From the NCBI GenBank assembly GCA_019429445.1, contig JAHYIW010000005.1, positions 1-64,000 on the forward strand: a DNA stretch of 64,000 nucleotides, written 5' to 3'. The position numbers and the translations under genes are program-made. Shown here in pieces: positions 1-64,000 of the stretch. The notes under the pieces are model-generated. The model saw nothing but the letters and a program-made list of their open reading frames with translations. It did not search any database and was not told where the DNA came from. Origin of the DNA: Desulfuromonadaceae bacterium. Lineage in GTDB: Bacteria; Desulfobacterota; Desulfuromonadia; Desulfuromonadales; JAHYIW01. Each line of letters begins with the position of its first letter. The first letter of the stretch is position 1.

Positions 1-614
1 GCGCCCACTTTCGCCTTATTTTTAGTTTTGCTTTTAGCAACAACAACCACAGGTTCTTTCTTCTCGATATAGCCGAGGGGTTGCTCAAACTGGTTCGCAC
101 CAAAAGGGAAACAGAGTCCCAATGTCAGCATCGACGCCACCTTGCCACCTGAAGCGATCAGCCGACCATCGAGTCGTAGCAGCATCCAGTTATCACTGAG
201 CAGATATTTTATCCCGCCACCGGCGGCGACCAGCAGATTGGCGGCGCTCTGTTGATCGTCAAAGTCGATCAAGTTGAGCCCGACCCCGAGTGCGTTATAG
301 GGGATAAAACGCTGCGGCGGCCCGGTCTTATCGACACCAAGATGGGAAAGACCCTCCAGGCGCGCCTGCGACAAGGTAGCGGCGGTTCCCAAGGTTTTGC
401 CCACAAACGCTTCGACGCTCAAGGGTTGACTGATGCGGAAATCGAGACCGATCCCGGTGAGCAACGCGCTGTCCAGATCTCGATAGCCATTGGTGAGGTA
501 ATAACCAACTTGCGGAGTCAGCGTCATCTCGCCGGGCTGAAAAGAGGCAAAAGCGGGGGACACGAATAAACTGAGCCCCGCGATTCCTGAAAACAACAGG
601 TAAAAAATTTTCAC
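1..614 (-). CDS. Outer-membrane beta-barrel protein, probable OmpA-type N-terminal domain (3' end cut by window edge)
   Basis: The reading frame starts at a GTG (614) behind a GAGGG ribosome site and runs off the left edge. The first 23 residues form a signal peptide ending at SPAFA. The mature part has alternating polar and hydrophobic strands with phrases such as TPQVGYYLTNGYRDLDSA and LLVAAGGGIKYLLSDNW, as in the eight-stranded barrel of OmpA-family proteins. A Lys-rich stretch at the cut end (AKSKTKNKAKVG) could be the start of the linker to a periplasmic domain. It resembles the OmpA-family protein at 42812-43975. No initiation at the overlapping ATG is possible because it is followed directly by TGA. 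Exact family is uncertain because the C-terminus is missing. Confidence 0.72.
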   Translation of the reverse strand, partial: MKIFYLLFSGIAGLSLFVSPAFASFQPGEMTLTPQVGYYLTNGYRDLDSALLTGIGLDFRISQPLSVEAFVGKTLGTAATLSQARLEGLSHLGVDKTGPPQRFIPYNALGVGLNLIDFDDQQSAANLLVAAGGGIKYLLSDNWMLLRLDGRLIASGGKVASMLTLGLCFPFGANQFEQPLGYIEKKEPVVVVAKSKTKNKAKVG

Positions 615-770
615 ATGGCCCTCACTTGGCACAAAAGATAAGATTCAACCCGAATTCAGAGTTGAAGAGAGGGGGGGGATTTTAACAGAATGAGACTTTC
701 GCAACAACGTTATTGCTCCGGAAATCTCCGGCTTTTCCCGAGGGCATTTGAGTATTTGTTCGCCGACAAA

Positions 771-799
771 TTGACATCCTCACTTGATCTATTTAAAGT
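771..799 (+). promoter_or_regulatory. Candidate sigma-70 promoter of the toxin-antitoxin pair
   Basis: A perfect TTGACA lies at 771-776. With a 17-base spacer the -10 would be TAAAGT (794-799), which matches only four of six consensus bases. It lies about 45 bases upstream of the antitoxin start, in the only non-coding stretch before the pair. The assignment is inference from sequence alone. Confidence 0.4.
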
Positions 800-844
800 C
801 ACCGAAGAATAGACATTTAACTCCCTTAAATGGAGGAGATAACA

Positions 845-1147
845 ATGACAACATTGGCCTACGACGACAACCTTGAGAAAATGGCGATAGAGCTGGATTT
901 TGGCGGAGTAAAGGGGCTGATCAAGGATGTGCTGGCGACTCAAATTCTTTCCCGGATTTCCGGATTTAGCGAAGAAGTTGAAGGGTTTGAAAGCAAGTAC
1001 GGCAAAGACTACCTGACGATTAATAATGAATTTGCCAAGGTTGATGAGAACTTCAAGGTATTCGATGATCTCATGGCATGGCGATTTGCTCAGGAAGGGA
1101 GGGAATACTGGCAGGGACGGCTGCTAGAGCTTGACCATGTTTTATAA
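845..1147 (+). CDS. Putative antitoxin of a TumE-type toxin-antitoxin pair
   Basis: A 100-residue acidic protein with no recognisable catalytic motif, rich in Glu, Asp and Lys (EEVEGFESKYGKDYLTINNEF). The start at 845 is chosen over the in-frame ATG at 830 because GGAGGAG at 832-838 is a near-perfect ribosome site for it. Its last 11 bases overlap the start of a TumE-type (DUF6516) toxin frame, the usual coupling of such pairs, with the antitoxin gene first. Function is inferred from this position; the protein itself carries only weak clues. The partner toxin is broken (next entry), so this antitoxin may be an orphan or may answer a toxin elsewhere in the genome. Confidence 0.62.
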   Translation: MTTLAYDDNLEKMAIELDFGGVKGLIKDVLATQILSRISGFSEEVEGFESKYGKDYLTINNEFAKVDENFKVFDDLMAWRFAQEGREYWQGRLLELDHVL

Positions 1148-1490
1148 CACCGTCCGCGAATTCTCCGACATTGTTGCCGGTTACAAAGTCACAGATTTTC
1201 GCCGTTATGGTTCGGCCATGTCGTTCGTGGCTCACGTCGAATTCATTGACGGATAGATCCTCTTTATCAAGGACTACCTCTTTATTGACGGCAAGAGAAA
1301 GTATTCCTATCACTGGCAGGATAAATCCGGCACTCTCCTGTCCCGTTGGGACAACGCTCCACATCACAGCGAAGTCATATCCTTCCCCCATCACCGACAC
1401 CTGGAAAACAGCGACGTAAAGGCATCAACCGAAAGAAATTTGCCAGAGATTTTCCTTGTCATCCGTGCAGAGTTAACCCGCAACATTTAA
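1137..1490 (+). pseudogene. TumE-family (DUF6516) toxin gene with an in-frame TAG
   Basis: Reading from the ATG at 1137 gives MFYNTVREFSDIVAGYKVTD and on to EFIDG, then TAG at 1254-1256 (codon 40), then continues in the same frame as ILFIKDYLFIDGKRKYSYHW, with RWDNAPHH and FPHHRHLEN, to a TAA at 1488. Both halves match the DUF6516/TumE toxin pattern, in which the segment after DGS is LxxREY...YSYHWQD...RWDNAPHH. A single base change (for example TCG to TAG) explains the break, as there is no frameshift. The total is 117 codons, close to the family size. The toxin is probably inactive, unless the stop is suppressed. Confidence 0.72.
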
Positions 1491-1742
1491 TCTCAGATCA
1501 TTATTCCAGGATCTTCCTGCATGCGATCTGACAAGCGGCGCGCAGATGAACGGATGCGTGGTTTACATGCCATAAGAAAGGAATCTACGCCAGAAGATCC
1601 ATCATCTTGTTAACTTCGAAGCCCAGCGGGATCGAAGATTTTCGCCTTTGAACAATCCGCAGTGATCAGATCGAATCAGCGGCAAAAAAGGTCTAGATTG
1701 ATCTACAAATAAGAGTGTGAATGTTGGGACGCTACCCGTCGA

Positions 1743-2252
1743 TTGATTGAGTACATGTGGGGGGTGCAAATGTATGATTTTCACACCAAGGCTCTCGATC
1801 GGACCTTTGATGAAATCCTCTTTCTCACCAATATCCGCAAGAAACCCGAGGCAAAGTCCATCTTGGAATCGGAGATGCCCAACGACGATAATCACCGCAA
1901 TCTTGTTTCTGCGCAACCCGTGATTGCCGCACCGGCGCCGGGAGAAGTGGTCAAAGCCGAAACCGAACTCAGTATTGCTCAACTCTTTGCGCAGCGCAGC
2001 GCTATGGCCGGGAAAGTGGTGAGTGTGCGGGGGAAAGTGTTGAAGGTGAGCAATAACATCCTGGGAAAAACCTGGGTGACTCTGTCGGACGGCAGCGGAG
2101 TGGCCCCGGACAATGTTCTGCGCGTCACCACCTTGCAGGAAGTCGAGATCGGCGCCACCCTGGCGGCAACAGGAACGGTCAAGACCGATATTGATCTCGG
2201 CATGGGTTACGCTTATAAGGTGGTTTTGGAAGATGCAACCTTTAGCCGTTAA
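1743..2252 (+). CDS. NrfJ-like OB-fold protein lacking its N-terminal domain
   Basis: Full-length NrfJ-like proteins have a signal peptide, one OB-like domain, a linker containing a MxxFxSKxLNRTF motif, then a second OB-fold domain. Here only the later part is present: MYDFHTKALDRTFDEILF at the N-terminus, an Ala/Pro-rich linker, then the OB domain (KVVSVRGKVLKVSNNILGKT, WVTLSDGSG, GMGYAYKVVLEDA). The best translation start is the ATG at 1770, preceded by GGGGGG; the open frame reaches back to 1743. There is no signal peptide, so the product would stay in the cytoplasm although the family is normally exported. Together with its neighbours this suggests a 5'-deleted remnant that has kept its reading frame. 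Confidence 0.6.
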   Translation: MIEYMWGVQMYDFHTKALDRTFDEILFLTNIRKKPEAKSILESEMPNDDNHRNLVSAQPVIAAPAPGEVVKAETELSIAQLFAQRSAMAGKVVSVRGKVLKVSNNILGKTWVTLSDGSGVAPDNVLRVTTLQEVEIGATLAATGTVKTDIDLGMGYAYKVVLEDATFSR

Positions 2253-2387
2253 TCTCGACGGGCAGGGCTAGATATTGACGCCATTTGCATGAATCTGCGA
2301 GGGTACGCCGAGTAACGGTCGTTCCGGCAGCCTGCACGCCCCGACCAACGGCTCCATTCTCCGCATTTCGTGAGGTACTTTATAACT

Positions 2388-2522
2388 ATGCGCGTCCTTT
2401 CCGGCATTCAACCCTCCGGCTCCCTTCATCTTGCTAACTACTTCGGCATAATAAAATCCATGGTGACAGGATTGCAACTTGGGAGGTTGAGTTTCAGTCG
2501 GTTACAATTTGTAACCGACTGA
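2388..2522 (+). pseudogene. trpS: trpS 5' remnant (tryptophanyl-tRNA synthetase, first ~24 codons)
   Basis: The ATG at 2388 follows a GAGG ribosome site and encodes MRVLSGIQPSGSLHLANYFG and IIKS, the highly recognisable N-terminus of TrpRS including the class I signature region (usually HLGN, here HLAN). Homology stops at about 2459, where a repeat begins. The frame then runs through the repeat and ends at TGA 2520-2522. The rest of the gene, including KMSKS, is not found in the window. A functional trpS must exist elsewhere. The breakpoint coincides with the repeat that borders the restriction-system fragment. Confidence 0.8.
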
Positions 2523-2701
2523 CTACCTTCTTTGCCCAGCCGATTTTTCAGCACTTTCCAGTAATTTCTGGCAGCCTGATAATCAGGCTGTTGGGTCAGC
2601 ACTTGAATGATGTCTACGACTGAAAACCACCAGATTTCAGTCTCTTCGTCATAAACACGGCGGATGGTGTGATCCTCAAAAAATACGGGTTTGATTTTCA
2701 T
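2438..2701 (-). pseudogene. BRO-N domain protein (phage antirepressor type), C-terminally truncated
   Basis: Residues 1-70 match the N-terminal domain of BRO-family proteins often found inside type I restriction loci: MKIKPVFFEDHTIRRVYDEE, WWFSVVDIIQVLTQ, YWKVLKNRLGKEGSQS. The homologous proteins continue for 200 residues or more; here the frame leaves the family after NCNRLKL, enters a repeat element, and stops after 87 codons. Its ATG overlaps the stop of the hsdS 3' fragment (ATGA), so it was originally the gene after hsdS. BRO-N domains bind DNA, but without the C-terminal part this product is unlikely to be functional. Confidence 0.78.
2453..2495 (+). repeat. Boundary repeat, left copy
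   Basis: This stretch matches 4749-4793 closely over its first ~36 bases, with four substitutions. It contains ATGGTGACAGGATTGCAACT followed by an imperfect hairpin CAACTT-GGG-AGGTTG. It sits exactly where trpS homology ends on the plus strand and BRO-N homology ends on the minus strand. Confidence 0.75.
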
Positions 2702-2829
2702 GCGATGGCCTCTTCGATTGCTTTTTCGGGCAGGGCGGTGAGTTCACCTGCGAAGGCTTTTTGCAGGATGGATTGCTTGAGTTCGGCGATGGCTTCGAGT
2801 TTTTGATGGCCGATGGCTTCGAGGCGCAT
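2698..2829 (-). pseudogene. hsdS: hsdS 3' fragment (type I restriction specificity subunit C-terminus)
   Basis: The last 43 codons read RLEAIGHQKLEAIAELKQSI and LQKAFAGELT, the conserved C-terminal coiled segment of HsdS subunits, ending at a TGA that overlaps the BRO-N start. The same frame stays open upstream to 2934, but that part does not look like a target-recognition domain. The second recognition domain and central helices are missing between this piece and the N-terminal piece at 2992-3405, so this gene cannot give a working specificity subunit. Confidence 0.75.
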
Positions 2830-2991
2830 GAACCGAAGTCGGGGGCATTCCTTATGACGATTGTTTTCTAAATAAGTGTTATGTTCTCCGAAGTGACTTG
2901 TTTCTCCTATAATGATAGCGCCGATTTTGACCTAAAAAATCGAGCTATAGGCCGATTTTGTCAGGAAATTCAGTCCTATTTTTCAATATTT
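2830..2991. other. AT-rich insert between the two hsdS fragments
   Basis: About 160 bases that replace the middle of hsdS. The base composition is clearly more AT-rich than the flanks. A short direct repeat (GCCGATTTTG) occurs twice at 2919-2960. On the minus strand a frame without start codon is open from 2931 into the hsdS 3' piece and reads GAIIIGETSHFGEHNTYLEN; I do not recognise it. It may be the scar of a mobile element or a replaced gene segment. Confidence 0.5.
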
Positions 2992-3405
2992 TCAGATGGT
3001 TAAGTTGGTCCGACCCCATGCCCCAATTGAAGCAAAAACAGCACCTTCAGTACCGCTAATTTCATCCTGCTTCGACAACAAAAAATAGAAAAGAAAGTCC
3101 CTATCCAAGTGTTTGTTGCTACGGATTGCCGCTAAACCACGGCCAATGCAGATTTTCTGAGTCGCAAAGTTAACTGGGCCAACTGGTGCTCTTACAGACA
3201 TCAGCACATCGCCTTCCAAGGCGACCTTTGTAATTTGACTCGTCCATGTTGTTGGTGCACCGATGAATCTTTCGTTGAACTCTTTCTTTCCTTGATAGAA
3301 CGGCAAGCCATCACCGGAAGAGTTGTAGAACGAACCTTCTGGAGACTGTCCAGCGATCACTTCGGCCACTTCACCCAGCTTCTTAACTTCCCACCCCGCC
3401 TTCAT
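2992..3405 (-). pseudogene. hsdS: hsdS 5' fragment (first target-recognition domain)
   Basis: Begins MKAGWEVKKLGEVAEVIAGQ, the standard start of a type I specificity subunit, and continues as one target-recognition domain (GLPFYQGKKEF, GDVLMSVRAPVGPVNFA, ICIGRGLAAIRS). Complete HsdS proteins are about 400 residues with two such domains; this one ends after 137 codons at GTEGAVFASIGAWGRTNLTI. The start codon overlaps the stop of the upstream four-helix-bundle gene, as in intact hsdM-x-hsdS operons. The truncated product might bind DNA as half a recognition unit, but no working methylase partner remains here. Confidence 0.78.
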
Positions 3406-4070
3406 CCCTTCCTCCGCTCATCCAACCGCTGCTGATCCCGCGCCTGCAGCCGCGCTTTCGTCATCCGCTCGCGCAGACCGCCATCTTTGAGAAAATCTTT
3501 CTCTAAGCGCTTGAGCTGCTGATCGAGCAGATAGTTGGCCTGATGAACCAGACAAATCGCAATATTCGCCACCACTTCGGCCGGGCGGGTATCGACAAAA
3601 GTCCTATAAGTCTCATAACTCACATCATTCCCATGACCAAGCTTGCGCACATACAAAGCCTCTTTGGAATCTTTATCCCAAATCGGAAAGTCGCGGACCT
3701 TGAGAAAATCCCGGTAATCCTCCAGCAGCTCTTCGAGACTGGCCCGCGCCACATTGGTCAGCTTGATCTCCATCTCTTTCGAGGTCGGCGCCGCCTTGCT
3801 CCCCTCGACGATATTCTGCTTGCCGGAACGGGCCGCCTGCACCATCTGATCGACGGTGCGGTCGCCCTTTTTGAGAAAACTCTGGCAAAAGCGGTAGGTG
3901 ATCTGGTAGACGATCTCGGATTTTTGGTATGAGAGCAGGGTCTGGTAGTCCCCTCGAGGAATTAAAATCGAAGACTGGGAGTTATGGGAATTATGGGAAT
4001 CATGTGAGGGCGTTGTTGCTTTCCCATAACTCTCATGCTTCCTATGATTCCCATCGCTACTATCAATCAC
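3402..4070 (-). CDS. Four-helix-bundle protein of a type I restriction locus
   Basis: The core (residues about 38-190) matches the four-helix-bundle family related to the proteins encoded in 23S rRNA intervening sequences: QMVQAARSGKQNIVEGSKAA, LTNVARASLEELLEDYRDFL and KLGHGNDVSYETYRTFV. Members are often encoded between hsdM and hsdS, as here. The GTG start overlaps the hsdM stop (GTGA) and the stop overlaps the hsdS start. The first 35 residues are unusual, with low-complexity SHDSHNSHNS from a repeated GGGAATTATG-like sequence, and may not be translated in relatives. The C-terminus (KDFLKDGGLRERMTKARLQA) is a charged helix. Biochemical role unknown; intact as a frame, but its locus is dead. 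Confidence 0.72.
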   Translation of the reverse strand: MIDSSDGNHRKHESYGKATTPSHDSHNSHNSQSSILIPRGDYQTLLSYQKSEIVYQITYRFCQSFLKKGDRTVDQMVQAARSGKQNIVEGSKAAPTSKEMEIKLTNVARASLEELLEDYRDFLKVRDFPIWDKDSKEALYVRKLGHGNDVSYETYRTFVDTRPAEVVANIAICLVHQANYLLDQQLKRLEKDFLKDGGLRERMTKARLQARDQQRLDERRKG

Positions 4071-4731
4071 AACAACCCCCGAATCTTCGCCAGCACCAGC
4101 GCACTCTCGGCATCCAAAGCCGCTATCTCATCCATAATCTCCTGCGGAGAGCGGTGCACCACAACCTCACCGCCATCGGGATTCTTCACCGACAGGTCAT
4201 AGGTCGCCGGATCGATCCCGCCAACATCCACACTCCAGCTCTTCGGCGAATCGGTAAAACTTTTCTGCAATTCGATGAACTCAGCCAAATCCACATCATT
4301 CAGCGGATTGGTCTTACCCATATTGCGGCCAACATCCAGCGAGTAGTACCAGACCTTGCGCGTCGGTGCGCCCTTCTCGAAGAAGAGGACCACGGTCTTG
4401 ACGCCCGCACCCTGGAAGGTGCCGCCGGGGCAGTCGAGGATCGTGTGCAGGTTGCAACTCTCCAGCAGCAACTTGCGCAGAGAAACCGAAGCATTATCGG
4501 TATTGGAGAGGAAGGTATTCTTGATGACGACGCCCGCACGGCCACCGGCTCTAAGCATCTTGATGAAATGCTGAAGAAAGAGAAAGGCGGTCTCGCCGGT
4601 GCGGATCGGGAAGTTCTGCTGTACCTCTTTGCGCTCTTTGCCGCCAAAGGGGGGATTAGCGAGGATGATGTCGAAGCGATCCTTCTCCTGCACGTCGGCG
4701 AGGTTCTCGGCAAGGGTGTTGGTATGAAAAT
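4067..4731 (-). pseudogene. hsdM: hsdM 3' fragment (type I DNA adenine methyltransferase, N-terminal half missing)
   Basis: Homology begins at FHTNTLAENLADVQEKDRFD and includes the catalytic adenine-methylase motif NPPF (DIILANPPFGGKER), then GGRAGVVIKNTFLSN and the C-terminal region to ALVLAKIRGLL. Complete HsdM proteins are about 480-520 residues; the N-terminal helical domain and the AdoMet-binding motif I are absent. The break lies exactly at a 22-bp unit repeated in tandem (4726-4769). No start codon with a ribosome site is visible, and hsdR is absent from this side of the window. The fragment cannot bind AdoMet and is taken as a remnant. Confidence 0.8.
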
Positions 4732-4793
4732 CTATGGTGCCAGGATTGAAAATCTATGGTGCCAGGATTGCAACTTAGGAAGTTGGGATTTCC
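4726..4793 (+). repeat. Boundary repeat, right copy, with a 22-bp tandem duplication
   Basis: A 22-bp unit (GAAAATCTATGGTGCCAGGA plus TT) occurs twice in a row at 4726-4747 and 4748-4769. The second copy continues into GCAACTTAGGAAGTTGGGAT, which matches the left copy at 2453-2495. CAACTT-AGG-AAGTTG is a perfect six-base-pair hairpin. Both copies point the same way and bracket the restriction-system fragment. Confidence 0.78.
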
Positions 4794-5059
4794 AGTAAAT
4801 TTTATCCACCCCAAAACGGGTCAGACTTATTTTACGACTATCTCCCACACAGACATCACAAACACAAAAAGACACCCCGACCACCGGTCGAAATGGCTTC
4901 ATCCATCCTCACAAACCGATCTGCCCCATCCAGCCCCAGCCTTCCTCAGTAACCAAGAAAAAATATAAGTTCTTAAGTAGCACACCCCCGGCCAACAAAC
5001 AATAAACAAATAATCCTAACGATCTGTCCGCCATACCGGGCGAGAAACGCGGTTGTGGT
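4794..5059. other. Non-coding stretch with no recognised feature
   Basis: Between the right boundary repeat and the end of the editing-domain gene. No convincing open frame, RNA fold, promoter or remainder of trpS was found here. The plus strand is C-rich and poor in G, unlike the neighbouring genes. Confidence 0.5.
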
Positions 5060-5470
5060 TCAAAAAGAAGCAAAAATTCGCGCGGTCGATACCCCCGGAG
5101 CCTGTAGATCGAGGTCGAGAAAGTAGCCGAACGGGGTCTGCTGCACCTGATAGTCGGCACTCTTCAGACGGGTCGCGGCCTGATTGAGGAGCTCTTTGGT
5201 GAAGGCCGCGTCGGCTTTGGTTTCGGCCAGGTGAGAGAAGCTGTGCAGCACGATGGTGGTGGTGTCGTTTTTACGCGCACCCCACTTGAGATTCTTGACC
5301 AGTTTTTTCTCGACCTTCGCCGCATCCGCAGCGTCTTGCGCCTCGGCGTGGATCAGTCCGATCAGTGCGTCATGAACCTCCCCCGGCTGGGTGCATTCGG
5401 GTTCCTCGGCAAGGGTTTTATGGGCGGGATGATAAGCGAAGCGCGTGGTGTAGATCATCAGCAATTTCAT
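5060..5470 (-). CDS. Standalone threonyl-tRNA synthetase editing-domain protein
   Basis: A 136-residue protein resembling the free-standing form of the archaeal-type ThrRS editing domain (tRNA-Thr_ED family), related in fold to D-aminoacyl-tRNA deacylase. Visible features are the start MKLLMIYTTRFAYHPAHKTL, the central IVLHSFSHLAETKADAAF with its SHL and the C-terminal QQTPFGYFLDLDL, which correspond to the family's active-site strands. Family knowledge suggests hydrolysis of mischarged (Ser or D-amino acid) tRNA-Thr; the substrate here is inference. Start at 5470 has AAAGGA eight bases upstream. It stands alone between the decayed region and the NSS transporter, on the same strand as the latter. 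Confidence 0.7.
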   Translation of the reverse strand: MKLLMIYTTRFAYHPAHKTLAEEPECTQPGEVHDALIGLIHAEAQDAADAAKVEKKLVKNLKWGARKNDTTTIVLHSFSHLAETKADAAFTKELLNQAATRLKSADYQVQQTPFGYFLDLDLQAPGVSTARIFASF

Positions 5471-5526
5471 CGCTGCGTCCTTTCTGAATAACGGCGGTAT
5501 GCCGCGCCCTGAGCGGGGAAGGCGCG

Positions 5527-6912
5527 TTAACTGAACAGGGTGCCCAGATAGGTGAACAACCCCGATTCCTTGATCTTGGCATAGAGGACCATCGCCACCG
5601 CCAGCGGAGAAACGTAGCGGATCATGAAATGCCAGACCGGGAAGACCCAGGGCGCGTTGCCCGCCAGCAGTTCCTCTTTTTCGGCGTCCCCTTTCCAGAA
5701 CCAGCCGACATAGAGGGCAATCAGCAGGCCGGAGATCGGCAGTAGGTAGTTGGAGGCGACCAGGTCGATGCTGTCAAAAAAGGTCCGCTCCCCGAGGAAA
5801 GTCCAGCTGCCCAGAACGTTGTACGACAGGGCCGACGGGATACCGACGACAAAACAGAGGAGCGCCAGAAAGGTGGTCGCTTTTTTCCGTCCCCAGCCCC
5901 GTTCATCAATCAGGTAGGCGACCTGGGCTTCGAGCAGCGAAATGGTGCTGGTCAGGGCGGCGAAGGCGATGAGCAGGAAAAAGAGGATCGCCAGGAGGTA
6001 ACCACCGGGGAGCTGTGCAAAGACGATCGGGATGGTTTTGAAGACCAGTCCCGGACCGGCGGAGGGTGCCATACCAACCGCGAAGACGATCGGAAAGATC
6101 GCCAGACCGGCCATCAGGGCGATGGCGGTGTCGAGCAGGGCGACCCGCAAGCCGGCCCCGACCAGATTGACATCGTTATTGAGATAAGAACCGTAGGTGA
6201 TGATGATCGCCATCCCCAGCGACAGGGTGTAGAAGGAATGTCCCATCGCCTCCAGCACAGAGGCGGGAGTCAACTTACTGAAATCGGGATAGAACATGAA
6301 GCGCAGCCCCTCGGCAGCTCCCGCGCTGAGCAGGCCGTTGACAAAGAGGAGGAGGAGCAAGGCAAAGAGGACCGGCATGAGAATTTTGCTCCAGCGTTCA
6401 ATCCCTTTGTGCACCCCGCCAATAACGATCGCGAGACTGAGAACGATAAACCCCAGGTGGCAGATGATCTGGCGCGTGCCGTCCCCGATCAGGCCGTCGA
6501 ACTGTTGTTCGATCGCGGCGGCGGATTGGCCGGCAAAGGCGCCATGGAGGGCGCGCCAGACGTAGTCAAGGGTCCAGCCGGCAACGACCGAGTAATACGA
6601 AAGGATGATGAACGCGGCCGCCACACTGACCCACCCCGCCAGTTGCCAGGAAGTCCCTTTCCCCTCCATGGCGATGAAGGCCCCGACCGCATCTTTACGC
6701 GTGTGACGTCCGAGCATTAGCTCGGAAATCATGATCGGCAGGCCGATCAGGGCGATGCACAGGAGATAAACCAGGACGAAGGCACCGCCGCCGTTCTGCC
6801 CGGTGATATAGGGAAATTTCCAGATATTGCCGAGACCGATCGCACTGCCGGCGGCGGCGAAGATAAAACCCAGGCGCGACGCCCACTGGCCGCGCTTTTG
6901 CATGTTGCTCAT
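5527..6912 (-). CDS. Neurotransmitter:sodium symporter (NSS) family transporter
   Basis: About 461 residues with some eleven or twelve membrane segments. The first segment carries the family signature RLGFIFAAAGSAIGLGNIWK and FPYITGQNGGGAF, where the unwound helix binds Na+ and substrate. SLGMAIIITYGSYL is the helix 6 region. Family members import amino acids or related small molecules with sodium; the substrate here is not predictable. The start at 6912 is preferred to 6921 and 6987: AAAGG lies nine bases upstream of it, while the longest version would run into the neighbouring gene. It lies 71 bases downstream of rlmD on the same strand. Confidence 0.88.
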   Translation of the reverse strand: MSNMQKRGQWASRLGFIFAAAGSAIGLGNIWKFPYITGQNGGGAFVLVYLLCIALIGLPIMISELMLGRHTRKDAVGAFIAMEGKGTSWQLAGWVSVAAAFIILSYYSVVAGWTLDYVWRALHGAFAGQSAAAIEQQFDGLIGDGTRQIICHLGFIVLSLAIVIGGVHKGIERWSKILMPVLFALLLLLFVNGLLSAGAAEGLRFMFYPDFSKLTPASVLEAMGHSFYTLSLGMAIIITYGSYLNNDVNLVGAGLRVALLDTAIALMAGLAIFPIVFAVGMAPSAGPGLVFKTIPIVFAQLPGGYLLAILFFLLIAFAALTSTISLLEAQVAYLIDERGWGRKKATTFLALLCFVVGIPSALSYNVLGSWTFLGERTFFDSIDLVASNYLLPISGLLIALYVGWFWKGDAEKEELLAGNAPWVFPVWHFMIRYVSPLAVAMVLYAKIKESGLFTYLGTLFS

Positions 6913-6983
6913 CGACTGCATCCTTTCGTCATGACCACAATCGCGCCCCCGCGCGAGTGGGATGTATTCATCGGTCGGCCCGG

Positions 6984-8270
6984 TCAAGCGACCCGTTCCA
7001 GCAGCGACATCGACTCGATATGAAACGTCTGCGGAAACATATCGACAACCCGCGTTGCAACCAGCCGGTAACCGCCCTCGATCAGCACTTTCAGATCGCG
7101 CGCCAACGTCGCCGGATCACACGACACATAGATGATGCGCGGCGGACGCAGCCGCACCAGCTCCGGCACCACCTCGGCCGCGCCGGAGCGCGGCGGATCG
7201 AGCAGCACCAGATCGAAACCGTCCCCCCACAAAGCTGTTGCGGCCCCGACCGCATCCCGCGCATGAAAAGAACAATTGTCCAGCCGGGCCTGTGCGGCAT
7301 TACGCTTTGCATCGGCAATCGCCGGTCCATACTCCTCCACCCCCACCACCTGCCCGCCCCGCCGGGCCAGCGGCAGCGAAAAGTTGCCGATCCCGCAGTA
7401 CAGATCAAGCACCCGCCGACCGCGCAGATCACCCGCGTCGCGCAGCACCTGTGCCACCATCTGCCGGTTCTGCGCCTGATTGACCTGCACAAAGCCACCG
7501 GCACGATAGCGCAGTTCGAGGGGCGGTTCAGCGACGCTGATAAAGAGATCGTCCTCATCCGCCGCCACCTTCAGAGCCTTTTTGTGCCCGTACTGAATCG
7601 CCAGCGCGATCTTCTCGGCGGCAAAGAACGGCGTAAGAAAGGAGAGCAGACGATCAGGCGCTTCCCCCTGAAAGATCACCGTTACGCGCAGACGGCCATC
7701 GGTGCCGACCTGGACATCGACCTGAGAGATCTGGCGCGCAGCAGGTGCGGACGGCAGGTGCTGGCGCAGCAAAGCCAGCGCCTGATTGAGACGGTCAGCG
7801 AGGATCGGACAGGTGTCGATGGCGACCACGTGATGACTGGTGCGACGATAGAAACCGATGGTCAGACCGGCGGCGGTTGCATGACACTTGAATTGGGCGC
7901 GACCGCGATAGTGCCAGGGATCAGGGGCGCTGAGCGGGGCGCACAACGGGACGTCAGCGATTCCTGCCTGACGCGTGAGCAGCTCGGTGAAGATCTGCAC
8001 CTTGGCGTCGAGCTGGGCGGCATAGGGCAGAAACTGCCACTGACAGCCACCACAGTCGCCAAACCAGGCGCAGACCGGCGCAATCCGGTCGGCTGCGGGG
8101 GTCAATACCTCGACCAGCTCGGCCTCGGCATAACGTTTCTTCGCCTTGACGATCCGGCAGCACACCGTATCCCCCGGTGCCGTCAACGGCACGAAGACGG
8201 TCTTGCCGTCATATCTACCGCAGCCGCGCCCGCCGTTGGTGAGGCGGTCAATGGTCAGTTCGATCATCAA
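6984..8270 (-). CDS. rlmD: 23S rRNA (uracil-5-)-methyltransferase, RlmD/RumA family
   Basis: A 428-residue class I AdoMet RNA methyltransferase. An N-terminal TRAM-like RNA-binding domain (about 1-58) is followed by the Fe-S ligands in CAWFGDCGGCQW (about 68-79; the fourth cysteine is C162 in DTCPILAD). The Rossmann domain has VLDLYCGIGNFSLPLA near 290. The catalytic segment is LLDPPRSG and then the nucleophile Cys in IIYVSCDPATLARDL. The family makes m5U in 23S rRNA or tRNA; which uridine is modified cannot be read from sequence alone, so the symbol is tentative. Upstream lies a 350-base stretch of repeats, so it probably has its own promoter. GC-rich third positions fit the neighbours. Confidence 0.85.
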   Translation of the reverse strand: MMIELTIDRLTNGGRGCGRYDGKTVFVPLTAPGDTVCCRIVKAKKRYAEAELVEVLTPAADRIAPVCAWFGDCGGCQWQFLPYAAQLDAKVQIFTELLTRQAGIADVPLCAPLSAPDPWHYRGRAQFKCHATAAGLTIGFYRRTSHHVVAIDTCPILADRLNQALALLRQHLPSAPAARQISQVDVQVGTDGRLRVTVIFQGEAPDRLLSFLTPFFAAEKIALAIQYGHKKALKVAADEDDLFISVAEPPLELRYRAGGFVQVNQAQNRQMVAQVLRDAGDLRGRRVLDLYCGIGNFSLPLARRGGQVVGVEEYGPAIADAKRNAAQARLDNCSFHARDAVGAATALWGDGFDLVLLDPPRSGAAEVVPELVRLRPPRIIYVSCDPATLARDLKVLIEGGYRLVATRVVDMFPQTFHIESMSLLERVA

Positions 8271-8276
8271 TCTCTT

Positions 8277-8612
8277 TTTACCACCCGTTCGCTGCGCTAA
8301 ACATTCAGATCCTTCTTACCACCCGTTCGCTACGCTCACTGGAGATCACGGAGATCACGGAGAAAACACTTAAGATCAAAGCCAAAGACTTGATTTTGGT
8401 TTAAACCCTAAAGATTTTGATTCTCTCCGTGTTCTCCGTGCCCTCCGTGGTGAAACATTCAGATCCTTCTTACCACCCGTTCGCTGCGCTCACTGGAGAT
8501 CACGGAGATCACGGAGAAAACATAAGATCAAAACCAATGGCTTTTTTGGTTTAAGCCAAAGCCTCAAGCCCTTGACCTTCTCCGTGTTCTCCGTGCCCTC
8601 CGTGGTGAAATA
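8277..8612. repeat. Two adjacent ~155-bp copies of a CACGGAG-type intergenic repeat
   Basis: Copy A spans 8299-8452 and copy B 8453-8612; a partial third copy (ACCACCCGTTCGCTGCGCTA) sits at 8279-8298. Each copy begins CAGATCCTTCTTACCACCCG, contains ATCACGGAG twice with a 9-base period, has a divergent AT-rich core, and ends with three inverted CTCCGTG units. Each copy can fold into a long hairpin. Similar CACGGAG repeats are scattered between genes in many environmental bacteria. No coding potential is seen. Confidence 0.85.
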
Positions 8613-8617
8613 ATTTC

Positions 8618-9016
8618 TTACTTGATCAACGTAAAACGCCGCTGCGACGCATCTTTCTTGCCCAGCTTATCCGCAACCAGACGGGCAACAAACGCCGGGC
8701 GGGCAAGATAATGCCCGGTGGAGGTCAGAAAGCTCGCGAGCATCTCCTCCTTGACGGCAGGGACATCGTCCCCGGCCACCCCCATGCGTTCCATCGAGTG
8801 CTCAAAATGAAGTGACTCGCCGAGCCGTTCGCGTACTTCGGCAGCACGCTCGCGCCACGCTTCGGGGATGCTCGCGGCGGTCACCGGCAGCTCGCAGCTG
8901 ATGACCAGCTTGATGCGGTGATAATCGCCAAAATAACGGTTCGAATGATCATCGACCCGCAGGTTCAGGCCGCCGTTGAGCGCTATCGTCCGGAACACCG
9001 GCGTCTCATTTATCAT
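8618..9016 (-). CDS. Conserved hypothetical protein
   Basis: A 132-residue soluble protein that I do not recognise. The N-terminal half is strand-like (VFRTIALNGGLNLRVDDHSN, RIKLVISCEL) and the C-terminal half helical (ERAAEVRERLGESLHFEHSM). No signal peptide, membrane segment or metal motif. The start has GAGGAAC just upstream and overlaps the trmJ stop by 11 bases, so translation is probably coupled to trmJ. The order holC-trmJ-this gene suggests an operon but gives no firm function. Confidence 0.75.
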   Translation of the reverse strand: MINETPVFRTIALNGGLNLRVDDHSNRYFGDYHRIKLVISCELPVTAASIPEAWRERAAEVRERLGESLHFEHSMERMGVAGDDVPAVKEEMLASFLTSTGHYLARPAFVARLVADKLGKKDASQRRFTLIK

Positions 9017-9782
9017 TGTTCCTCAGTCGTTCCGTCAGTTTGCGCCGTTCCCCTTCGAGCCAGTCGATGCGACTCCAGAGTCCGTGGAGGATGCGTACTT
9101 CGCGATCGTTCAAACCGGCCCGGCCAAAGATGCGCCGAAAACCGCGCAGGATATGATCGGGGTTGACCGGGTCGAGATAGCCGGCCTCGACAAGGGAGCG
9201 GCGCATGTGAAAGAACATACTTTCGAGCGTCTCATTGCTCGCCAGCTTCTTGCCGTTCGTTTCATCATCGATCGTGGTTGACGCTCTGCGGGCGGCCCTG
9301 GTCACTTCATAGAGACAGAGCGACACCGCCTGGGCCAGATTCATCGAGGGCATGTCATCATTGGTGGAAATCGTCAAGGTGCGCTGGCAGAGGTCGAGTT
9401 CCTCGGTAAAGAGACCGTGGTCCTCACGCCCGAAGACGAGGGCGACCGTTTCCTCGGCGGGGCGAGCGACCAGCGCCTCGGCGGCACCGTCGGGAGCGTA
9501 GAGATCTTCGCGGTATTTGCCGTAACGCCGGGTGGTGCCGATGGCGAAGGAACAGTCGGCCAGCGCCGCAGCCAGATCAGGATAGATGCGAGCCCCTTCA
9601 AGGATATCTTTCGCCTTGACCGCCATCTGTCGCGCATCGTTTGCAAGATGATCGGTCTCCGGCGCCACCAGGCGCAGTTCACTGAAACCGAAATTGCCCA
9701 TCGCGCGACACACCGAGCCGATATTGAGCGGCCCCTGCGCGCCGACGAGGACCACCTTGATGCGGGGAAAGTATTGTTTCAT
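9006..9782 (-). CDS. trmJ: tRNA (cytidine/uridine-2'-O-)-methyltransferase TrmJ family
   Basis: A 259-residue SPOUT-class RNA 2'-O-methyltransferase. The N-terminal motif 1 is VVLVGAQGPLNIGSVCRAMG with the expected Asn and Arg. Motif 2 is ALVFGREDHGL and motif 3 STNDDMPSMNLAQAV, which form the trefoil-knot AdoMet pocket. The helical C-terminal extension (LESMFFHMRRSLVEAGYLDP) is typical of TrmJ, which methylates position 32 of tRNAs. The start is placed at 9782: the holC TAG ends one base before it (TAG-T-ATG), so translation is probably by reinitiation, and no strong ribosome site is seen. Confidence 0.88.
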   Translation of the reverse strand: MKQYFPRIKVVLVGAQGPLNIGSVCRAMGNFGFSELRLVAPETDHLANDARQMAVKAKDILEGARIYPDLAAALADCSFAIGTTRRYGKYREDLYAPDGAAEALVARPAEETVALVFGREDHGLFTEELDLCQRTLTISTNDDMPSMNLAQAVSLCLYEVTRAARRASTTIDDETNGKKLASNETLESMFFHMRRSLVEAGYLDPVNPDHILRGFRRIFGRAGLNDREVRILHGLWSRIDWLEGERRKLTERLRNNDK

Positions 9783-9783
9783 A

Positions 9784-10239
9784 CTATTGTCTGTCCACTT
9801 TCGGGTTGGCACCGTCAGCTACGCTGCGCATTCCGGTGACGAAACCAACTTCCCGGTAGCGCGCGTAGCGATCACGTGCCGCCTGTGCCAGCGCATCATC
9901 ATAAACTTCGGCGAAATCGATCACCTGATGAAACTGGCGCAAAAAGTCGACGGAACAGGGAGAACCCATGATCAGGATGCGTGCGCCGTTCGGATTGCGC
10001 TCACTGCACACAATCACTACCGGTTCGCCAAGGCACTCCACTGAACCGTTGTCGTAAGTGTGGGGGAGGAACGTGTCTTTCTTCCAGGTCCACATGAAAC
10101 GATCAAGGGTAACAGCCTGATTTTCATCCTGAACCATCACCAGGACGCGGTGCCCGGCGGACAGGAATTCCGTCGCCAGCCGACACAGATGCATGGCCTT
10201 CTCAGGTTTTTTCAGTTTAATAAAGTCAATTTTTGTCAT
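9784..10239 (-). CDS. holC: DNA polymerase III subunit chi
   Basis: A 151-residue protein with the HolC pattern: MTKIDFIKLKKPEKAMHLCR at the start, then CRLATEFLSAGHRVLVMVQD, LDRFMWTWKKDTFLPHTYD and the C-terminal FHQVIDFAEVYDD...ARDRYARYREVGF. Chi links the clamp-loader psi subunit to SSB. The ATG at 10239 is preferred to the upstream one at 10299 because the family normally begins at this point. It is the first gene of a short minus-strand unit with trmJ and the 8618-9016 gene. It is divergent from the Slp lipoprotein gene. Confidence 0.83.
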   Translation of the reverse strand: MTKIDFIKLKKPEKAMHLCRLATEFLSAGHRVLVMVQDENQAVTLDRFMWTWKKDTFLPHTYDNGSVECLGEPVVIVCSERNPNGARILIMGSPCSVDFLRQFHQVIDFAEVYDDALAQAARDRYARYREVGFVTGMRSVADGANPKVDRQ

Positions 10240-10418
10240 TGGCAACCATGGGGTTGAAAGGTGCCCGGAAAGATAGCAGAGGGAACGATCGACGGTCAAC
10301 CTATTTTAAACTTGAATACCGCTCTATATGGGATATAATCATCTGGAATTTCAGCACGTTATCTTTCATGTTGAGGACCGTACGGTTCCACTGTACCAGC
10401 GCTCTGCGGGAGGTTCCT

Positions 10419-11018
10419 ATGCGTAGCTCAATCCGGCCCCAGCTCTTCGTTATCTGCCTGATTCTTGCGACCCTGTTAATGCCCGGTTGCACCCACGTTA
10501 TCCCCTCGGCGGCGCGCGCCAAAGCGGACCGGAATCTGGATTTCACCACCATCAAAAATAATCCCGATCAGTATCTCGGACAAACCCTGCTTTTGGGTGG
10601 ACTGGTGGTCGATATTGAACTGGTACGCGAAGGCACCACCCTTGAGATCTTCAGCTACGGGCTCGATTTCACCGGTGAGCCGGTCTATACCGACGAGAAC
10701 AGCGGACGATTTCTGGCGCGAACCGACCGTTTTCTTGATCCGGCGCTCTTCGCTCCGGGGCGCTTTGTAACCTTGGTAGCAACCGTGCAGGGACGCAAAA
10801 CCAAACCCCTCGGGGAGATCGACTACACCTACCCGGTGCTGTCAATTGACAACGTTTATCTGTGGGAAACCCCCTATCGGTACGCCCTGCCGCCAAATAG
10901 TGGATTCCTTACGCCGGTACCCTTTGACCGCCGGGACTATCTGCGGCACAACCCCTATGATCCGGATCTTTACTATCCCTATTCACCTTTCTGGTGGCGC
11001 ACCCCACCGGGATATTGA
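10419..11018 (+). CDS. Slp-family outer-membrane lipoprotein
   Basis: A 199-residue lipoprotein: signal peptide MRSSIRPQLFVICLILATLL ending in the lipobox MPGC, then the Slp domain (FTTIKNNPDQYLGQTLLLGG, VDIELVREGTTLEIFSY, GRFVTLVATVQGRKTKPLGE, IDYTYPVLSIDNVYLWE). The C-terminal 50 residues are Tyr/Pro-rich (DPDLYYPYSPFWW), as in Geobacter-type Slp proteins. GGGAGG at 10408-10413 supports this start. Slp proteins sit in the outer membrane and respond to starvation or stress in enterobacteria; the function here is unknown. Confidence 0.85.
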   Translation: MRSSIRPQLFVICLILATLLMPGCTHVIPSAARAKADRNLDFTTIKNNPDQYLGQTLLLGGLVVDIELVREGTTLEIFSYGLDFTGEPVYTDENSGRFLARTDRFLDPALFAPGRFVTLVATVQGRKTKPLGEIDYTYPVLSIDNVYLWETPYRYALPPNSGFLTPVPFDRRDYLRHNPYDPDLYYPYSPFWWRTPPGY

Positions 11019-11065
11019 CTCTCTTTCTGGCAGCCAGACAAACGGATTAATTTCGGTCATTGTCG

Positions 11066-11677
11066 ATGATCAACCTCAGTGAGCTTGAAAATTCCTTGCG
11101 CAGGTACCGTCCCCGTGTTACCCGGATGGAGGATTACCCCGGCTACCGTCATGCGGCAGTCGCCTGTATTCTGCGTGAAACGCCCGACGGACCGGAAATC
11201 TTCTATATCCTGCGTTCGCACTGCGACGCGGACCCCTGGTCGGGCGACATCGCTTTTCCCGGTGGACATATTAAAGTTGATGATGATCATGCGCGCTTTG
11301 CCGCCGAGCGCGAAACACTGGAAGAGACCGGGCTGGATCTGCGCAATGCGACTTTTCTTGGCAGACTTGATGACCTTGCCGGAGCACACCTGTCGATTAT
11401 CGTCTGCTGTTTCGTTTATCTCCTCCCCACGCCGTTGAGCGCGGCGCTGACACTGAACGCCGAGGTTCACCAGGCTTTCTGGATTCCGTGCCGAGACCTT
11501 CTTGATCCTGCCCGGCGACGCATGACCACCGTTCATTTTCGCGGTGACCGTTTCGAGCGTCCGGCGCTTGACATCCTTGGTCCAAAGCACAAGGTTCTGT
11601 GGGGGATTACCTATCGATTGACGGCACAGTTTCTGGAAATCAATGGTCATTCCTTGCCACAGACACCAATCCCCTGA
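11066..11677 (+). CDS. Nudix hydrolase, CoA-pyrophosphatase (NudL) type
   Basis: About 203 residues. The Nudix region is PGGHIKVDDDHARFAAERET followed by LEETGL; the catalytic REXXEEXG part is intact, and the earlier part has the spacing of NudL-type CoA pyrophosphatases, with Asp in place of the canonical Glu. FYILRSHCDADPWSGDIAFP matches the UPF0035-like segment before the Nudix box. Expected reaction: coenzyme A to phosphopantetheine plus 3',5'-ADP with a divalent metal. No clear ribosome site; the ATG at 11066 is chosen, with a TTG at 11060 as an alternative. It follows the Slp gene by 47 bases. Confidence 0.8.
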   Translation: MINLSELENSLRRYRPRVTRMEDYPGYRHAAVACILRETPDGPEIFYILRSHCDADPWSGDIAFPGGHIKVDDDHARFAAERETLEETGLDLRNATFLGRLDDLAGAHLSIIVCCFVYLLPTPLSAALTLNAEVHQAFWIPCRDLLDPARRRMTTVHFRGDRFERPALDILGPKHKVLWGITYRLTAQFLEINGHSLPQTPIP

Positions 11678-11829
11678 GCGCTTGCGCGTCAAAATTATCT
11701 GCCGTGCAGCGCATAGTGTCGATATTCTGACGCATCAGACCGGAGCCGTTTGCGTAACCGGTTAATTTATAACAACTTTAAAAGTGGTACAGCAAATGCA
11801 AACCTTTATATCTACAACATCCTTGAATC

Positions 11830-11876
11830 GACCCCGGCGTTCTCCCCTTTACTTACGCCCGGGGTCATTTTTTTAT
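11830..11876 (+). terminator. Rho-independent terminator after the Nudix gene
   Basis: GACCCCGGCG at 11830-11839 pairs with CGCCCGGGGTC at 11856-11866 (one bulged base), followed by A and seven T residues. It ends the Slp-Nudix unit about 35 bases before the MFS start. Confidence 0.75.
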
Positions 11877-11911
11877 GCAGCAGCCCCCCTCCCCTGTGCC
11901 ACGAGTCAACA

Positions 11912-13213
11912 ATGAAAACACGCCCCCCTGCGGAACGCCGCCAAATCCGCGCGCGGATCAGCTGGTGCCTCTACGATTGGGCTAATTCGGCCTTTGCCAC
12001 GATAATCCTTGCGGCGGTTCTGCCGGTCTATTTTGCTTCTCTGGTTCCTGAACAAGGGGCCGCCTTTGCGGGGAAAATCAATATTCCGGCGACAGCGTTC
12101 TGGGGGTACAGCGTGGCCCTTTCAATGCTTGTTGTGGCGCTGGTCGCCGCTCCCCTCGGGGCGCTGGCGGACCGTCATGGTTACCGCGTACGCCTGCTCC
12201 GTCTGTTTTGTGTATGCGGCTCGATTGCAACGGCAACGCTCTTTATGACCGGACCGGGAAGCTACTTGCTGGCCGCTGCCCTCTTCATTATCGGCAACAT
12301 CTCTTTTGCGGGGGGGAATATATTCTATAACGCATTGCTCCCCACGCTGGTTGCTCCGGGGGAAAAGGACATCAACCGACTCTCGTCTTACGGTTTTGCC
12401 AGCGGCTATCTGGGCGGAGGGCTGGCACTGCTGCTGGTATTCCTTTTGATTCAACGCGGAGAGTGGTTCGGGATTGGTGATCCGGCACTGGCGGCGCGGA
12501 TCGGTTTTCTGCTTACCGGGGGGTGGTGGCTGATCTTTGCCCTGCCCTGCCTGCTCCTGGTCGACGAGCCCCCGCTCAGGGTTCAAAAAAACAGTCATCC
12601 GGGATGGCGTGAGAGTTTCCGTCACTTACGTCGTTATCCTGATTTACTGCGATTTTTACTGGCTTTTTTGCTCTACAATGACGGTATCCAGACAATTATC
12701 GCGGTATCGGCAATCTTTGCCCGCGAAGAGCTGGGACTGTCGACCGGAACGATCCTCGGCTGTTTCCTGATGATTCAGTTCGTCGCCATGCCCGGTTCAT
12801 TACTCTTCGGTACACTGGCGACAAAAATCGGCGCCAAATGGACCATTATCTTCAGCCTGGTGATTTTTACCGGGATCGGTTGTTACGCGGCGGTATTGCG
12901 CAGCGCGACAGAATTCTGGATTCTTGGCTTTTTTGTCGCGCTGGTGCTGGGCGGCAGCCAGGCGATCAGTCGCTCATTCTTTGCAACGATGACACCGCCC
13001 GGACGACAGGCCGAATTTTTCGGGTTCTATGCCATCAGCTCCAAATTCGCGTCGATCTTCGGGCCGCTGATCTTCGCTTTGATCATCGACCTGAGCGGTT
13101 CGAACCGCTGGGCAATCTTTTCACTTATCGGCTTTTTTCTCGTCGGCGGTGCGCTGTTGATGACCGTCAATCCACAACGGGCGACCAGGGCACTTTCTGA
13201 CGCCCGAGATTGA
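11912..13213 (+). CDS. MFS transporter, UMF1/Atg22-type
   Basis: A 433-residue membrane protein with about twelve segments. The N-terminal signature SWCLYDWANSAFATIILAAV is diagnostic of the bacterial UMF1 (Vps22/Atg22-like) branch of the major facilitator superfamily. The loop GALADRHGYRVRLLRLF is the standard MFS motif A. The frame extends 54 codons further upstream through the terminator, so the ATG at 11912 is chosen. Substrate unknown. The last 47 bases overlap the end of pfkA on the other strand, so both C-termini are constrained by one sequence. Confidence 0.87.
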   Translation: MKTRPPAERRQIRARISWCLYDWANSAFATIILAAVLPVYFASLVPEQGAAFAGKINIPATAFWGYSVALSMLVVALVAAPLGALADRHGYRVRLLRLFCVCGSIATATLFMTGPGSYLLAAALFIIGNISFAGGNIFYNALLPTLVAPGEKDINRLSSYGFASGYLGGGLALLLVFLLIQRGEWFGIGDPALAARIGFLLTGGWWLIFALPCLLLVDEPPLRVQKNSHPGWRESFRHLRRYPDLLRFLLAFLLYNDGIQTIIAVSAIFAREELGLSTGTILGCFLMIQFVAMPGSLLFGTLATKIGAKWTIIFSLVIFTGIGCYAAVLRSATEFWILGFFVALVLGGSQAISRSFFATMTPPGRQAEFFGFYAISSKFASIFGPLIFALIIDLSGSNRWAIFSLIGFFLVGGALLMTVNPQRATRALSDARD

Positions 13214-14285
13214 TCCCCAGTTGCTCGGCGGTGGCAACCAGATTACCCCGTGGATCGACCTGATTAGGCTGACCGACTGCCGCCGCAAGGGAAACCGAGA
13301 CGATATCCCTCCCGCACAAGGCGCACATCCGCCCGAACTGCTGTGCGGCGATCATTTCCACTGCATAAACCCCGAAGCGTGAACCGAGGATGCGATCAAA
13401 TGACGACGGTGAACCGCCGCGCTGTAAATGTCCCAACACCACGGTGCGCGTTTCCATCGCCATGCACTGACCAACCTGGTGCGCCACATAGGCACCAATT
13501 CCGCCCAGCCGTTCGACGCCAAGATTCTCCGCTGCGCTCTTGACGACCACTTTTTTTCCCGCAAGCGGAGTCGCTCCTTCGGCGACCACGATGATTGAGA
13601 AGCGACGACCACGTTCCCGCCGTGCCCGCATTGCGGCGCAGACGGCAGAGAAATCGATCGGGATCTCCGGAATCAGGATCACATCGGCTCCTCCGGCAAT
13701 CCCCGCCTCCAGTGCAATCCAGCCGGCATCGCGCCCCATAACTTCGACGACCAGCGCACGATGATGACTTTCAGCCGTCGTATGCAGGCGATCAAGCGCC
13801 TCCATCACCACTTCGACAGCGGTATTGTAGCCGAAGGTGACATCGGTCGCGGAGAGATCATTATCGATCGTCTTCGGAATCCCGACCACCGGCAATCCTT
13901 TGGCATAAAGTTGATTGGCGATTTTCAGGGTGCCATCGCCACCGACCGCAATCAGGGCATCGATCCCGGCTTTTTTAAAATTGGCGATCACGCTGTCGGA
14001 GAGATCTTCCTGAACGATCTGTCCGTCTCGCTCAACCGGAAAGCTGAACGGGTTGCCACGATTGGAGGTGCCGATAATCGTTCCGCCGCGAGGCAAGATG
14101 CCACCGATTTGCGGCAGGTTCAGTTCGACCGTTTGCAGTTCACCGACCAACCCTTCAAAGCCGTCGCGAATCCCGACGACCCGCCAGTCATGGGTGAAGA
14201 TTGCCGAACGCACCACCCCGCGAATCACCGCATTGAGGCCGGGGCAGTCGCCCCCACCCGTCAAAATCCCGATTGTCTTGCTCAT
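13167..14285 (-). CDS. pfkA: 6-phosphofructokinase, group III type
   Basis: A 372-residue PFK: phosphate-binding GILTGGGDCPGLNAVIRGVV at the start, AVGGDGTLKIANQL around 100, substrate motif PKTIDNDLSATDVTFGYNTA, MGRDAGWIALEAGIAGGAD and LGHLQRGGSPSSFDR. The Gly in GGDGT points to ATP as phosphoryl donor, while the Lys in PKTIDND is the residue found in PPi-dependent and mixed-group enzymes; this combination is known from group III enzymes that use ATP. Start at 14285, with AAGGAGGA upstream. The upstream region is repeat DNA, so the promoter lies within 14286-14400 or in the repeats. Confidence 0.9.
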   Translation of the reverse strand: MSKTIGILTGGGDCPGLNAVIRGVVRSAIFTHDWRVVGIRDGFEGLVGELQTVELNLPQIGGILPRGGTIIGTSNRGNPFSFPVERDGQIVQEDLSDSVIANFKKAGIDALIAVGGDGTLKIANQLYAKGLPVVGIPKTIDNDLSATDVTFGYNTAVEVVMEALDRLHTTAESHHRALVVEVMGRDAGWIALEAGIAGGADVILIPEIPIDFSAVCAAMRARRERGRRFSIIVVAEGATPLAGKKVVVKSAAENLGVERLGGIGAYVAHQVGQCMAMETRTVVLGHLQRGGSPSSFDRILGSRFGVYAVEMIAAQQFGRMCALCGRDIVSVSLAAAVGQPNQVDPRGNLVATAEQLGINLGRQKVPWSPVVD

Positions 14286-14392
14286 CGTATTCCTCCTTAA
14301 AGCTGTTATATATTCAAAGGGTACGGCTTTCTGTAAATGAGTGAGTAGTATCGTAACATATTGCGGGAAGATTGAAACCAAAGGAAATGGGA

Positions 14393-14582
14393 AACGCCAA
14401 CGGGGCCCCATAAGAAAAGGCCCCGTCCCGGTGCAGATGAGCAGCATATCGTCTCCCCTCGCGCCCTCCATGGAAACCACCGCCCCACGCAAACCACCAT
14501 GCTCGCTGCGAGTGCAGGCACTTTTGCATCCTTTTGCTGCCGGGCAAAAGGATGTCGGCTGGCGGGACGAAACCCGCCGGTT
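14393..14582. repeat. 190-bp direct repeat, copy 1
   Basis: Starts AACGCCAACGGGGCCCCATA and ends at GGGACGAAACCCGCCGGTT. Contains the inverted repeat CGGGGCC...GGCCCCG, GCTCGCTGCGAG, and CCTTTTGCTGCCGGGCAAAAGG. It differs from copy 2 (15064-15253) at only about four positions. Confidence 0.88.
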
Positions 14583-14617
14583 TATGTTTCAATCTTCGTA
14601 ACTATTCACCTGCCCGT

Positions 14618-14762
14618 CCAAGGGTCGTCATCCCCGAGTGACCCTGTCGGGGATCCAGACGTTCAACCTTGAAAACCCTGGATTCCGGCTGAAATCTTGC
14701 CGGAATGACGCTGTAGGAGTCGCCTTCAGGCGCGATGGTTCGCGGCTAAAGCCGCTCCTACG
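14618..14762. repeat. Two short palindromic repeats of widespread types
   Basis: At about 14626-14712 lies an inverted-repeat element running from GTCATCCCCGAG through GGGGATCCAGAC and CCTGGATTCCGGC to GCCGGAATGAC, resembling the GTCATTCCCGC...GGAATCCAG intergenic repeats of many proteobacteria. At 14713-14762 lies TGTAGGAG...GCTCCTACG with GCGGCTAAAGCCGC, a REP-like hairpin. Confidence 0.7.
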
Positions 14763-15063
14763 AAAGAGCTGAACAGTTACCAATCTTCAACTGAATCGAA
14801 AAACAACTTCGCGGGTCGCGGCCCGCAGCCGCCTCACTCTTTTGCTGGCCCAAAAGAGTGAGCAGAAAAGGGCCTGCCATTGCATGGAGCATGTCGGGTT
14901 CGCAGAGTGAGGAATTCAAGAAGCTGTGTACGAGGGACGCGGTCGGTGCGCATCTGCCGCGTCTAACGGGGCTGTTCTTTTCGCCCCGTGCCTGTCGGCG
15001 TCTTCGTAGCGAACGGGGCGTGTTGTATTGATGCCGCCATGAAACCCGGCTATAGAAATTTTC

Positions 15064-15253
15064 AACGCCAACGGGGCCCCATAAGAAAAGGCCCCGTCCC
15101 GGTGCAGATGAGCAGCATATCGTCTCTCCTCGCGCCCTCCATAGAAACCACCACCCCACGCAAACCACCATGCTCGCTGCGAGCGCAGGCACTTTTGCAT
15201 CCTTTTGCTGCCGGGCAAAAGGATGTCGGCTGGCGGGACGAAACCCGCCGGTT
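15064..15253. repeat. 190-bp direct repeat, copy 2
   Basis: Near-identical partner of 14393-14582, same orientation, 671 bases away start to start. It lies directly downstream of the mtaB stop; its GGGGCC...GGCCCC hairpin could serve as a transcription end, though the T-run is weak. Confidence 0.88.
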
Positions 15254-15268
15254 CTGTCTTCAACGGAA

Positions 15269-16573
15269 TCAACGAGTCGGCGAGTCAACCAGCGTCCCGC
15301 GCAGCAGCTCTCCATCAACCCCGTCAATCCGAACCATAACCGCCCGTCCAACCGACGCATCCCCACCGGCAACACTCACCGACAGATAATTACGCGTCAA
15401 CCCCTTGCGCAAAGTGCCACCTTCCACGACCACTTCCAGTTGCGCACCGACAAAACGGGCAGCGTACTGCTGCCAGGAGCGGTCGCCGAGCTCACGCAGC
15501 TGCGCGGCCCGTTCTTTTTTGACCGTTCCGGAAAGTTGATCAGGGAGCTGCGCCGCCGGGGTGCCGGGGCGACGACTGAAGGGAAAGACGTGCAGATGTG
15601 AAACGGCAAGCGTTTCAATGAACTCAAGGGTGTTGCGATGTTCTGCCGCCGTCTCTCCCGGAAAGCCGCTAATGACATCGAGGCCGATGGCCGCGTCCGG
15701 CAACCGCTGCCGGATCGATGCGATCAGCGTCCGAAAGCTGCCGGTGTCATAATGGCGATTCATCCGCCGCAAAATGTTATCATCCCCGGATTGCAGCGGA
15801 ATATGGAAGTGCGGACAAATCACCGCGGAGTCAGCGACCAGATCGATCAAAGCGGGAGAAAGCTCTGTTGGCTCGATTGAACCGAGCCGAACGCGGCGCG
15901 CATCCGTTTCATCAAGCAGACGTTTCAACAGCTCAACGAGGGTCATATCCGCCGTCAGATCAAGGCCATAGCCACCGATATGAATCCCGGTCAGGACGAT
16001 CTCGGGGTAGCCTTTGGCGGTCAGGGTTCGCACCTGTCTGACGACGTCATCAGCAGGAACCGAACGACTGGTGCCGCGCGCATAAGGGATGATGCAATAA
16101 GAGCAGAAGGCATCACAGCCGTTCTGGATCTGGACAAAGGCGCGGGTGCGATCCGCGAAAGTCGATATTTCGAGCGGTTTCGCGGTGCCGACGGCACGCA
16201 TATCGGACACCGCAACGTGCGGTCGGTCTGCGCGCAAATGCGCGAGGAAGGCGTTTTTTTCTTCATTGCCGAGGACGACTGAGACGCCGGGGAGCGCGGC
16301 CAGTTCCTGCGGATTGATTTGCGCATAACAACCGGTAACGACGACGCGGCACGCCGGATTGAGGCGCCGGGCGCGACGAATCAGATTGCGTGATTGCGCG
16401 TCGGTCGCGGCGGTAACGGTACAGGTATTGACCACCATCAGGTCGGCCCCGGCTTCAAATTGCACGGTCGTATAACCGGCGGCATGGAGCTGCTCTTCAA
16501 GCGCGGCGGATTCAAATTGATTGGTTTTGCAGCCGAGAGTGGCGATGGCAACTGTCGGGCTCACGCGATCCAC
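15269..16573 (-). CDS. mtaB: tRNA t6A37 methylthiotransferase MtaB
   Basis: A 434-residue radical-SAM methylthiotransferase that converts t6A to ms2t6A at tRNA position 37. The N-terminal domain has three Fe-S cysteines (ATLGCKTNQFES, VVNTCTVTA, VVTGCYAQINP). The radical-SAM cluster is NGCDAFCSYCIIPYARG. The central barrel includes HFHIPLQSGDDNILRRMNR and GLDVISGFPGET. The C-terminal about 65 residues form a TRAM domain (GAQLEVVVEGG). The gene start overlaps the mnmA end by 13 bases, so it is the last gene of the cysE-isc-mnmA operon. Its two Fe-S clusters make the placement after the isc genes sensible. Confidence 0.92.
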   Translation of the reverse strand: MDRVSPTVAIATLGCKTNQFESAALEEQLHAAGYTTVQFEAGADLMVVNTCTVTAATDAQSRNLIRRARRLNPACRVVVTGCYAQINPQELAALPGVSVVLGNEEKNAFLAHLRADRPHVAVSDMRAVGTAKPLEISTFADRTRAFVQIQNGCDAFCSYCIIPYARGTSRSVPADDVVRQVRTLTAKGYPEIVLTGIHIGGYGLDLTADMTLVELLKRLLDETDARRVRLGSIEPTELSPALIDLVADSAVICPHFHIPLQSGDDNILRRMNRHYDTGSFRTLIASIRQRLPDAAIGLDVISGFPGETAAEHRNTLEFIETLAVSHLHVFPFSRRPGTPAAQLPDQLSGTVKKERAAQLRELGDRSWQQYAARFVGAQLEVVVEGGTLRKGLTRNYLSVSVAGGDASVGRAVMVRIDGVDGELLRGTLVDSPTR

Positions 16574-17646
16574 CCGCCGCCGAGAACCCGATCATCGGCA
16601 TAAAAAACTGCGGCCTGACCGGGGGTGACCCCCTGCTGGGCAACAGCAAAGCGAACCTTGACCTTACCATCATCAAGGGGGAGCAGCTCGGCCTCGGCAC
16701 CGGCATGGCGGTAGCGAATCTGGCAGGTACAGCTCAGCGTCTCCTGTGGTACGTCGATGAGCCAGTTGACACGATCAACCGTACACGCCATGGTGTCAAG
16801 ATAGCGACGTTCGCCAACGATCACCCGGCACCGGGCGGCATCGATACCGATCACGTGGAGCGGTTCCCGCCAACTGATCCCCAACCCTTTCCGTTGTCCG
16901 ATGGTGTAGCGATAAAACCCGTTATGACGCCCCACAATCGTGCCATCCACGTGGACAATATCCCCTCCCAGGCGTGACAGATCCTCATGCTCTTCCAGAA
17001 ATCGCACATAATCTCCATCCGGGACAAAGCAGATATCCTGACTCTCGGCCTTTTCCGCCACGCGCAGTCCGCAACGAACGGCATGATTCCGCACCTCCGA
17101 CTTGGTCATGGCACCAAGGGGGAAGAGCACAAAGGGCAGCTGCTCACGGGTCATCGGGAAAAGAAAGTAGCTCTGATCCTTGTTCTCATCGAGCCCCCGA
17201 CGGAGTGCCAGGGTATCCCCTTCCCCGTCGATACGAGCATAGTGACCGGTGGCCAGATAATCGGCGTTCAGTTCACGGGCGCGCCTCAGCAATAATTCAA
17301 ATTTAAGAATCTGATTGCAGAGCACACAAGGATTCGGCGTTCTCCCGGCCAGATAATCGGCCCGGAACCGGTCGATGACTTCCCGCTGAAAAGCATCTTC
17401 AAAATTGACCACGTAAAACGGGATAGCGAGACGTTCGGCAACGCGGCGCGCATCGTGGACATCGTCAGGGGAGCAACACGATCCGCAGGCATCCGGATGA
17501 TTTTCCGCATAGGCGGAGTAATCCCATATCTGCATGGTCATGCCGATCACCTCTGCCCCCTGCTCTTGCAACAGGGCGGCGGTCACGGAGGAATCAACAC
17601 CTCCGCTCATTGCCACGACGATTCGTTTCCCGGCGTATTGAGACAT
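16561..17646 (-). CDS. mnmA: tRNA-specific 2-thiouridylase MnmA
   Basis: A 361-residue PP-loop enzyme that installs 2-thiouridine at position 34 of tRNA Lys/Glu/Gln. It shows the ATP-binding PP-loop VVAMSGGVDSSVTAALLQEQ, the catalytic cysteines in TPNPCVLCNQILKFE and AESQDICFVPDGDY, and ATGHYARI. An insert DACGSCCSPDD after the first strand is common in anaerobe-type MnmA. The ATG at 17646 is chosen over 17682 because MSQYAGKRIVVAMSGG is the normal start. The sulfur comes from a cysteine desulfurase, and iscS lies two genes upstream in the same operon. Confidence 0.92.
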   Translation of the reverse strand: MSQYAGKRIVVAMSGGVDSSVTAALLQEQGAEVIGMTMQIWDYSAYAENHPDACGSCCSPDDVHDARRVAERLAIPFYVVNFEDAFQREVIDRFRADYLAGRTPNPCVLCNQILKFELLLRRARELNADYLATGHYARIDGEGDTLALRRGLDENKDQSYFLFPMTREQLPFVLFPLGAMTKSEVRNHAVRCGLRVAEKAESQDICFVPDGDYVRFLEEHEDLSRLGGDIVHVDGTIVGRHNGFYRYTIGQRKGLGISWREPLHVIGIDAARCRVIVGERRYLDTMACTVDRVNWLIDVPQETLSCTCQIRYRHAGAEAELLPLDDGKVKVRFAVAQQGVTPGQAAVFYADDRVLGGGWIA

Positions 17647-17727
17647 TTCCAATGACGATCCTGACGACAAAGGCCATCGCATCGCGACAGCCCTTATCTT
17701 GAAACTGGTTGAGTAAAGACGATCTGA

Positions 17728-18093
17728 CTACTTGTTTTCGCGATAGTTTTTGATTGCCTCATGCAAGGCATCCGCAGCCAGATTCGAGCAGTGAATTTTC
17801 TGCGGTGGCAAGCCGTCAAGAGCTTCCTCGACCGCCTTGTTCGTCAATTCCATCGCCTCATCCAACGTCTTGCCGATCGCCATTTCAGTGACCATGGAGG
17901 AGGTCGCAATGGCGGCACCGCAACCGAACGTCTTGAATTTGACATCAGTGATAACATTATTCTCAATTTTGAGGAAGATCTTCATGATATCGCCGCAGGA
18001 GGCGTTGCCTACTTCCCCGACACCATCTGCATTTTCGATTTCGCCGACATTGCGGGGGTTGCTGAAGTGGTCCATGACTTTATCGGTATACAT
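17728..18093 (-). CDS. iscU: Fe-S cluster scaffold IscU/NifU N-terminal type
   Basis: A 121-residue scaffold with the three cluster cysteines in GNASCGDIMKIFLKI (C33), KTFGCGAAIATSS and KIHCSNLAADALHEAI. The conserved Asp after the first cysteine (CGD) is present. The protein ends right after the U domain, so it is IscU-sized rather than full NifU; the sequence is closer to the NifU N-domain of deltaproteobacteria. It lies 22 bases after iscS and 81 bases before mnmA. hscA, hscB and fdx are not nearby, so this is the short delta-type isc operon. Confidence 0.92.
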   Translation of the reverse strand: MYTDKVMDHFSNPRNVGEIENADGVGEVGNASCGDIMKIFLKIENNVITDVKFKTFGCGAAIATSSMVTEMAIGKTLDEAMELTNKAVEEALDGLPPQKIHCSNLAADALHEAIKNYRENK

Positions 18094-18115
18094 AATGTTG
18101 GCTCCTCAAATTTTT

Positions 18116-19318
18116 TTATTTCGTTAAAACCGAACAGGTTTCGCAACGATCGATATGACCACAATTATACAATGGGCTCATATCGCGTAGCCGCTGGATT
18201 ACCGGCGGTAATTTTTCTATCACATAATCGATATCTTCCTGCGTTGTATCGATGCCGAGACTGAAGCGCGTGCTCGAATGCGCCAGTGACACTTCGACGC
18301 ACATTGCCCCGAGCACATGGGACGGTTCGAGCGAACCGGAGGTGCATGCTGAACCGGAGGAGGCTGCAATGCCAAGCATATCAAGGTTGAGAAGGATTCC
18401 CTCCCCTTCGATATAGGCAAAGCTGACGTTCAATGTGTTCGGCAAACGTTCCGTCGGATGGCCGTTGAGCTTGATCTCGGACACATTGTCAAAGATCCCC
18501 TGTTCGAGCCGATCACGCAGTTCTTTTACCCGCCCCCAGACCAGATCATTTTTTTTGCCAGCCAATTCGCACGCCAGCCCGAGGCCGACGATACCGGCAA
18601 CATTGTGGGTACCCGCACGGCGATGCCGTTCCTGATGCCCCCCATGCATGAAAGGCGTCAACTTGGTGCCACGGCGGATATAGATCGCGCCGACCCCTTT
18701 AGGCGCACCAAGCTTATGGCCGGAGATGACCAGAAGGTCAACATTCGCGGCCTGCACATCGACCGGAACTTTACCGACCGCCTGGACCGCGTCGCTATGA
18801 AAACGAATCCCGTGCTTGCGGGCAATCTTGCCGATTTCCGCAATCGGATAAAGATTCCCGGTCTCGTTGTTCGCCCACATGACCGAGATCAACACCGTTC
18901 GGTCGGTGATCGCTGCTTCAAGATCAGCGAGGTTGAGCATCCCGTCCGCATCAACCGGCAGATAAGTGACTGCGTAGCCAGCTTTTTCCAGATAACCACA
19001 GGTTTCCAGCACCGCCGGGTGTTCGACCGTCGTGGTGATGATATGATCCCCTTTGTTCTGCAAAGCGTCCATGGTCCCTTTCAGGGCCATATTGTCCCCT
19101 TCGCTGCCGCATGCAGTGAAAACAATTTCCGCCGGTGAACAATTGATCAGGGCGGCCACTTGCTCACGCGCTTTTTCAATGGCTCCGGTCACGGCACGAC
19201 CTGCCCAGTGCACGCTGGAGGGGTTACCGAATTGCTCTTTGTAAAAAGGCAGGATCGCCTCAAGAACTTCCGGCCGCACCCGGGTTGTTGCATTATTATC
19301 AAGATATATCTGTCTCAC
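18116..19318 (-). CDS. iscS: Cysteine desulfurase IscS/NifS
   Basis: A 400-residue class V PLP enzyme that takes sulfur from cysteine. Visible: MRQIYLDNNATTRVRPEVLE at the start, TACGSEGDNMALKG, the PLP Lys in ISGHKLGAPKGVGAIY, and the active-site Cys loop SSGSACTSGSLEPSHVLGAM. The C-terminus (LYNCGHIDRCETCSVLTK) is rich in cysteine, a NifS-like trait. The start overlaps the iscR stop (ATGA), giving tight coupling. It feeds IscU directly and probably MnmA downstream. Confidence 0.93.
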   Translation of the reverse strand: MRQIYLDNNATTRVRPEVLEAILPFYKEQFGNPSSVHWAGRAVTGAIEKAREQVAALINCSPAEIVFTACGSEGDNMALKGTMDALQNKGDHIITTTVEHPAVLETCGYLEKAGYAVTYLPVDADGMLNLADLEAAITDRTVLISVMWANNETGNLYPIAEIGKIARKHGIRFHSDAVQAVGKVPVDVQAANVDLLVISGHKLGAPKGVGAIYIRRGTKLTPFMHGGHQERHRRAGTHNVAGIVGLGLACELAGKKNDLVWGRVKELRDRLEQGIFDNVSEIKLNGHPTERLPNTLNVSFAYIEGEGILLNLDMLGIAASSGSACTSGSLEPSHVLGAMCVEVSLAHSSTRFSLGIDTTQEDIDYVIEKLPPVIQRLRDMSPLYNCGHIDRCETCSVLTK

Positions 19319-19776
19319 GTTACATCCTCCGCCAACTGATTTTCATCCACGCGATCGCGCAGTATCCGGTTTTGTGCATCATGTGTCAATTCTTCGAGCG
19401 AAATCGCGGCCAGAAACTGTCTGATTTTCTCCCCCAGGCCGTGCCACACCGCACGCGTCACGCATTGATCAACACATGAGCAGGTTCCATCGTCATCCAT
19501 ACATGAAACCGGCACCAGCGATTCCTCAACACTGTCGATAATCTGATCAACCATGATGCGATCAGCTGGTCGGGCCAGCACGTAGCCGCCACCGGGACCA
19601 CGAACACTGTTGACAATCTCGCCACGCCGCAGCTTGACAAAGAGCTGTTCCAGATAGGTCAGGGAAATATTCTCCCGCACCGAAATATCCTTGAGGGTCA
19701 TCGGCGTTTCCCCACCGTTAAGAGCAAGACTGACCATGGCGCGCACGGCATATTGTGCTTTGGTTGATAACCGCAT
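19315..19776 (-). CDS. iscR: Rrf2-family regulator IscR
   Basis: A 153-residue winged-helix protein: MRLSTKAQYAVRAMVSLALN, LEQLFVKLRRGEIVNSVRGP and GGGYVLARPADRIMVDQIID are the Rrf2 DNA-binding domain. Cluster ligands lie in the segment PVSCMDDDGTCSCVDQC, where the IscR cysteines are expected. With a [2Fe-2S] cluster IscR represses its own operon through type 1 sites; such a site is present upstream of cysE (20527-20551). The gene begins five bases after cysE and overlaps iscS. Confidence 0.92.
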   Translation of the reverse strand: MRLSTKAQYAVRAMVSLALNGGETPMTLKDISVRENISLTYLEQLFVKLRRGEIVNSVRGPGGGYVLARPADRIMVDQIIDSVEESLVPVSCMDDDGTCSCVDQCVTRAVWHGLGEKIRQFLAAISLEELTHDAQNRILRDRVDENQLAEDVT

Positions 19777-19781
19777 GATAA

Positions 19782-20477
19782 CTATGCGCCCTTCGTTCTT
19801 TTTGCATCAAGAGCAGCATGCAGTTGTTCCTGCTCGCTGGTCAGGTTTTTTACCCGTTCTTCAAGATGTCGTACCTGGTCAAAAAGACAACTGAAGGCTT
19901 TGGCAACCGGATCAGGAAGATTGCTGTGCTCCAGATCATTCCGCTCCTGCTCAACCTTGTCACCATCAGAGATAACGACCCGACCGGGGATACCAACGAC
20001 GGTTGAATTGTTCGGAACCTCTTTAACAACAACAGAGTTTGAACCGATTTTAGCGTTATCGCCAACCTTGAACGGCCCGAGAATCTTGGCCCCGGAACCG
20101 ATGACGACATTATCTCCCAAAGTCGGGTGACGCTTTTCCTTGGCCCAGGAAGTCCCGCCAAGGGTGACGCCGTGATAGAGCGTACAGTTGGTGCCAATCT
20201 CGGCGGTCTCCCCAATCACGACACCCATGCCGTGATCGATAAAAAACCCCGGACCGATCTTGGCCCCCGGGTGGATCTCGATCCCGGAAAAGAATCGACC
20301 GAGATGTGAAATGAAACGTCCCAGCAGCTTAAAGTCATTTTCCCAGCAAAAATGGGCAATGCGATAAAAAATCATCGCATGAAACCCCGGATAACACAAA
20401 ACAACCTCAAAAACACTGCGCACTGCCGGGTCACGCTCAAAGACCGCCTTGATATCTTCCTTAAATCGTTTTATCAC
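19782..20477 (-). CDS. cysE: Serine O-acetyltransferase
   Basis: About 231 residues. N-terminal helical part ([20 protein letters not shown]) then the left-handed beta-helix of hexapeptide repeats ([60 protein letters not shown]). Makes O-acetylserine, the cysteine precursor, so it supplies substrate for IscS encoded downstream. The ribosome site AAGGAGG is followed by TTG GTG GTG; the last GTG (20477) has the best spacing. It is the first gene of the operon and lies directly behind the IscR box. The C-terminal tail ([20 protein letters not shown]) is a predicted coiled coil. Confidence 0.9.
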
Positions 20478-20526
20478 CACCAACCTCCTTTACCTGAGTA
20501 ATCATGTCAGTTTTGAGACTGTTAAC

Positions 20527-20551
20527 ATACCTGACAGTATATGTCAACTAT
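20527..20551. promoter_or_regulatory. Type 1 IscR-binding site upstream of cysE-iscRSU
   Basis: On the plus strand the 25-base site reads ATACCTGAC, then AGTATAT, then GTCAACTAT. By eye it agrees with the E. coli type 1 consensus (ATASYYGAC - TRWWWYA - GTCRRSTAT) at 22 of 25 positions, with all mismatches in the central spacer. It overlaps a minus-strand TTGACA (20547-20542) that would be the -35 box of the cysE promoter; a good -10 is not obvious. Binding here would give feedback control by holo-IscR. The match is seen directly; function is inference. Confidence 0.72.
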
Positions 20552-20714
20552 TATTGAATCAAAAAAGAGGGCGTCCTGCTCCACGAATCGTTTCGATTAA
20601 ATTGATTCAACTTGGCGGAGATACTAAACTTAAACGCAATCATAGTTGATAAAATTTTCAGAATTTAGTTTAATGCCGGGTTGATAGATGTCTTACGCGT
20701 ATGAAAGGAACAAT

Positions 20715-22454
20715 ATGTCCTTCAGTGGTGATCTCGAACATCTCCCCATCGTCGATGTGATTCAACTGATTCATTCGACGCAGAAAACCGGCACCCTGCG
20801 CATAACGAATGGCCGCAGCGAATGTCAGCTGGTTTTTGAAAAAGGCTATATCGTCAGCGCCAACCACGCAAACAACAACGTTCGCATTGGCAACATTCTG
20901 GTTAAAAACGGCGCGATAACTGAAGAACAACTTGAGCAGACCCTGGCTGAGCAATCGGCAGCGGGGGACCGGCGCCAGCCGCTGATTGCCGCCCTGATTG
21001 AAGGGGGTTCAATCAAAAAAGAAGACGCTTTCAAGGGGCTTGAATCCCTTATCCATCTGACCATTGTCCAGATCCTTTCGTGGCACAAAGGAACCTTTAT
21101 CCTGGACGTTGAAAGCGGCAATATCGGCGACAATTACCGCTATTTCCCCGAACAGCTTCACGAGGATTTCCTGCTCGGCACGCAAGGCGTACTGATGGAT
21201 GCGTTACGCATCTTTGACGAAAAAATGCGCGATGGCGAACTTCAGGATGGCGTCTGGGCAGACGAGGACCTGGTTGCAACGGAAACAGACCTTGAGCTTT
21301 CAGCAGAACTTCTGGGGCTGGATGAACTCGACAAACTGGAGCGCGCCATCCCTCAGGTCTATGCGGGGCTGCGCGACCACCCTCCGCTTGACAGTCAGCG
21401 CGAACGGTTGCGGAAACTGTTGACCACGGCCACGGATGAGGAGCAGGAGTGTTTTGATCGATTTCTGAAAACATTCACCGCCAGTTCAAAAAACGTTCAC
21501 GGGAACGAGGAGGCGGGGGGCATCGTTCTCTTCAGTCATGATGAATTGCTTAAATTGACCGTCACAACCATACTCAAACAGCTCGGTTTTCAGGTCTTTG
21601 CCACGGGTGACGCAACCGATCTTGAATTCATGACCGGACAATATTTATCCAGGGGGCTCATCCCCCTGGTATTTTTTGATTCCCCCGTTCGTTGCGGGGA
21701 TGGTGCAAGCGAAGCGTCCGTTACAGAGCAACGGCGGCACCTTCAGAGCACACATCCCCAGGCAGCAATTGTCCAACTGGCATCCCCGGCGACCCCGGAG
21801 TTTTCACTCCAGGCTTATCGCGACGGGGTTCTGGCGGTAATGCCGCGCTGGGATCAGGATGTTGATATCGATGCAACGATTGCGTTTTATCGAACCCTTC
21901 AGGAGTTTTCCACGCACTTTATTGAACGTCAGGAGCAACAGCCCTTTGCCCGGTTCGGTCGCTATTGTGACCAGCTGGAAAAACTGTCGCTGGCGCCGGA
22001 ACTTTCAGCGGTTCTGCTCTCGTTTGTCAGTGAAATGTTTCAGCGCGGCCTGACATTGATTGTCGCCAAAAATGAGTTGATTGCTGAACGTGGAATCGGG
22101 ATTAATACTCCGCGAGAGGACGGTCCGACACGCGCTCCGAAGATCAATCTGCCCCTTGCGGAAGATTCAATTTTTCGCCAGGCGGTTGCAACCGGAAAAA
22201 CCTTTTATGCCGAGAGCAACAATGCGGTTCTTAAAGAGCACCTTTTTTCCGTTATCGGCACCCCGCGCACGGAACGTGTCCTGCTGCTGCCGTTCAAGAG
22301 TCGCGGCCGGGTGATTGCGCTGATCTACGCCGACTTTGGCGAGAACGCTCCGACCGCCACCCACATTGATCTACTCAAGACACTTGCAGATCACGCCGGG
22401 CTGGTCCTTGATGAAGCCCTCTTCCGCAAACAGCTTGAAAAGACGACTCATTAA
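20715..22454 (+). CDS. DUF4388 (PATAN-type) signalling protein with C-terminal GAF-like region
   Basis: About 579 residues. Residues 1-110 form a DUF4388 domain (MSFSGDLEHLPIVDVIQLIH, TGTLRITNG). Within it RIGNILVKNGAITEEQLEQT-LAEQ resembles one half of the MshEN cyclic-di-GMP motif. A central segment (about 270-400) looks like a degenerate receiver domain (GIVLFSHDELLKLTVTTILK, VFFDSP, LQAYRDGVLAVMPRW). The last about 150 residues resemble a GAF domain (LAEDSIFRQAVATGKTFYAE, LLPFKSRGRVIALIYADFGE). Start at 20715 has AAAGGA upstream; the frame extends nine codons further. It lies 40 bases before pilT, suggesting a role in pilus or surface signalling. No enzymatic output domain was seen. Confidence 0.72.
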   Translation: MSFSGDLEHLPIVDVIQLIHSTQKTGTLRITNGRSECQLVFEKGYIVSANHANNNVRIGNILVKNGAITEEQLEQTLAEQSAAGDRRQPLIAALIEGGSIKKEDAFKGLESLIHLTIVQILSWHKGTFILDVESGNIGDNYRYFPEQLHEDFLLGTQGVLMDALRIFDEKMRDGELQDGVWADEDLVATETDLELSAELLGLDELDKLERAIPQVYAGLRDHPPLDSQRERLRKLLTTATDEEQECFDRFLKTFTASSKNVHGNEEAGGIVLFSHDELLKLTVTTILKQLGFQVFATGDATDLEFMTGQYLSRGLIPLVFFDSPVRCGDGASEASVTEQRRHLQSTHPQAAIVQLASPATPEFSLQAYRDGVLAVMPRWDQDVDIDATIAFYRTLQEFSTHFIERQEQQPFARFGRYCDQLEKLSLAPELSAVLLSFVSEMFQRGLTLIVAKNELIAERGIGINTPREDGPTRAPKINLPLAEDSIFRQAVATGKTFYAESNNAVLKEHLFSVIGTPRTERVLLLPFKSRGRVIALIYADFGENAPTATHIDLLKTLADHAGLVLDEALFRKQLEKTTH

Positions 22455-22493
22455 GAGTACATTGCAAACAACTTTATTCCTGCAGGAATCGTT

Positions 22494-23561
22494 ATGGATG
22501 CAAAAACATTTAATCAGATTCTTGAAATTGCCTTTCAAAAGAAGGTATCAGATGTACACTTTGAAGTCGACAACCCGCCTTTTTTTCGCGGGCGGGGTCA
22601 GATCATCCGCTCAAAACTTCCCAATCTTGTCCACGAAGACACTGAATTCATAACCAAGACCATTCTCGAACAGAACAACCGTGAGCTGAACGATTCAGTC
22701 AGGGATTTCGACGCATCATACGCGTTAGATAGCGGTGGACGGTTCCGGGTCAGTATCTTTCGGCAGCGTGGTCATTTCGGCATCGTGATGCGCGTCATTC
22801 CTCCACATATCGGCGATTTCAGCGCATTGAACCTGCCGCCGGTTCTCGGTGAAATCACCAAATCCCCGAATGGACTGATCCTGGTCACCGGACCGACCGG
22901 AAACGGGAAATCGACGACCATGGCGTCGATGCTCAGTCACCTCAATAATTTCTTCAGTTACAACATCATCACAATTGAAGATCCGATCGAATTTCTCTTC
23001 ACATCAAACAAGAGCTGCATTATTCAACGTGAAGTGGGAATCGATACGGACAACTTTGCCACGGCGCTGAAATCCGCCCTGCGCATGGATCCCGACGTTA
23101 TCATGGTCGGTGAAATGCGTGACGCGGAGACGATCGACTCCTGTATCAAGGCGGCAGAAACCGGGCATCTGGTCTTTTCGACCCTGCATACCCAGGGGGC
23201 CGTTTCGACGATCAATCGACTGGTCGGCAACTTTCCCCCTGAAGCGCAGGATATCATCCGCCAGCGGCTCGCCGATATTCTGGTCGCGACGATCTCGCTT
23301 CGGCTGATCAAAGACAAGAGCGGCGAAAAAATCTTTCCGGTGGTCGAGATCATGCGCACCACGACGACAATCCAGGCCTGCATTCGTGAAGGCCGCTTGT
23401 CCGAGATTGAAAAACACATTGAAGAAGGGCGTTCACAGTACCATATGCAGACCCTCGATCAGCATCTGATTGAACTCTGTGAACAAGATGTCATTACCAT
23501 TGAGGAAGCTAAACGTTTCACTCATTCGACTGATCTTGAGCGCAAATTAACGTTCACCTGA
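22494..23561 (+). CDS. PilT/PilU-type twitching motility ATPase
   Basis: A 355-residue GspE-superfamily ATPase. The N-terminal PAS-like domain (MDAKTFNQILEIAFQKKVSD VHFE) is followed by Walker A GPTGNGKSTTMASMLSHL, an Asp box IITIEDPIEFLF, Walker B MDPDVIMVGEMRDAETID and a His box HLVFSTLHTQGAVSTINRL. Size and sequence fit PilT/PilU retraction ATPases, which disassemble type IV pili. Because GspE-type ATPases without pilus genes nearby exist in several copies per genome, which PilT paralog this is cannot be said. It lies between the DUF4388 gene and the transglutaminase-like gene, spaced 39 and 30 bases. Confidence 0.88.
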   Translation: MDAKTFNQILEIAFQKKVSDVHFEVDNPPFFRGRGQIIRSKLPNLVHEDTEFITKTILEQNNRELNDSVRDFDASYALDSGGRFRVSIFRQRGHFGIVMRVIPPHIGDFSALNLPPVLGEITKSPNGLILVTGPTGNGKSTTMASMLSHLNNFFSYNIITIEDPIEFLFTSNKSCIIQREVGIDTDNFATALKSALRMDPDVIMVGEMRDAETIDSCIKAAETGHLVFSTLHTQGAVSTINRLVGNFPPEAQDIIRQRLADILVATISLRLIKDKSGEKIFPVVEIMRTTTTIQACIREGRLSEIEKHIEEGRSQYHMQTLDQHLIELCEQDVITIEEAKRFTHSTDLERKLTFT

Positions 23562-23591
23562 CAATTCCGCTCTGAGCAGAAGAGACCTGGT

Positions 23592-24614
23592 GTGAACCTT
23601 TCCTTTTCCTGTTTTTCAACCAAACATTTTTTTTGGCTGGTGTTGCTGGTTGCCGTCATTGCGGGAAACAGTCTCTGGCTGAGTCAATATACAAATCAAA
23701 CCGTTGCGTCCATCCTCGAATTAAATACCTACGCAGCGGCTTCCGCGACGTTAAGCCGAAACCAACCCTCCGCATCCGCCGACATGAAGCACACTGCTCA
23801 GGATCCGTCAGTCATTGCAAATGAATATAATTTTCACGGTTATCACCGAGATCGTTTGACGCTTGCGGTATCGATTCCCCGCAATGAACTCAGAACCTAT
23901 CAGCGCGACTACGGCTATGACCAAACCGAGCTTGACGCTCTGACTGAGCAGCACCAGGCCGCCCTTACGGGGGCCTATCAGCATGCCGTCGAATTATTCC
24001 TTGACCAGGCTGAGCTTGACAAAATGTCGGCAAAAATCAATCAGGAATTCGACGCAAAGGTTCATTCTTTTTTTGAGGAACGCGGTTTCAGGTTTCTGTC
24101 CGCCCAACTGGTCACTCCCGATCTCCCCGGAATTGTCAGGCGCAATGTTCATCATCTCAAACCGGTTGCCGTAGCACTTGACCAGTTAACCGCACAGATG
24201 CATTATGCGGCGGCGGATATTCTCCCCACCGCACTCACTCTGGTGCAGACGGCACTCGCCTATCGCAACATTCCAGAAGTTATTGACCAGCGTCACACGG
24301 CTGGCATTTACCCGCCACTGGTAACCCTTGCCGAAGGAGCGGGAGACTGCGACAGCAAGGCGGCACTGCTTGCGGCGATGCTCCTCAACTGGGATGAAAT
24401 CCGCCTGATCGGCCTGGGCGTGCCTGATCATTATCTGCTGGGGGTTATGAAAAATCCCGGCAAAGGTGATTTGTTTATCGAATACCAGGGGGTGCCGTAC
24501 GTTTTGATGGAACCGGCCGGACCGGCATGGCTCCCGGTTGGAGCGGTCAGTGAATATACCTTGCAAACCTTGAATAGCGGTGGCGAACTGCAGATCGAAC
24601 CGTTGTCGATTTGA
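23592..24614 (+). CDS. Membrane-anchored transglutaminase-like protein
   Basis: A 340-residue protein with an N-terminal hydrophobic anchor (FFWLVLLVAVIAGNSLWL). A likely transglutaminase-type Cys-His pair is seen in LAEGAGDCDSKAALLAAMLL (C about 255) and GVPDHYLLGV (H about 280), followed by MEPAGPAWLPVG; spacing fits bacterial transglutaminase-like cysteine protease or peptide-transfer folds. The middle part (LDQAELDKMSAKINQEFDAK) is helical. GTG start at 23592. It forms a unit with pilT and the DUF350 gene. Substrate unknown; a periplasmic protein-processing role is inference. Confidence 0.68.
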   Translation: MNLSFSCFSTKHFFWLVLLVAVIAGNSLWLSQYTNQTVASILELNTYAAASATLSRNQPSASADMKHTAQDPSVIANEYNFHGYHRDRLTLAVSIPRNELRTYQRDYGYDQTELDALTEQHQAALTGAYQHAVELFLDQAELDKMSAKINQEFDAKVHSFFEERGFRFLSAQLVTPDLPGIVRRNVHHLKPVAVALDQLTAQMHYAAADILPTALTLVQTALAYRNIPEVIDQRHTAGIYPPLVTLAEGAGDCDSKAALLAAMLLNWDEIRLIGLGVPDHYLLGVMKNPGKGDLFIEYQGVPYVLMEPAGPAWLPVGAVSEYTLQTLNSGGELQIEPLSI

Positions 24615-24644
24615 CCTGCACCCCGTAACGGAGGTACAACCCCA

Positions 24645-25196
24645 ATGTTTACTATGCGCCTTGGTTCCAGCCTGCTGGAGCTTGCACTGATGATTGTCAT
24701 GTCGGGACTGATTATAGAGGTCATTTACCGGCTTTTTATTAAAGCCAATCCCGACTTTGATATGGAAGAAGAAATCTGCAAAGGGAATGCCGCAGTGGGA
24801 ACGTTGATGGCGGCAATCATGGTTTCTGCAGCATTGTTGCTGATGAATGGTCTGGAAGCGTCGGTCACGTCGTTTCGTCTGGCGCTGAACGCACCGAGCG
24901 CGATGGCAACACCACTCTGGCAAGCGGGGCTGCTCATCTGCGGTCATCTGTTTATTTCATTGGCGATTGCCGTGTTAACCATTTCTTTTACGCTGCGCCT
25001 GTTCGGCAAATTAACTCGAAAAATCAATCCGGAAATGCACTTGGGTAAAATGCTGAAAAATGGCAATCTCGCCGTTGGCATTCTCCTTTCCGCAGTGGTT
25101 TTTATTTCCGCCATATATGTCGGCGCCGGAGTCAGCTCGGTCACCAAGGCCCTGGTACCGCAACCGCAGGTCGGACGTATTCAGTTGATGAAATAA
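24645..25196 (+). CDS. DUF350-family membrane protein
   Basis: A 183-residue protein with about four membrane segments in two similar halves, each with a NxxVGxL motif: KGNAAVGTLMAAIMVSAALL and NGNLAVGILLSAVVFISAIY. This duplicated AVG motif is the mark of the DUF350 (UPF0719/YjfL) family, whose function is unknown. GGAGG lies ten bases before the start. It lies 30 bases after the transglutaminase-like gene and converges on apgM, 12 bases away with no terminator seen. Confidence 0.75.
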   Translation: MFTMRLGSSLLELALMIVMSGLIIEVIYRLFIKANPDFDMEEEICKGNAAVGTLMAAIMVSAALLLMNGLEASVTSFRLALNAPSAMATPLWQAGLLICGHLFISLAIAVLTISFTLRLFGKLTRKINPEMHLGKMLKNGNLAVGILLSAVVFISAIYVGAGVSSVTKALVPQPQVGRIQLMK

Positions 25197-25208
25197 CCCG
25201 GACTATCG

Positions 25209-26420
25209 TTATCCTTTAATCAACCGTGTCATCAACTGATGACCGGGGTCAACAACAACACCGGTCGACAACGCCTGTGTTTCACAGTAGCCAGTAACAG
25301 CAACGGGAGATTTGTACTCACCGGACGATCCATACAGCACAAACGGCACCGCGTCACGGGTATGGGTCATTTTAGCCACCGGCGTCGGATGGTCGGGGGT
25401 CAGCAGAATCCGGAAATCTTCTTTGGCGTTACGCAAACCGTTCAACACGGTCCCGACCACCAGCTCGTCGAACGATTCTATCGCCTGAATTTTTTCCTTC
25501 AGCAGCCCACCGTGTGCCGCTTCGTCGGGTGCTTCAACATGCAGGTAGACAAAGTCGCGGGTTTTCAGCGCCTCAAGCGCGTATTCAGCCTTGCCGCGAT
25601 AATTTGTGTCGATATAGCCGGTCGCGCCGGGGACCTCGATCACATCCAGCCCGGCGTAGATGCCAAGCCCCTTAATCAAGTCGACCGCAGAGATCACCGC
25701 GCCGCCGGACAGGTTAAACTTTGTCGTCAGCTTTTCCATTCGCGGGGAACGTCCATGTCCCCAGAGCCAGATTGAGTTGGCAGTAAACTGATCGGTCTGC
25801 GCACGCCGCAAATTGACCGGGTGATTGTGGAGAAGGAGTTGCGACGAGGTCATCAGTTGCAGCAGGGTGTCCGCCCCGTCACCGCTGGGAAGATAGTTAT
25901 CAACCGGTTGATTGCTGATATCGTGCGGTGGGGTGAAGTGCAACTGATCCTTCCCCCCGCGCCAGACCAGCAGATGACGATACGACACTCCCGGATAAAA
26001 CATGAACTCGTCACCACCCAGCTCTCCCTGCAACATGGCGATGATTTCAGCGGCCTCTGCCGTAGAGATGTGCCCGGCTGAAAAATCGGCCATATAGAGC
26101 TTGCCGAAATTCGCTTGCAGGTTGACCAGATTAAGGCGAAAGGCAACATCGTCAGGTGCCAGTTTGACCCCCATGCTGGCAGCCTCAAGCGGTGCCCGCC
26201 CACTGTAGCAGGTCGCCGGATCGTAACCGAACACAGACAGGTTGGCGACGTCACTGCCAGGATGAAATGTCTCGGGGACGGTTGCCGCCACGCCGGTCAG
26301 ACCGGCTGCCGCCAGTTCATCCATAACCGGGGTTTTGGCAGCCTGCAGCGGGGTTTGCCCGTCAAGTTCAGCAACAGGTTCATCGGACATGCCGTCACCA
26401 AGTAACACGATGTACTTCAT
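25209..26420 (-). CDS. apgM: Cofactor-independent phosphoglycerate mutase, archaeal (ApgM) type
   Basis: A 403-residue alkaline-phosphatase-superfamily enzyme: metal-binding MKYIVLLGDGMSDEPVAELD, the nucleophile Ser in FHPGSDVANLSVFGYDP, GLGIYAGLDVIEVPGATGYI, VHVEAPDEAAHGG and the C-terminal LLTPDHPTPVAKMTHTRDAV with two metal ligands. It interconverts 2- and 3-phosphoglycerate. The ATG at 26420 follows GAGGTGAA and begins the family's conserved strand, so the longer 26441 start is rejected. It is the last gene of the mutS-amiC-glnD-xerD-apgM series. Confidence 0.9.
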   Translation of the reverse strand: MKYIVLLGDGMSDEPVAELDGQTPLQAAKTPVMDELAAAGLTGVAATVPETFHPGSDVANLSVFGYDPATCYSGRAPLEAASMGVKLAPDDVAFRLNLVNLQANFGKLYMADFSAGHISTAEAAEIIAMLQGELGGDEFMFYPGVSYRHLLVWRGGKDQLHFTPPHDISNQPVDNYLPSGDGADTLLQLMTSSQLLLHNHPVNLRRAQTDQFTANSIWLWGHGRSPRMEKLTTKFNLSGGAVISAVDLIKGLGIYAGLDVIEVPGATGYIDTNYRGKAEYALEALKTRDFVYLHVEAPDEAAHGGLLKEKIQAIESFDELVVGTVLNGLRNAKEDFRILLTPDHPTPVAKMTHTRDAVPFVLYGSSGEYKSPVAVTGYCETQALSTGVVVDPGHQLMTRLIKG

Positions 26421-26447
26421 TTTCACCTCATTGTTTACCACGCGATA

Positions 26448-27335
26448 TTATCCACGTGGGTGATATTGTTCATGAATGCGCCGCAACCGCTCACGGGTCA
26501 CGTGCGTATAAATCTGTGTTGTTGAAATGTCCGCATGGCCAAGCAGTGTCTGCACCGCACGCAGATCAGCTCCATTCTCAAGCAGGTGGGTAGCAAATGA
26601 ATGGCGCAATGTGTGCGGGGTAATGTTCTTGGCAATCCCCGCTTCGCGTGCGCGGCGCTTTATAATCTTCCAGAAGCCCTGGCGTGTCAAGCCATGTCCT
26701 GAGCGATTGAGAAACAAATAAAGACTGCCGGTACCTTTTTCCAGCTTTGGTCGAACCAACCTCAAATAATCACGCACTTCCGTTATCGCCAGCTCTCCCA
26801 TCGGCACCAGACGCTGTTTGCTTCTTTTTCCAAATGCCGTCAGATAGCCAACCTCCAGTTGCAGATCACCACACTTCAGACCAATCAGCTCCGATACCCG
26901 CAACCCTGTCGCGTAGAGGACTTCGAGCATCGCCCGATCGCGCAACGCCATCGGTTCATTCCCTTGAGGCGCGGCAAGCAGCCGTTCAACTTCGGTTGGA
27001 GCGAGGGCATACGGTAACGAGCGCATACTTTTCGGCGCACTGACCTGAAGTGTCGGGTTGGTTGAGGAATGTTTTTCAGCGACCAGAAATTTGTGAAACA
27101 TCCGCAATGAAACCAGAACTCGTGCCCGCGAGCGCGGCGCCAACCCTTCGTCTTTGAGATAACCGAGAAAGCGTAAAACAATCGCGGGGGTCACCTCATT
27201 GACGGTCGTTAGCGGGATACTGCCGAGGAAATCGAGATAGCGGGTCAGGTCGCGCCCGTAGGCTTCCAGGGTATTTTTTGACAGGCCCTTCTCAACCGTC
27301 ACATAATTAAGAAAAATATCAAGATACTGATCCAT
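26448..27335 (-). CDS. xerD: Tyrosine recombinase XerD
   Basis: A 295-residue tyrosine recombinase. The N-terminal core-binding domain begins DQYLDIFLNYVTVEKGLSKN. Catalytic residues: Arg in LYATGLRVSELIGLK, Lys in LTAFGKRSKQRLVP, His and Arg in ITPHTLRHSFATHLLENGAD, His in LLGHADISTTQ and Tyr in IYTHV. Full length matches XerD, which with XerC resolves chromosome dimers at dif. It begins five bases from glnD, within the same operon. No attachment site or cargo next to it suggests the housekeeping role. Confidence 0.92.
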   Translation of the reverse strand: MDQYLDIFLNYVTVEKGLSKNTLEAYGRDLTRYLDFLGSIPLTTVNEVTPAIVLRFLGYLKDEGLAPRSRARVLVSLRMFHKFLVAEKHSSTNPTLQVSAPKSMRSLPYALAPTEVERLLAAPQGNEPMALRDRAMLEVLYATGLRVSELIGLKCGDLQLEVGYLTAFGKRSKQRLVPMGELAITEVRDYLRLVRPKLEKGTGSLYLFLNRSGHGLTRQGFWKIIKRRAREAGIAKNITPHTLRHSFATHLLENGADLRAVQTLLGHADISTTQIYTHVTRERLRRIHEQYHPRG

Positions 27336-27339
27336 AAAA

Positions 27340-30042
27340 CTATCTCAGCTCAAGATCGGCATCAAGCCGACCGCTAAGGGCTTGACGCAATTCATCAAGA
27401 CGCTCGTCAGAGTGAATCTTGTGATTGAAGATGTCAGTGACGTAAAACGTGTCGGCAACCTGATCGACCTTGGTTGAAATTTTTGATACCGCAATGTATA
27501 TGCCAAGATCCAGAAACGTTTTGGTAATTTCGTACAGCAAGCCGACCTTATCCTCCGTGTAAACCTCAACAATCGTGTGATCGACGGAGGTGGCATTATC
27601 AATGACAACCCGCGTCGGACGACGTGGCTTCGGTCGCTCACCGCTGAAAAGCCCGGCGCGTCTGCGTTCTACCAATCTATCAACACGTTCGCGTCCTTCA
27701 ATCACGGCACAGAGCTGGTCCTCTACTTTGCGCCATTTCCGTTTATCAACCAAAACGTTATCATTTGGCCCCTGAACCTGAAGGATGTCGAGGGCAATTC
27801 CGTTTTTCAACGTATGAACGCGCGCACCAACAATGTTAATCCCGTTTGCCGCAAGCACACCGGTTATCAGGGAAAATAAACCCGGCTGGTCGAGCGTCGT
27901 CACCATCACGCTGGAGAATTGATTCTGCACATCGTGGTCGATCTTGATCGCAACTGACCGATCCCCCCGACTGAGCATAAAACGAAAATGTTCGGCAATG
28001 TCCAGCGAACGATAACTCAGGATATAACGGGTACTGACGTGCTTGAGAAGATCACGGACCCGGCGCTCTTCAATCTCGCCATGGAGCCAGGTGAGAACGT
28101 TGCGCTTGCGATTGCGCACCTTCTCCGAGCGCCCTTCGAGGCGGAAATTACCTTGTTCCAGCACACGATAAGCTTTTTCATAAAGCTCTTCGAGCAGAAA
28201 ACCCTTCCACTCCGACCAGACATCCGGCCCGACAGCGCGAACATCGGCATAAGTCAGCAGGTAGAGCATCCGTAAATTTTCACTCATCCCCATCTGCCGG
28301 GCAAAATCGATGATCTGTTGATCGTCGCTAAGATCCCGCCGTTGCGAAATATGCGTCATCAACAGATGATTTCTCACCAGAAATTCGATCCGCTGGGTGT
28401 TTTCCTTGCTGAATCCGAAGCGCCGGGCAATCTTCGGGATGAGATCGGCGCCCTGATTACAGTGATCGCGCCCCTCCCCCTTGCCGATATCGTGGAGTAA
28501 TGTCGCCAGCAATAACAGCCCCTTCAGTTCGACATCAGCCGCCACCTGAGTCAATCCCGGGCGTTCTTCACGACACTCACCGCGCAATAGCCTGGCAATT
28601 TCTTCAATCGCGAAGATTGAGTGCACATCGACCGTGTAGATATGATAAGCATCGTGCTGAACCTTGCAATAAATGCGACCAAACTCAGGAATAAAATGAT
28701 TCAGGAAACGCAGATGGTGCATCGTCATCAACGTTGAAAAGATATTATGGGGATCGCGCAGGATCTGCATGAATCCTTCGGCCATCATCCGTGAACGACG
28801 TGCCTTGTCGTTGATCCGCTTGAGGTTGTCACGAATCATCGACTTCAGCGGCACGCTGAACTGGACGTTGTGTTGCTGGCTGAGACGGAAAGCGCGCATC
28901 ATCCGGGCCGGTTCGTACTCGAAGAGATCCTGTCGGGTTGCCCACAGCTCACCGCGCAGTATATAAAAGCCCTCTTCAACAGTGCGGCGTCGCAAAAAAC
29001 CGACGATTTTATTCGGCTGGTCATACTGGTTGGTTGCCGTCGCGATCAACACCGAAGCCAGGTGTTCCGTTTGCGTCGCCCATGAATAGTAATCCTGCAT
29101 AAACTGCTCAACGGCGGGGGCTTTATGATTGTCCCGATACCCCAGAAAGCTGGCAATCTTCTCCTGCTCATCAAAATGAAGCTGATCGTTTTTACGAGAG
29201 GAAAGGTAATGCAGCTCATTGCGAATGCGCCAGAGGCGGTCGAGCGACTCCTGAAACTCGTCAGCAGCTTTCTCACTGATAACACCGCTCGTCACCAGAC
29301 CACGCAAAGATTTTGCCTTGAACTTGCTTCGCGCAATCCAGAGTGCGGAATGCAAATCGCGCAACCCCCCCTCGCTCTCCTTGATATTCGGTTCAAGCAG
29401 ATAGACTGAAGACCCATATTTTTGCCGACGGGCCTCATATTCAGCAAGTTTTTCCGCGATGAAACGACGACTGTTTGCACCGAAAACCGGCTTCAGAACA
29501 AGCCGCTCATAGGTTAACATCAAGTTCTCATTCCCCGCCAGATAACGCGAATCGAGCAAGGCGGTCCGCGCGGTCAAATCAGATCCGGCCATTTCCAGAC
29601 AATCGTCGACAGTACGCACGCTATAGCCGACATCCAGCTTCAAGTCCCAGAGCAGATAGAGCAGTCGTTCCGCAATCTGCCTGGCAACCACCTGATCTTT
29701 CCCTGAATAAAAAAACAACAGGTCAAGATCTGAGCGTGGATTCAACTCGGCGCGACCGTAGCCACCGATAGCCAGCAGCAGACAATCCGCCCCGGAACCG
29801 CCCAGGTCATTGGCAACTCCACGAAACAGGGAACGCAACAATTCATCGTAAGTCTGCGTTAATTCACTGACAACCAGCGTTCCGCTCGCACCGTTGCGAT
29901 GCAGTTCACGGATGCGCCGGGCATGATAATCAAGATATTCCTCCGCCGCCTTGCGGAGCAGCTTCCGCCGCTCGTCATCGCGAGTGTGACGATCATTCAG
30001 TAATGATGCGGGGAAAAAAGAAAGATTGTCATGACTCATCAT
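27340..30042 (-). CDS. glnD: [Protein-PII] uridylyltransferase/uridylyl-removing enzyme
   Basis: A 900-residue four-part nitrogen sensor. Nucleotidyltransferase domain (about 60-200) with IGGYGRAELNPRSDLDLLFF; the linked helical GlnD domain (SEGGLRDLHSALWIARSKFK); an HD domain with LLLLATLLHDIGKGEGRDHC; two C-terminal ACT domains (about 705-780, TTLDQPGLFSLITGVLAANG; about 815-890, EVYTEDKVGLLYEITKTFLD) that sense glutamine. It uridylylates PII (glnB at 38741-39079, in the same window) when glutamine is low. Start ATG overlaps the amiC stop. Length and all motifs are normal. Confidence 0.95.
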   Translation of the reverse strand: MMSHDNLSFFPASLLNDRHTRDDERRKLLRKAAEEYLDYHARRIRELHRNGASGTLVVSELTQTYDELLRSLFRGVANDLGGSGADCLLLAIGGYGRAELNPRSDLDLLFFYSGKDQVVARQIAERLLYLLWDLKLDVGYSVRTVDDCLEMAGSDLTARTALLDSRYLAGNENLMLTYERLVLKPVFGANSRRFIAEKLAEYEARRQKYGSSVYLLEPNIKESEGGLRDLHSALWIARSKFKAKSLRGLVTSGVISEKAADEFQESLDRLWRIRNELHYLSSRKNDQLHFDEQEKIASFLGYRDNHKAPAVEQFMQDYYSWATQTEHLASVLIATATNQYDQPNKIVGFLRRRTVEEGFYILRGELWATRQDLFEYEPARMMRAFRLSQQHNVQFSVPLKSMIRDNLKRINDKARRSRMMAEGFMQILRDPHNIFSTLMTMHHLRFLNHFIPEFGRIYCKVQHDAYHIYTVDVHSIFAIEEIARLLRGECREERPGLTQVAADVELKGLLLLATLLHDIGKGEGRDHCNQGADLIPKIARRFGFSKENTQRIEFLVRNHLLMTHISQRRDLSDDQQIIDFARQMGMSENLRMLYLLTYADVRAVGPDVWSEWKGFLLEELYEKAYRVLEQGNFRLEGRSEKVRNRKRNVLTWLHGEIEERRVRDLLKHVSTRYILSYRSLDIAEHFRFMLSRGDRSVAIKIDHDVQNQFSSVMVTTLDQPGLFSLITGVLAANGINIVGARVHTLKNGIALDILQVQGPNDNVLVDKRKWRKVEDQLCAVIEGRERVDRLVERRRAGLFSGERPKPRRPTRVVIDNATSVDHTIVEVYTEDKVGLLYEITKTFLDLGIYIAVSKISTKVDQVADTFYVTDIFNHKIHSDERLDELRQALSGRLDADLELR

Positions 30043-31772
30043 TTTGCAGCAATCACTTTGTATGAACCGGTATATTTACGGATGCCACTGACAATTCCGC
30101 TGATCGCATGGTTCTGATAGTCATGATTAGTGAGACGTTTTTCACCAAGAGGATTGCTGATAAATGCCACCTCGACCAGAACTGATGGCATTGTCGCTCC
30201 GAGCAGGACATAGAAAGGTCCCTGACGCACGCCAAGATCACGTAACGGGGAGTAATGACGGGTCAGTTTACTGACCAGTGAAGATTGAATATCGTTTGCC
30301 AGGCGACTCGATTCATTCAACTTTGCATTGGCCATCAGGTCGAAGAGGATCAGTTCCAGGTCTCCCACCTGTTTCAGGGATGTCCCGTTCTCCCGTGCGG
30401 CAACGGCGGCGGCTTTGTCATTCTTGGAAAAGTTCAGATAATATGTTTCAACTCCATGCACTTTGCGATTTTGGTTGGCATTGGCATGAATCGAAATGAA
30501 GAGATCGGCATTCACCTGATTCGCGATTGCGGTACGTTCCTCAAGACGTAGATAGACATCCCGGTCACGCGTTAAAATAACCTCGCAGCCAAGCTCATCT
30601 TCCAGGCGCTTCCCCAGTTTTTTCGCGAAGTCAAGGACGACATTTTTTTCAAAAACCCCGTTGGGCCCGACCGCACCAGGATCTTTACCACCGTGACCGG
30701 CATCGATAACAACCCGCTTCAGCACCGGTTCAGCCCCCGCGAGTGCTGGCGGTTTTTTCGTTATCTCCGCGCGTGGGACTGCGGATCTGCCGTGCTCATT
30801 CAGCAGCACGGCAATCGAGTCATCCGGGGATGTTTTTCCGGCTTGTTCGGGAACTGCTTTCGAAGCTTCTTTAATCCTGGTTCGCGCGCTATCATTCCCC
30901 TGCACGTCAACAACGATTCGATACGGTTCCTCAAGGGCAAACACCTTGTAATCCTGAAAACTGTCCAGATCGATAACCACCCGCACGCAACCGTCTTTAG
31001 GCTTTCCGGTCCGGATACGGCGCAACAAACCATCGTCAACCGTGGTGGCATCGACAATGTCGGCTCCCAATGTTGAATCTTCAAAATCGATATACAATCG
31101 TGGCGGAGCCCCTTGGGTCAGATTGTCTTTGAGAAAATTGGTTCGATACTTGACCGCGGTACTTAAATCAAGAACAACGCGTGTATACCCTGGATTGGAC
31201 CAGAAACGAATCGCTTCCAGAGTTGCTTTCCCGGCGGACTTGTTACTCTTTTCACGGGCATCCATCAGCTGCGGGGCAAAATGCTTCAGCCGGGTAACGG
31301 CCCGACGTGCCTCAGCTGCCATGTCGCTGCGGGGGAGCTCGTCAACGATGCGCTGATAACGAAGAAATGCCTCAGACGGTATCAGCAACGGCTGCTCAAG
31401 AAGTTTTCCCGCCGCCATCAGCGCATCATCGGCAAGATTGCTCTGCGGATAGGCTGTCGCCATCTCATCATAAGATTCCACCGCCCGCTCCGCATCACCA
31501 CGCAAGCGTGATATCGCGTAAAGCTGTTCACGTGATGAACCGACCATGAAAGCCGCATCGGCACCGCGCGCGCTATCCGGGTAGTTTTTGTGCACGACGG
31601 TAAAAAGGTCAATCACCTTCCCCCAGTTATCGCGATAAAGTTTTTTTTGTGAAGACTCGATCAAACGATAATAGGCGTCACGCGCTTTCCCGTAAGCTGT
31701 TTCTGCCGGGACAGCTGCGCCAACCGGGGAGCTGAAAAAAATGAGCAGCAGAATCAGCAGTAAGCAGCGCAT
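30039..31772 (-). CDS. amiC: N-acetylmuramoyl-L-alanine amidase with AMIN domain
   Basis: A 577-residue exported amidase that cuts septal peptidoglycan. Signal peptide MRCLLLILLLIFFSSPVGA, a TPR-like tract (about 25-165; AVESYDEMATAYPQSNLADD), an AMIN domain (about 190-290; RVVLDLSTAVKYRTN, RVVIDLDSFQDYKVFALEEP), then the Amidase_3 zinc domain (about 350-570): VVIDAGHGGKDPGAVGPNGV, FEKNVVLDFAKKLG, LFISIHANANQNRKVHGVET and VEVAFISNPLGEKRL. The TPR-AMIN-amidase order is usual in Desulfuromonadia. It begins directly after mutS. The symbol is by analogy. Confidence 0.88.
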   Translation of the reverse strand: MRCLLLILLLIFFSSPVGAAVPAETAYGKARDAYYRLIESSQKKLYRDNWGKVIDLFTVVHKNYPDSARGADAAFMVGSSREQLYAISRLRGDAERAVESYDEMATAYPQSNLADDALMAAGKLLEQPLLIPSEAFLRYQRIVDELPRSDMAAEARRAVTRLKHFAPQLMDAREKSNKSAGKATLEAIRFWSNPGYTRVVLDLSTAVKYRTNFLKDNLTQGAPPRLYIDFEDSTLGADIVDATTVDDGLLRRIRTGKPKDGCVRVVIDLDSFQDYKVFALEEPYRIVVDVQGNDSARTRIKEASKAVPEQAGKTSPDDSIAVLLNEHGRSAVPRAEITKKPPALAGAEPVLKRVVIDAGHGGKDPGAVGPNGVFEKNVVLDFAKKLGKRLEDELGCEVILTRDRDVYLRLEERTAIANQVNADLFISIHANANQNRKVHGVETYYLNFSKNDKAAAVAARENGTSLKQVGDLELILFDLMANAKLNESSRLANDIQSSLVSKLTRHYSPLRDLGVRQGPFYVLLGATMPSVLVEVAFISNPLGEKRLTNHDYQNHAISGIVSGIRKYTGSYKVIAAK

Positions 31773-31773
31773 A

Positions 31774-34383
31774 TCAGATCAACTCCTGCATTTCAGCCAG
31801 CAGATTAAGTGCTTCAAGGGGGGTAGTGCTGGCGGGGTCGACAGTCCGCAGACGCTCACGCAAAGGGTCAGCGAGCTGATCAAAAAGAGCCAGTTGTGGA
31901 TTGTGCATGGGGGTATCGTGTGTACTGCGCGCCAGGCGCGGCTGCCCCTCGCCGAGATATTCACCCGATTCGAGATTCTTTAAAATTTCTTTTGCGCGGT
32001 CGATGACCTCATGAGGCAATCCAGCCAGGCGCGCAACCTGGATCCCATAGGAGTGACTCGCCCCGCCACGTACAATCTTGCGCAAGAAGATAATCCGGTC
32101 ATTCCACTCCTTGACCGCAACGTTGTAATTTCTGACGCGCTCACGCGTTGTCGCAAGTTCCGTCAATTCATGATAGTGCGTCGCAAAAAGAGTCCTGGCC
32201 GCGCACGGGGCATGATCGTGAAGATACTCGGCAACCGCCCACGCAATACTCAGCCCGTCGAAAGTTGAGGTGCCGCGACCGATTTCGTCCAGGATAATCA
32301 GGCTGCGCCAGGTTGCATGATTGAGAATATGTGCGGTTTCTGTCATTTCAACCATGAACGTTGATTGACCTCGCGACAGGTTGTCACTTGCTCCGACCCG
32401 CGTAAAGATACGATCGATGATGCCGATCCGGGCCGAATGTGCCGGAACCAGGCTCCCCATTTGCGCCATGAGTGCGATCAGCGCAACTTGTCGCATGAAT
32501 GTCGACTTCCCTGCCATATTCGGCCCGGTCACGATCAGCAGCTGTTCCTTTTCGGCATCGATGAACACATCATTCGGCACAAACGGTTCATTGAGGGTCA
32601 TTGCTTCGATGACCGGATGACGCCCTTCGGTAATCATCAAGGTCGTATCGGTCGTCATCTGCGGACGGACATAGTCGCGCTGATGGGCCAGATCAGCCAG
32701 CCCGGCAATAACGTCGATGCTTGCCAGGGCATCAGCGGTCGTTTGCAGGCGTTGCCCATGACCGGCAAGCTCCGTCCGCAGCGCCTGAAAAAGCTGATAT
32801 TCCAGTTCGACAATACGCTCTTCGGCCCCCAGCACCTTCTCTTCATATTCCTTGAGTGCCGGGGTGATGAACCGTTCCGCATTAGCCAGCGTCTGCTTGC
32901 GCATGAAGTCATCGGGAACCTGTTCCAGATGACTTCTGGTGACTTCGATAAAGTAGCCAAAAACTTTGTTGAATTTGACCTTCAGATTACTGATTCCGGT
33001 GCGCTCGCGTTCGTCCCTTTCCAGACGTGCGATCCAGCCTTTTCCTTCCCGACTGATGGTGCGCAATTCATCGAGCTCAAGATTGTAACCGGACTGTATC
33101 AGCCCACCATCTCTGAGACTGACCGGAGGCTCAGCAACGATCGACCGCTCAATCAGTGCAGCAAGGTCTTGCAGTGGATCAATCGCCTCGCGTAAAGTGT
33201 GCAGCAGGGGTGCATGGCAGTGGCCAAGAGGGCGAATTACATCCGGCAGCCGTTCGAGCGACACGCGCAGTGCCACCAGATCACGTGCATTTCCGGTCGC
33301 CATGGCAATCCGCGAATTCAGTCGTTCCAGATCGTAAACACCATCCAGGGCGGTGCGTAAATCGTCGCGCGACATACTTTCATCGACCAGTTCGGCGACC
33401 GCCTCATGGCGAGCGACAATCGCAGGCAATGAAATCAGCGGTTGTTGAAGCCAGTGACGTAATTTTCTTCCCCCCATCGCCGTTACTGTGCGGTCCAGAA
33501 CTCCGAGCAGGGAACCTGCTTTACGCCCATCGTGCAGCGTGACCGTCAGTTCCAGGTTGCGCCGGGTAGCATCGTCAAGCATCATGAAATCACCGGGAGC
33601 ATAGGTGCTCGGCGATCGCAAATGATTAAGCATCCCGCGCTGGGTTTCCAGCAGATAGTGCAGCGCCGCGCCCGCCGCACCTGTCGCGGCAGGCAGCTCG
33701 CCGCAGCCGAAAGCATCCAGGGTGTCACAACGATAAAACTCACGCAGCAGGCTCTCGGCACGGTCACGGGCAAACACCCACGATGGCAGGCGGGTGACGG
33801 TCCGGTCGCGACACAGCTCCACCAGCTGCTCAGGCAGCGCAGCGTTATCATCGGCCCCGTTGAGAACAATTTCCCGCGGATCGAGCCCGGCGATTTCATT
33901 GCCAAGCGCTTCCAATGATGAAATTTCCGCAATCCGAAATTCACCAGTCGTAATATCGACCGAGGCAATCCCCCATTGATGCCGATGATCATTGATGACG
34001 ACAAGATAATTATTACGCTTTGGCTGAAGTGAATTTTCATCAACGATCAGTCCCGGCGTAACAACCCTGACCACCGCGCGTTTGACAATCCCCTTGACGT
34101 CCTTCGGATCTTCGATCTGCTCACAGATTGCGACTTTATACCCATTCTCGACCAGCTTCGCGATGTACGGACGACAGCTGTGATAGGGGATACCACAGAG
34201 GGGAACCTCGTCAGCCGCCCCCTTGTTGCGTGACGTCAGGGTAATATCAAGAACCCGCGCGGCAGTGATTGCATCATCAAGAAACATTTCATAAAAGTCA
34301 CCAAGTCGAAAAAAAAGAATCGCATCGGGATACTGGTCTTTGATCTCCAGGTATTGACGCATCATTGGAGTGAGTTTGGACAT
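31774..34383 (-). CDS. mutS: DNA mismatch repair protein MutS
   Basis: An 869-residue MutS. The mismatch-binding N-terminus has the Phe-x-Glu reader in FFRLGDFYEMFLDDA. The ATPase domain has Walker A TGPNMAGKSTFMRQVALIAL, Walker B SLIILDEIGRGTSTFDGLSI, and LFATHYHELTELA, then the helix-turn-helix near AGLPHEVIDRAKEIL. The ATG at 34383 (MSKLTPMMRQYLEIK) is chosen over 34413 by comparison with the family. First gene of the operon with amiC, glnD, xerD and apgM; amiC begins one base past the mutS stop. Confidence 0.95.
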   Translation of the reverse strand: MSKLTPMMRQYLEIKDQYPDAILFFRLGDFYEMFLDDAITAARVLDITLTSRNKGAADEVPLCGIPYHSCRPYIAKLVENGYKVAICEQIEDPKDVKGIVKRAVVRVVTPGLIVDENSLQPKRNNYLVVINDHRHQWGIASVDITTGEFRIAEISSLEALGNEIAGLDPREIVLNGADDNAALPEQLVELCRDRTVTRLPSWVFARDRAESLLREFYRCDTLDAFGCGELPAATGAAGAALHYLLETQRGMLNHLRSPSTYAPGDFMMLDDATRRNLELTVTLHDGRKAGSLLGVLDRTVTAMGGRKLRHWLQQPLISLPAIVARHEAVAELVDESMSRDDLRTALDGVYDLERLNSRIAMATGNARDLVALRVSLERLPDVIRPLGHCHAPLLHTLREAIDPLQDLAALIERSIVAEPPVSLRDGGLIQSGYNLELDELRTISREGKGWIARLERDERERTGISNLKVKFNKVFGYFIEVTRSHLEQVPDDFMRKQTLANAERFITPALKEYEEKVLGAEERIVELEYQLFQALRTELAGHGQRLQTTADALASIDVIAGLADLAHQRDYVRPQMTTDTTLMITEGRHPVIEAMTLNEPFVPNDVFIDAEKEQLLIVTGPNMAGKSTFMRQVALIALMAQMGSLVPAHSARIGIIDRIFTRVGASDNLSRGQSTFMVEMTETAHILNHATWRSLIILDEIGRGTSTFDGLSIAWAVAEYLHDHAPCAARTLFATHYHELTELATTRERVRNYNVAVKEWNDRIIFLRKIVRGGASHSYGIQVARLAGLPHEVIDRAKEILKNLESGEYLGEGQPRLARSTHDTPMHNPQLALFDQLADPLRERLRTVDPASTTPLEALNLLAEMQELI

Positions 34384-34566
34384 AACCACCAATCGACAAA
34401 AGATAAATTCCAAAAATCATTTAAAAACACGGTGATATTAACAAAATCAGGGCATGAAGTAAACTCTCAACCGACGCGCTCCAGCAACAGTTTACCTTGA
34501 CCAAGAGGCATGCTAATGTTAATAAACAGGCGGTTATTTCTGCACAACTTCATCTATCGGAGACTT

Positions 34567-35100
34567 ATGCCCCGCAACGAAACAACCAGTCAGCTTCTGG
34601 ACACCAACGCCTACAATATCGAAACACTTGAGGATGAAATTCGCGCCGATCAGCTCTGTACCGAACTGCTTAAAAGGTTTTGCCATGAGCTGATTGACAA
34701 CGATGCAGCTGACCCGGAAGAGGCCAGCAAACTGGCCCGCGGCGCCGCATATTTCCTCTGCGAATTCGTTATTCCTCATTGTCGGAAAAATATTTTCCAG
34801 ATCGATCCGCGAACTGTTCGCCAATTCGCTGGCAACTGGTATATAGTCAACAACCTTGAACCGAACTTGCCCGAGCTGACGGAGCTGCTGACCGGGGTCA
34901 TGGGATTCTACTATTATTGCGAGCAAATCGGTAAAATTGACCGTGCAACGCGTGACGAAATCAGCGCTCAATGCCGCGAACTCGATTTCTATCAACAACG
35001 GATAGAATCATTTCTTGACCTTGTCGGCGACGGTTTTTTTGCCTGGAACGATGCCTGTCAACCGACAGATCAGAACGAAGATCATGTCTACAAGCCCTAA
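34567..35100 (+). CDS. Conserved hypothetical protein
   Basis: About 177 residues, soluble and mostly helical. Segments such as LEDEIRADQLCTELLKRFCH, LIDNDAADPEEASKLARGAA, YFLCEFVIPHCRKNIF and CRELDFYQQRIESFLDLVGD show a helical bundle with four to five cysteines. I do not recognise the family. The start at 34567 follows CGGAGA; an upstream in-frame ATG at 34510 would add an unlikely basic N-terminus. Its last 17 bases overlap the cation transporter start, so the two are probably co-translated. Confidence 0.72.
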   Translation: MPRNETTSQLLDTNAYNIETLEDEIRADQLCTELLKRFCHELIDNDAADPEEASKLARGAAYFLCEFVIPHCRKNIFQIDPRTVRQFAGNWYIVNNLEPNLPELTELLTGVMGFYYYCEQIGKIDRATRDEISAQCRELDFYQQRIESFLDLVGDGFFAWNDACQPTDQNEDHVYKP

Positions 35101-36007
35101 AAAATCTGCTGCCTATCTGTCTGTCGCGGCGGCAATATCGCTGGCGGCAATCAAACTTCTGATCGGTCTCGCCACCGGATCACTGGCCGTTCTGGCGTCC
35201 GCCGTTGACTCCTTGCTCGACATCCTCATGTCGAGCATTAATTTCTTTGCCATCCAGCGCGCCGAACAACCCGCCGACGAGTGCCACCCCTTCGGCCACG
35301 GTAAATACGAAACACTTGCCGCTTTTATTCAGGCATTGATCATCGCGGCTTCGGGATTATGGATCATTTTCGAATCGATCCGACGCCTCTTCGGTGAGAT
35401 TGAGTTGCGACGCATTGACACCGGCATTGCCGTCCTCGCCTTCAGTGCCGTCTGTTCATGGCTGATCGCCCGGCACTTGCGTAAAGTGGCACGTGCAACC
35501 GACTCACCCGCGCTTGAAACCGATTCGCTGCATTTTGCCATGGATGTCTACACCAACCTCGCCCTCCTCGTCGGTCTGGTTGTTGTCAATATTTTTAATA
35601 TCCCGCAACTCGATCCAATCTTGTCGCTTGGCGTTGCTCTGTATATTCTGTTTGAAGCACTGCAACTGGTGCGGAGGAGTCTCAACGATGTCCTCGATGC
35701 GGAATTACCCAAAGAGCACCGGGAGCACATTGAGCAACTACTCAATGAACACCGCGCCGATATCATCAACTATCACAATCTACGCACCCGACAGGCGGGG
35801 TCGCAGAAAATTATGGATTTTCATCTGACCGTCTGTCGTCATCTGACCGTCGAACAAGCTCACGACATTGCCGACCAGTTGGAGCAAAAGATCGAGAACG
35901 ACATTCTGGGTGCAGACGTGACGATTCACATGGAGCCGTGCAAACGCGAAGATTGTCCCGGTCGCGACGTGTGTATTCCGGAGCGCATGAAGAACGACGC
36001 CGATTAA
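35084..36007 (+). CDS. Cation diffusion facilitator (CDF) family metal exporter
   Basis: A 307-residue CDF transporter with about six membrane segments. Metal site residues are DxxxD in ASAVDSLLDILMSSINFFA and HxxxD in TDSLHFAMDVYTNLALL; the HPFGHGKYETLAAFIQ loop is a family signature. The C-terminal cytoplasmic domain (MDFHLTVCRHLTVEQAHDIA) ends with a cysteine-rich tail CKREDCPGRDVC not found in FieF. Mixed Asp/His sites occur in Zn/Fe/Cd exporters; the exact metal is not predictable. The start lies inside the upstream gene, so expression is coupled. Confidence 0.87.
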   Translation: MSTSPKKSAAYLSVAAAISLAAIKLLIGLATGSLAVLASAVDSLLDILMSSINFFAIQRAEQPADECHPFGHGKYETLAAFIQALIIAASGLWIIFESIRRLFGEIELRRIDTGIAVLAFSAVCSWLIARHLRKVARATDSPALETDSLHFAMDVYTNLALLVGLVVVNIFNIPQLDPILSLGVALYILFEALQLVRRSLNDVLDAELPKEHREHIEQLLNEHRADIINYHNLRTRQAGSQKIMDFHLTVCRHLTVEQAHDIADQLEQKIENDILGADVTIHMEPCKREDCPGRDVCIPERMKNDAD

Positions 36008-36092
36008 AACTTGTCGACATCATGAACCGATTGCCCGCTTTATTTCCTTCGTTTAGCCACTCGATCTGCACCTGATATAAGGCTGATATGCA

Positions 36093-37190
36093 ATGTACAC
36101 ATTGATTATTGCAGCACTTTTTTTATTGACTACATTTTCAGCAGGCATCTGTGCACAAGTCACTGACAGCGCCGCAGCCAAAACCGAAGACTCCGCGCCG
36201 CAAACCTTTCCGGTTATCCCCATCGCCTTCAGCACCAACGAAACCGGCGCGGCGATCGGGGTGATGTACAACCAGGTTCTCAGCAACGGCAGCAAGGACC
36301 GTCCCGATAATCTTCAAGCATATGCCTACTACTCCAGCAAGGGACTCTACAGCCTGTCCCTCAAGCCAAGCTTTTTTTTGAACGAAGGGGATTATCACTT
36401 CACCGGAGCCGTTTTTACCGCCTATTCGCCAAGCACCTTTTGGGGAGTCGGCAAGGAGGCTGGCGACAGTGACCGCGATGAAGACTTCACCAGTAAAACA
36501 CGCGGCTTTACCGTTGCCGGAACCGCACGCATCGATGGCCCGTACCGGGTCGGCATGTCGCTCTCCTACAATCATGAAAAGTTCAGTGATGTCGAGCCCG
36601 GAGGGTTACTCGCCAGGGGCACGCTGGAAGGCTCCGCTGGCGGCGAAGACGTTGGTTTCGGTCTGCTCACCGAAATGGACAGCCGCGATTCAACCTTTTG
36701 GCCGACCACTGGATCGTTCTGCAAATTGAACGCTGTTGTCCATCGCAACGCTGTCGGGTCAGATTACAACTACAACGAGTACAACCTCGACCTGCGCACC
36801 TACCGGCTTTTAAGTACCGACAGCCTGGTTGCCCTGCGCATCATCACCTCAGGAACTGGCGGCGCCCCGCCCCTTTACGCGTTACGCCAGCTCGGCGGGT
36901 CACGTCTGCTCCGCGGCCTGTACGGCGGACGTTATCGTGACCGCTGGCTTTATGCCGCACAAACGGAGTATCGCGCCCACCTTACCGGGCGCTTCAGCTG
37001 GACCACCTTTGCCGCCCTCGGCAACGTTGCTGAACAGCCTGAAGAACTTTTTGACGACACCCCGCTGTTAACCGGGGGGTGCGGGATCCGCTTTGCCGTT
37101 GATCCTGAAAATCGTGTCAACTTGCGCGTCGATATCGGCCTGTCCAGACATGGTGTGGCACCGATGGTGATGATCAATGAGGCGTTTTGA
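36093..37190 (+). CDS. Omp85/BamA-family surface-antigen type outer-membrane barrel
   Basis: A 365-residue exported protein. Signal peptide MYTLIIAALFLLTTFSAGIC-A, then IAFSTNETGAAIGVMYNQVL and further strands to the C-terminal aromatic residue (INEAF), as needed for barrel insertion. The segment LRQLGGSRLLRGLYGGRYRD carries the VRGF-like motif of the Omp85 barrel (here LRGLYGG), and LLTGGCGIRFAVDPENRVNL the final strands. No POTRA domain is present, so it is a barrel-only member (bacterial surface antigen family), function unknown. It is followed by a strong bidirectional terminator shared with glnA. Confidence 0.78.
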   Translation: MYTLIIAALFLLTTFSAGICAQVTDSAAAKTEDSAPQTFPVIPIAFSTNETGAAIGVMYNQVLSNGSKDRPDNLQAYAYYSSKGLYSLSLKPSFFLNEGDYHFTGAVFTAYSPSTFWGVGKEAGDSDRDEDFTSKTRGFTVAGTARIDGPYRVGMSLSYNHEKFSDVEPGGLLARGTLEGSAGGEDVGFGLLTEMDSRDSTFWPTTGSFCKLNAVVHRNAVGSDYNYNEYNLDLRTYRLLSTDSLVALRIITSGTGGAPPLYALRQLGGSRLLRGLYGGRYRDRWLYAAQTEYRAHLTGRFSWTTFAALGNVAEQPEELFDDTPLLTGGCGIRFAVDPENRVNLRVDIGLSRHGVAPMVMINEAF

Positions 37191-37220
37191 TCTTCATCTC
37201 CTGACGCGTTCATTCGTCGC

Positions 37221-37255
37221 AAAAAAGCCCCCGACTTGGTCGGGGGCTTTTTTTT
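37221..37255. terminator. Bidirectional rho-independent terminator
   Basis: AAAAAAGCCCCCGAC (37221-37235) pairs with GTCGGGGGCTTTTTT, separated by a short loop and followed by more T residues. It serves the Omp85-type gene on the plus strand and glnA on the minus strand. Confidence 0.92.
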
Positions 37256-37273
37256 CAACACACAGCTCTAAAA

Positions 37274-38686
37274 TCAGCAGTCAAAATAAAGCGCGAATTC
37301 TTCCGGACACGGACGCATCCGCACCGGGTTGACTTCGGCTTCCATTTTGTACTCAATCCATTTGTCAATCAAATCATCTGTAAAAACATCACCTTTAAGC
37401 AGAAACTCATGATCTGCCTTGAGGTTGAGGAGCGCATCTTCCAGCGAGCTGGCCACCGTCGGGACATCTTTCAACTCTTCGGGAGCAAGACCGTAGATAT
37501 CCTTGTCAAGCGGCTGCCCCGGATCAATTTTGTTCTCAATGCCGTCAAGACCAGCCATCAACTGCGCGGCAAAAGCAAGATAACCGTTGCACGCCGGGTC
37601 AGGAGTCCGATATTCAACGCGCTTGGCTTTATCATTATTGGTTATCGGGATGCGCAAGGAAGCGGAGCGATTACGATTCGAATAAGCCAGATTAATCGGG
37701 GCTTCAAACCCTGGAACCAGGCGCTTGTAAGAATTGGTGGTCGGATTGGTAAAGGCGCACAGGGCCTTGGCGTGCTTCATGATCCCGCCGATGTAGTACA
37801 TCGCCATTTTCGACAGCCCCCCATAGCCGTCACCGGCGAAGAGGTTGACCTCGTCTTTCCACAGCGACTGATGGCAGTGCATGCCTGAGCCATTATCTTT
37901 AAAGATCGGTTTCGGCATAAAAGTAACCGTTTTGCCATTACGGAAGGCGACGTTTTTAACGATATATTTGAACCATTGCAGGGTATCGCCCATATTGAGC
38001 AGTGAATCAAAACGCATGTCGATTTCAGATTGGCCACCGGTCGCAACTTCATGATGAACCGCTTCGATGTTCATGCCGACACCTTGCAGCACTTCCACCA
38101 TTTCGTTGCGCAGATCGATCATCGAATCGGTCGGGGCGCAGGGGAAGTACCCTTCCTTGTGGCGTGGTTTATAGCCGAGATTGCCCCCCGCCTCGTCAGC
38201 ACCGGTGTTCCAGATCCCTTCTTTGGAATCAACCGCGTAGAAGGAATGGTTCGAGGCACTGTCATACTGAACGCTGTCGAAAATAAAAAATTCCGGCTCG
38301 GGACCAAAATAAGCGGTGTCAGCAATACCGGTCGATTTCAGGTAGGCTTCGGCCTTTTGCGCGATAAAACGCGGATCGCGGGTATACCCTTCCTTGGTGA
38401 CCGGGTCGATGATGTTGCAGATCAGGCTGAGGGTCGGAACCTTGACAAAAGGATCAATTTTTGCCGTTGTCGGGTCGGGCATAATCAGCATGTCACTGTT
38501 GTGAATCGGTTGCCAGCCGCGGATCGACGAGCCATCAAAGCCGACCCCCTCTTCAAATATCTCCTCACCAAACTCGGCCATCGGGGTACTGAAATGTTGC
38601 CAGATACCGACAAAATCAAGAAATTTATAATCAACCATTTTGCAACCATGTTCTTCAGCAAACTTCAATACTTCTTTGGGGGTCAT
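37274..38686 (-). CDS. glnA: Glutamine synthetase, type I
   Basis: A 470-residue GS that makes glutamine from glutamate, ammonia and ATP. Visible: [20 protein letters not shown] (latch and ATP region), [55 protein letters not shown], and [11 protein letters not shown]. The tyrosine that is adenylylated in the beta subgroup is present in [13 protein letters not shown] at 38686 with AGGAG upstream; the 38704 start is rejected. It is 54 bases downstream of glnB and transcribed with it from a sigma-54 promoter. Confidence 0.95.
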
Positions 38687-38740
38687 GTTTATTTTTCTCC
38701 TCATTATCAGTAGGGCTTGTGACGGATCATTACGACAGGA

Positions 38741-39112
<372 letters not shown>

Positions 39113-39171
39113 TTACGTTGGTCACACCCGTCTTGAAACCTCAATCTTGATGAGACTGGACATTATCTGTC

Positions 39172-39187
39172 AGCAAATATTTTGCCA
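39172..39187 (-). promoter_or_regulatory. Sigma-54 promoter of glnB-glnA
   Basis: On the minus strand TGGCA, six bases, then TTGCT, an exact match to the -24/-12 core (TGGCA-N6-TTGCW). Transcription would begin near 39161, giving an 80-base leader before glnB. NtrC-type control is expected from the genes served; no clear NtrC site was identified upstream. Confidence 0.82.
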
Positions 39188-39380
39188 ACCCCACCACACT
39201 GCAAAAAATACCTGTAACTTGATGATATTAAAGATTAGTTATAAAAACAAAAACGTGCATAAGAAATCGTTTAAAAACCAAACGCCTATAATTTAGGCAG
39301 CTTGTACGGTCAGTGATTACAAAACAGTCTCTCACCTTTGAAAGTAAGTGCCCTCGATGCTCCCTCGGTATCTTGCGCGA

Positions 39381-39563
39381 TCAGACGTATTTGCGACCGG
39401 GAAGCGGTTTTTCGAAAGTCTCCTGCAAAACCCAGCCAATATCGAATGACTGCCCGCAGCTTGGGCAGATCAGGCCAACTTTGTTCCCTTTTTCTGTGGC
39501 CATGAAAGAAATGTGAAAACCGCGCTCGTAATTACAGCTGATACATCGACGAATCTCCGCCAT
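39381..39563 (-). CDS. Small zinc-ribbon-like protein
   Basis: Sixty residues with two CxxC pairs, EIRRCISCNYERG and GLICPSCGQSF, that can hold one zinc ion. A strong AGGAGG lies seven bases before the ATG. No signal peptide. It is 20 bases downstream of the thioesterase gene and the last gene of the long minus-strand series. Function unknown; zinc-ribbon proteins of this size may bind nucleic acid or partner proteins. Confidence 0.7.
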   Translation of the reverse strand: MAEIRRCISCNYERGFHISFMATEKGNKVGLICPSCGQSFDIGWVLQETFEKPLPGRKYV

Positions 39564-39583
39564 AACAACCTCCTCGCGTTGGT

Positions 39584-39997
39584 TTAAAGCTTCTCGTAGT
39601 GCATGATCGCCGCCCTGAACGCTGGCGGTAAACGTCGTGGCCGACGTTCATTATAATCGAATGCGACCAGTTGCGTAACACCCTCGGCAACAACAATCTG
39701 CTCCCTTTCAATCCGATATTCCATGACAAAGGCAGAATGACGCAACGCACTGACCTTGACACCGATCTCCAGGAGGTCACCGAGAAACATTTCCTGTCGA
39801 TAAAAAACCTGCGCTTCCAGGAGAATGATGCCGCAGTTCTGCCCGATATCAAGTTCTGAATAAGGGCCAAGGTGTGCCAGATAGGCAATTCGCGCATCGT
39901 GAAAAAAATTAAGGACGGCAGAATTCGCGACATGACCACCGTAATTAACGTCTGCAACACGCACTGAGTAAGGAAGAATGAAGTTATAGTGATCCAT
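39584..39997 (-). CDS. Acyl-CoA thioesterase, hotdog (4HBT/YbgC-like) fold
   Basis: A 137-residue single hotdog domain. The catalytic region is VRVADVNYGGHVANSAVLNF, the counterpart of RYxDxDxxGHVNN in 4-hydroxybenzoyl-CoA thioesterases; the usual catalytic Asp aligns with the Asp of ADVNYGGHV. LLEAQVFYRQEMFLGDLLEI forms the central strands. Hydrolyses acyl-CoA; chain length cannot be inferred. 21 bases downstream of mutM. Confidence 0.83.
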   Translation of the reverse strand: MDHYNFILPYSVRVADVNYGGHVANSAVLNFFHDARIAYLAHLGPYSELDIGQNCGIILLEAQVFYRQEMFLGDLLEIGVKVSALRHSAFVMEYRIEREQIVVAEGVTQLVAFDYNERRPRRLPPAFRAAIMHYEKL

Positions 39998-40018
39998 ACG
40001 GGTACCCGGAGATCATTA

Positions 40019-40834
40019 TCAGTGTTGACAATGGGGACAATAAACCGTTGATCGTTGCGCGATTCTGATCGATTTCAAGGCGCAACCACAAGTTCTGCAC
40101 GGTTGCCCGCCACAGCCGTAAACAAGTAAATTATTCCTGAAATAGCCCGGCCTGGCCGAACTGTCGAAAAAATCGCGCAAGGTTGTGCCGCCAGCATCGA
40201 TCGCTTCGTTGAGAACATCCTTGATCGATGCGGCCAACAGCTGATAGCGGGTGGCGGCTATTCTCCCTGCCGCACGTAGCGGATGGATCCCGGCCCGGAA
40301 CAACGCTTCACTGGCGTAAATGTTCCCGACCCCGACAACGATCTGCTGATCCATGATAAAAGGTTTAACCGCGATTTTACGGCCACGTGATCTTTGAAAC
40401 AGGTATTGACCGTCAAATTCACGGGTTAAGGGTTCCGGCCCGAGATGGCATAACAGCGGATGTTCTTCAGCAGAATCACCGATCAACGCCACCAGTCCGA
40501 ATTTGCGCGGATCGTGAAATCTGATAACGGTGTCATTGCCAAGGTGAATGTCGACATGATCGTGGCGGTCGCAAGGTGTTCCCGGCGACACAATCCTGAG
40601 ATGACCTGACATGCCAAGATGAATCAGCAAGGTGCCAACATCAAGGCGAAAGAGCAGGTATTTGGCACGTCTGTCAAGTTTAAGTATTTTTCGTCCAGAC
40701 AACCGCGATGACAAATCGGCCGGCAGTGGCAGACGCAAGCGCGCGACACGACAGACCACCGATGTGATTGTCTGCCCTTCGACAACGCGGGCGATGCCGC
40801 GACGACTTGTTTCAACTTCAGGAAGTTCCGGCAC
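40019..40834 (-). CDS. mutM: Formamidopyrimidine-DNA glycosylase
   Basis: A 271-residue Fpg that removes oxidised purines such as 8-oxoguanine. The gene starts at a GTG (40834), so the product begins with the catalytic Pro-2 and Glu-3 as MPELPEVETSRRGIARVVEG. Also seen are the Lys of LLIHLGMSGHLRI and the zinc finger CGGQPCRTCG...YCPHCQ at the C-terminus. A longer frame upstream (to 40984) would bury the catalytic proline and is rejected. It begins 16 bases after the NTF2-like gene. Confidence 0.93.
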   Translation of the reverse strand: MPELPEVETSRRGIARVVEGQTITSVVCRVARLRLPLPADLSSRLSGRKILKLDRRAKYLLFRLDVGTLLIHLGMSGHLRIVSPGTPCDRHDHVDIHLGNDTVIRFHDPRKFGLVALIGDSAEEHPLLCHLGPEPLTREFDGQYLFQRSRGRKIAVKPFIMDQQIVVGVGNIYASEALFRAGIHPLRAAGRIAATRYQLLAASIKDVLNEAIDAGGTTLRDFFDSSARPGYFRNNLLVYGCGGQPCRTCGCALKSIRIAQRSTVYCPHCQH

Positions 40835-40850
40835 GGTTATATCTTTCTGC

Positions 40851-41267
40851 TCAAAACCAGGGATGTCCTTTAAAACAATCGGCGGTAACCAAGTTCTGTC
40901 GATAAATTTCTTCAGTGACGACCAGACGACAACTCGACAGCAAACGCCAGCAACCATCTTCCCGCTGTAACTCATGCAACTCAAAAAAATATTCAGTCAC
41001 GCCGGTGACAACACATCTGGATGTTGCACCAACAGAGGCAGACGAACCGTCTACGGACAAAAATTCAACAGCAAAGTCTTCAACATGGAGGAGCTCAAGC
41101 TGGTGCTGACGAGCATGATCAAGATAATCATCAACGCCGGGAAAATAAGCACGAAAGTTCGAAGCGCTGTGGGCGCTGTTGTAAATCGCGACAAAATCGC
41201 CAGCAGCGTGCGCCACAACACGTTTTTCAATAACCTGTTGCGGAGAAAGGCTGTCCATAACGATCAT
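40851..41267 (-). CDS. NTF2/YchJ-like protein
   Basis: A 138-residue protein resembling the NTF2-fold part of YchJ-type proteins: SPQQVIEKRVVAHAAGDFVA, IYNSAHSASNFRAYFPGVDD and the strand pair VEFLSVDGSSASVGATSR, EYFFELHELQREDGCWRLLS. It lacks the SEC-C zinc motif of full YchJ. The start at 41267 overlaps the permease stop (ATGA); an ATG nine bases on (41258) is possible. Function unknown. Confidence 0.65.
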   Translation of the reverse strand: MIVMDSLSPQQVIEKRVVAHAAGDFVAIYNSAHSASNFRAYFPGVDDYLDHARQHQLELLHVEDFAVEFLSVDGSSASVGATSRCVVTGVTEYFFELHELQREDGCWRLLSSCRLVVTEEIYRQNLVTADCFKGHPWF

Positions 41268-42127
41268 CAGTCGCCGAGGCGGGGATCAAGTGCGTCGCGC
41301 ACCCCTTCCCCGAGCAGATTATAACCAAGGACGGTGACCAGAATAGCGCAACCAGGAAAGAAGGATAACCACCAGGCCGTCCCCAGCGTCTGTTTTCCGG
41401 CAATCAACATATTCCCCCAGGAAGGCGTCGGCGGCTGCACGCCGATCCCGAGAAAAGACAGCGCACTTTCAGTTAATATGGCTCCAGCAATTCCAAGTGT
41501 CGCGGCAACCAGCACCGGCGACAAGGCACTGGGCAGAATATGACGGAAAATAATGCGCAGATCACTCCCCCCCACGACCCTGGCGGCGAGGACAAAGTCT
41601 CGTTCACGCAGAGAGAGAAATTCAGCGCGAACCATCCGCGCGATCCCCATCCATCCGGTCAGACCGATAATAATCATAATATTCCAGATAGAGGGTTCAA
41701 GTAACGCGATTACCGCGAGGATCAGAAAAAAGGTTGGAAAGCAGAGCATGATATCGACCAGACGCATCATCACCGCATCTGTTTTCCCCCCGTAGTAACC
41801 GGCAAGCGCGCCATACGTTACACCGATTACGGAAGCAATGCCTATCGCAACAAAACCGACCAGCAACGAAATCCGTGCGCCATGGACGATCCTGGTCAAA
41901 ACATCACGGCCAAGATCATCGGTGCCGAGCAAATGTGCGGAACTGGGGGGGGAGAGACGTCGGGAGACATCGATGGCACCAGGATCCTGGCAAAAAAACG
42001 GAGCAACAAAAGCCAAAAAAAACATGAACAACACGATGATAGCACCGCAAACTGCCATGCGATTACGCAACATCCGCGCAATAAAATTTTGCTGTACCCA
42101 AATAACCGTCATATCGAAGAGAATCAC
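41267..42127 (-). CDS. Peptide/nickel-type ABC transporter permease (DppC-like)
   Basis: A 286-residue inner-membrane permease with about six segments. An OppC_N-like start (RNRMAVCGAIIVLFMFFLAF) is followed by HLLGTDDLGRDVLTRIVHGA and the EAA loop EFLSLRERDFVLAARVVGGS that contacts the ATPase. SALSFLGIGVQPPTPSWGNM is characteristic of DppC. Start either GTG 42127 (overlaps the previous stop, GTGA) or ATG 42112. It probably pairs with the DppB-like permease at 44075-45064 although two unrelated genes lie between them. Confidence 0.87.
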   Translation of the reverse strand: MILFDMTVIWVQQNFIARMLRNRMAVCGAIIVLFMFFLAFVAPFFCQDPGAIDVSRRLSPPSSAHLLGTDDLGRDVLTRIVHGARISLLVGFVAIGIASVIGVTYGALAGYYGGKTDAVMMRLVDIMLCFPTFFLILAVIALLEPSIWNIMIIIGLTGWMGIARMVRAEFLSLRERDFVLAARVVGGSDLRIIFRHILPSALSPVLVAATLGIAGAILTESALSFLGIGVQPPTPSWGNMLIAGKQTLGTAWWLSFFPGCAILVTVLGYNLLGEGVRDALDPRLGD

Positions 42128-42774
42128 TTCAAACGTTCATACTCACCTAAGGTGATAATCCCCTTATCAAGCAATATCTTGCACAGCAGATCCATCCTCT
42201 GTTCCATGGTCTCCGCGCGTTTTACAACCGGTTTCTGTAAATTATCGAGAGTGCGTCCGGCGACCTCATCCTCTTCCGGGGTAATCATTTGAATCGAGTT
42301 ATATTGATCAACGGCGCTGTCGATCTCTTCCTTGTCATAAAACTTACTGATCGCCTTCTGAATAGAAACCTCGGTGGATAAGGCAGCTCTGACCCGACAG
42401 CCTGTCATAAACTGAATTTCATCAATAATATTAAGATTTGTCGGATCATTCATCGCCACCAACAGAAACTGCACGCCGTTGGTTTCCTTCTTGGCGACCG
42501 GGATAATATTGTGTTCCTTGGCTTTGGCCACCGGAATACATTTAATCACGCTATCAGGGATATCTTTACCGGCCAGATTGACTCGTGGCAACTTCAGTTG
42601 ATCAGACAGTGATTTCAGCAGTATTTCCTCGGTAACATAGCCAAGTTTAATCAGGGAGTTACCAAGTCTCCCCCCCCAGTTGCGTTGATGGGACAGCGCC
42701 GAATTCAATTGAAATTCGTCAATAACGCCTGCATTGATGAGAATTTCTCCAAGTTTCAGACTTTTTCGTGACAT
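42124..42774 (-). CDS. Standalone GspE/PilB N-terminal (MshEN) domain protein, possible cyclic-di-GMP receptor
   Basis: A 216-residue protein with two consecutive MshEN motifs: KLGEILINAGVIDEFQLNSA-LSHQ, a five-residue linker RNWGG, then RLGNSLIKLGYVTEEILLKS-LSDQ. In MshE-type ATPases this 24-5-24 arrangement binds cyclic-di-GMP. The rest (about 60-150; IPVAKAKEHNIIPVAKKETN, LLVAMNDPTNLNIIDEIQFM) continues the GspEII N-domain. The C-terminal 60 residues are acidic, then helical; there is no ATPase domain. It lies between an OmpA-family gene and a DppC-like permease. Binding is inference from motif. Confidence 0.75.
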   Translation of the reverse strand: MSRKSLKLGEILINAGVIDEFQLNSALSHQRNWGGRLGNSLIKLGYVTEEILLKSLSDQLKLPRVNLAGKDIPDSVIKCIPVAKAKEHNIIPVAKKETNGVQFLLVAMNDPTNLNIIDEIQFMTGCRVRAALSTEVSIQKAISKFYDKEEIDSAVDQYNSIQMITPEEDEVAGRTLDNLQKPVVKRAETMEQRMDLLCKILLDKGIITLGEYERLK

Positions 42775-42811
42775 AGTGTGTTAATGCTCCTGACGACCAG
42801 TGCCGTCTACA

Positions 42812-43975
42812 TTATTCAAGAATGATTTCGACGCGTCGATTGATCTGCCGACCAAACTGTGTTGAGTTGTCCTCCAGCGGTTTTCCCTCACCAAAACCGA
42901 TCGCCCGGATTCTCTCCGGCGCGATATTAAACGCATCAATCAGCTGCTGACGAACCTTTTCCGCACGCTTTTGTGAAAGGCGCTGATTGACACCCGCTGA
43001 CCCAGTGCTGTCTGTATGCCCCTCGACACGTAAACTTTTTTGCGGATTTTCATTCAAGTATTCGGCAATGCTTTTCAACATCTCCCGGTCTCGTTCCTGC
43101 ACGCCACTCGACCCCGGTTGGAAACGAATTACAGCATGTTGTGGAACGGCCTTTTCCATAACCGGAACCACCGGAGCTGTTGCTACGGCATTGACAGGTG
43201 CAGGCACGGCAACATCCTCGGCAACACTGACAGGTTCATTATCGACCCTGCCCGCTGACGTGGCGGGGCGGTGGCCATCATCCGCAGGGGTAACAGCTTC
43301 CGCGTCACTGACAAGCGGACACCCCACCGTGTTAACCGGCGTCCCGAGCGGTGTCGCCGGACAACGATCAAGGCTGTCGATAATTCCGTCGTTATCGGCA
43401 TCAGTATCGGCAGGTTGTGGTTTTACGCCACCAAATTGAGAATTGATTCCGATTGAGTAGGTAACGTTGCGCTTATCCTGCATCGTCTCGCTCCAGAAAA
43501 GAACGTGACGAACATCAATTCTGACTGGCAGCCCAGGAAAAACGTCAATCTTCATCCCCGCGCCGTAATTTACAAACTCTTCAGAGAAAGAGGATCCGCT
43601 GCTGGGGTTAACGCTCCAGCGTCCAACCCCGCCAGCAAGATAAAAAACAGACAAATCCGCAGGATTCAGGTGGTAGAGTACGTCGGTTTTGAGAAAAAAC
43701 ATGTCGGGAATATGCGCCGCACCAACGCGACTGTAGACATCATCCGCGACTGCCGCCGAAGCTTCCATCTGCCAGTGCTCGGTAAAGTTATACCCCAGGC
43801 CGAGGGTATAGATTTTAGTATCACGCCAGGGCTGATCGTTGTCAAAATGGTAATACCCTATCGTTGGACTAACGGTAATCGCACCACCCCGGTTTTCTGA
43901 AAAAGCCGTGAACGGACAGGCAAAAACAACCAACAAAAGCGCAACCAATTTTGCGTTAAACAACATTATACGCAT
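42812..43975 (-). CDS. OmpA-family outer-membrane protein
   Basis: A 387-residue protein: signal peptide (FNAKLVALLLVVFACPFTAF), an eight-strand barrel (about 25-190; VSPTIGYYHFDNDQPWRD, NFTEHWQMEASAAVADDVY), a thrombospondin-3-like calcium-binding linker (DTDADNDGIIDSLDRCPATP), a Pro/Ala/Val-rich spacer, then the OmpA peptidoglycan-binding domain (about 275-387; SIAEYLNENPQKSLRVEGHT, DSTGS, NQRLSQKRAEKV, AIGFGEGKPLEDN). The start at 43975 follows GGGGGA; the 44005 start is less likely. It lies inside the split peptide-permease series. Confidence 0.88.
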   Translation of the reverse strand: MRIMLFNAKLVALLLVVFACPFTAFSENRGGAITVSPTIGYYHFDNDQPWRDTKIYTLGLGYNFTEHWQMEASAAVADDVYSRVGAAHIPDMFFLKTDVLYHLNPADLSVFYLAGGVGRWSVNPSSGSSFSEEFVNYGAGMKIDVFPGLPVRIDVRHVLFWSETMQDKRNVTYSIGINSQFGGVKPQPADTDADNDGIIDSLDRCPATPLGTPVNTVGCPLVSDAEAVTPADDGHRPATSAGRVDNEPVSVAEDVAVPAPVNAVATAPVVPVMEKAVPQHAVIRFQPGSSGVQERDREMLKSIAEYLNENPQKSLRVEGHTDSTGSAGVNQRLSQKRAEKVRQQLIDAFNIAPERIRAIGFGEGKPLEDNSTQFGRQINRRVEIILE

Positions 43976-44074
43976 CACATCCCCCATAAAAATTACATAG
44001 ATCAATCTCTTGTCAAGTTAAAAGTAACAGGACATAGTTACAGGAAAACATAATAAAAATCAATGGTCTCTTCG

Positions 44075-45064
44075 CTAGCGCGAAGCAGGCGAGTGGCGAA
44101 TGCGCGGGTCAGCGATAGCATAAGCGATATCTGCTAATAAATTCCCGGCCAGAGTCAATACGGCGCCCATCACCAGAACCCCCATGATTAACGGATAGTC
44201 TCTCATCATCACCCCGTCATAAAAAAGTTTGCCCATGCCAGGAATAGCAAAAATTGTCTCAAAGATCACGCTGCCTCCGATCAAGCCGGGAACCGACAAG
44301 CCAAGAAGAGTAATGAGCGGAAGAAGGGCGTTACGCAAGGCATGTTTGCCAATAACAACCTGCTCCGGCAACCCTTTGGCGCGAGCGGTGAGAATAAAGT
44401 CCTGCCCGATGACCTCAAGCATATTGGATCGCATATAACGGGAAAACCCCGCCAGTCCGCCAAACGCGGAGATCAGTACCGGAAGGATCAAGTGGCGGGC
44501 AACATCAAAAAAACGTCCGACTGGACCAAGGTATTCGTAGCCGAGTGATTTAATACCGGAAACCGGCAATAAACCGTAGCGAACGCCAAGCAAATCCATC
44601 AGCAGCAGGGCCAACCAGAACGACGGCATCGCGAAGCCGATAAAAACCAGAATCGTTGTTGATTTATCGAAAAATGAATTACGCCGGATAGCCGCAACGA
44701 TTCCCAGGGGAATCGCGACCGCGAGAATCACCAGAATGGCCAACAGGTTAATCATGATTGTTACCGGCAAACGTTCAAGCACCTTGTCTCGCACCAGCCG
44801 GTGATCGGACGCAAAGGAACGCCCGAAATCAAGGACCGCGAGCCGCCCGAGCCACTTTCCATAGCGGACCAGCAACGGCTTGTCCAGATCGTACTGGAGC
44901 CGCAGCCGTTGCTGGAATTCCGCGCTTACGTCGGGGTTCATCTGGGTCTGCAAGTCGGTCGGCTCGCCGGGCGCGAGATTGATAACTACAAAAGAAATGA
45001 GGGTGATTCCGAGCAAGAGCGGAATCATCATCAGCAGACGTCGAAAAATATACCGCAGCATCAT
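44075..45064 (-). CDS. Peptide/nickel-type ABC transporter permease (DppB-like)
   Basis: A 329-residue permease: [20 protein letters not shown] is the typical DppB start, followed by [10 protein letters not shown], the periplasmic N-region and about six membrane segments. The EAA loop is [25 protein letters not shown]. The C-terminal [20 protein letters not shown] and ADPRIRH are diagnostic. It lies seven bases downstream of the solute-binding protein, so those two are clearly one unit. No ATP-binding subunit gene is present in the region. Confidence 0.9.
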
Positions 45065-45071
45065 GCCCCCC

Positions 45072-46688
45072 CTATCGAGAGTACTTTTGCTCGGCGGCGG
45101 GAACGTACCAGCGAATAAAGTTATGTCTGATACCGGCAGGCGCCGCGTTTATCCCTCGAAAACGCTTGGCAACAACGGGTAACGCTTCAGCAATATAAAG
45201 AAAAGTATACGGTTGCTCTTCAGCCAAAATTTCCTGAAAACGATCATAATATTTTTTGCGTTCGACCAAATCGAAAGTACGCCGCCCTTTTTCCAGCATG
45301 TCATCGACATCATCATCTTTAAACCCGATAAAATTTAATTCACGCGGGCCAGTCTTGCTTGAATGCCAGATGTTGTACTGATCAGGTTCAGGTGTTCCGG
45401 ACCAGCCGAGAATCGTCGCGTCGAAGTTTCCCGGATTAATAAATTCCTGCAGAAACGAGGCCCACTCAATGACCCGCAACTTGACGTCGACACCAATTTC
45501 ACGAAAGCGCCGCTGAATGATCTCTCCCGTTTTGACACGCAGATCATTCCCCTGATTGGTGATGATCGTAAAAGTGAACGGTTTTCCATCATGATCAACG
45601 ATTCCGTCGCTATCGGTGTCCGTCCAGCCAGCTTCCGCCAACAGCTTCCTGGCCATCACCGGATCATAAGGATAGTGCTTCACCCGCTCGTTATAGACCC
45701 ATGAGTCCGGTTTGTAGGGCCCGGTTGCCGGGCGACCGAGACCAAGCAGGACGCCGTCAACAATTTCGTCCTTGTTGATCGCGTGCGACAACGCCTGACG
45801 CACCCGTTTATCCTGAAAGAGCGGGTTACGCAGATTGTAGCCGAGATACGTATAGCCAAATGAAAGATAACGAAATTTATTAAAGTTGCGCGAAAATGCC
45901 GGGGTATCGGTCTGCGTTTGATACTGCATCGGCGTCAACCCCATGAAGTCCAGCCCTCCTGATTGCAGTTCCAGAAATTGTGTCGACAAATCAGGGATCA
46001 AACGATAAACGATGCGTTTTATGTAGGGTGGTTTCTCAAAGTAGTCAGGATTCGCCTCAAGGACAAGCTTTTCACCACTCACCCACTCTTTAAACCGATA
46101 AGGGCCAGTACCGATCGGAGCACGCGACAAACGACTCGTCGTAATGTCATGTCCTGCGAGCAAATGTTGCGGATGAATAGCCACCCCCCAACTGATCAGC
46201 GCCGGAGCATAGGGTTGATCATAGCTGACACGAAAGGTGCCGGGGTCAGGTGCTTCAGCCCTGGTTACCTGGCGATAGCGCTCGGCATAAGCGGTGGGCG
46301 TGGCCGGATCAATGAACATGCGGTAGGTAAAGAGAACATCAGCGGACGTAAAAGGTGTCCCGTCATGCCACAATACCCCCTTTCGCAAATGAAATGTGAT
46401 CGTTCTCTGGTCTGCTGAAATCTCCCATGATTCCGCCAGGTCTCCCTCGATCTTCAGCTCCTTGTCATAACGAACCAGGCCATTATAAATCAACCCGTTA
46501 ATGTCAGCCGATGCAGAGTCGGAGGACAGCACCGGCAGAAGGTTGCTCGGTTCGCCGATAGATGCCTCGATAAACGTGTCACCGAACGCCGGTTTATCTT
46601 CAGCCGTGCGCTGGACAGGCACCGACTGACGATCACAGCCCGCAATAAATAGTGTACCCATGATAAAAATAACCATAAACCGGTGCAT
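45072..46688 (-). CDS. ABC transporter solute-binding lipoprotein, family 5 (oligopeptide type)
   Basis: A 538-residue lipoprotein with signal [19 protein letters not shown]. Family 5 features: [78 protein letters not shown] and [17 protein letters not shown]. Homologs bind oligopeptides, dipeptides, nickel or heme; the ligand is not predictable. DNA just upstream carries an inverted-repeat element (46769-46817). The paired permease is seven bases downstream. Confidence 0.9.
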
Positions 46689-46768
46689 AATTCTCGATCC
46701 TCAAATATGATGCTCTCGCAAAAACTCATGGGATGGCTAAGCAAAATTTCGTCCTGCAAGGCCTGGTG

Positions 46769-46817
46769 GTTTTTCAGGGGCGAAGACCTACATCAGGTAG
46801 GTTGAGATCCTGAAAAA
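46769..46817. repeat. Nested inverted repeat in the gap before the solute-binding gene
   Basis: TTTTTCAGG (46770-46778) pairs with CCTGAAAAA (46809-46817); inside lies ACCTAC-ATCA-GTAGGT-like hairpin (46787-46803). The flanks contain a further degenerate inverted pair: CGCAAAAACTCATGGGATGG (about 46718-46737) and CTTTTTGCGACGCCATC (46841-46857). This layout suggests a small non-autonomous repeat element; it could also act as a terminator or attenuator between the DUF4292-like gene and the transporter genes. Confidence 0.6.
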
Positions 46818-46855
46818 TCAGCGTAACGCAGTAGGGCGGACTTTTTGCGACGCCA

Positions 46856-47653
46856 TCAAATATCGTTCAGTTCGAATTTAACCGCACTTTCAGGAACATC
46901 CAATTCAAAACGTTGCGCGGGAATGATGCCATTCACGGTCGGCGAATCAAATTCTATCAGCACACTACTTTGGGCAGCCGGAAATTTGAGATGAATAACG
47001 GATGCAAAGCCTTCCGCCGTAAAAGCGGAATATTCGACCGTCAACAGTATCTGGTCCCCGCGCCACAAGCGCCCGGCAGTCAGCATTTTCTGCTGATTAA
47101 AGCGTAACTCCTGTGACAAACTGTCACCGGACAAAGTCACTACGTGATGACCGTCAGCATCAATCTCCGCGTGAAACGCCGCACGACCGATCGACGGCAA
47201 ACGTCCCAGCAACAGCGCGACAAAATCGCTTCCGGCAAGAGGCATGTGCGTCAAACGATAAAAACTTTCAACCGAGGCGGGACTTTTGAAATAACGATTT
47301 TCAGCGGGGAGAAAATAGCTGAGCGACTCCCCGTCGTTCACCAGAATATAGACCGGGCGTCCGAACAAACTGTAAAGTTCAGCTCTTAATTTATCGGGAG
47401 ATTCAGCAAACAGGGCATGATTGCCGCTGATGCTCTTGTCACCCATCGTGATCCTGATATCCGCCAGACCGGTAACGGATGAGAAGGTCGTGAAGTATTT
47501 TGCAAAATCCTCTTGCAGGAGATCTTGTTCAAAAGCTGGTGTTCCAGATGTCGAAAACAGTGATGAACATCCGCCCAGAAGCCCGCCGACAAACACCACC
47601 AGAAGAGTGAACATGCCGTACCAATAACGCATCATCCTTGAACCATGAACCAT
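46856..47653 (-). CDS. DUF4292-like outer-membrane lipoprotein (LolB-type fold)
   Basis: About 265 residues, with a lipobox GGC after a hydrophobic stretch (MFTLLVVFVGGLLGGC). The body alternates strands as in LolA/LolB-fold lipoproteins (FSSVTGLADIRITMGDKSIS, AELYSLFGRPVYILVNDGES, LPAENRYFKSPASVESFYRL). It most resembles DUF4292. The first ATG (47653) overlaps the TPR gene stop as TGATG; ATGs at 47635 and 47632 give a more typical signal peptide. Partner of the TPR lipoprotein; a role in envelope lipid or lipoprotein handling is inference. Confidence 0.7.
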   Translation of the reverse strand: MVHGSRMMRYWYGMFTLLVVFVGGLLGGCSSLFSTSGTPAFEQDLLQEDFAKYFTTFSSVTGLADIRITMGDKSISGNHALFAESPDKLRAELYSLFGRPVYILVNDGESLSYFLPAENRYFKSPASVESFYRLTHMPLAGSDFVALLLGRLPSIGRAAFHAEIDADGHHVVTLSGDSLSQELRFNQQKMLTAGRLWRGDQILLTVEYSAFTAEGFASVIHLKFPAAQSSVLIEFDSPTVNGIIPAQRFELDVPESAVKFELNDI

Positions 47654-49362
47654 CAGGGGAGTGCCTCCATCTTCTGCCGGATACGTTTTGTCTCGGCGGG
47701 GACACGCGCAATAATTTTCTCGTAGAGAGCTCGCGCGCTATCCCCGTCCCCCATTGCCCGACAAATATCGGCAAGATGTTCAGTGACAACCATGTCATCA
47801 GGAAGTTCAAGCATGACTTTTTCCAATGCACCTCGCGCTTCTTCGAGGCGTCCCAACTTGAAATAAATCCATCCTATCGTGTCGGCAATATGTGCTCCCT
47901 GATTCAAGGCATAGGCCTCTTGTGCCATCCGCAACGCTTCTTCGAGCATGATCCCTTCTTCAGCATAAGAGTAGGCAACGTAATTGAGTGCATCCGCATG
48001 TTTTGGCTCAACGAGGAGCACTTGTTGCATCACCTCACGCGCCCGATCACGCTGCTTCATCTGTTCCAGCACAACCCCCTGGTGATAAAGCAGATCTACC
48101 GTTGCGGGGAAACGTTCCAACCCCTGACCGAGAATGCCGATTGCGACAGAATAATCTGCCTCGTTTTCATACACTGAGGCGAGAGCTGAATAGACTTCAG
48201 CTCTCGCCTCGTGGTGAGCAATAATCTCCCGGAAAGTCGCAATGGCAGCATCGCGCTGCTGCAACATATGATAAAGGAATCCCCGGTGATAGAGTGAATC
48301 AAGATAAAGAGACGAGTTTTCCGGAATCGAAGCAAATGCGTCAAGCGCCTCACCGTAACGTTCGTCTCGTTCAAGCGCCGACCCGTAATAGTAACGAATT
48401 TCAGTCAAATCGGGATTAACTGCAAGAATGGTTGCAAACGAAGCCGCCGCAGCCTGATAATGACCGTCCTCAATTTCCAGCAGACCAAGTTTTCGATGCG
48501 CCTCAAGATCAAGCGGGTCTGCGACAAGCAGTAATTTCAATTCTCTTTTCGCCTCAGTGCGTAAATTTCGTTCAATGTAGAGGTCTATCAGTTTCCGCCG
48601 CAAGGTGGTGCTGTCGTCTGTAGCTTTGATTGCCGTGTTTAACAGTCTCTTGGCAGCAGCAAATTCCCCGCGCTCATTCAACATCATAGCCAGATCAATA
48701 ACCGCCGGTTCGTAATCGGGCTGATCCGTTAAAATTTCGCGCAGCATCCTTTCCGCCGCAGCTGGCGAATTTTCTTTCAAAAGGATTCGCGCCAGGACCA
48801 TGCGTCCGGTCAGGGTAGCAGGATGTAATTCGAGCAGACGGCGCAAAGTGGCTTCAGCCGCTGAAAAGTTTTCCTGTTTGTCATAAGCAAGGGCGAGATG
48901 AATATAAGGCTTTTCGATCTCAGGGGACAAGATCACCAGGCGCTCAAAGTAACGTACCGCGTCTTGATAATGACCGGTTCGAAAAGCAAGCGTACCTAGT
49001 TGCCATAAGGTTTCGAGGTTGTCGGGGTCCAGTTGATCGACAATTTCCGCTGCCTCCAGGGCGGCTGGATAAGCTTCGCTGCGAAGTGCCAATTCAATAA
49101 AAAACCTGCGCAGATAAATTGACTCTGGAGCGGCGTCCACGGCCTGTTGCATCGAACTGAACGCGGCTGACAAGTCGCCACGGGCAAGTTGCAGCCGAGC
49201 CCGGCCATAAAAATAAAGGCTCTTCGACTCAGGTGCATCAAAAACAGAGTGATACCTGTCGGCAACAACGGTATCAGCAGAATGTCCACCATCAATCAGG
49301 GGGAGAGCACAGCCGGACAAAAACAAGAGGCCTGTGAAAAATAAATAAACGGATTTCGACAT
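47653..49362 (-). CDS. TPR-repeat lipoprotein
   Basis: A 569-residue lipoprotein with signal MSKSVYLFFTGLLFLSGC-A. The rest consists of about 13-15 tetratricopeptide units in tandem, e.g. GRARLQLARGDLSAAFSSMQ, LAFRTGHYQDAVRYFERLV, LALAYDKQENFSAAEATLRR, GWIYFKLGRLEEARGALEKV. Such proteins are scaffolds for complexes in the periplasm or outer membrane. It is the first gene of the minus-strand series; a DUF4292-like lipoprotein is coupled to it. No specific function can be assigned. Confidence 0.85.
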   Translation of the reverse strand: MSKSVYLFFTGLLFLSGCALPLIDGGHSADTVVADRYHSVFDAPESKSLYFYGRARLQLARGDLSAAFSSMQQAVDAAPESIYLRRFFIELALRSEAYPAALEAAEIVDQLDPDNLETLWQLGTLAFRTGHYQDAVRYFERLVILSPEIEKPYIHLALAYDKQENFSAAEATLRRLLELHPATLTGRMVLARILLKENSPAAAERMLREILTDQPDYEPAVIDLAMMLNERGEFAAAKRLLNTAIKATDDSTTLRRKLIDLYIERNLRTEAKRELKLLLVADPLDLEAHRKLGLLEIEDGHYQAAAASFATILAVNPDLTEIRYYYGSALERDERYGEALDAFASIPENSSLYLDSLYHRGFLYHMLQQRDAAIATFREIIAHHEARAEVYSALASVYENEADYSVAIGILGQGLERFPATVDLLYHQGVVLEQMKQRDRAREVMQQVLLVEPKHADALNYVAYSYAEEGIMLEEALRMAQEAYALNQGAHIADTIGWIYFKLGRLEEARGALEKVMLELPDDMVVTEHLADICRAMGDGDSARALYEKIIARVPAETKRIRQKMEALP

Positions 49363-49583
49363 TTAGATTGCAGCCCAACTTCAAAGCATTTATGTTCTTA
49401 ACATAACTGTCATCAAATTATCATTTCGCCTTTAAGTGGTCAAACTTTCTTTTAGTTCTTCATCCGCTCTGAATCGGCTCAAAACAGTAACTTCAGCCAA
49501 ATCCAACAAGGGTATCGACACCGGGGAAAAGCTCCATTATACTTAACCGTAAAGTGAATTGTCACAATCCATGAGAGTCTGAC

Positions 49584-49829
49584 ATGAAACGAATCAACAA
49601 GGAACGGTTGCGTGATGCGTGGATTCTGTTTTTCATCCTCGGCATCATCATGCTGAACTATCCCTTTCTGGAGATATTCAACAAAACCGTGCAAGTCATG
49701 GGGATTCCCCTGCTGGTTGCATATTTTTTCATTGGCTGGCCAATCTCGATCCTGGTCATCTTTTTCTTTTCTCGTTCGCTGACCACCAAAGGGGAAAAGA
49801 AAGAAAAAACCCCCATTGAGAGCTTATGA
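49584..49829 (+). CDS. Small two-segment membrane protein, likely subunit of the adjacent symporter-like protein
   Basis: Eighty-one residues with two membrane segments (AWILFFILGIIMLNYPFLEI; LLVAYFFIGWPISILVIFFF) and charged ends. The stop overlaps the ATG of the symporter-fusion gene (ATGA), which implies balanced translation. Small two-segment proteins (DUF485, DUF4212 and similar) often precede sodium/solute symporters and act as accessory subunits; this one has the same layout, though I do not assign a family. Upstream (49363-49583) is the divergent promoter region shared with the TPR gene. Confidence 0.75.
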   Translation: MKRINKERLRDAWILFFILGIIMLNYPFLEIFNKTVQVMGIPLLVAYFFIGWPISILVIFFFSRSLTTKGEKKEKTPIESL

Positions 49830-52800
49830 TTCCAACTGGCATAGTCACTACAATCACTTTTTTGTATTTTGTGCTGCTCTTCTCGGTCGCCTACTACGCG
49901 GACCAGCGCCGCAAGAGCGGTCGCAGCCTGATCTCAAACCCCAACATCTACGCCCTTTCGCTGGCGGTTTACTGCTCGTCCTGGACCTTCTATGGCAGTG
50001 TTGGCCGGGCCGCAACCAGCGGTCTTGATTTCATTGCCATTTATGTCGGACCAACGCTGATAGCGTTCTCCTGGTGGTTTCTGCTACGCAAAATGGTGCG
50101 CATCAGTAAAGAACAAAATATCGTCACCATCGCCGACTTTATCTCCAGCCGTTACGGAAAATCTGTTTTTCTTGGTGTGGTTGTTACAATCTTCGCGATT
50201 GTCGGCATTACCCCCTACATTGCCCTGCAACTAAAGGCCATTGCCCACACCTTCAACCTGATCGCGTTATCTTCCCATTCAGCAGTTGACGACTATGCAC
50301 TCCAATTTCCGACTTTCATCGATACCGCCTTGTTCGCAGCCATCATCCTTGGCGTGTTCGGCGTCCTGTTTGGAGCCCGAAGTCTTGATGCCACGGATCG
50401 TCACGAGGGGCTGGTCGCGGCGGTTGCGTTCGAATCACTGGTTAAACTGGTGGCCTTTTTGTCTGTCGGTATTTTTGTCACTTACGGGATATTTGACGGG
50501 TTCGGGGATATTTTCAGTCGTTTTCTTGAACGCTTTCCAGAACGCGCCGACCTGCTTTTGTTGAATACCGAAAAGGTCCCCTACTCAACCTGGTTCACCC
50601 TGACCTTTGTCTCAATGATGGCCTTCATGTTCCTGCCCCGCCAGTTCCATATTATGGTCATCGAAAATTCACAGGAAGACCACATCAAATCGGCCATGTG
50701 GCAATTCCCGACCTATCTCTTTCTGATCAATCTTTTTGTGATTCCGATTGCGCTGGGCGGTTTGCTCCTGTTTGGCGGAGACAACTCAGCGGCAGACTAC
50801 TTCGTGATTTCCATTCCGTTGCAGGCCAATCACCCATGGCTGGCACTCTTCGTCTTCATCGGCGGATTTTCCGCGGCAGCGGGAATGGTCATGATTTCTT
50901 CAGTATCCCTCGCCACGATGATTCTCAACCATCTGGTCATGCCGATTATCTTGCGGATTCCGTCCCTGGCGAACAAGAACCTTTCGCGCATCTTGATCAA
51001 TATCAAGCGCAGTGCAATCATGGCCGTTGTCCTGATCGGTTACATCTATTACAAAATCATCGGCGACTCCTACGCACTGGTCAATATCGGCCTGATCTCT
51101 TTTATTGCCGCAACCCAGTTTGCCCCGGCGATGATCGGCGGTATCTATTGGCGGCAGTCGACCCGATTTGGAGCAAGTGTCGGCATGATTGCGGGATTTA
51201 CTATCTGGTTCTATACCTTGCTGATCCCGGCATTCTGTCGCTCAAACTGGTTGCCGAATGATATCATCGACCATGGATTATTTGGCATCACCTTGCTCAA
51301 ACCGCTTGAGTTATTTGGCCTGAGCGGTTTTGATATGTGGACCCATTCTCTTTTCTGGACGTTGTTTTTTAATCTCGGGTGTTATCTGACCATTTCATTA
51401 CTATCCACTCCGAGTGCGACCGAAAGAGAACAAGTCCATAAATTCGTTGATGTTTTTTCAACCCGTGTTCCCCAAATTGAACGTAAACGTTTCAACAAAG
51501 CCCCCTCCCTGCTCGAATTTGTCGAATTAATGGCCAAATTTATCGGTGAGAAACAAGCTCATGCAGCGATCTCCGAGTATCTTGGCGATCGTGACATTGA
51601 CGAAAAAGGCAGCGTTTCCGAGAATGAGTTATTAACCCTGAAAAGCTTTGCCGAACGCACGTTAGCCGGGTCCGTCGGTGCCGCACCGGCCAGAATCATC
51701 ATTGACAACTACCTTGTCACCCGGGGCAGTACCATGGAAGACGTCTTCGATATTTTTGGCTCGGTCACGCTCAGCCGTACCAGTAGCCGGGAGCAACTCA
51801 GTGTTCTCTACGAGTCCGCCCGTGCGGTTTCCGGGGGCGACAACTTAAATGAAATCCTCGACAACATTTTACATATATTGCGCCAGCAGTTTAAATTTGA
51901 CCTGTGTACGATCCGGCTGTTGGACGAAGACCGTTCACTGCTGACCGTCATCGCCCAGGATGGCATGAGCACCGAGCATTTCGATAACGCGGACCGTGAT
52001 TTGACGATGAACAATTATGTCGGTGCAACCTTCTTGACGAATAAGGAAACCGTCATCAACGATGTCGAGTTGATGAAACGATCACAATTTATCGGCATTA
52101 TCCAGCGTGAAGGTATCAAATCGTTTGCCCACATGCCGATTACCATTGAAGGCCAGCCGATCGGCGTCCTTTCAGTTTTTTCAAAAAGTGTCAAAGGAAT
52201 ATTCACTCCCGAGTTTATCGAACTCTTCCACAGCCTCGCCGTACAGATTGGTATCGCCAAACGCAATGCGGATCAAACCGAACACCTCATTGCCGCACAT
52301 GAACAGCAAAAAGAGCTGCAGATCGCCAAAACAATTCAACTCGGGCTACTCCCCTTAAAGGCCCCTGACATTGCAGGAATTGACCTTGCCGGTATCTGCG
52401 TGCCCGCCCGTCAGGTGGGGGGGGATTACTACGATATCCTCCCTACTGACCGTGATACTATTGACCTGGTGATTGCTGACGTTTCGGGTCATAATGTCGG
52501 TGCGGCACTGATCATGGCGGAAACCAGAACATTCATTCATTCTAAAATCAATGAGAATTACCCCTTGTCGGTCATGCTTAATCAGCTGAACGAATTTTTT
52601 CATGATGATTTGTCCCGCGCCGAACTGTTTGTTACCATGTTTTACCTTCGTTATGTCCATGGCAGGAGAACCCTGACCTACACCAACGCCGGGCACAACA
52701 AGCCTCTGCTCTGGAGAAAAGCCACTGAAGCATGCGAACACCTTGATACCGAAGGAATGATCCTGGGGATCAAGAGAAATGTTGTTTTTGAAGAACATCA

Positions 52801-53035
52801 GACCGTCATGCAGCCGGGAGACACCCTCCTCCTCTACACAGACGGAATTGTTGAAGCAGAAAACTCACAAGGGGATTTCTTTGGTATCGAAAGACTGAGC
52901 GCACTGCTCAATGAGCACCATACCTTACAGGCACAACAAATGATTGATACGATTATGCAACAGGTCAGACTTTTTACCGGGCTGCATTCTTTTGTAGATG
53001 ACATCTCTCTCTTGATTATGAAAGTTACAGACTGA
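49826..53035 (+). CDS. Sodium/solute symporter domain fused to GAF and SpoIIE-type phosphatase (putative sensor phosphatase)
   Basis: A 1069-residue fusion. Residues 1-530 are a sodium/solute-symporter (SSF) domain with about 13 membrane segments (ALSLAVYCSSWTFYGSVGRA, NIVTIADFISSRYGKSVFLG, AFMFLPRQFHIMVIENSQED). A cytoplasmic linker (about 535-650) with KSFAERTLAGSVGAAPARII resembles the one joining SSF and kinase parts in CbrA-type sensors. A GAF domain follows (about 655-815; LDNILHILRQQFKFDLCTIR). The C-terminal PP2C/SpoIIE domain (about 830-1068) shows LVIADVSGHNVGAALIMAET, LFVTMFYLRYVHGRRTLTYT, NAGHNKPL and LLLYTDGIVEAENSQGDFFG, with the metal Asp residues present. The STAS and RsbW-like genes downstream are the expected substrate and kinase. 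Confidence 0.9.
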   Translation: MIPTGIVTTITFLYFVLLFSVAYYADQRRKSGRSLISNPNIYALSLAVYCSSWTFYGSVGRAATSGLDFIAIYVGPTLIAFSWWFLLRKMVRISKEQNIVTIADFISSRYGKSVFLGVVVTIFAIVGITPYIALQLKAIAHTFNLIALSSHSAVDDYALQFPTFIDTALFAAIILGVFGVLFGARSLDATDRHEGLVAAVAFESLVKLVAFLSVGIFVTYGIFDGFGDIFSRFLERFPERADLLLLNTEKVPYSTWFTLTFVSMMAFMFLPRQFHIMVIENSQEDHIKSAMWQFPTYLFLINLFVIPIALGGLLLFGGDNSAADYFVISIPLQANHPWLALFVFIGGFSAAAGMVMISSVSLATMILNHLVMPIILRIPSLANKNLSRILINIKRSAIMAVVLIGYIYYKIIGDSYALVNIGLISFIAATQFAPAMIGGIYWRQSTRFGASVGMIAGFTIWFYTLLIPAFCRSNWLPNDIIDHGLFGITLLKPLELFGLSGFDMWTHSLFWTLFFNLGCYLTISLLSTPSATEREQVHKFVDVFSTRVPQIERKRFNKAPSLLEFVELMAKFIGEKQAHAAISEYLGDRDIDEKGSVSENELLTLKSFAERTLAGSVGAAPARIIIDNYLVTRGSTMEDVFDIFGSVTLSRTSSREQLSVLYESARAVSGGDNLNEILDNILHILRQQFKFDLCTIRLLDEDRSLLTVIAQDGMSTEHFDNADRDLTMNNYVGATFLTNKETVINDVELMKRSQFIGIIQREGIKSFAHMPITIEGQPIGVLSVFSKSVKGIFTPEFIELFHSLAVQIGIAKRNADQTEHLIAAHEQQKELQIAKTIQLGLLPLKAPDIAGIDLAGICVPARQVGGDYYDILPTDRDTIDLVIADVSGHNVGAALIMAETRTFIHSKINENYPLSVMLNQLNEFFHDDLSRAELFVTMFYLRYVHGRRTLTYTNAGHNKPLLWRKATEACEHLDTEGMILGIKRNVVFEEHQTVMQPGDTLLLYTDGIVEAENSQGDFFGIERLSALLNEHHTLQAQQMIDTIMQQVRLFTGLHSFVDDISLLIMKVTD

Positions 53036-53105
53036 AAATCCATAACTATGTTAATATTCAGGTAGTTTGAATAACCGCGACAGAAAGTATACCGAGGAGC
53101 AAAAA

Positions 53106-53441
53106 ATGGAACTGATTCTTGACGAAAAAAACGGCATCGTCACCATCACCGTAGAAGAGGAACGCCTTGATGCACACAACAGTGGCGAACTGAAAACCAG
53201 AATGACCAGCCTGTTCGAGGATGAGAAAAGTAACATCATTGTCAACCTCAAGGCTGTTCGTTTTGTTGATTCTTCAGGGCTTGGTGCCCTGGTATCAGGC
53301 TTTAAAAACGCGAGTGCGCGCAATGGCAGCCTGAAGCTCTGCGGACTACAGCCACAGGTTAAATCGATGTTCGAATTGACCCGGCTGCATCGAGTCTTTG
53401 AAATATTCACCGACAGTGAAGAAGCCTTCAGCAGTTTCTGA
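53106..53441 (+). CDS. STAS-domain anti-sigma factor antagonist
   Basis: A 111-residue single STAS domain: MELILDEKNGIVTITVEEER, LDAHNSGELKTRMTSLFEDE and the phosphoserine loop AVRFVDSSGLGALVSGFKNA. The Ser of DSSGLG is the site phosphorylated by a RsbW-type kinase and dephosphorylated by a SpoIIE-type phosphatase. Start at 53106 behind GAGGAGC; the frame begins earlier at 53067. It lies 70 bases after the fusion gene and 14 bases before the kinase gene, so the three partner-switch parts are in order. Confidence 0.92.
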   Translation: MELILDEKNGIVTITVEEERLDAHNSGELKTRMTSLFEDEKSNIIVNLKAVRFVDSSGLGALVSGFKNASARNGSLKLCGLQPQVKSMFELTRLHRVFEIFTDSEEAFSSF

Positions 53442-53455
53442 TTTTCGGGAAAGTG

Positions 53456-53881
53456 ATGCGTGAACGTATCGACATTGACATCAAGGTGCCAAATCAGACC
53501 CGCTATTTAAGCTTGATCGGGAAGATTGGTGAGGATGTGGCACGCACCATCAAAAGATTCGATGGTGACAGGGAGAAGCTCGCCTACAATGTCAACGTCG
53601 TACTAACCGAGGCAATGGCAAACGCCATTCTCCACGCCAACCGGGATGCACCGGATCCCGAAGTACACGTCCGGATATCAGTTTTTGAGCGGGTGTTGAC
53701 CATTGAGGTGTTTGATCAGGGGCAGGGGTTTGATATCGACGCACTGCCCGCCCATAACCCGGACAGTTGTCATGAGTCAGGGCGCGGTATTTATATTATG
53801 CGCTCCCTCATGGATCGTATCAGCTATAAAAAGTCGAAGAACGGCTATGTGCTCGTCATGGTCAAATCGCTCTCTGCCTGA
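53456..53881 (+). CDS. RsbW-like anti-sigma serine kinase (HATPase_c)
   Basis: A 141-residue GHKL ATP-binding protein: N-box LTEAMANAILHANRDAP with the metal Asn and catalytic Glu, G1-box DQGQGFDI and G2-box SGRGIYIMRSLMDRISYK. Such kinases phosphorylate the STAS partner and bind and release a sigma factor or another target. No sigma-factor gene is adjacent, so the final target is elsewhere. Start ATG at 53456, with GGGAAAG upstream (a GTG at 53453 is possible). Confidence 0.9.
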   Translation: MRERIDIDIKVPNQTRYLSLIGKIGEDVARTIKRFDGDREKLAYNVNVVLTEAMANAILHANRDAPDPEVHVRISVFERVLTIEVFDQGQGFDIDALPAHNPDSCHESGRGIYIMRSLMDRISYKKSKNGYVLVMVKSLSA

Positions 53882-53917
53882 CAACACAACTCAGATCAAT
53901 TCTCAGCACAATTCTCG

Positions 53918-54550
53918 TCACAACCAACAACCAATCAATGGCGCAAGCTCTTTATGGTGAGTGACACAACATTCGCCGGGGAAACTGGTCTGATACCCGA
54001 CAAAACGAATCTTTGCACGTTGCGCAGCGAGTTGATCGAGGTGTGAATCACCAACAAACACAAGTTCATCCGGGTCGATTCCCAGTTGTCGTGAAACCAG
54101 CTGCAACATATCGGGGCAAGGTTTGGGCCGGGCAACATCGCGGCTGGTAACCACAGCTGAAAAATAGTGTCGTAACGCAAAATGTTCGAGAATTTCATGC
54201 ATACTCGTGCCGCGATTAGTTGCTACAGCCAACCGAAACCGCTTCGTCAATGTGATCAACGCCTCTTCAATCCCCGGCTCCAGCTGCATGAACGGCATAA
54301 ATTGCCGAAAACCGAGTGTCGCTGCGAAATCAAGTGCGGCGGAAACCCGCTCCTGACCGAGCAATTCCGCAAAAACGACCGGGCTTGCAGCCGTATGACA
54401 AAGGTAGGCGCGTTGCCGGTCTTCTTCATCAGCCTGGACCGGGGCGACGCCAAAATATTCCAGAACAGTATTATAGTAAGCAAGATTGGCGGCACGACTT
54501 TCAAACAAAACGCCGTCGCAATCGAAGACTACACCACGCGTCACCGGCAT
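53918..54550 (-). CDS. HAD-superfamily hydrolase, phosphoglycolate-phosphatase-like
   Basis: A 210-residue HAD enzyme with motif I VFDCDGVLFESRAANLAYYN (nucleophile Asp and acid Asp), motif II AVATNRGTSMHEILEHF, motif III Lys in DVARPKPCPDML and motif IV FVGDSHLDQLAAQRAKI. The alpha-helical C1 cap lies between motif I and II. Substrate unknown; sequence is nearest the Gph group. The ATG at 54550 overlaps the lgt stop by ten bases. The much longer frame upstream runs through lgt and is rejected. Confidence 0.82.
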   Translation of the reverse strand: MPVTRGVVFDCDGVLFESRAANLAYYNTVLEYFGVAPVQADEEDRQRAYLCHTAASPVVFAELLGQERVSAALDFAATLGFRQFMPFMQLEPGIEEALITLTKRFRLAVATNRGTSMHEILEHFALRHYFSAVVTSRDVARPKPCPDMLQLVSRQLGIDPDELVFVGDSHLDQLAAQRAKIRFVGYQTSFPGECCVTHHKELAPLIGCWL

Positions 54551-55332
54551 TGTTTCGCTCCGCGTTGACAGACGTAATAAATTCCGGCAACACCTGTCAG
54601 CATCATCGGCAAAGACAACCACTGCCCCATACTCAATCCTGCAGCAAGGAGCCCCAGATGAGCATCCGGCTGGCGAAAATATTCTATTCCGAAGCGGCAT
54701 AACCCATACCCGAAAAGGAACGCGAAACAAACGAAACCCAGCGGGAAATGGCGGCGATGAAACCACCACAGCAGGAGAAAGAGGAACACCCCTTCAAAAA
54801 ATGCTTCATACAATTGACTGGGGTGTCGCGGTAGCGGCCCTGCCCCAGGGAAAATCATCCCCCATGTAACCGTGGTTGTTCTTCCCCATAATTCAGCATT
54901 AATAAAATTTCCGATGCGCCCGAAAAACAGGCCAATCGGTGCCGCACCAGCGAGCAGATCACCGACCATCAACCGCGACAACTTGCGCCGCCAGCAAAAG
55001 ATCATCCCGGCAACAAAAACCCCGAGAAAACCTCCATGAAAGCTCATGCCCCCTTCCCATACCGCAAACATGCTCAGCGGATTAGCCAAAAAATAAGACA
55101 AATTGTAGAACAGCACATAACCAAGCCGACCACCGACAACAACACCAATGACACATTGAAAGATGAGATCCCCGACATCATCTTTGGACAGCGCAAAATG
55201 ACGCAAGCGAACCAGATAGTTTATGTAGAGGTACCCACCGATAAAACCGCACAAGTACATCAGACCGTACCAGCGAACAGCCAATGGACCGAGGCGAAAA
55301 ATTATCGGATCAAAGTGTGGATAGGAAAGCAT
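54541..55332 (-). CDS. lgt: Prolipoprotein diacylglyceryl transferase
   Basis: A 263-residue inner-membrane enzyme with about seven segments that transfers diacylglycerol to the lipobox cysteine. The Lgt signature is FGRIGNFINAELWGRTTTVT; also FHGGFLGVFVAGMIFCWRR with the catalytic-region His-Gly-Gly and PRHPSQLYEAFFEGVFLFLL near the C-terminus. Start ATG at 55332. Several substrates are encoded in this window (Slp, peptide-binding protein, TPR and DUF4292-like lipoproteins). Confidence 0.92.
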   Translation of the reverse strand: MLSYPHFDPIIFRLGPLAVRWYGLMYLCGFIGGYLYINYLVRLRHFALSKDDVGDLIFQCVIGVVVGGRLGYVLFYNLSYFLANPLSMFAVWEGGMSFHGGFLGVFVAGMIFCWRRKLSRLMVGDLLAGAAPIGLFFGRIGNFINAELWGRTTTVTWGMIFPGAGPLPRHPSQLYEAFFEGVFLFLLLWWFHRRHFPLGFVCFAFLFGYGLCRFGIEYFRQPDAHLGLLAAGLSMGQWLSLPMMLTGVAGIYYVCQRGAKQCR

Positions 55333-55357
55333 GTCTCCTCCTGAACATCTCAGCGGT

Positions 55358-56296
55358 TTACGTCAGTTCTCGAATTTTACGCAACAAATCGGCCATATCA
55401 GCTGGTATCGGTGCCGTACAATTTAACATTTCACCGTTGAACGGATGAGCCAGGGCAAGGGTTTTCGAATGCAACATCGTGCGTGGCACATCCTGCTCGT
55501 GCCATGCAACGGCCCCTCCATAAAAGGGATCGCCCAGAATCGGACACCCGGTTTCAGCCAGATGAACCCTGATCTGATGAGACCGACCGGTCAGGATTTC
55601 CACTTCAAGCAACGCCGTGTCGGCAAATTGTTCAATCACGCGGTAGCGGGTAACCGCTTCCTTGCCACCGTACGGCACGGACTTTACACGGTTTGCATCG
55701 CGTGTTCGCGCCAGGTTGGAAACGATCTCCCGTTCCGCAGTCGGCGGCTGTCCCGCAACCAGCGCCAGGTAGCTTTTTTTCACCCGTCGTTCAGAAAATG
55801 CCTGGGTCAATGGCCGATGTGCCCGAACATGAGTTGAGAAAAGAATCGCCCCGGAAGTTTCCCGGTCAAGTCGCTGAATCATCCCCAACTCGGGTTTCTT
55901 CTGCGCATGCCGACTGCGATCAGTGCCGAGCAAAGTCAGTACCGCCTCGTAAAGTGTCCCTTTATAACGTGCGGCAGTTGGTTGTGTTTCGACCAGTGGC
56001 GGTTTCGACAAAACCAGCAAATACTGATCCTGATAGAGAATATCATCCGCCGTGACGCGATATGGAATGAGCGGTAAACCGTCGAGTGTGACCTCAAGCA
56101 CATCACCACAAACAACGTCCATACCGCATTTCCTGATCCGTCGTCCATTGTGACTCACACCGCCGATATCAATAATCTTGCGCAGGAGTGTGCGACTCAA
56201 TTCCGGTTCAACGGCCGGCAGGTATTGATCCAGGCGCATCCCGGAATGACTGGCATCAACACAGCGTCGATATGTTTTTCTATTTACATCCGCCAT
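55358..56296 (-). CDS. RluA-family pseudouridine synthase
   Basis: A 312-residue enzyme with an N-terminal S4 RNA-binding domain (SGMRLDQYLPAVEPELSRTL) and a RluA catalytic domain: the catalytic Asp lies in MIQRLDRETSGAILFSTHVR; further conserved is LTGRSHQIRVHLAETGCPIL-GDPFYG. It modifies uridines in rRNA or tRNA; the RluC/RluD/TruC subgroup cannot be decided by eye. It precedes lgt by 25 bases and diverges from the 6S RNA gene. Confidence 0.88.
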   Translation of the reverse strand: MADVNRKTYRRCVDASHSGMRLDQYLPAVEPELSRTLLRKIIDIGGVSHNGRRIRKCGMDVVCGDVLEVTLDGLPLIPYRVTADDILYQDQYLLVLSKPPLVETQPTAARYKGTLYEAVLTLLGTDRSRHAQKKPELGMIQRLDRETSGAILFSTHVRAHRPLTQAFSERRVKKSYLALVAGQPPTAEREIVSNLARTRDANRVKSVPYGGKEAVTRYRVIEQFADTALLEVEILTGRSHQIRVHLAETGCPILGDPFYGGAVAWHEQDVPRTMLHSKTLALAHPFNGEMLNCTAPIPADMADLLRKIRELT

Positions 56297-56324
56297 AATA
56301 TACCGAAAAAAGATTGTTCACAGA

Positions 56325-56352
56325 TTGACTTGGAGCTCGACCATGATATCGT
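56325..56352 (+). promoter_or_regulatory. Candidate promoter of the 6S RNA gene
   Basis: TTGACT (56325-56330), a 16-base spacer, then TATCGT (56347-56352). Transcription would start near 56359, about 14 bases before the closing stem of the RNA. It fits the usual strong sigma-70 control of ssrS, but the -10 is imperfect. Confidence 0.5.
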
Positions 56353-56372
56353 GGCAAAGAAGTGCCAACAAC

Positions 56373-56536
56373 TTCGGGATGGATGATTGGCATAGGAGCA
56401 TGACCAACACACCCAAGCAGGTTCAACTCAGGGAATGGTGAGCAAGCCCGTAGTAAAGAACGGGACGCCTTAAGTTCCGCTACCTGAACCTAACTGTTTC
56501 GCAGGGTCATGATTGCGTGACCGTCGCCATCCCGAA
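56373..56536 (+). ncRNA. ssrS: 6S RNA
   Basis: The plus-strand sequence forms the 6S architecture. Closing stem: UUCGGGAUGG (56373-56382) with CCAUCCCGAA (56527-56536), perfect. Next CAUGACC (56399-56405) with GGUCAUG (56505-56511), then AGGUUCA (56419-56425) with UGAACCU (56485-56491). A large central bubble follows, then the terminal hairpin CCCG-N10-CGGG (56447-56464). The segment UGGUGAGCAAGCCCG and GACGCCUUAAGU matches the best conserved block of E. coli 6S RNA (UUGGUGAGCAUGCUCGG and AGAAGCCUUAAAACU). 6S RNA binds sigma-70 RNA polymerase in stationary phase. It lies between divergent rluA-type and convergent ihfB and is followed by a strong terminator. Confidence 0.85.
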
Positions 56537-56539
56537 ATA

Positions 56540-56583
56540 CAAAACTCGAAAGCCCCGTCTGATGACAGGGCTTTCGAGTTTTG
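56540..56583. terminator. Bidirectional terminator of 6S RNA and ihfB
   Basis: CAAAACTCGAAAGCCC (56540-56555) and GGGCTTTCGAGTTTTG (56568-56583) form a perfect 16-bp stem with a 12-base loop. The A/T-rich base gives a T-run on either strand. Confidence 0.88.
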
Positions 56584-56617
56584 TATAATCCGCTGTTGTC
56601 CCGCCAGAGGTCGACAC

Positions 56618-56899
56618 TCATGTGCTTGCGACTCTTTCACGCAGATCCTTCCCCGTTTTGAAGAATGGTGTCTTTTTTGCCGGAATTCGCACCACTTCAC
56701 CACTTTTTGGATTTCTTGCTTCGCGGGCATCACGACAACGCACTGTAAACGAACCAAAGCCACGGATCTCAACACGTTCACCGGCAACCAATGCATCACC
56801 GATGCTGTCGAATATCGTATTGACAATCGATTCTGCATCACGCTTGTTCAGAATATCGTTTGACTCCATTAATTGTTCAATCAACTTACTTTTCGTCAT
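56618..56899 (-). CDS. ihfB: Integration host factor beta subunit
   Basis: A 93-residue HU/IHF protein: MTKSKLIEQLMESNDILNKR, DALVAGERVEIRGFGSFTVR and the DNA-intercalating arm region ARNPKSGEVVRIPAKKTPFF with the key Pro after RNP (RNPKSGE). It bends DNA with IhfA, which sigma-54 promoters such as that of glnB often need. It lies downstream of rpsA with its own ribosome site (GGAGGTG), an order common in proteobacteria, but a terminator stands between them so it needs its own promoter or readthrough. Confidence 0.9.
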   Translation of the reverse strand: MTKSKLIEQLMESNDILNKRDAESIVNTIFDSIGDALVAGERVEIRGFGSFTVRCRDAREARNPKSGEVVRIPAKKTPFFKTGKDLRERVAST

Positions 56900-56987
56900 T
56901 TTTCACCTCCAGCGGAACAAGGATTATCCGCTCAACAACCAAACATCACAATGATAACATTGAGCATACTGAACCGAAAAAACAAGA

Positions 56988-57036
56988 CAAAAAGCGCGCA
57001 TCGGGTGCAGCCGCCCGGCGGCAGCACCCGATGCGC
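56988..57036 (-). terminator. Terminator after rpsA
   Basis: On the minus strand GCGCATCGGGTGC pairs with GCACCCGATGCGC (57036-57024 with 57008-56996), a perfect 13-bp stem, followed by GCTTTTTGTC and further T residues. The stem starts four bases after the rpsA stop codon. Confidence 0.88.
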
Positions 57037-57039
57037 TGT

Positions 57040-58788
57040 TTACTTGACTCCCTTGCCTTCAGATCCGCTATTTGATTTATCCATGGCCCCTTGCAATAAA
57101 TCACCGAAATTCGACGTCGCGGTTTGTTGGGCACCAAGGAATGCATCAACTTCCGCTTTCTCCTTCTGGTGTGCCAGATGCTTGATCGACAGCGCGATCT
57201 TGCGATCAACCGTATCAACATTCAACACGACAGCTTCGAGGTTTTCGTCGACACTGGCGAAATTCTTCGGCGAATCAATTTTTTCTTTACTGATTTCAGA
57301 AACGTGAATCAGCCCTTCGATCCCTTCTTCGATCTCAAGGAAAATACCGAAGTCCGTTACCGATGTCACGACACCGTTAACGATAGTTCCCGGCAAGTAT
57401 TTCTTCGGGATATCCTGCCACGGGTCACTGGTCAACTGTTTAACACCGAGTGAAAAACGCTCATTTTCACGATCGATGTTAAGTACCACAGCCTTGACTG
57501 TGTCCCCTTTTTTATAGAGCTCCGAAGGATGTTTAATGCGCTTGATCCACGACAGATCGGAAATATGAACCAGACCATCAATCCCTTCGTCAACCCCGAC
57601 AAAGATACCGAAATCGGTAATATTCTTGACCTGACCTTCGATGATCGTTCCGATCGGGAACTTCTCGCCGATAACCTCCCAGGGGTTCGGATCAACCTGC
57701 TTCAGCCCCAGAGAAATGCGACGGTTGTCAACGTCAAGCGCCAAAACCACGCTTTCGACTTCATCACCAACGGCAAGCAACTTGTTCGGGTGTTTAACGC
57801 GCTTGGTCCAACTCATTTCCGAAACATGAATCAACCCTTCAACACCTTCTTCAAGTTCGATAAATGCGCCGTACTCGGTCAGACTGACAACCTTACCCGT
57901 AACCCGATTGCCGATAACATACTTGTCTGCCACAGCCAACCAGGGATCAGGAGCAATTTGTTTCAGGCCGAGCGAAACACGCTCTTTCTCACGGTCATAC
58001 TTGAGAATCTGAACATTGATACTATCGCCCACATTAAGAATATCGGAAGGATGCGTCACCCGTCCCCAGGACATGTCAGTAATGTGCAGCAACCCATCGA
58101 TACCGCCCAGGTCAATAAATGCACCGTAGTCAGTCAGGTTCTTGACAACCCCCTCGATAATCAAACCTTCTTCGAGTTTGCCCAGGGTATCTCTACGCAT
58201 CCCTTCGCGTCGGTCTTCAAGCAAAACCCGGCGGGAGAGAACGATATTCCCGCGCCGCTTGTTCAACTTGATAATTTTGAACTGGTAGGTTTCACCAATC
58301 ATTTTTTCAAGATTACGTACTGGCCGCAGATCAACCTGCGATCCGGGCAGGAAGGCATTCACGCCGATATCGACGGACAAGCCGCCCTTGATCCGCGCGA
58401 CGATGCGGCCATCAACGACGGCATCCTCTTCGAGCATGTTCCAGATTTTTTGACGATCGGCTTTTTCTTTCGACAGGCAGATCAGCCCGCTATCAGCCTC
58501 GGTCCCTTCATACATAACATCGTAGGTATCACCGACCTTGACATCAATCTGAACGCCTTCATCGGTGAACTCGCGGAGCGGGATGACCCCTTCGGATTTA
58601 AACCCGACGTCAACCACCACTGCGTCTCCCGCGATTTGCACGACAGTACCGGTAACGACATCGCCGTAGTTGAGTTCCTTGAGACTGTTCTCGAACATGT
58701 CGGCGAAACTTTCTTCCATTTCACCAAGCTCTTCATTTTCCAGTTCGTCAATCTGTGCTTCGTTAGTTGTTGCGTTGTTTTCCACCAT
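57040..58788 (-). CDS. rpsA: 30S ribosomal protein S1
   Basis: A 582-residue S1 with six S1 (OB-fold) repeats. Repeats 3-6 are clear from GLLHITDMSWGRVTHPSDIL, GLIHVSEMSWTKRVKHPNKL, GLVHISDLSWIKRIKHPSEL and GLIHVSEISKEKIDSPKNFA. The two N-terminal repeats (from MEESFADMFENSLKEL, GDVVTGTVVQIAGDAVVVDV) bind the ribosome via S2. Start at 58788. It is downstream of cmk as in many bacteria, but the ispH gene often found between them (sometimes fused to rpsA) in related bacteria is absent; only 221 bases separate the genes. Confidence 0.95.
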   Translation of the reverse strand: MVENNATTNEAQIDELENEELGEMEESFADMFENSLKELNYGDVVTGTVVQIAGDAVVVDVGFKSEGVIPLREFTDEGVQIDVKVGDTYDVMYEGTEADSGLICLSKEKADRQKIWNMLEEDAVVDGRIVARIKGGLSVDIGVNAFLPGSQVDLRPVRNLEKMIGETYQFKIIKLNKRRGNIVLSRRVLLEDRREGMRRDTLGKLEEGLIIEGVVKNLTDYGAFIDLGGIDGLLHITDMSWGRVTHPSDILNVGDSINVQILKYDREKERVSLGLKQIAPDPWLAVADKYVIGNRVTGKVVSLTEYGAFIELEEGVEGLIHVSEMSWTKRVKHPNKLLAVGDEVESVVLALDVDNRRISLGLKQVDPNPWEVIGEKFPIGTIIEGQVKNITDFGIFVGVDEGIDGLVHISDLSWIKRIKHPSELYKKGDTVKAVVLNIDRENERFSLGVKQLTSDPWQDIPKKYLPGTIVNGVVTSVTDFGIFLEIEEGIEGLIHVSEISKEKIDSPKNFASVDENLEAVVLNVDTVDRKIALSIKHLAHQKEKAEVDAFLGAQQTATSNFGDLLQGAMDKSNSGSEGKGVK

Positions 58789-59009
58789 TTAAGAGACTAC
58801 CCCCTGCGAATTTCCCGTCGTTCGACGACGAGTGACGTTTTGTCATGGGTCGGGACGATAACATAAAGAATTTTAAAAAACAAACGTTATTTAACAGCAC
58901 TTTTAGTCGATTATGGGCACTGGTGCCGGTGCACGGGAGGGAAGTCCGCAGCATCTTTTCCGCAGCTATGCACAAAAGTGCGGCATATGCACCGCGCGCT
59001 GAAAGATCA

Positions 59010-59705
59010 TCAAGGAGCAACGGCACCACAATGAGCACGCCAACGCTCAACTTCACCGACCATCACCTGCAACACCGCATCAATGTCAAGGGAGGAGCTG
59101 TCGATAACCATGGCATCGGCGGCCTGTACCAGCGGAGCATGCGTGCGGGCACTGTCTGCCGCATCACGCTCTTCAATCTCACGCACCGTCTGTGCCAGGT
59201 CAACCGCACCCCCCTTATCCCGCAACTCGTTATAACGTCGCCGACCACGTTCCGCCGCTGACGCACTGAGAAAAAACTTCACTTCGGCATCAGGAAAGAC
59301 CGCCGTGCCGATATCACGCCCTTCCAGCACCACCCCTCCGGCGGCGGCAATTTTTCTTTGTTGAGCCGTCATCGCCGCCCGGACTTCCGGGCAGGCGGCC
59401 ACCACTGCGGTCAGTTGGCTGATCTGTGGGGTGCGAATCGCCGTGGTGACATCCGCGCCATCAAGCAGCACCCGCTCCCCTCCCCCGTCGCGCTGAAAAG
59501 TAATCGTAATCTCGGCACACAAGCGCGCCAGCGCGGCAGCATCATCGGTTGCTACCCCCTGACGCGCGGCGGCCAGGGCTACCGTACGATACATCGCCCC
59601 GGTATCCAGGTTCAGGTAGCCGAACTCAGCCGCCAGCAGCTTGCTCAGCGTACTTTTCCCCGCACCGGACGGCCCGTCGATGGCGATAATCGGTTCACGC
59701 ATCAC
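59010..59705 (-). CDS. cmk: Cytidylate kinase
   Basis: A 231-residue P-loop NMP kinase: PIIAIDGPSGAGKSTLSKLL (Walker A), LNLDTGAMYRTVALAAARQG, EGRDIGTAVFPDAEVKFFLS and the lid RGRRRYNEL. Phosphorylates CMP and dCMP. It begins directly after the aroA stop and so belongs to the aromatic operon. The C-terminus continues about 10 residues past the usual end. Confidence 0.93.
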   Translation of the reverse strand: MMREPIIAIDGPSGAGKSTLSKLLAAEFGYLNLDTGAMYRTVALAAARQGVATDDAAALARLCAEITITFQRDGGGERVLLDGADVTTAIRTPQISQLTAVVAACPEVRAAMTAQQRKIAAAGGVVLEGRDIGTAVFPDAEVKFFLSASAAERGRRRYNELRDKGGAVDLAQTVREIEERDAADSARTHAPLVQAADAMVIDSSSLDIDAVLQVMVGEVERWRAHCGAVAP

Positions 59706-61004
59706 TTAACGCTCCGACCGACACGTATCGAGCAGTGTCCAGAAATCAGGAAACGAGGTCGCCGTGCAGCCGATATCCTCAATCGTCACCGGACCCGTCG
59801 CAGCTAAAGCCGCCACCGCCATACTCATGGCAACCCGGTGATCGCCGTGTGAACGAACGGAACCTCCCGCGAGAGGATCGCCACCATGAATCCGCATCCC
59901 ATCGTCCAGCGCCGTGACCCTTGCCCCCAGCCGGGTCAATTCTGCGGTCATTGACGCAATCCGGTCGGTCTCTTTAACCCTCAGCTCATGGGCATCGCGA
60001 ATGAGCGTTGTGCCCTGCGCGAATGCCGCCGCAACGCTCACCACCGGCAACTCATCAATGGCACGTGGCACCAGTTCACCGCCGATCTCAATCCCGTGCA
60101 GATCACTGCTTTTGACCAACAGGTCAGCGACCGGCTCACCGGCGGTTTCGCGGGCATTGAGGACACAGATGGTGCCCCCCATCTGTTGCAGAATATCGAC
60201 GATTCCACTGCGCGTGGGATTCATACCAACGTTACGCACCAGCAATTCCGAACCGGGAACGATCAGCGCGGCGACCAGAAAGAACGCCGCCGAGGAAATA
60301 TCGCCCGGCACCAGGATGTCGCGCGCTTCAAGCTGAGGATGACCGACAATCGTGACCCCGCCGGAAAACGGTTTGATCTCGGCACCGAAATAACTCAACA
60401 TGCGTTCACTATGATCCCGTGACAGATGGGGTTCATAGACCGTCATCTCACCGTCGCAGAAAAGCCCCGCCAGCATCAGGGATGATTTCACTTGAGCACT
60501 GGCGATGGGGGAATGATAGGTCAGTGAATGCAGTCCACCGCCAACAATCGCTAGCGGAGCTTTGTCACCACCATCGCGACCGAAGATCCGCGCCCCCATC
60601 TCGGTCAGCGGACCGACCACCCGTTTCATCGGTCGACGCCGCAGATATTTATCACCGGTCAATACTGAAAAAAAAGGTTGTGCCGCAAGCAGACCGGTCA
60701 TCAGCCGCATCGTCGTGCCGGAGTTGCCGCAATCAATGACATCGAGCGGCTCATCCAGCCCCTTCAGCCCCCGTCCGTGAATGATGATTTCACCATTATC
60801 ACATTCCTCGATTTCTACCCCCATCAGACGAAATGCGTTGAGGGTCGAAAGATTATCTTCACCACGTAAAAAACCCTGCACCCTGGTTTTCCCTGCGGCC
60901 AGAGCTCCGATCATGATCGAGCGATGCGAAATCGACTTGTCGCCGGGAACCGTGATCTCCCCGCGCAATCCGCCAGCCGCTGATATTTCTCGTGATTTTG
61001 TCAT
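59706..61004 (-). CDS. aroA: 3-phosphoshikimate 1-carboxyvinyltransferase (EPSP synthase)
   Basis: A 432-residue enzyme of the shikimate pathway: ITVPGDKSISHRSIMIGALA at the N-terminus, DCGNSGTTMRLMTGLLAAQP, LSRDHSERMLSYFGAEI, and DELRVKETDRIASMTAELTR near the C-terminus, with GDHRVAMSMAVAAL. The ATG at 61004 starts the conserved region; the 61109 start runs into tyrA. 31 bases downstream of tyrA. The LAGLFCDGEMTVYEP segment is normal for this group. Confidence 0.94.
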   Translation of the reverse strand: MTKSREISAAGGLRGEITVPGDKSISHRSIMIGALAAGKTRVQGFLRGEDNLSTLNAFRLMGVEIEECDNGEIIIHGRGLKGLDEPLDVIDCGNSGTTMRLMTGLLAAQPFFSVLTGDKYLRRRPMKRVVGPLTEMGARIFGRDGGDKAPLAIVGGGLHSLTYHSPIASAQVKSSLMLAGLFCDGEMTVYEPHLSRDHSERMLSYFGAEIKPFSGGVTIVGHPQLEARDILVPGDISSAAFFLVAALIVPGSELLVRNVGMNPTRSGIVDILQQMGGTICVLNARETAGEPVADLLVKSSDLHGIEIGGELVPRAIDELPVVSVAAAFAQGTTLIRDAHELRVKETDRIASMTAELTRLGARVTALDDGMRIHGGDPLAGGSVRSHGDHRVAMSMAVAALAATGPVTIEDIGCTATSFPDFWTLLDTCRSER

Positions 61005-61035
61005 TGAATCCCGCCTCGAAAAAAGCTCAAAATTA

Positions 61036-61902
61036 TTATCGTATCGCGTCACGGCTCTTCTTTGAACGGGCAAAGAACGCGAACAAACTGTTCCCGTCAG
61101 CGTCGGCAATGTCCGTTTTCAGCTCCTGCAGAGAAGCTTCGAACCGTTCGATCATCTCCAGCAGTGCCGACTGGTTGGTCAGGGCGATGTCGCGCCACAT
61201 TGCCGGATCGGACGACGCAATGCGGGTAAAGTCACGGAACCCGCCGGCAGAGTATTCAAGAATATTTTCTTCATAGCGATCATAACTGCCCACCGCATTA
61301 ACCAGCGCATAGGCAACCATGTGCGGCAGATGACTGATCGCGGCCAGAATCCGGTCATGTTTTTCGACTTCCATCACCACCACGTCACTGCCGACCACCT
61401 CCCACATACGCCGAATTGTCTCCAGCGCGGCAGCAGCGGTGCGTGGGGTGGGGGTGAGAATACACCGGCGCTCGCGATAGAGGGTCGAAAAGGCCGCCGC
61501 CGCGCCAGAATGCTCAGTCCCGGCGATCGGATGCCCAGGCACAAAATGGATCCCCGCCGGCAGCTTCGGTTCGATACCGGCGATGATCGACGCCTTGACA
61601 CTGCCACCATCGGTGATGATCGCTCCCGGTTTGCAATGTGGTGCCAGCGCCAACGCCACATCAGGCAACGATTGTACCGGTGTCGCCAGAAAGATCACAT
61701 CTGCATCCTTGACCCCGGCGGCCCCGTCACGGGTTATTTCATCGACCACCCCGAGTTCCAGCGCCAGAGCAAGATTTTCCTGCCCGCGTCCGATACCAAC
61801 GACCGAGCCGACCGCACCGGCCTCTTTCAGCGCTAACGCCAGCGACCCTCCGATCAGCCCGACCCCGACAACGGCCAGCCGGGTAATAAAAAAATCATTC
61901 AT
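61036..61902 (-). CDS. tyrA: Prephenate dehydrogenase
   Basis: About 288 residues. NAD-binding LAVVGVGLIGGSLALALKEA; central active-site region FVPGHPIAGTEHSGAAAAF; and the C-terminal helical dimer domain (HDRILAAISHLPHMVAYALV). Makes 4-hydroxyphenylpyruvate for tyrosine. Three possible starts (61923, 61917, 61902) have no strong ribosome site; 61902 is chosen because it places the Rossmann strand near the N-terminus. No chorismate mutase domain; that is in pheA upstream. Confidence 0.9.
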   Translation of the reverse strand: MNDFFITRLAVVGVGLIGGSLALALKEAGAVGSVVGIGRGQENLALALELGVVDEITRDGAAGVKDADVIFLATPVQSLPDVALALAPHCKPGAIITDGGSVKASIIAGIEPKLPAGIHFVPGHPIAGTEHSGAAAAFSTLYRERRCILTPTPRTAAAALETIRRMWEVVGSDVVVMEVEKHDRILAAISHLPHMVAYALVNAVGSYDRYEENILEYSAGGFRDFTRIASSDPAMWRDIALTNQSALLEMIERFEASLQELKTDIADADGNSLFAFFARSKKSRDAIR

Positions 61903-61941
61903 AATGCGGATACTCATTGTCACAGCAAGGGTGCGCTGCCA

Positions 61942-63012
61942 TCAGCGGGCACTCTGGTAGGAACCGAGGATTTTAAGAAATTGGCAGTAGCCACGCAGGT
62001 CTTCGATTGCCGCCGCAACATTGGCTTCCTGAATATGCCCTTCCATATCGAGATAAAAAACATATTCCCAGGCCTTTGATTTCATCGGGCGACTCTCGAT
62101 CTTGCTCAGGTTGATATTGCGTTTGCTGAATGGTTCGAGCATGCGGAACAGAATACCCGGTTCATCCTTGATACTGAACATGATTGAGGTCTTGTCTTTC
62201 CCCGAAGGATCGGGGGTATTCTTGCCGATCACCAAAAATCGGGTGAAGTTGTGGGGATTATCCTCGATTTTCTTTTTAACCACCTGCAGACCATACAGAC
62301 TCGCCGCCATTTCGCTGGCAATCGCCGCCGCCGCCGGGTCATCGACAACCATCTGCGCGGCCCGTGCGGTACTGCCGACATCGACCAGGGTGGCGTCGGG
62401 GAGGTTCTCATCCAACCAGCTGCGGCATTGACCCAGCGCCTGCGGATGAGAAATGACCTTGCGAATATCACTCAGTTCCCCCGAAGCGGAGAGCAGGTCG
62501 TGGGAAATTTCGAGCAACACTTCGGCAATCACCTTGAGATCAGAAGCAACAAACATATCAAGCGTGTGCGAAACCGCCCCTTCATTCGAATTCTCGACCG
62601 GCACCACCCCGTATGTGGCGCGATCGCGTTCAACTTCTTCAAAAACGGAGGGGATGCTCTTGAGTGCCACCAGCTGTGCGGACATGCCGAACTGACGCAT
62701 TGCCGCAACGTGGGTGAACGTTGCCTGCGGGCCGAGAAACGCAACCTTAAGCGGCTGTTCGAGCGACAGGGATGCGGAGATGATTTCCCGAAAAACCCGG
62801 GGGATCGCCGCCGTCGGAAACGGCCCTTTATTGGTGGCCGTCAAACGGTCGAATATCGCCGTTTCACGACTCGGCACAAAATATTCACACTGTTCACCGC
62901 TTTTGGTTTTGCCGACCTCGATCGCGACCTGCGCGCGTTGATTCAACAAGTCAAGAATCTCGTCGTCAAGCTTGTCAATATGTTGGCGCAGATCAGCAAG
63001 GTTATTCGCCAT
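61942..63012 (-). CDS. pheA: Chorismate mutase/prephenate dehydratase
   Basis: A 356-residue bifunctional enzyme for phenylalanine. Chorismate mutase domain (1-85; LRQHIDKLDDEILDLLNQRA, FVPSRETAIFDRL). Dehydratase domain (about 88-265; VAFLGPQATFTHVAAMRQFG, GVVPVENSNEGAVSHTLDMF, NFTRFLVIG). C-terminal ACT domain (about 275-350; MFSIKDEPGILFRMLEPFSK, LSKIESRPMKSKAWEYVFYL), with the ESRP motif that binds phenylalanine for feedback control. First gene of the pheA-tyrA-aroA-cmk unit; AAAGGAGCC precedes the start. No leader peptide or T-box was recognised. Confidence 0.94.
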   Translation of the reverse strand: MANNLADLRQHIDKLDDEILDLLNQRAQVAIEVGKTKSGEQCEYFVPSRETAIFDRLTATNKGPFPTAAIPRVFREIISASLSLEQPLKVAFLGPQATFTHVAAMRQFGMSAQLVALKSIPSVFEEVERDRATYGVVPVENSNEGAVSHTLDMFVASDLKVIAEVLLEISHDLLSASGELSDIRKVISHPQALGQCRSWLDENLPDATLVDVGSTARAAQMVVDDPAAAAIASEMAASLYGLQVVKKKIEDNPHNFTRFLVIGKNTPDPSGKDKTSIMFSIKDEPGILFRMLEPFSKRNINLSKIESRPMKSKAWEYVFYLDMEGHIQEANVAAAIEDLRGYCQFLKILGSYQSAR

Positions 63013-63132
63013 CGGTGGCTCCTTTTACTCTATGGGAGTGAAGAGAGGGCAAAATGTAGCCTATCGACGTATAAAAATCAATTCGCTTGTGAGTGCTGAC
63101 ATCATTCCGATGATCAAAACCGTCGCGCCATC

Positions 63133-63175
63133 AAATAAAACGCCTGCGTAACCGGTGGTACCCAGTTCGCAGGCG
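63133..63175 (-). terminator. Terminator after the zinc-ribbon gene
   Basis: On the minus strand CGCCTGCG (63175-63168) pairs with CGCAGGCG (63148-63141), followed by TTTTATTTG. It lies about 30 bases after the stop of the 63205-63588 gene. Confidence 0.65.
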
Positions 63176-63204
63176 AATATTTTTGGGTCGTATTGCTCGC
63201 ACAC

Positions 63205-63588
63205 CTACATGGTTGAATAGTCGTCAGATTCAACTATGTCGCCGGAAGCATCAAGGAAAGAAGCACTCTGTGAGTCTTTGATAACAACAACCTTGTCGTG
63301 AGCTACCGAGCAGACCGTACCGCAAACCTTGCATTCAAAAAGTTCTTCATGAAACTGAAACGCATTCAGGTCCGTCTCATAACTCACCATAAAGCGGCAG
63401 GTGGGACAGACAAAATCGGTATTGACAATCTGCTTTTTTTTCACCCGGCCCTTGATGATTTTCAAAGCGTCATTCTGGAAAGTCCAGATCCCCCCGCAGT
63501 TGCCACATTCGCGCGCATCTTGAGAAAACCCTTCCGCATGAAGATCAATTTCCACATGTTTTCGGCTTTTGCACAACGGACATTTCAT
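63205..63588 (-). CDS. Zinc-ribbon domain protein
   Basis: A 127-residue protein with three CxxC-type pairs: MKCPLCKSRKHVEI, RECGNCGGIWTF, DFVCPTCRFMVSYE and ECKVCGTVCSVAHDK (four CxxC motifs in all). They could form two zinc ribbons. No enzymatic domain. The ATG at 63588 follows AGGAG and begins the first CxxC; the longer frame to 63630 is rejected. I do not recognise the family. Confidence 0.75.
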   Translation of the reverse strand: MKCPLCKSRKHVEIDLHAEGFSQDARECGNCGGIWTFQNDALKIIKGRVKKKQIVNTDFVCPTCRFMVSYETDLNAFQFHEELFECKVCGTVCSVAHDKVVVIKDSQSASFLDASGDIVESDDYSTM

Positions 63589-63699
63589 CACTAAACTCCT
63601 TATAAATGACAGCCAAAAGGGGATTGCCACTGGACACTTTCCACATCGTTCGTTTTACATTCTACACTAGAATGCGGGGTTTGGCCATACTTATGCCTC

Positions 63700-63738
63700 A
63701 ACATACACGCCCCAACATACACGCCCCAACATACACCC
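63700..63738. repeat. 14-bp tandem repeat
   Basis: AACATACACGCCCC is repeated 2.8 times in a row in the gap between the zinc-ribbon gene and hsdR. Too few copies and no spacers, so not CRISPR. Confidence 0.85.
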
Positions 63739-63772
63739 GGAATTTAACGAACAAACAAACACTCGCATCATC

Positions 63773-64000
63773 TTACATCCACCCCGCACAAAGCACTTCC
63801 GCCTGTTTCAGCACCAGCGCCACCGCATCCTCCTGCTTATCCGGCGGATACTTCCACTTGCGCAGGCAGCGCCGCACCAGATTGCGCAGCTTGGCGCGGA
63901 CGCTTTCGCGCACCTGCCAGTCGACCGAGGTGCTGCTACGCAGCTTCTCGGTGATCTCTACGGCGATCTTTTTCAAGGTATCATCACCCAACTCACGCAC
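63773..64000 (-). CDS. hsdR: Type I restriction enzyme HsdR, C-terminal end (gene continues beyond the window)
   Basis: The visible 75 codons read RELGDDTLKKIAVEITEKLR, VDWQVRESVRAKLRNLVRRC-LRKWKYPPDK, and end QAEVLCAGWM. This matches the C-terminal helical tail of one HsdR subfamily (motif RENVRAKLRxLVKRxLRKYGYPPDK). The ATP-dependent translocase and nuclease domains lie outside. Whether it belongs to an intact system cannot be judged; the decayed hsdM/hsdS pieces at 2.7-4.7 kb are 59 kb away. Confidence 0.83.
   Translation of the reverse strand: MRELGDDTLKKIAVEITEKLRSSTSVDWQVRESVRAKLRNLVRRCLRKWKYPPDKQEDAVALVLKQAEVLCAGWM

Follow-up and report, generated by a model that had tools for sequence, protein, structure and literature searches.

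How does a transporter-like sensor signal when it ends in a serine phosphatase? The question is raised by four same-strand genes, an apparent operon, at positions 49584–53881 of the window, that is, the whole 64,000-nucleotide stretch of Desulfuromonadaceae DNA analysed (GCA_019429445.1, contig JAHYIW010000005.1). They encode a small membrane peptide, an SLC5 fusion protein, a STAS protein and an RsbW-type kinase (Table 1). Related transporter-like sensors of Pseudomonas and rhizobia have histidine kinase ends, and a phosphatase output would thus represent an uncharacterised route from a transporter-like protein to a transcription programme. A sequence-only reading of the locus had suggested that the phosphorylation state of the STAS protein depends directly on the binding or transport of a solute, a coupling that we also consider plausible. 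We propose, with good confidence, that the locus encodes a CbrA-like transceptor phosphatase driving an RsbUVW-type partner switch. This confidence concerns the transceptor phosphatase and the switch; RpoS as the target and a carboxylate as the ligand are graded separately below.

Table 1. Features of the locus, in window coordinates, with the basis of each assignment.
Feature	Position	Strand	Basis
Promoter-like site TCGACA-17-TATACT, 5' of the small gene	49515–49543	+	Consensus scan, 10/12 matches; no proof of function
Small membrane protein of two helices (81 aa), resembling CbrX in place and topology	49584–49829	+	ORF, alignment, hairpin model
SLC5-STAC-GAF-PP2C sensor phosphatase, 1069 aa	49826–53035	+	ORF, Pfam, alignment, AlphaFold2 model
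SLC5 (sodium/solute symporter) domain, residues 1–530	49826–51415	+	phmmer, fold match
K207 codon of the SLC5 domain	50444–50446	+	Aligns with CbrA K196
STAC domain, about residues 562–632, FIGEKQA motif	51509–51721	+	Alignment to CbrA
GAF domain, residues 673–811	51842–52258	+	Pfam, 2QYB match
Long helix, residues 795–841, linking GAF to PP2C	52208–52348	+	Model secondary structure
SpoIIE/RsbU-type PP2C phosphatase domain, residues 842–1067	52349–53026	+	Pfam, conserved acidic residues
STAS antagonist (111 aa) with S57 of DSSGLG as acceptor serine	53106–53441 (ATG at 53106)	+	Pfam, NCBIfam
RsbW/SpoIIAB-type GHKL kinase, 141 aa	53456–53881 (ATG at 53456)	+	Pfam, RsbW/SpoIIAB alignment

A CbrA-type front end with a phosphatase output

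The fusion protein gave Pfam matches to SSF (2e-8), GAF (2.6e-17) and SpoIIE (6.7e-52). Using phmmer, its residues 10–632 aligned with the Pseudomonas CbrA structure 10ed_A over 623 residues that include both SLC5 and STAC (E 1.8e-74). Fold matching, for which an AlphaFold2 model was used (mean pLDDT 83.8), placed residues 1–548 with the SLC5 transporters CHT1/SGLT at a Z of about 30, and the symporter domain is thus complete, as the sequence-only reading had supposed. What that reading had called a CbrA-type linker is, by alignment to CbrA, the STAC domain. Four helices are predicted for this region in the model, and G574 and A578 are found in 77 of 77 and in 73 alignment rows, respectively; LGPx(x)A is the described STAC motif (PMC4834066). 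As a lone single-sequence query against the PDB, STAC returned chance calmodulin matches only, and the assignment was resolved by the joint SLC5-STAC alignment.

We compared the pocket region with that of CbrA by sequence alignment. The CbrA residues K196, Y51, S53, W55, F71, Y75 and F406 are identical in the fusion (K207, Y49, S51, W53, F69, Y73 and F426). K207, which corresponds to the Na2-site lysine, is present in 100 of 101 PP2C-type rows, the remaining row having a gap. The two pockets differ at three other positions: F248 and A56 of CbrA are replaced by Ser and Thr, and H257 by Arg (R272), which occupies this position in 16/16 histidine kinase-type and 96/101 PP2C-type rows. Invariant alignment columns lie mostly within the SLC5 domain.

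Behind this front end, the GAF domain is close to that of Geobacter sulfurreducens 2QYB (E 6.1e-26; fold Z of 20.9 for model residues 669–815), and model residues 839–1069 match the RsbU domain of Rv1364c (Z 26.4, rmsd 2.3). Loss of the PP2C metal residues would have spoken against the sequence-only reading; the acidic residues which, from general knowledge of PP2C proteins, we take to be metal-binding are kept: D867 in 65/65, D885 in 62/65, D1006 in 60/60, and D1058 and D1059 in 59/59 rows with a letter at the position. HisKA and HATPase_c were absent from the fusion in the Pfam search, and the C-terminus is SpoIIE, i.e., not a histidine kinase output. The overall architecture and the kinship with CbrA put forward earlier are therefore borne out by Pfam, alignment and model together.

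The two downstream genes are indeed a STAS antagonist and an RsbW-like kinase with intact key residues. The STAS protein (Pfam STAS 1.8e-21, NCBIfam ant_ant_sig) aligns with SpoIIAA and its DSSGLG motif is invariant in 53 rows. The kinase (Pfam HATPase_c_2 3.7e-24) matches RsbW 6m36 (E 7.6e-14) and also SpoIIAB, with E52, N56, H60, D87 and GRG kept in 51/51 rows with a letter.

Upstream, the small gene overlaps the fusion gene at an ATGA, as noted before; among 52 related loci scored for this gene pair, the stop reads ATGA in 36. The encoded protein is modelled as a hairpin (mean pLDDT 77), and N25, P27, F32, G40, P42, Y47 and W52 are conserved in an alignment of 27 relatives. It had no family in Pfam, no match to DUF3311 (PF11755) and none in the PDB search, and its profile matched no CbrX chain among PDB chains. 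The likeness to CbrX observed is one of place and topology. CbrX is a small two-helix protein whose gene lies just 5' of cbrA with an overlap (PMC13022988), and the small gene occupies the same place relative to the fusion gene.

Distribution of the fusion and of the four-gene order

Within the class Desulfuromonadia, 221 of 271 genomes have the fusion; among good genomes it is 160 of 187, and 73 of 82 genera are represented. All four genes are present in 46 of 63 fusion loci on related contigs, most of the other loci being cut by contig ends, and in 14 of 15 loci from other families of the class. Conservation of the gene order, proposed earlier as a check, thus holds class-wide, indicating that the arrangement is not due to chance. 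The RsbW-type kinase family has members in 132 of the order's 136 genomes, nearly always as a single copy. One family has lost the sensor and retains STAS and RsbW, suggesting that phosphatases other than the sensor are able to operate the switch; more than one SpoIIE phosphatase is the rule in genomes of the order.

The PP2C-type proteins form one clade, in which the GAF domain is retained, while in relatives the same front end is joined to histidine kinases or to GGDEF-EAL. The earlier statement that known SSF-linked sensors end in histidine kinases does not always hold, since an Azoarcus protein is an SSF-GGDEF-EAL fusion and a review mentions Actinobacteria SSS proteins with GAF and PP2C_SIG (PMC7918813), putting the symporter, GAF and PP2C combination already on record. 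A plasmid search for full-length SSF-PP2C fusions returned none covering 80% of the query, and a literature search on this gene in Geobacter found no paper among those covered; GSU1427, a frameshifted phosphatase-kinase in the G. metallireducens genome paper, is a different protein.

Some genomes also carry paralogous fusions without STAS/RsbW neighbours. At a few loci these adjoin TRAP transporters, a ScpC-type succinyl-CoA:acetate CoA-transferase or a GlcD-type dehydrogenase; the paralogue neighbourhoods hold transport and metabolic genes and no sigma factor.

Proposed signalling, its target and alternative readings

We propose that the CbrA/CrbS-type SLC5 domain, together with the CbrX-like two-helix subunit, binds a small solute, which it may also transport, and that the conformation of the domain would be relayed through STAC, GAF and the long helix to the RsbU/SpoIIE-type PP2C domain; GAF may read a second, cytoplasmic signal. 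The active phosphatase would dephosphorylate S57 of the STAS protein, which, once free, would bind the RsbW-type kinase and thereby release the kinase's target. When no signal is received, the kinase would re-phosphorylate STAS and the target would be held. As to the ligand, the most likely class is a short carboxylate (e.g., acetate, lactate or pyruvate), which we suggest tentatively given R272, the Ser/Thr changes in the pocket, the paralogue neighbours and the ligands of CrbS and RpuS; these two characterised non-CbrA relatives serve acetate and pyruvate (PMC9100948).

A different view of the input is that the SLC5 domain is a mere membrane anchor or relict, and that GAF senses a cytoplasmic signal (redox, nucleotide or metabolite) and controls the phosphatase, leaving the switch unchanged and transport irrelevant. 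Since the SLC5 domain of CbrA is reported to be non-essential for signal perception (PMC9100948), GAF could be the true sensor, and both its retention in PP2C-type members and the close solved domain from G. sulfurreducens fit this view. However, an anchor would need neither the pocket residues and K207, strictly kept over the class, nor the concentration of invariant columns in SLC5, and we consider this reading unlikely.

The sequence-only reading had left the target of the kinase open and had reported no adjacent sigma factor or response regulator. No such gene was recognised among the flanking ORFs read, nor was a target gene found next to the operon in the loci read. The question was nevertheless narrowed when the genome of the window was searched family by family: it encodes a SpoIIE-type phosphatase, a STAS antagonist and a stand-alone RsbW-type kinase in exactly one copy each, and the only sigma-70 proteins found were RpoD, RpoS-like and RpoH-like. 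Other HATPase_c_2 matches in this genome are ORFs of 400–760 aa, read as histidine kinases and not as stand-alone anti-sigma kinases. RpoS, which the CrsR-CrsA and HsbR-HsbA partner switches have been proven to control (PMC6482189), appears to be the likeliest target. Co-occurrence with RpoS was dropped as evidence, being uninformative in an order where almost every genome has RpoS.

The kinase output could also be something other than a sigma factor, such as a diguanylate cyclase or a second kinase, or STAS itself could be the effector, as in HsbA-HsbD, where the phosphorylated form of HsbA is a binding partner of the cyclase HsbD (PMC6482189). The lack of an adjacent sigma-factor gene in the loci read and the fusion of a front-end relative to GGDEF-EAL are consistent with this, whereas the solved proteins nearest to the kinase, RsbW and SpoIIAB, are both anti-sigma factors; we regard such an output as possible, if less than probable. 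That adjacency is a chromosomal habit, with the sensor phosphatase serving other STAS proteins or other targets, could be argued from the paralogues standing apart from STAS/RsbW and from the several SpoIIE phosphatases of most genomes. Yet the window's genome offers one such phosphatase and one STAS protein, and the order is kept class-wide, making this reading very improbable.

If the transceptor reading is extended to the whole class, the main electron donor (a carboxylate, e.g., acetate) might, when taken up or bound, directly cause RpoS to be released or captured through serine phosphorylation; paralogous transceptor phosphatases for other substrates would act on the same STAS-RsbW hub. 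This extension is speculative and, in our view, rather doubtful.

Relation to known systems

Evolution has combined the CbrA-type front end with different outputs, namely kinases, c-di-GMP enzymes and, in this locus, a serine phosphatase that comes with a full partner switch, and the front end can be viewed as a portable sensor. The system is near-core and apparently uncharacterised in Desulfuromonadia, the class that includes the metal and sulfur reducers Geobacter and Desulfuromonas, which are employed in research on electrodes and metal reduction. Each part is present exactly once in the genome of the window, and a few deletions could therefore address both how a transporter-like sensor signals and by what means these bacteria control their stress sigma factor.

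The closest parallel to the input is CbrA/CbrX of Pseudomonas, which shares SLC5 and STAC over 623 residues, the Na2-site lysine and the overlapping upstream two-helix gene; however, CbrA continues into PAS and a histidine kinase with a response-regulator partner, whereas the fusion continues into GAF and PP2C with STAS/RsbW partners. CrbS/MxtR and RpuS (acetate, pyruvate), compared by their description in PMC9100948, belong to the same SLC5/STAC front-end family and architecture but have kinase and receiver ends and LuxR-type regulators. The Actinobacteria SSS proteins are likewise reported to combine symporter, GAF and PP2C domains; they are set apart, by description, by their phylum and by HATPase_c in the same protein (a search criterion), and their description mentions neither STAC nor a small subunit or a partner operon (PMC7918813).

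On the output side, RsbU-RsbV-RsbW and SpoIIE-SpoIIAA-SpoIIAB likewise consist of a PP2C phosphatase, a STAS antagonist and a GHKL kinase with the defining residues, but here the input is an SLC5 transporter-like domain and the target gene lies outside the operon. CrsR-CrsA of Shewanella and HsbR-HsbA of P. aeruginosa are also Gram-negative partner switches, and those two control RpoS; unlike in the present system, their phosphatase and kinase are fused to a receiver domain and take a two-component input.

Operon layout and conservation

Four co-directional genes occupy window positions 49584-53881 on the + strand. Judged by consensus matches only, a promoter-like site (10/12 matches) lies 40 bases upstream of the small gene, and terminator-like sites on the + strand occur only within the fusion coding sequence, in a number equal to chance expectation. 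The flanking genes lie on the opposite strand, with a peptide ABC transporter, lipoproteins and a TPR protein at 44075-49362, and HAD hydrolase, lgt-like and pseudouridine-synthase-like genes at 53918-58788. The same flanking genes surround the operon in several relatives, among them f17, one family of the order Desulfuromonadales.

Genes of the operon in the window, and paralogous SSF-PP2C genes without STAS/RsbW neighbours in other loci
Feature	Length	Position	Strand	Remarks
Small protein	81 aa	49584-49829	+	Pfam: no family
Fusion	1069 aa	49826-53035	+	Start codon overlaps small-gene stop as ATGA; Pfam SSF, GAF, SpoIIE
STAS protein	111 aa	ATG 53106	+	Pfam STAS; NCBIfam anti-sigma factor antagonist
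Kinase	141 aa	ATG 53456	+	Pfam HATPase_c_2; NCBIfam RsbW-like
Paralogue		L034:993-2588		
Paralogue		L142:1907-3334		
Paralogue		L137:8208-10905		

A scan of genome contigs yielded 79 loci, belonging to Desulfuromonadales almost throughout. All four genes were present in 46 of the 63 fusion loci; most of the remainder are cut off by the end of a contig. Genuine orphans number six (L014, L028, L031, L034, L050 and L068). Within the order, the fusion was detected in 119 and the kinase in 132 of 136 genomes, and within the class Desulfuromonadia the fusion occurs in 221 of 271 genomes (160/187 good genomes). Moreover, 14 of 15 loci from other families of the class, in genomes with 2QYB-like GAF fusions, hold all four genes.

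The fusion is absent from every f17 genome, and those whose loci were read retain the STAS and RsbW genes within an unchanged chromosomal context, with other SpoIIE phosphatases encoded elsewhere. Thus, the switch can persist after loss or replacement of the sensor. In loci L124-L133 of this family, the retained pair stands without either the small gene or the SSF-PP2C gene.

Some loci deserve separate mention. The contig of L021 is labelled Chloroflexi, and its operon is near-identical to those on Desulfuromonadaceae contigs (L023, L024); it is probably misbinned. Genome G001 carries two SSF-PP2C genes inside 11 kb (L136:3089-14188), only one of them with a small-protein gene, and also encodes an SLC5-GAF-histidine kinase (L143). 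An in-frame stop, due to sequencing error or decay, interrupts two fusion genes (G105:C1:2788806-2792012 and G085:C141:14-3217).

The sensor and the small protein

Residues 10-632 of the fusion align with the structurally determined SLC5-STAC part of Pseudomonas CbrA (10ed_A, E 1.8e-74). In a structure model computed from 31 sequences (mean pLDDT 83.8), the SLC5 fold is complete (Z about 30 to CHT1 and SGLT), the GAF domain resembles 2QYB, and a 47-residue helix links it to a PP2C domain resembling the RsbU domain of Rv1364c and also SiaA. The acidic PP2C residues are kept across aligned relatives.

PDB 2QYB is a structural-genomics GAF domain of a 'putative membrane protein' from G. sulfurreducens. 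It is closest to GAF domains within SLC5-GAF-PP2C fusions (61-63% in L050/L052, 84% in genome G156), a likeness suggesting that the crystallised fragment probably comes from the G. sulfurreducens orthologue. The structure of a piece of this family thus appears to date from 2007, unrecognised as such.

At the Na2 site of CbrA lies K196, which is believed to render transport proton-dependent (PMC13022988); its counterpart, K207, is kept in every PP2C-type row with a letter at this position of the alignment. The aromatic residues of the CbrA pocket are common to both proteins, whereas the histidine-pocket residues F248, A56 and H257 align with Ser, Thr and Arg in the fusion, a difference suggesting that the ligand is not histidine. 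The same three replacements occur in most sampled kinase-ended relatives. Described SLC5/STAC relatives serve acetate (CrbS) and pyruvate (RpuS) (PMC9100948), and TRAP transporters adjoin the paralogous genes in L034, L137 and L142, together with a ScpC-like CoA-transferase (L034) and a GlcD-like dehydrogenase (L142). On the basis of these relatives and neighbours, we tentatively favour a small carboxylate as the ligand, at somewhat less than an even chance.

Across 27 aligned relatives, the small protein has the pattern N-x-P-F...F-N...G-x-P...Y...W, and it is modelled as a two-helix hairpin. It can be likened to CbrX, which has the same place and topology, packs on TM3 and TM8 of CbrA and is dispensable for growth on histidine (PMC13022988). 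In other Proteobacteria, genes for relatives of the small protein lie upstream of kinase-ended SLC5 sensor genes, in Paracoccus for example overlapping by 4 bases. Among the paralogous fusions, one clade lacks both the small gene and STAS/RsbW neighbours.

The partner switch and its predicted target

The STAS protein aligns to SpoIIAA, including the acceptor serine (here S57, invariant in 53 rows), and the kinase, in which the residues of the N-box and G-boxes are retained, aligns to RsbW (6m36) and SpoIIAB. The operon accounts for the only SpoIIE domain, the only STAS match and the only stand-alone RsbW-type kinase in the window's genome (completeness 99.99%). A PF04542 search found three sigma-70 proteins (RpoD, RpoS-like and RpoH-like) and neither FliA nor ECF sigma factors in this genome. 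The RpoS-like gene adjoins a LysM/M23 lipoprotein gene, recognised from sequence as an nlpD-rpoS-like order. Since this is the sole such set beside three sigma-70 proteins, and partner switches are known to control RpoS in Shewanella and P. aeruginosa (PMC6482189), RpoS is the favoured target, a prediction to which we give nearly even odds. Sigma-70 loci L092 and L093 lie on this genome's own contigs C13 and C21.

Probable output exchange and comparison with known systems

Behind the SLC5-STAC front end we found a histidine kinase, a kinase with receivers, a kinase with receivers and Hpt, GGDEF-EAL, or PP2C. Phylogenetic analysis of 87 SLC5-STAC sequences, sampled as relatives retrieved with the fusion query only, unites all 70 PP2C-type rows in one group (SH-aLRT 97), neighboured by kinase-ended proteins of Desulfobulbaceae and Syntrophales; long branches leave the outer part of the tree unsure. 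On the simplest history, the output would have been exchanged once, where this group arose. The GGDEF-EAL type is exemplified by plasmid pAZKH of Azoarcus sp. KH32C (L146:3146-6689), where a CbrX-like small-protein gene lies upstream and the annotated CDS start is too late, omitting part of the SLC5 domain.

No paper on an SLC5-STAC-PP2C protein turned up in the literature collection searched. To our knowledge, a PP2C form that is linked through STAC and accompanied by a conserved CbrX-like subunit and by STAS and RsbW proteins of its own has not been described. The domain combination is not wholly unprecedented, since a 2021 review lists SSS proteins with GAF, PP2C_SIG and HATPase_c domains in Actinobacteria (PMC7918813).
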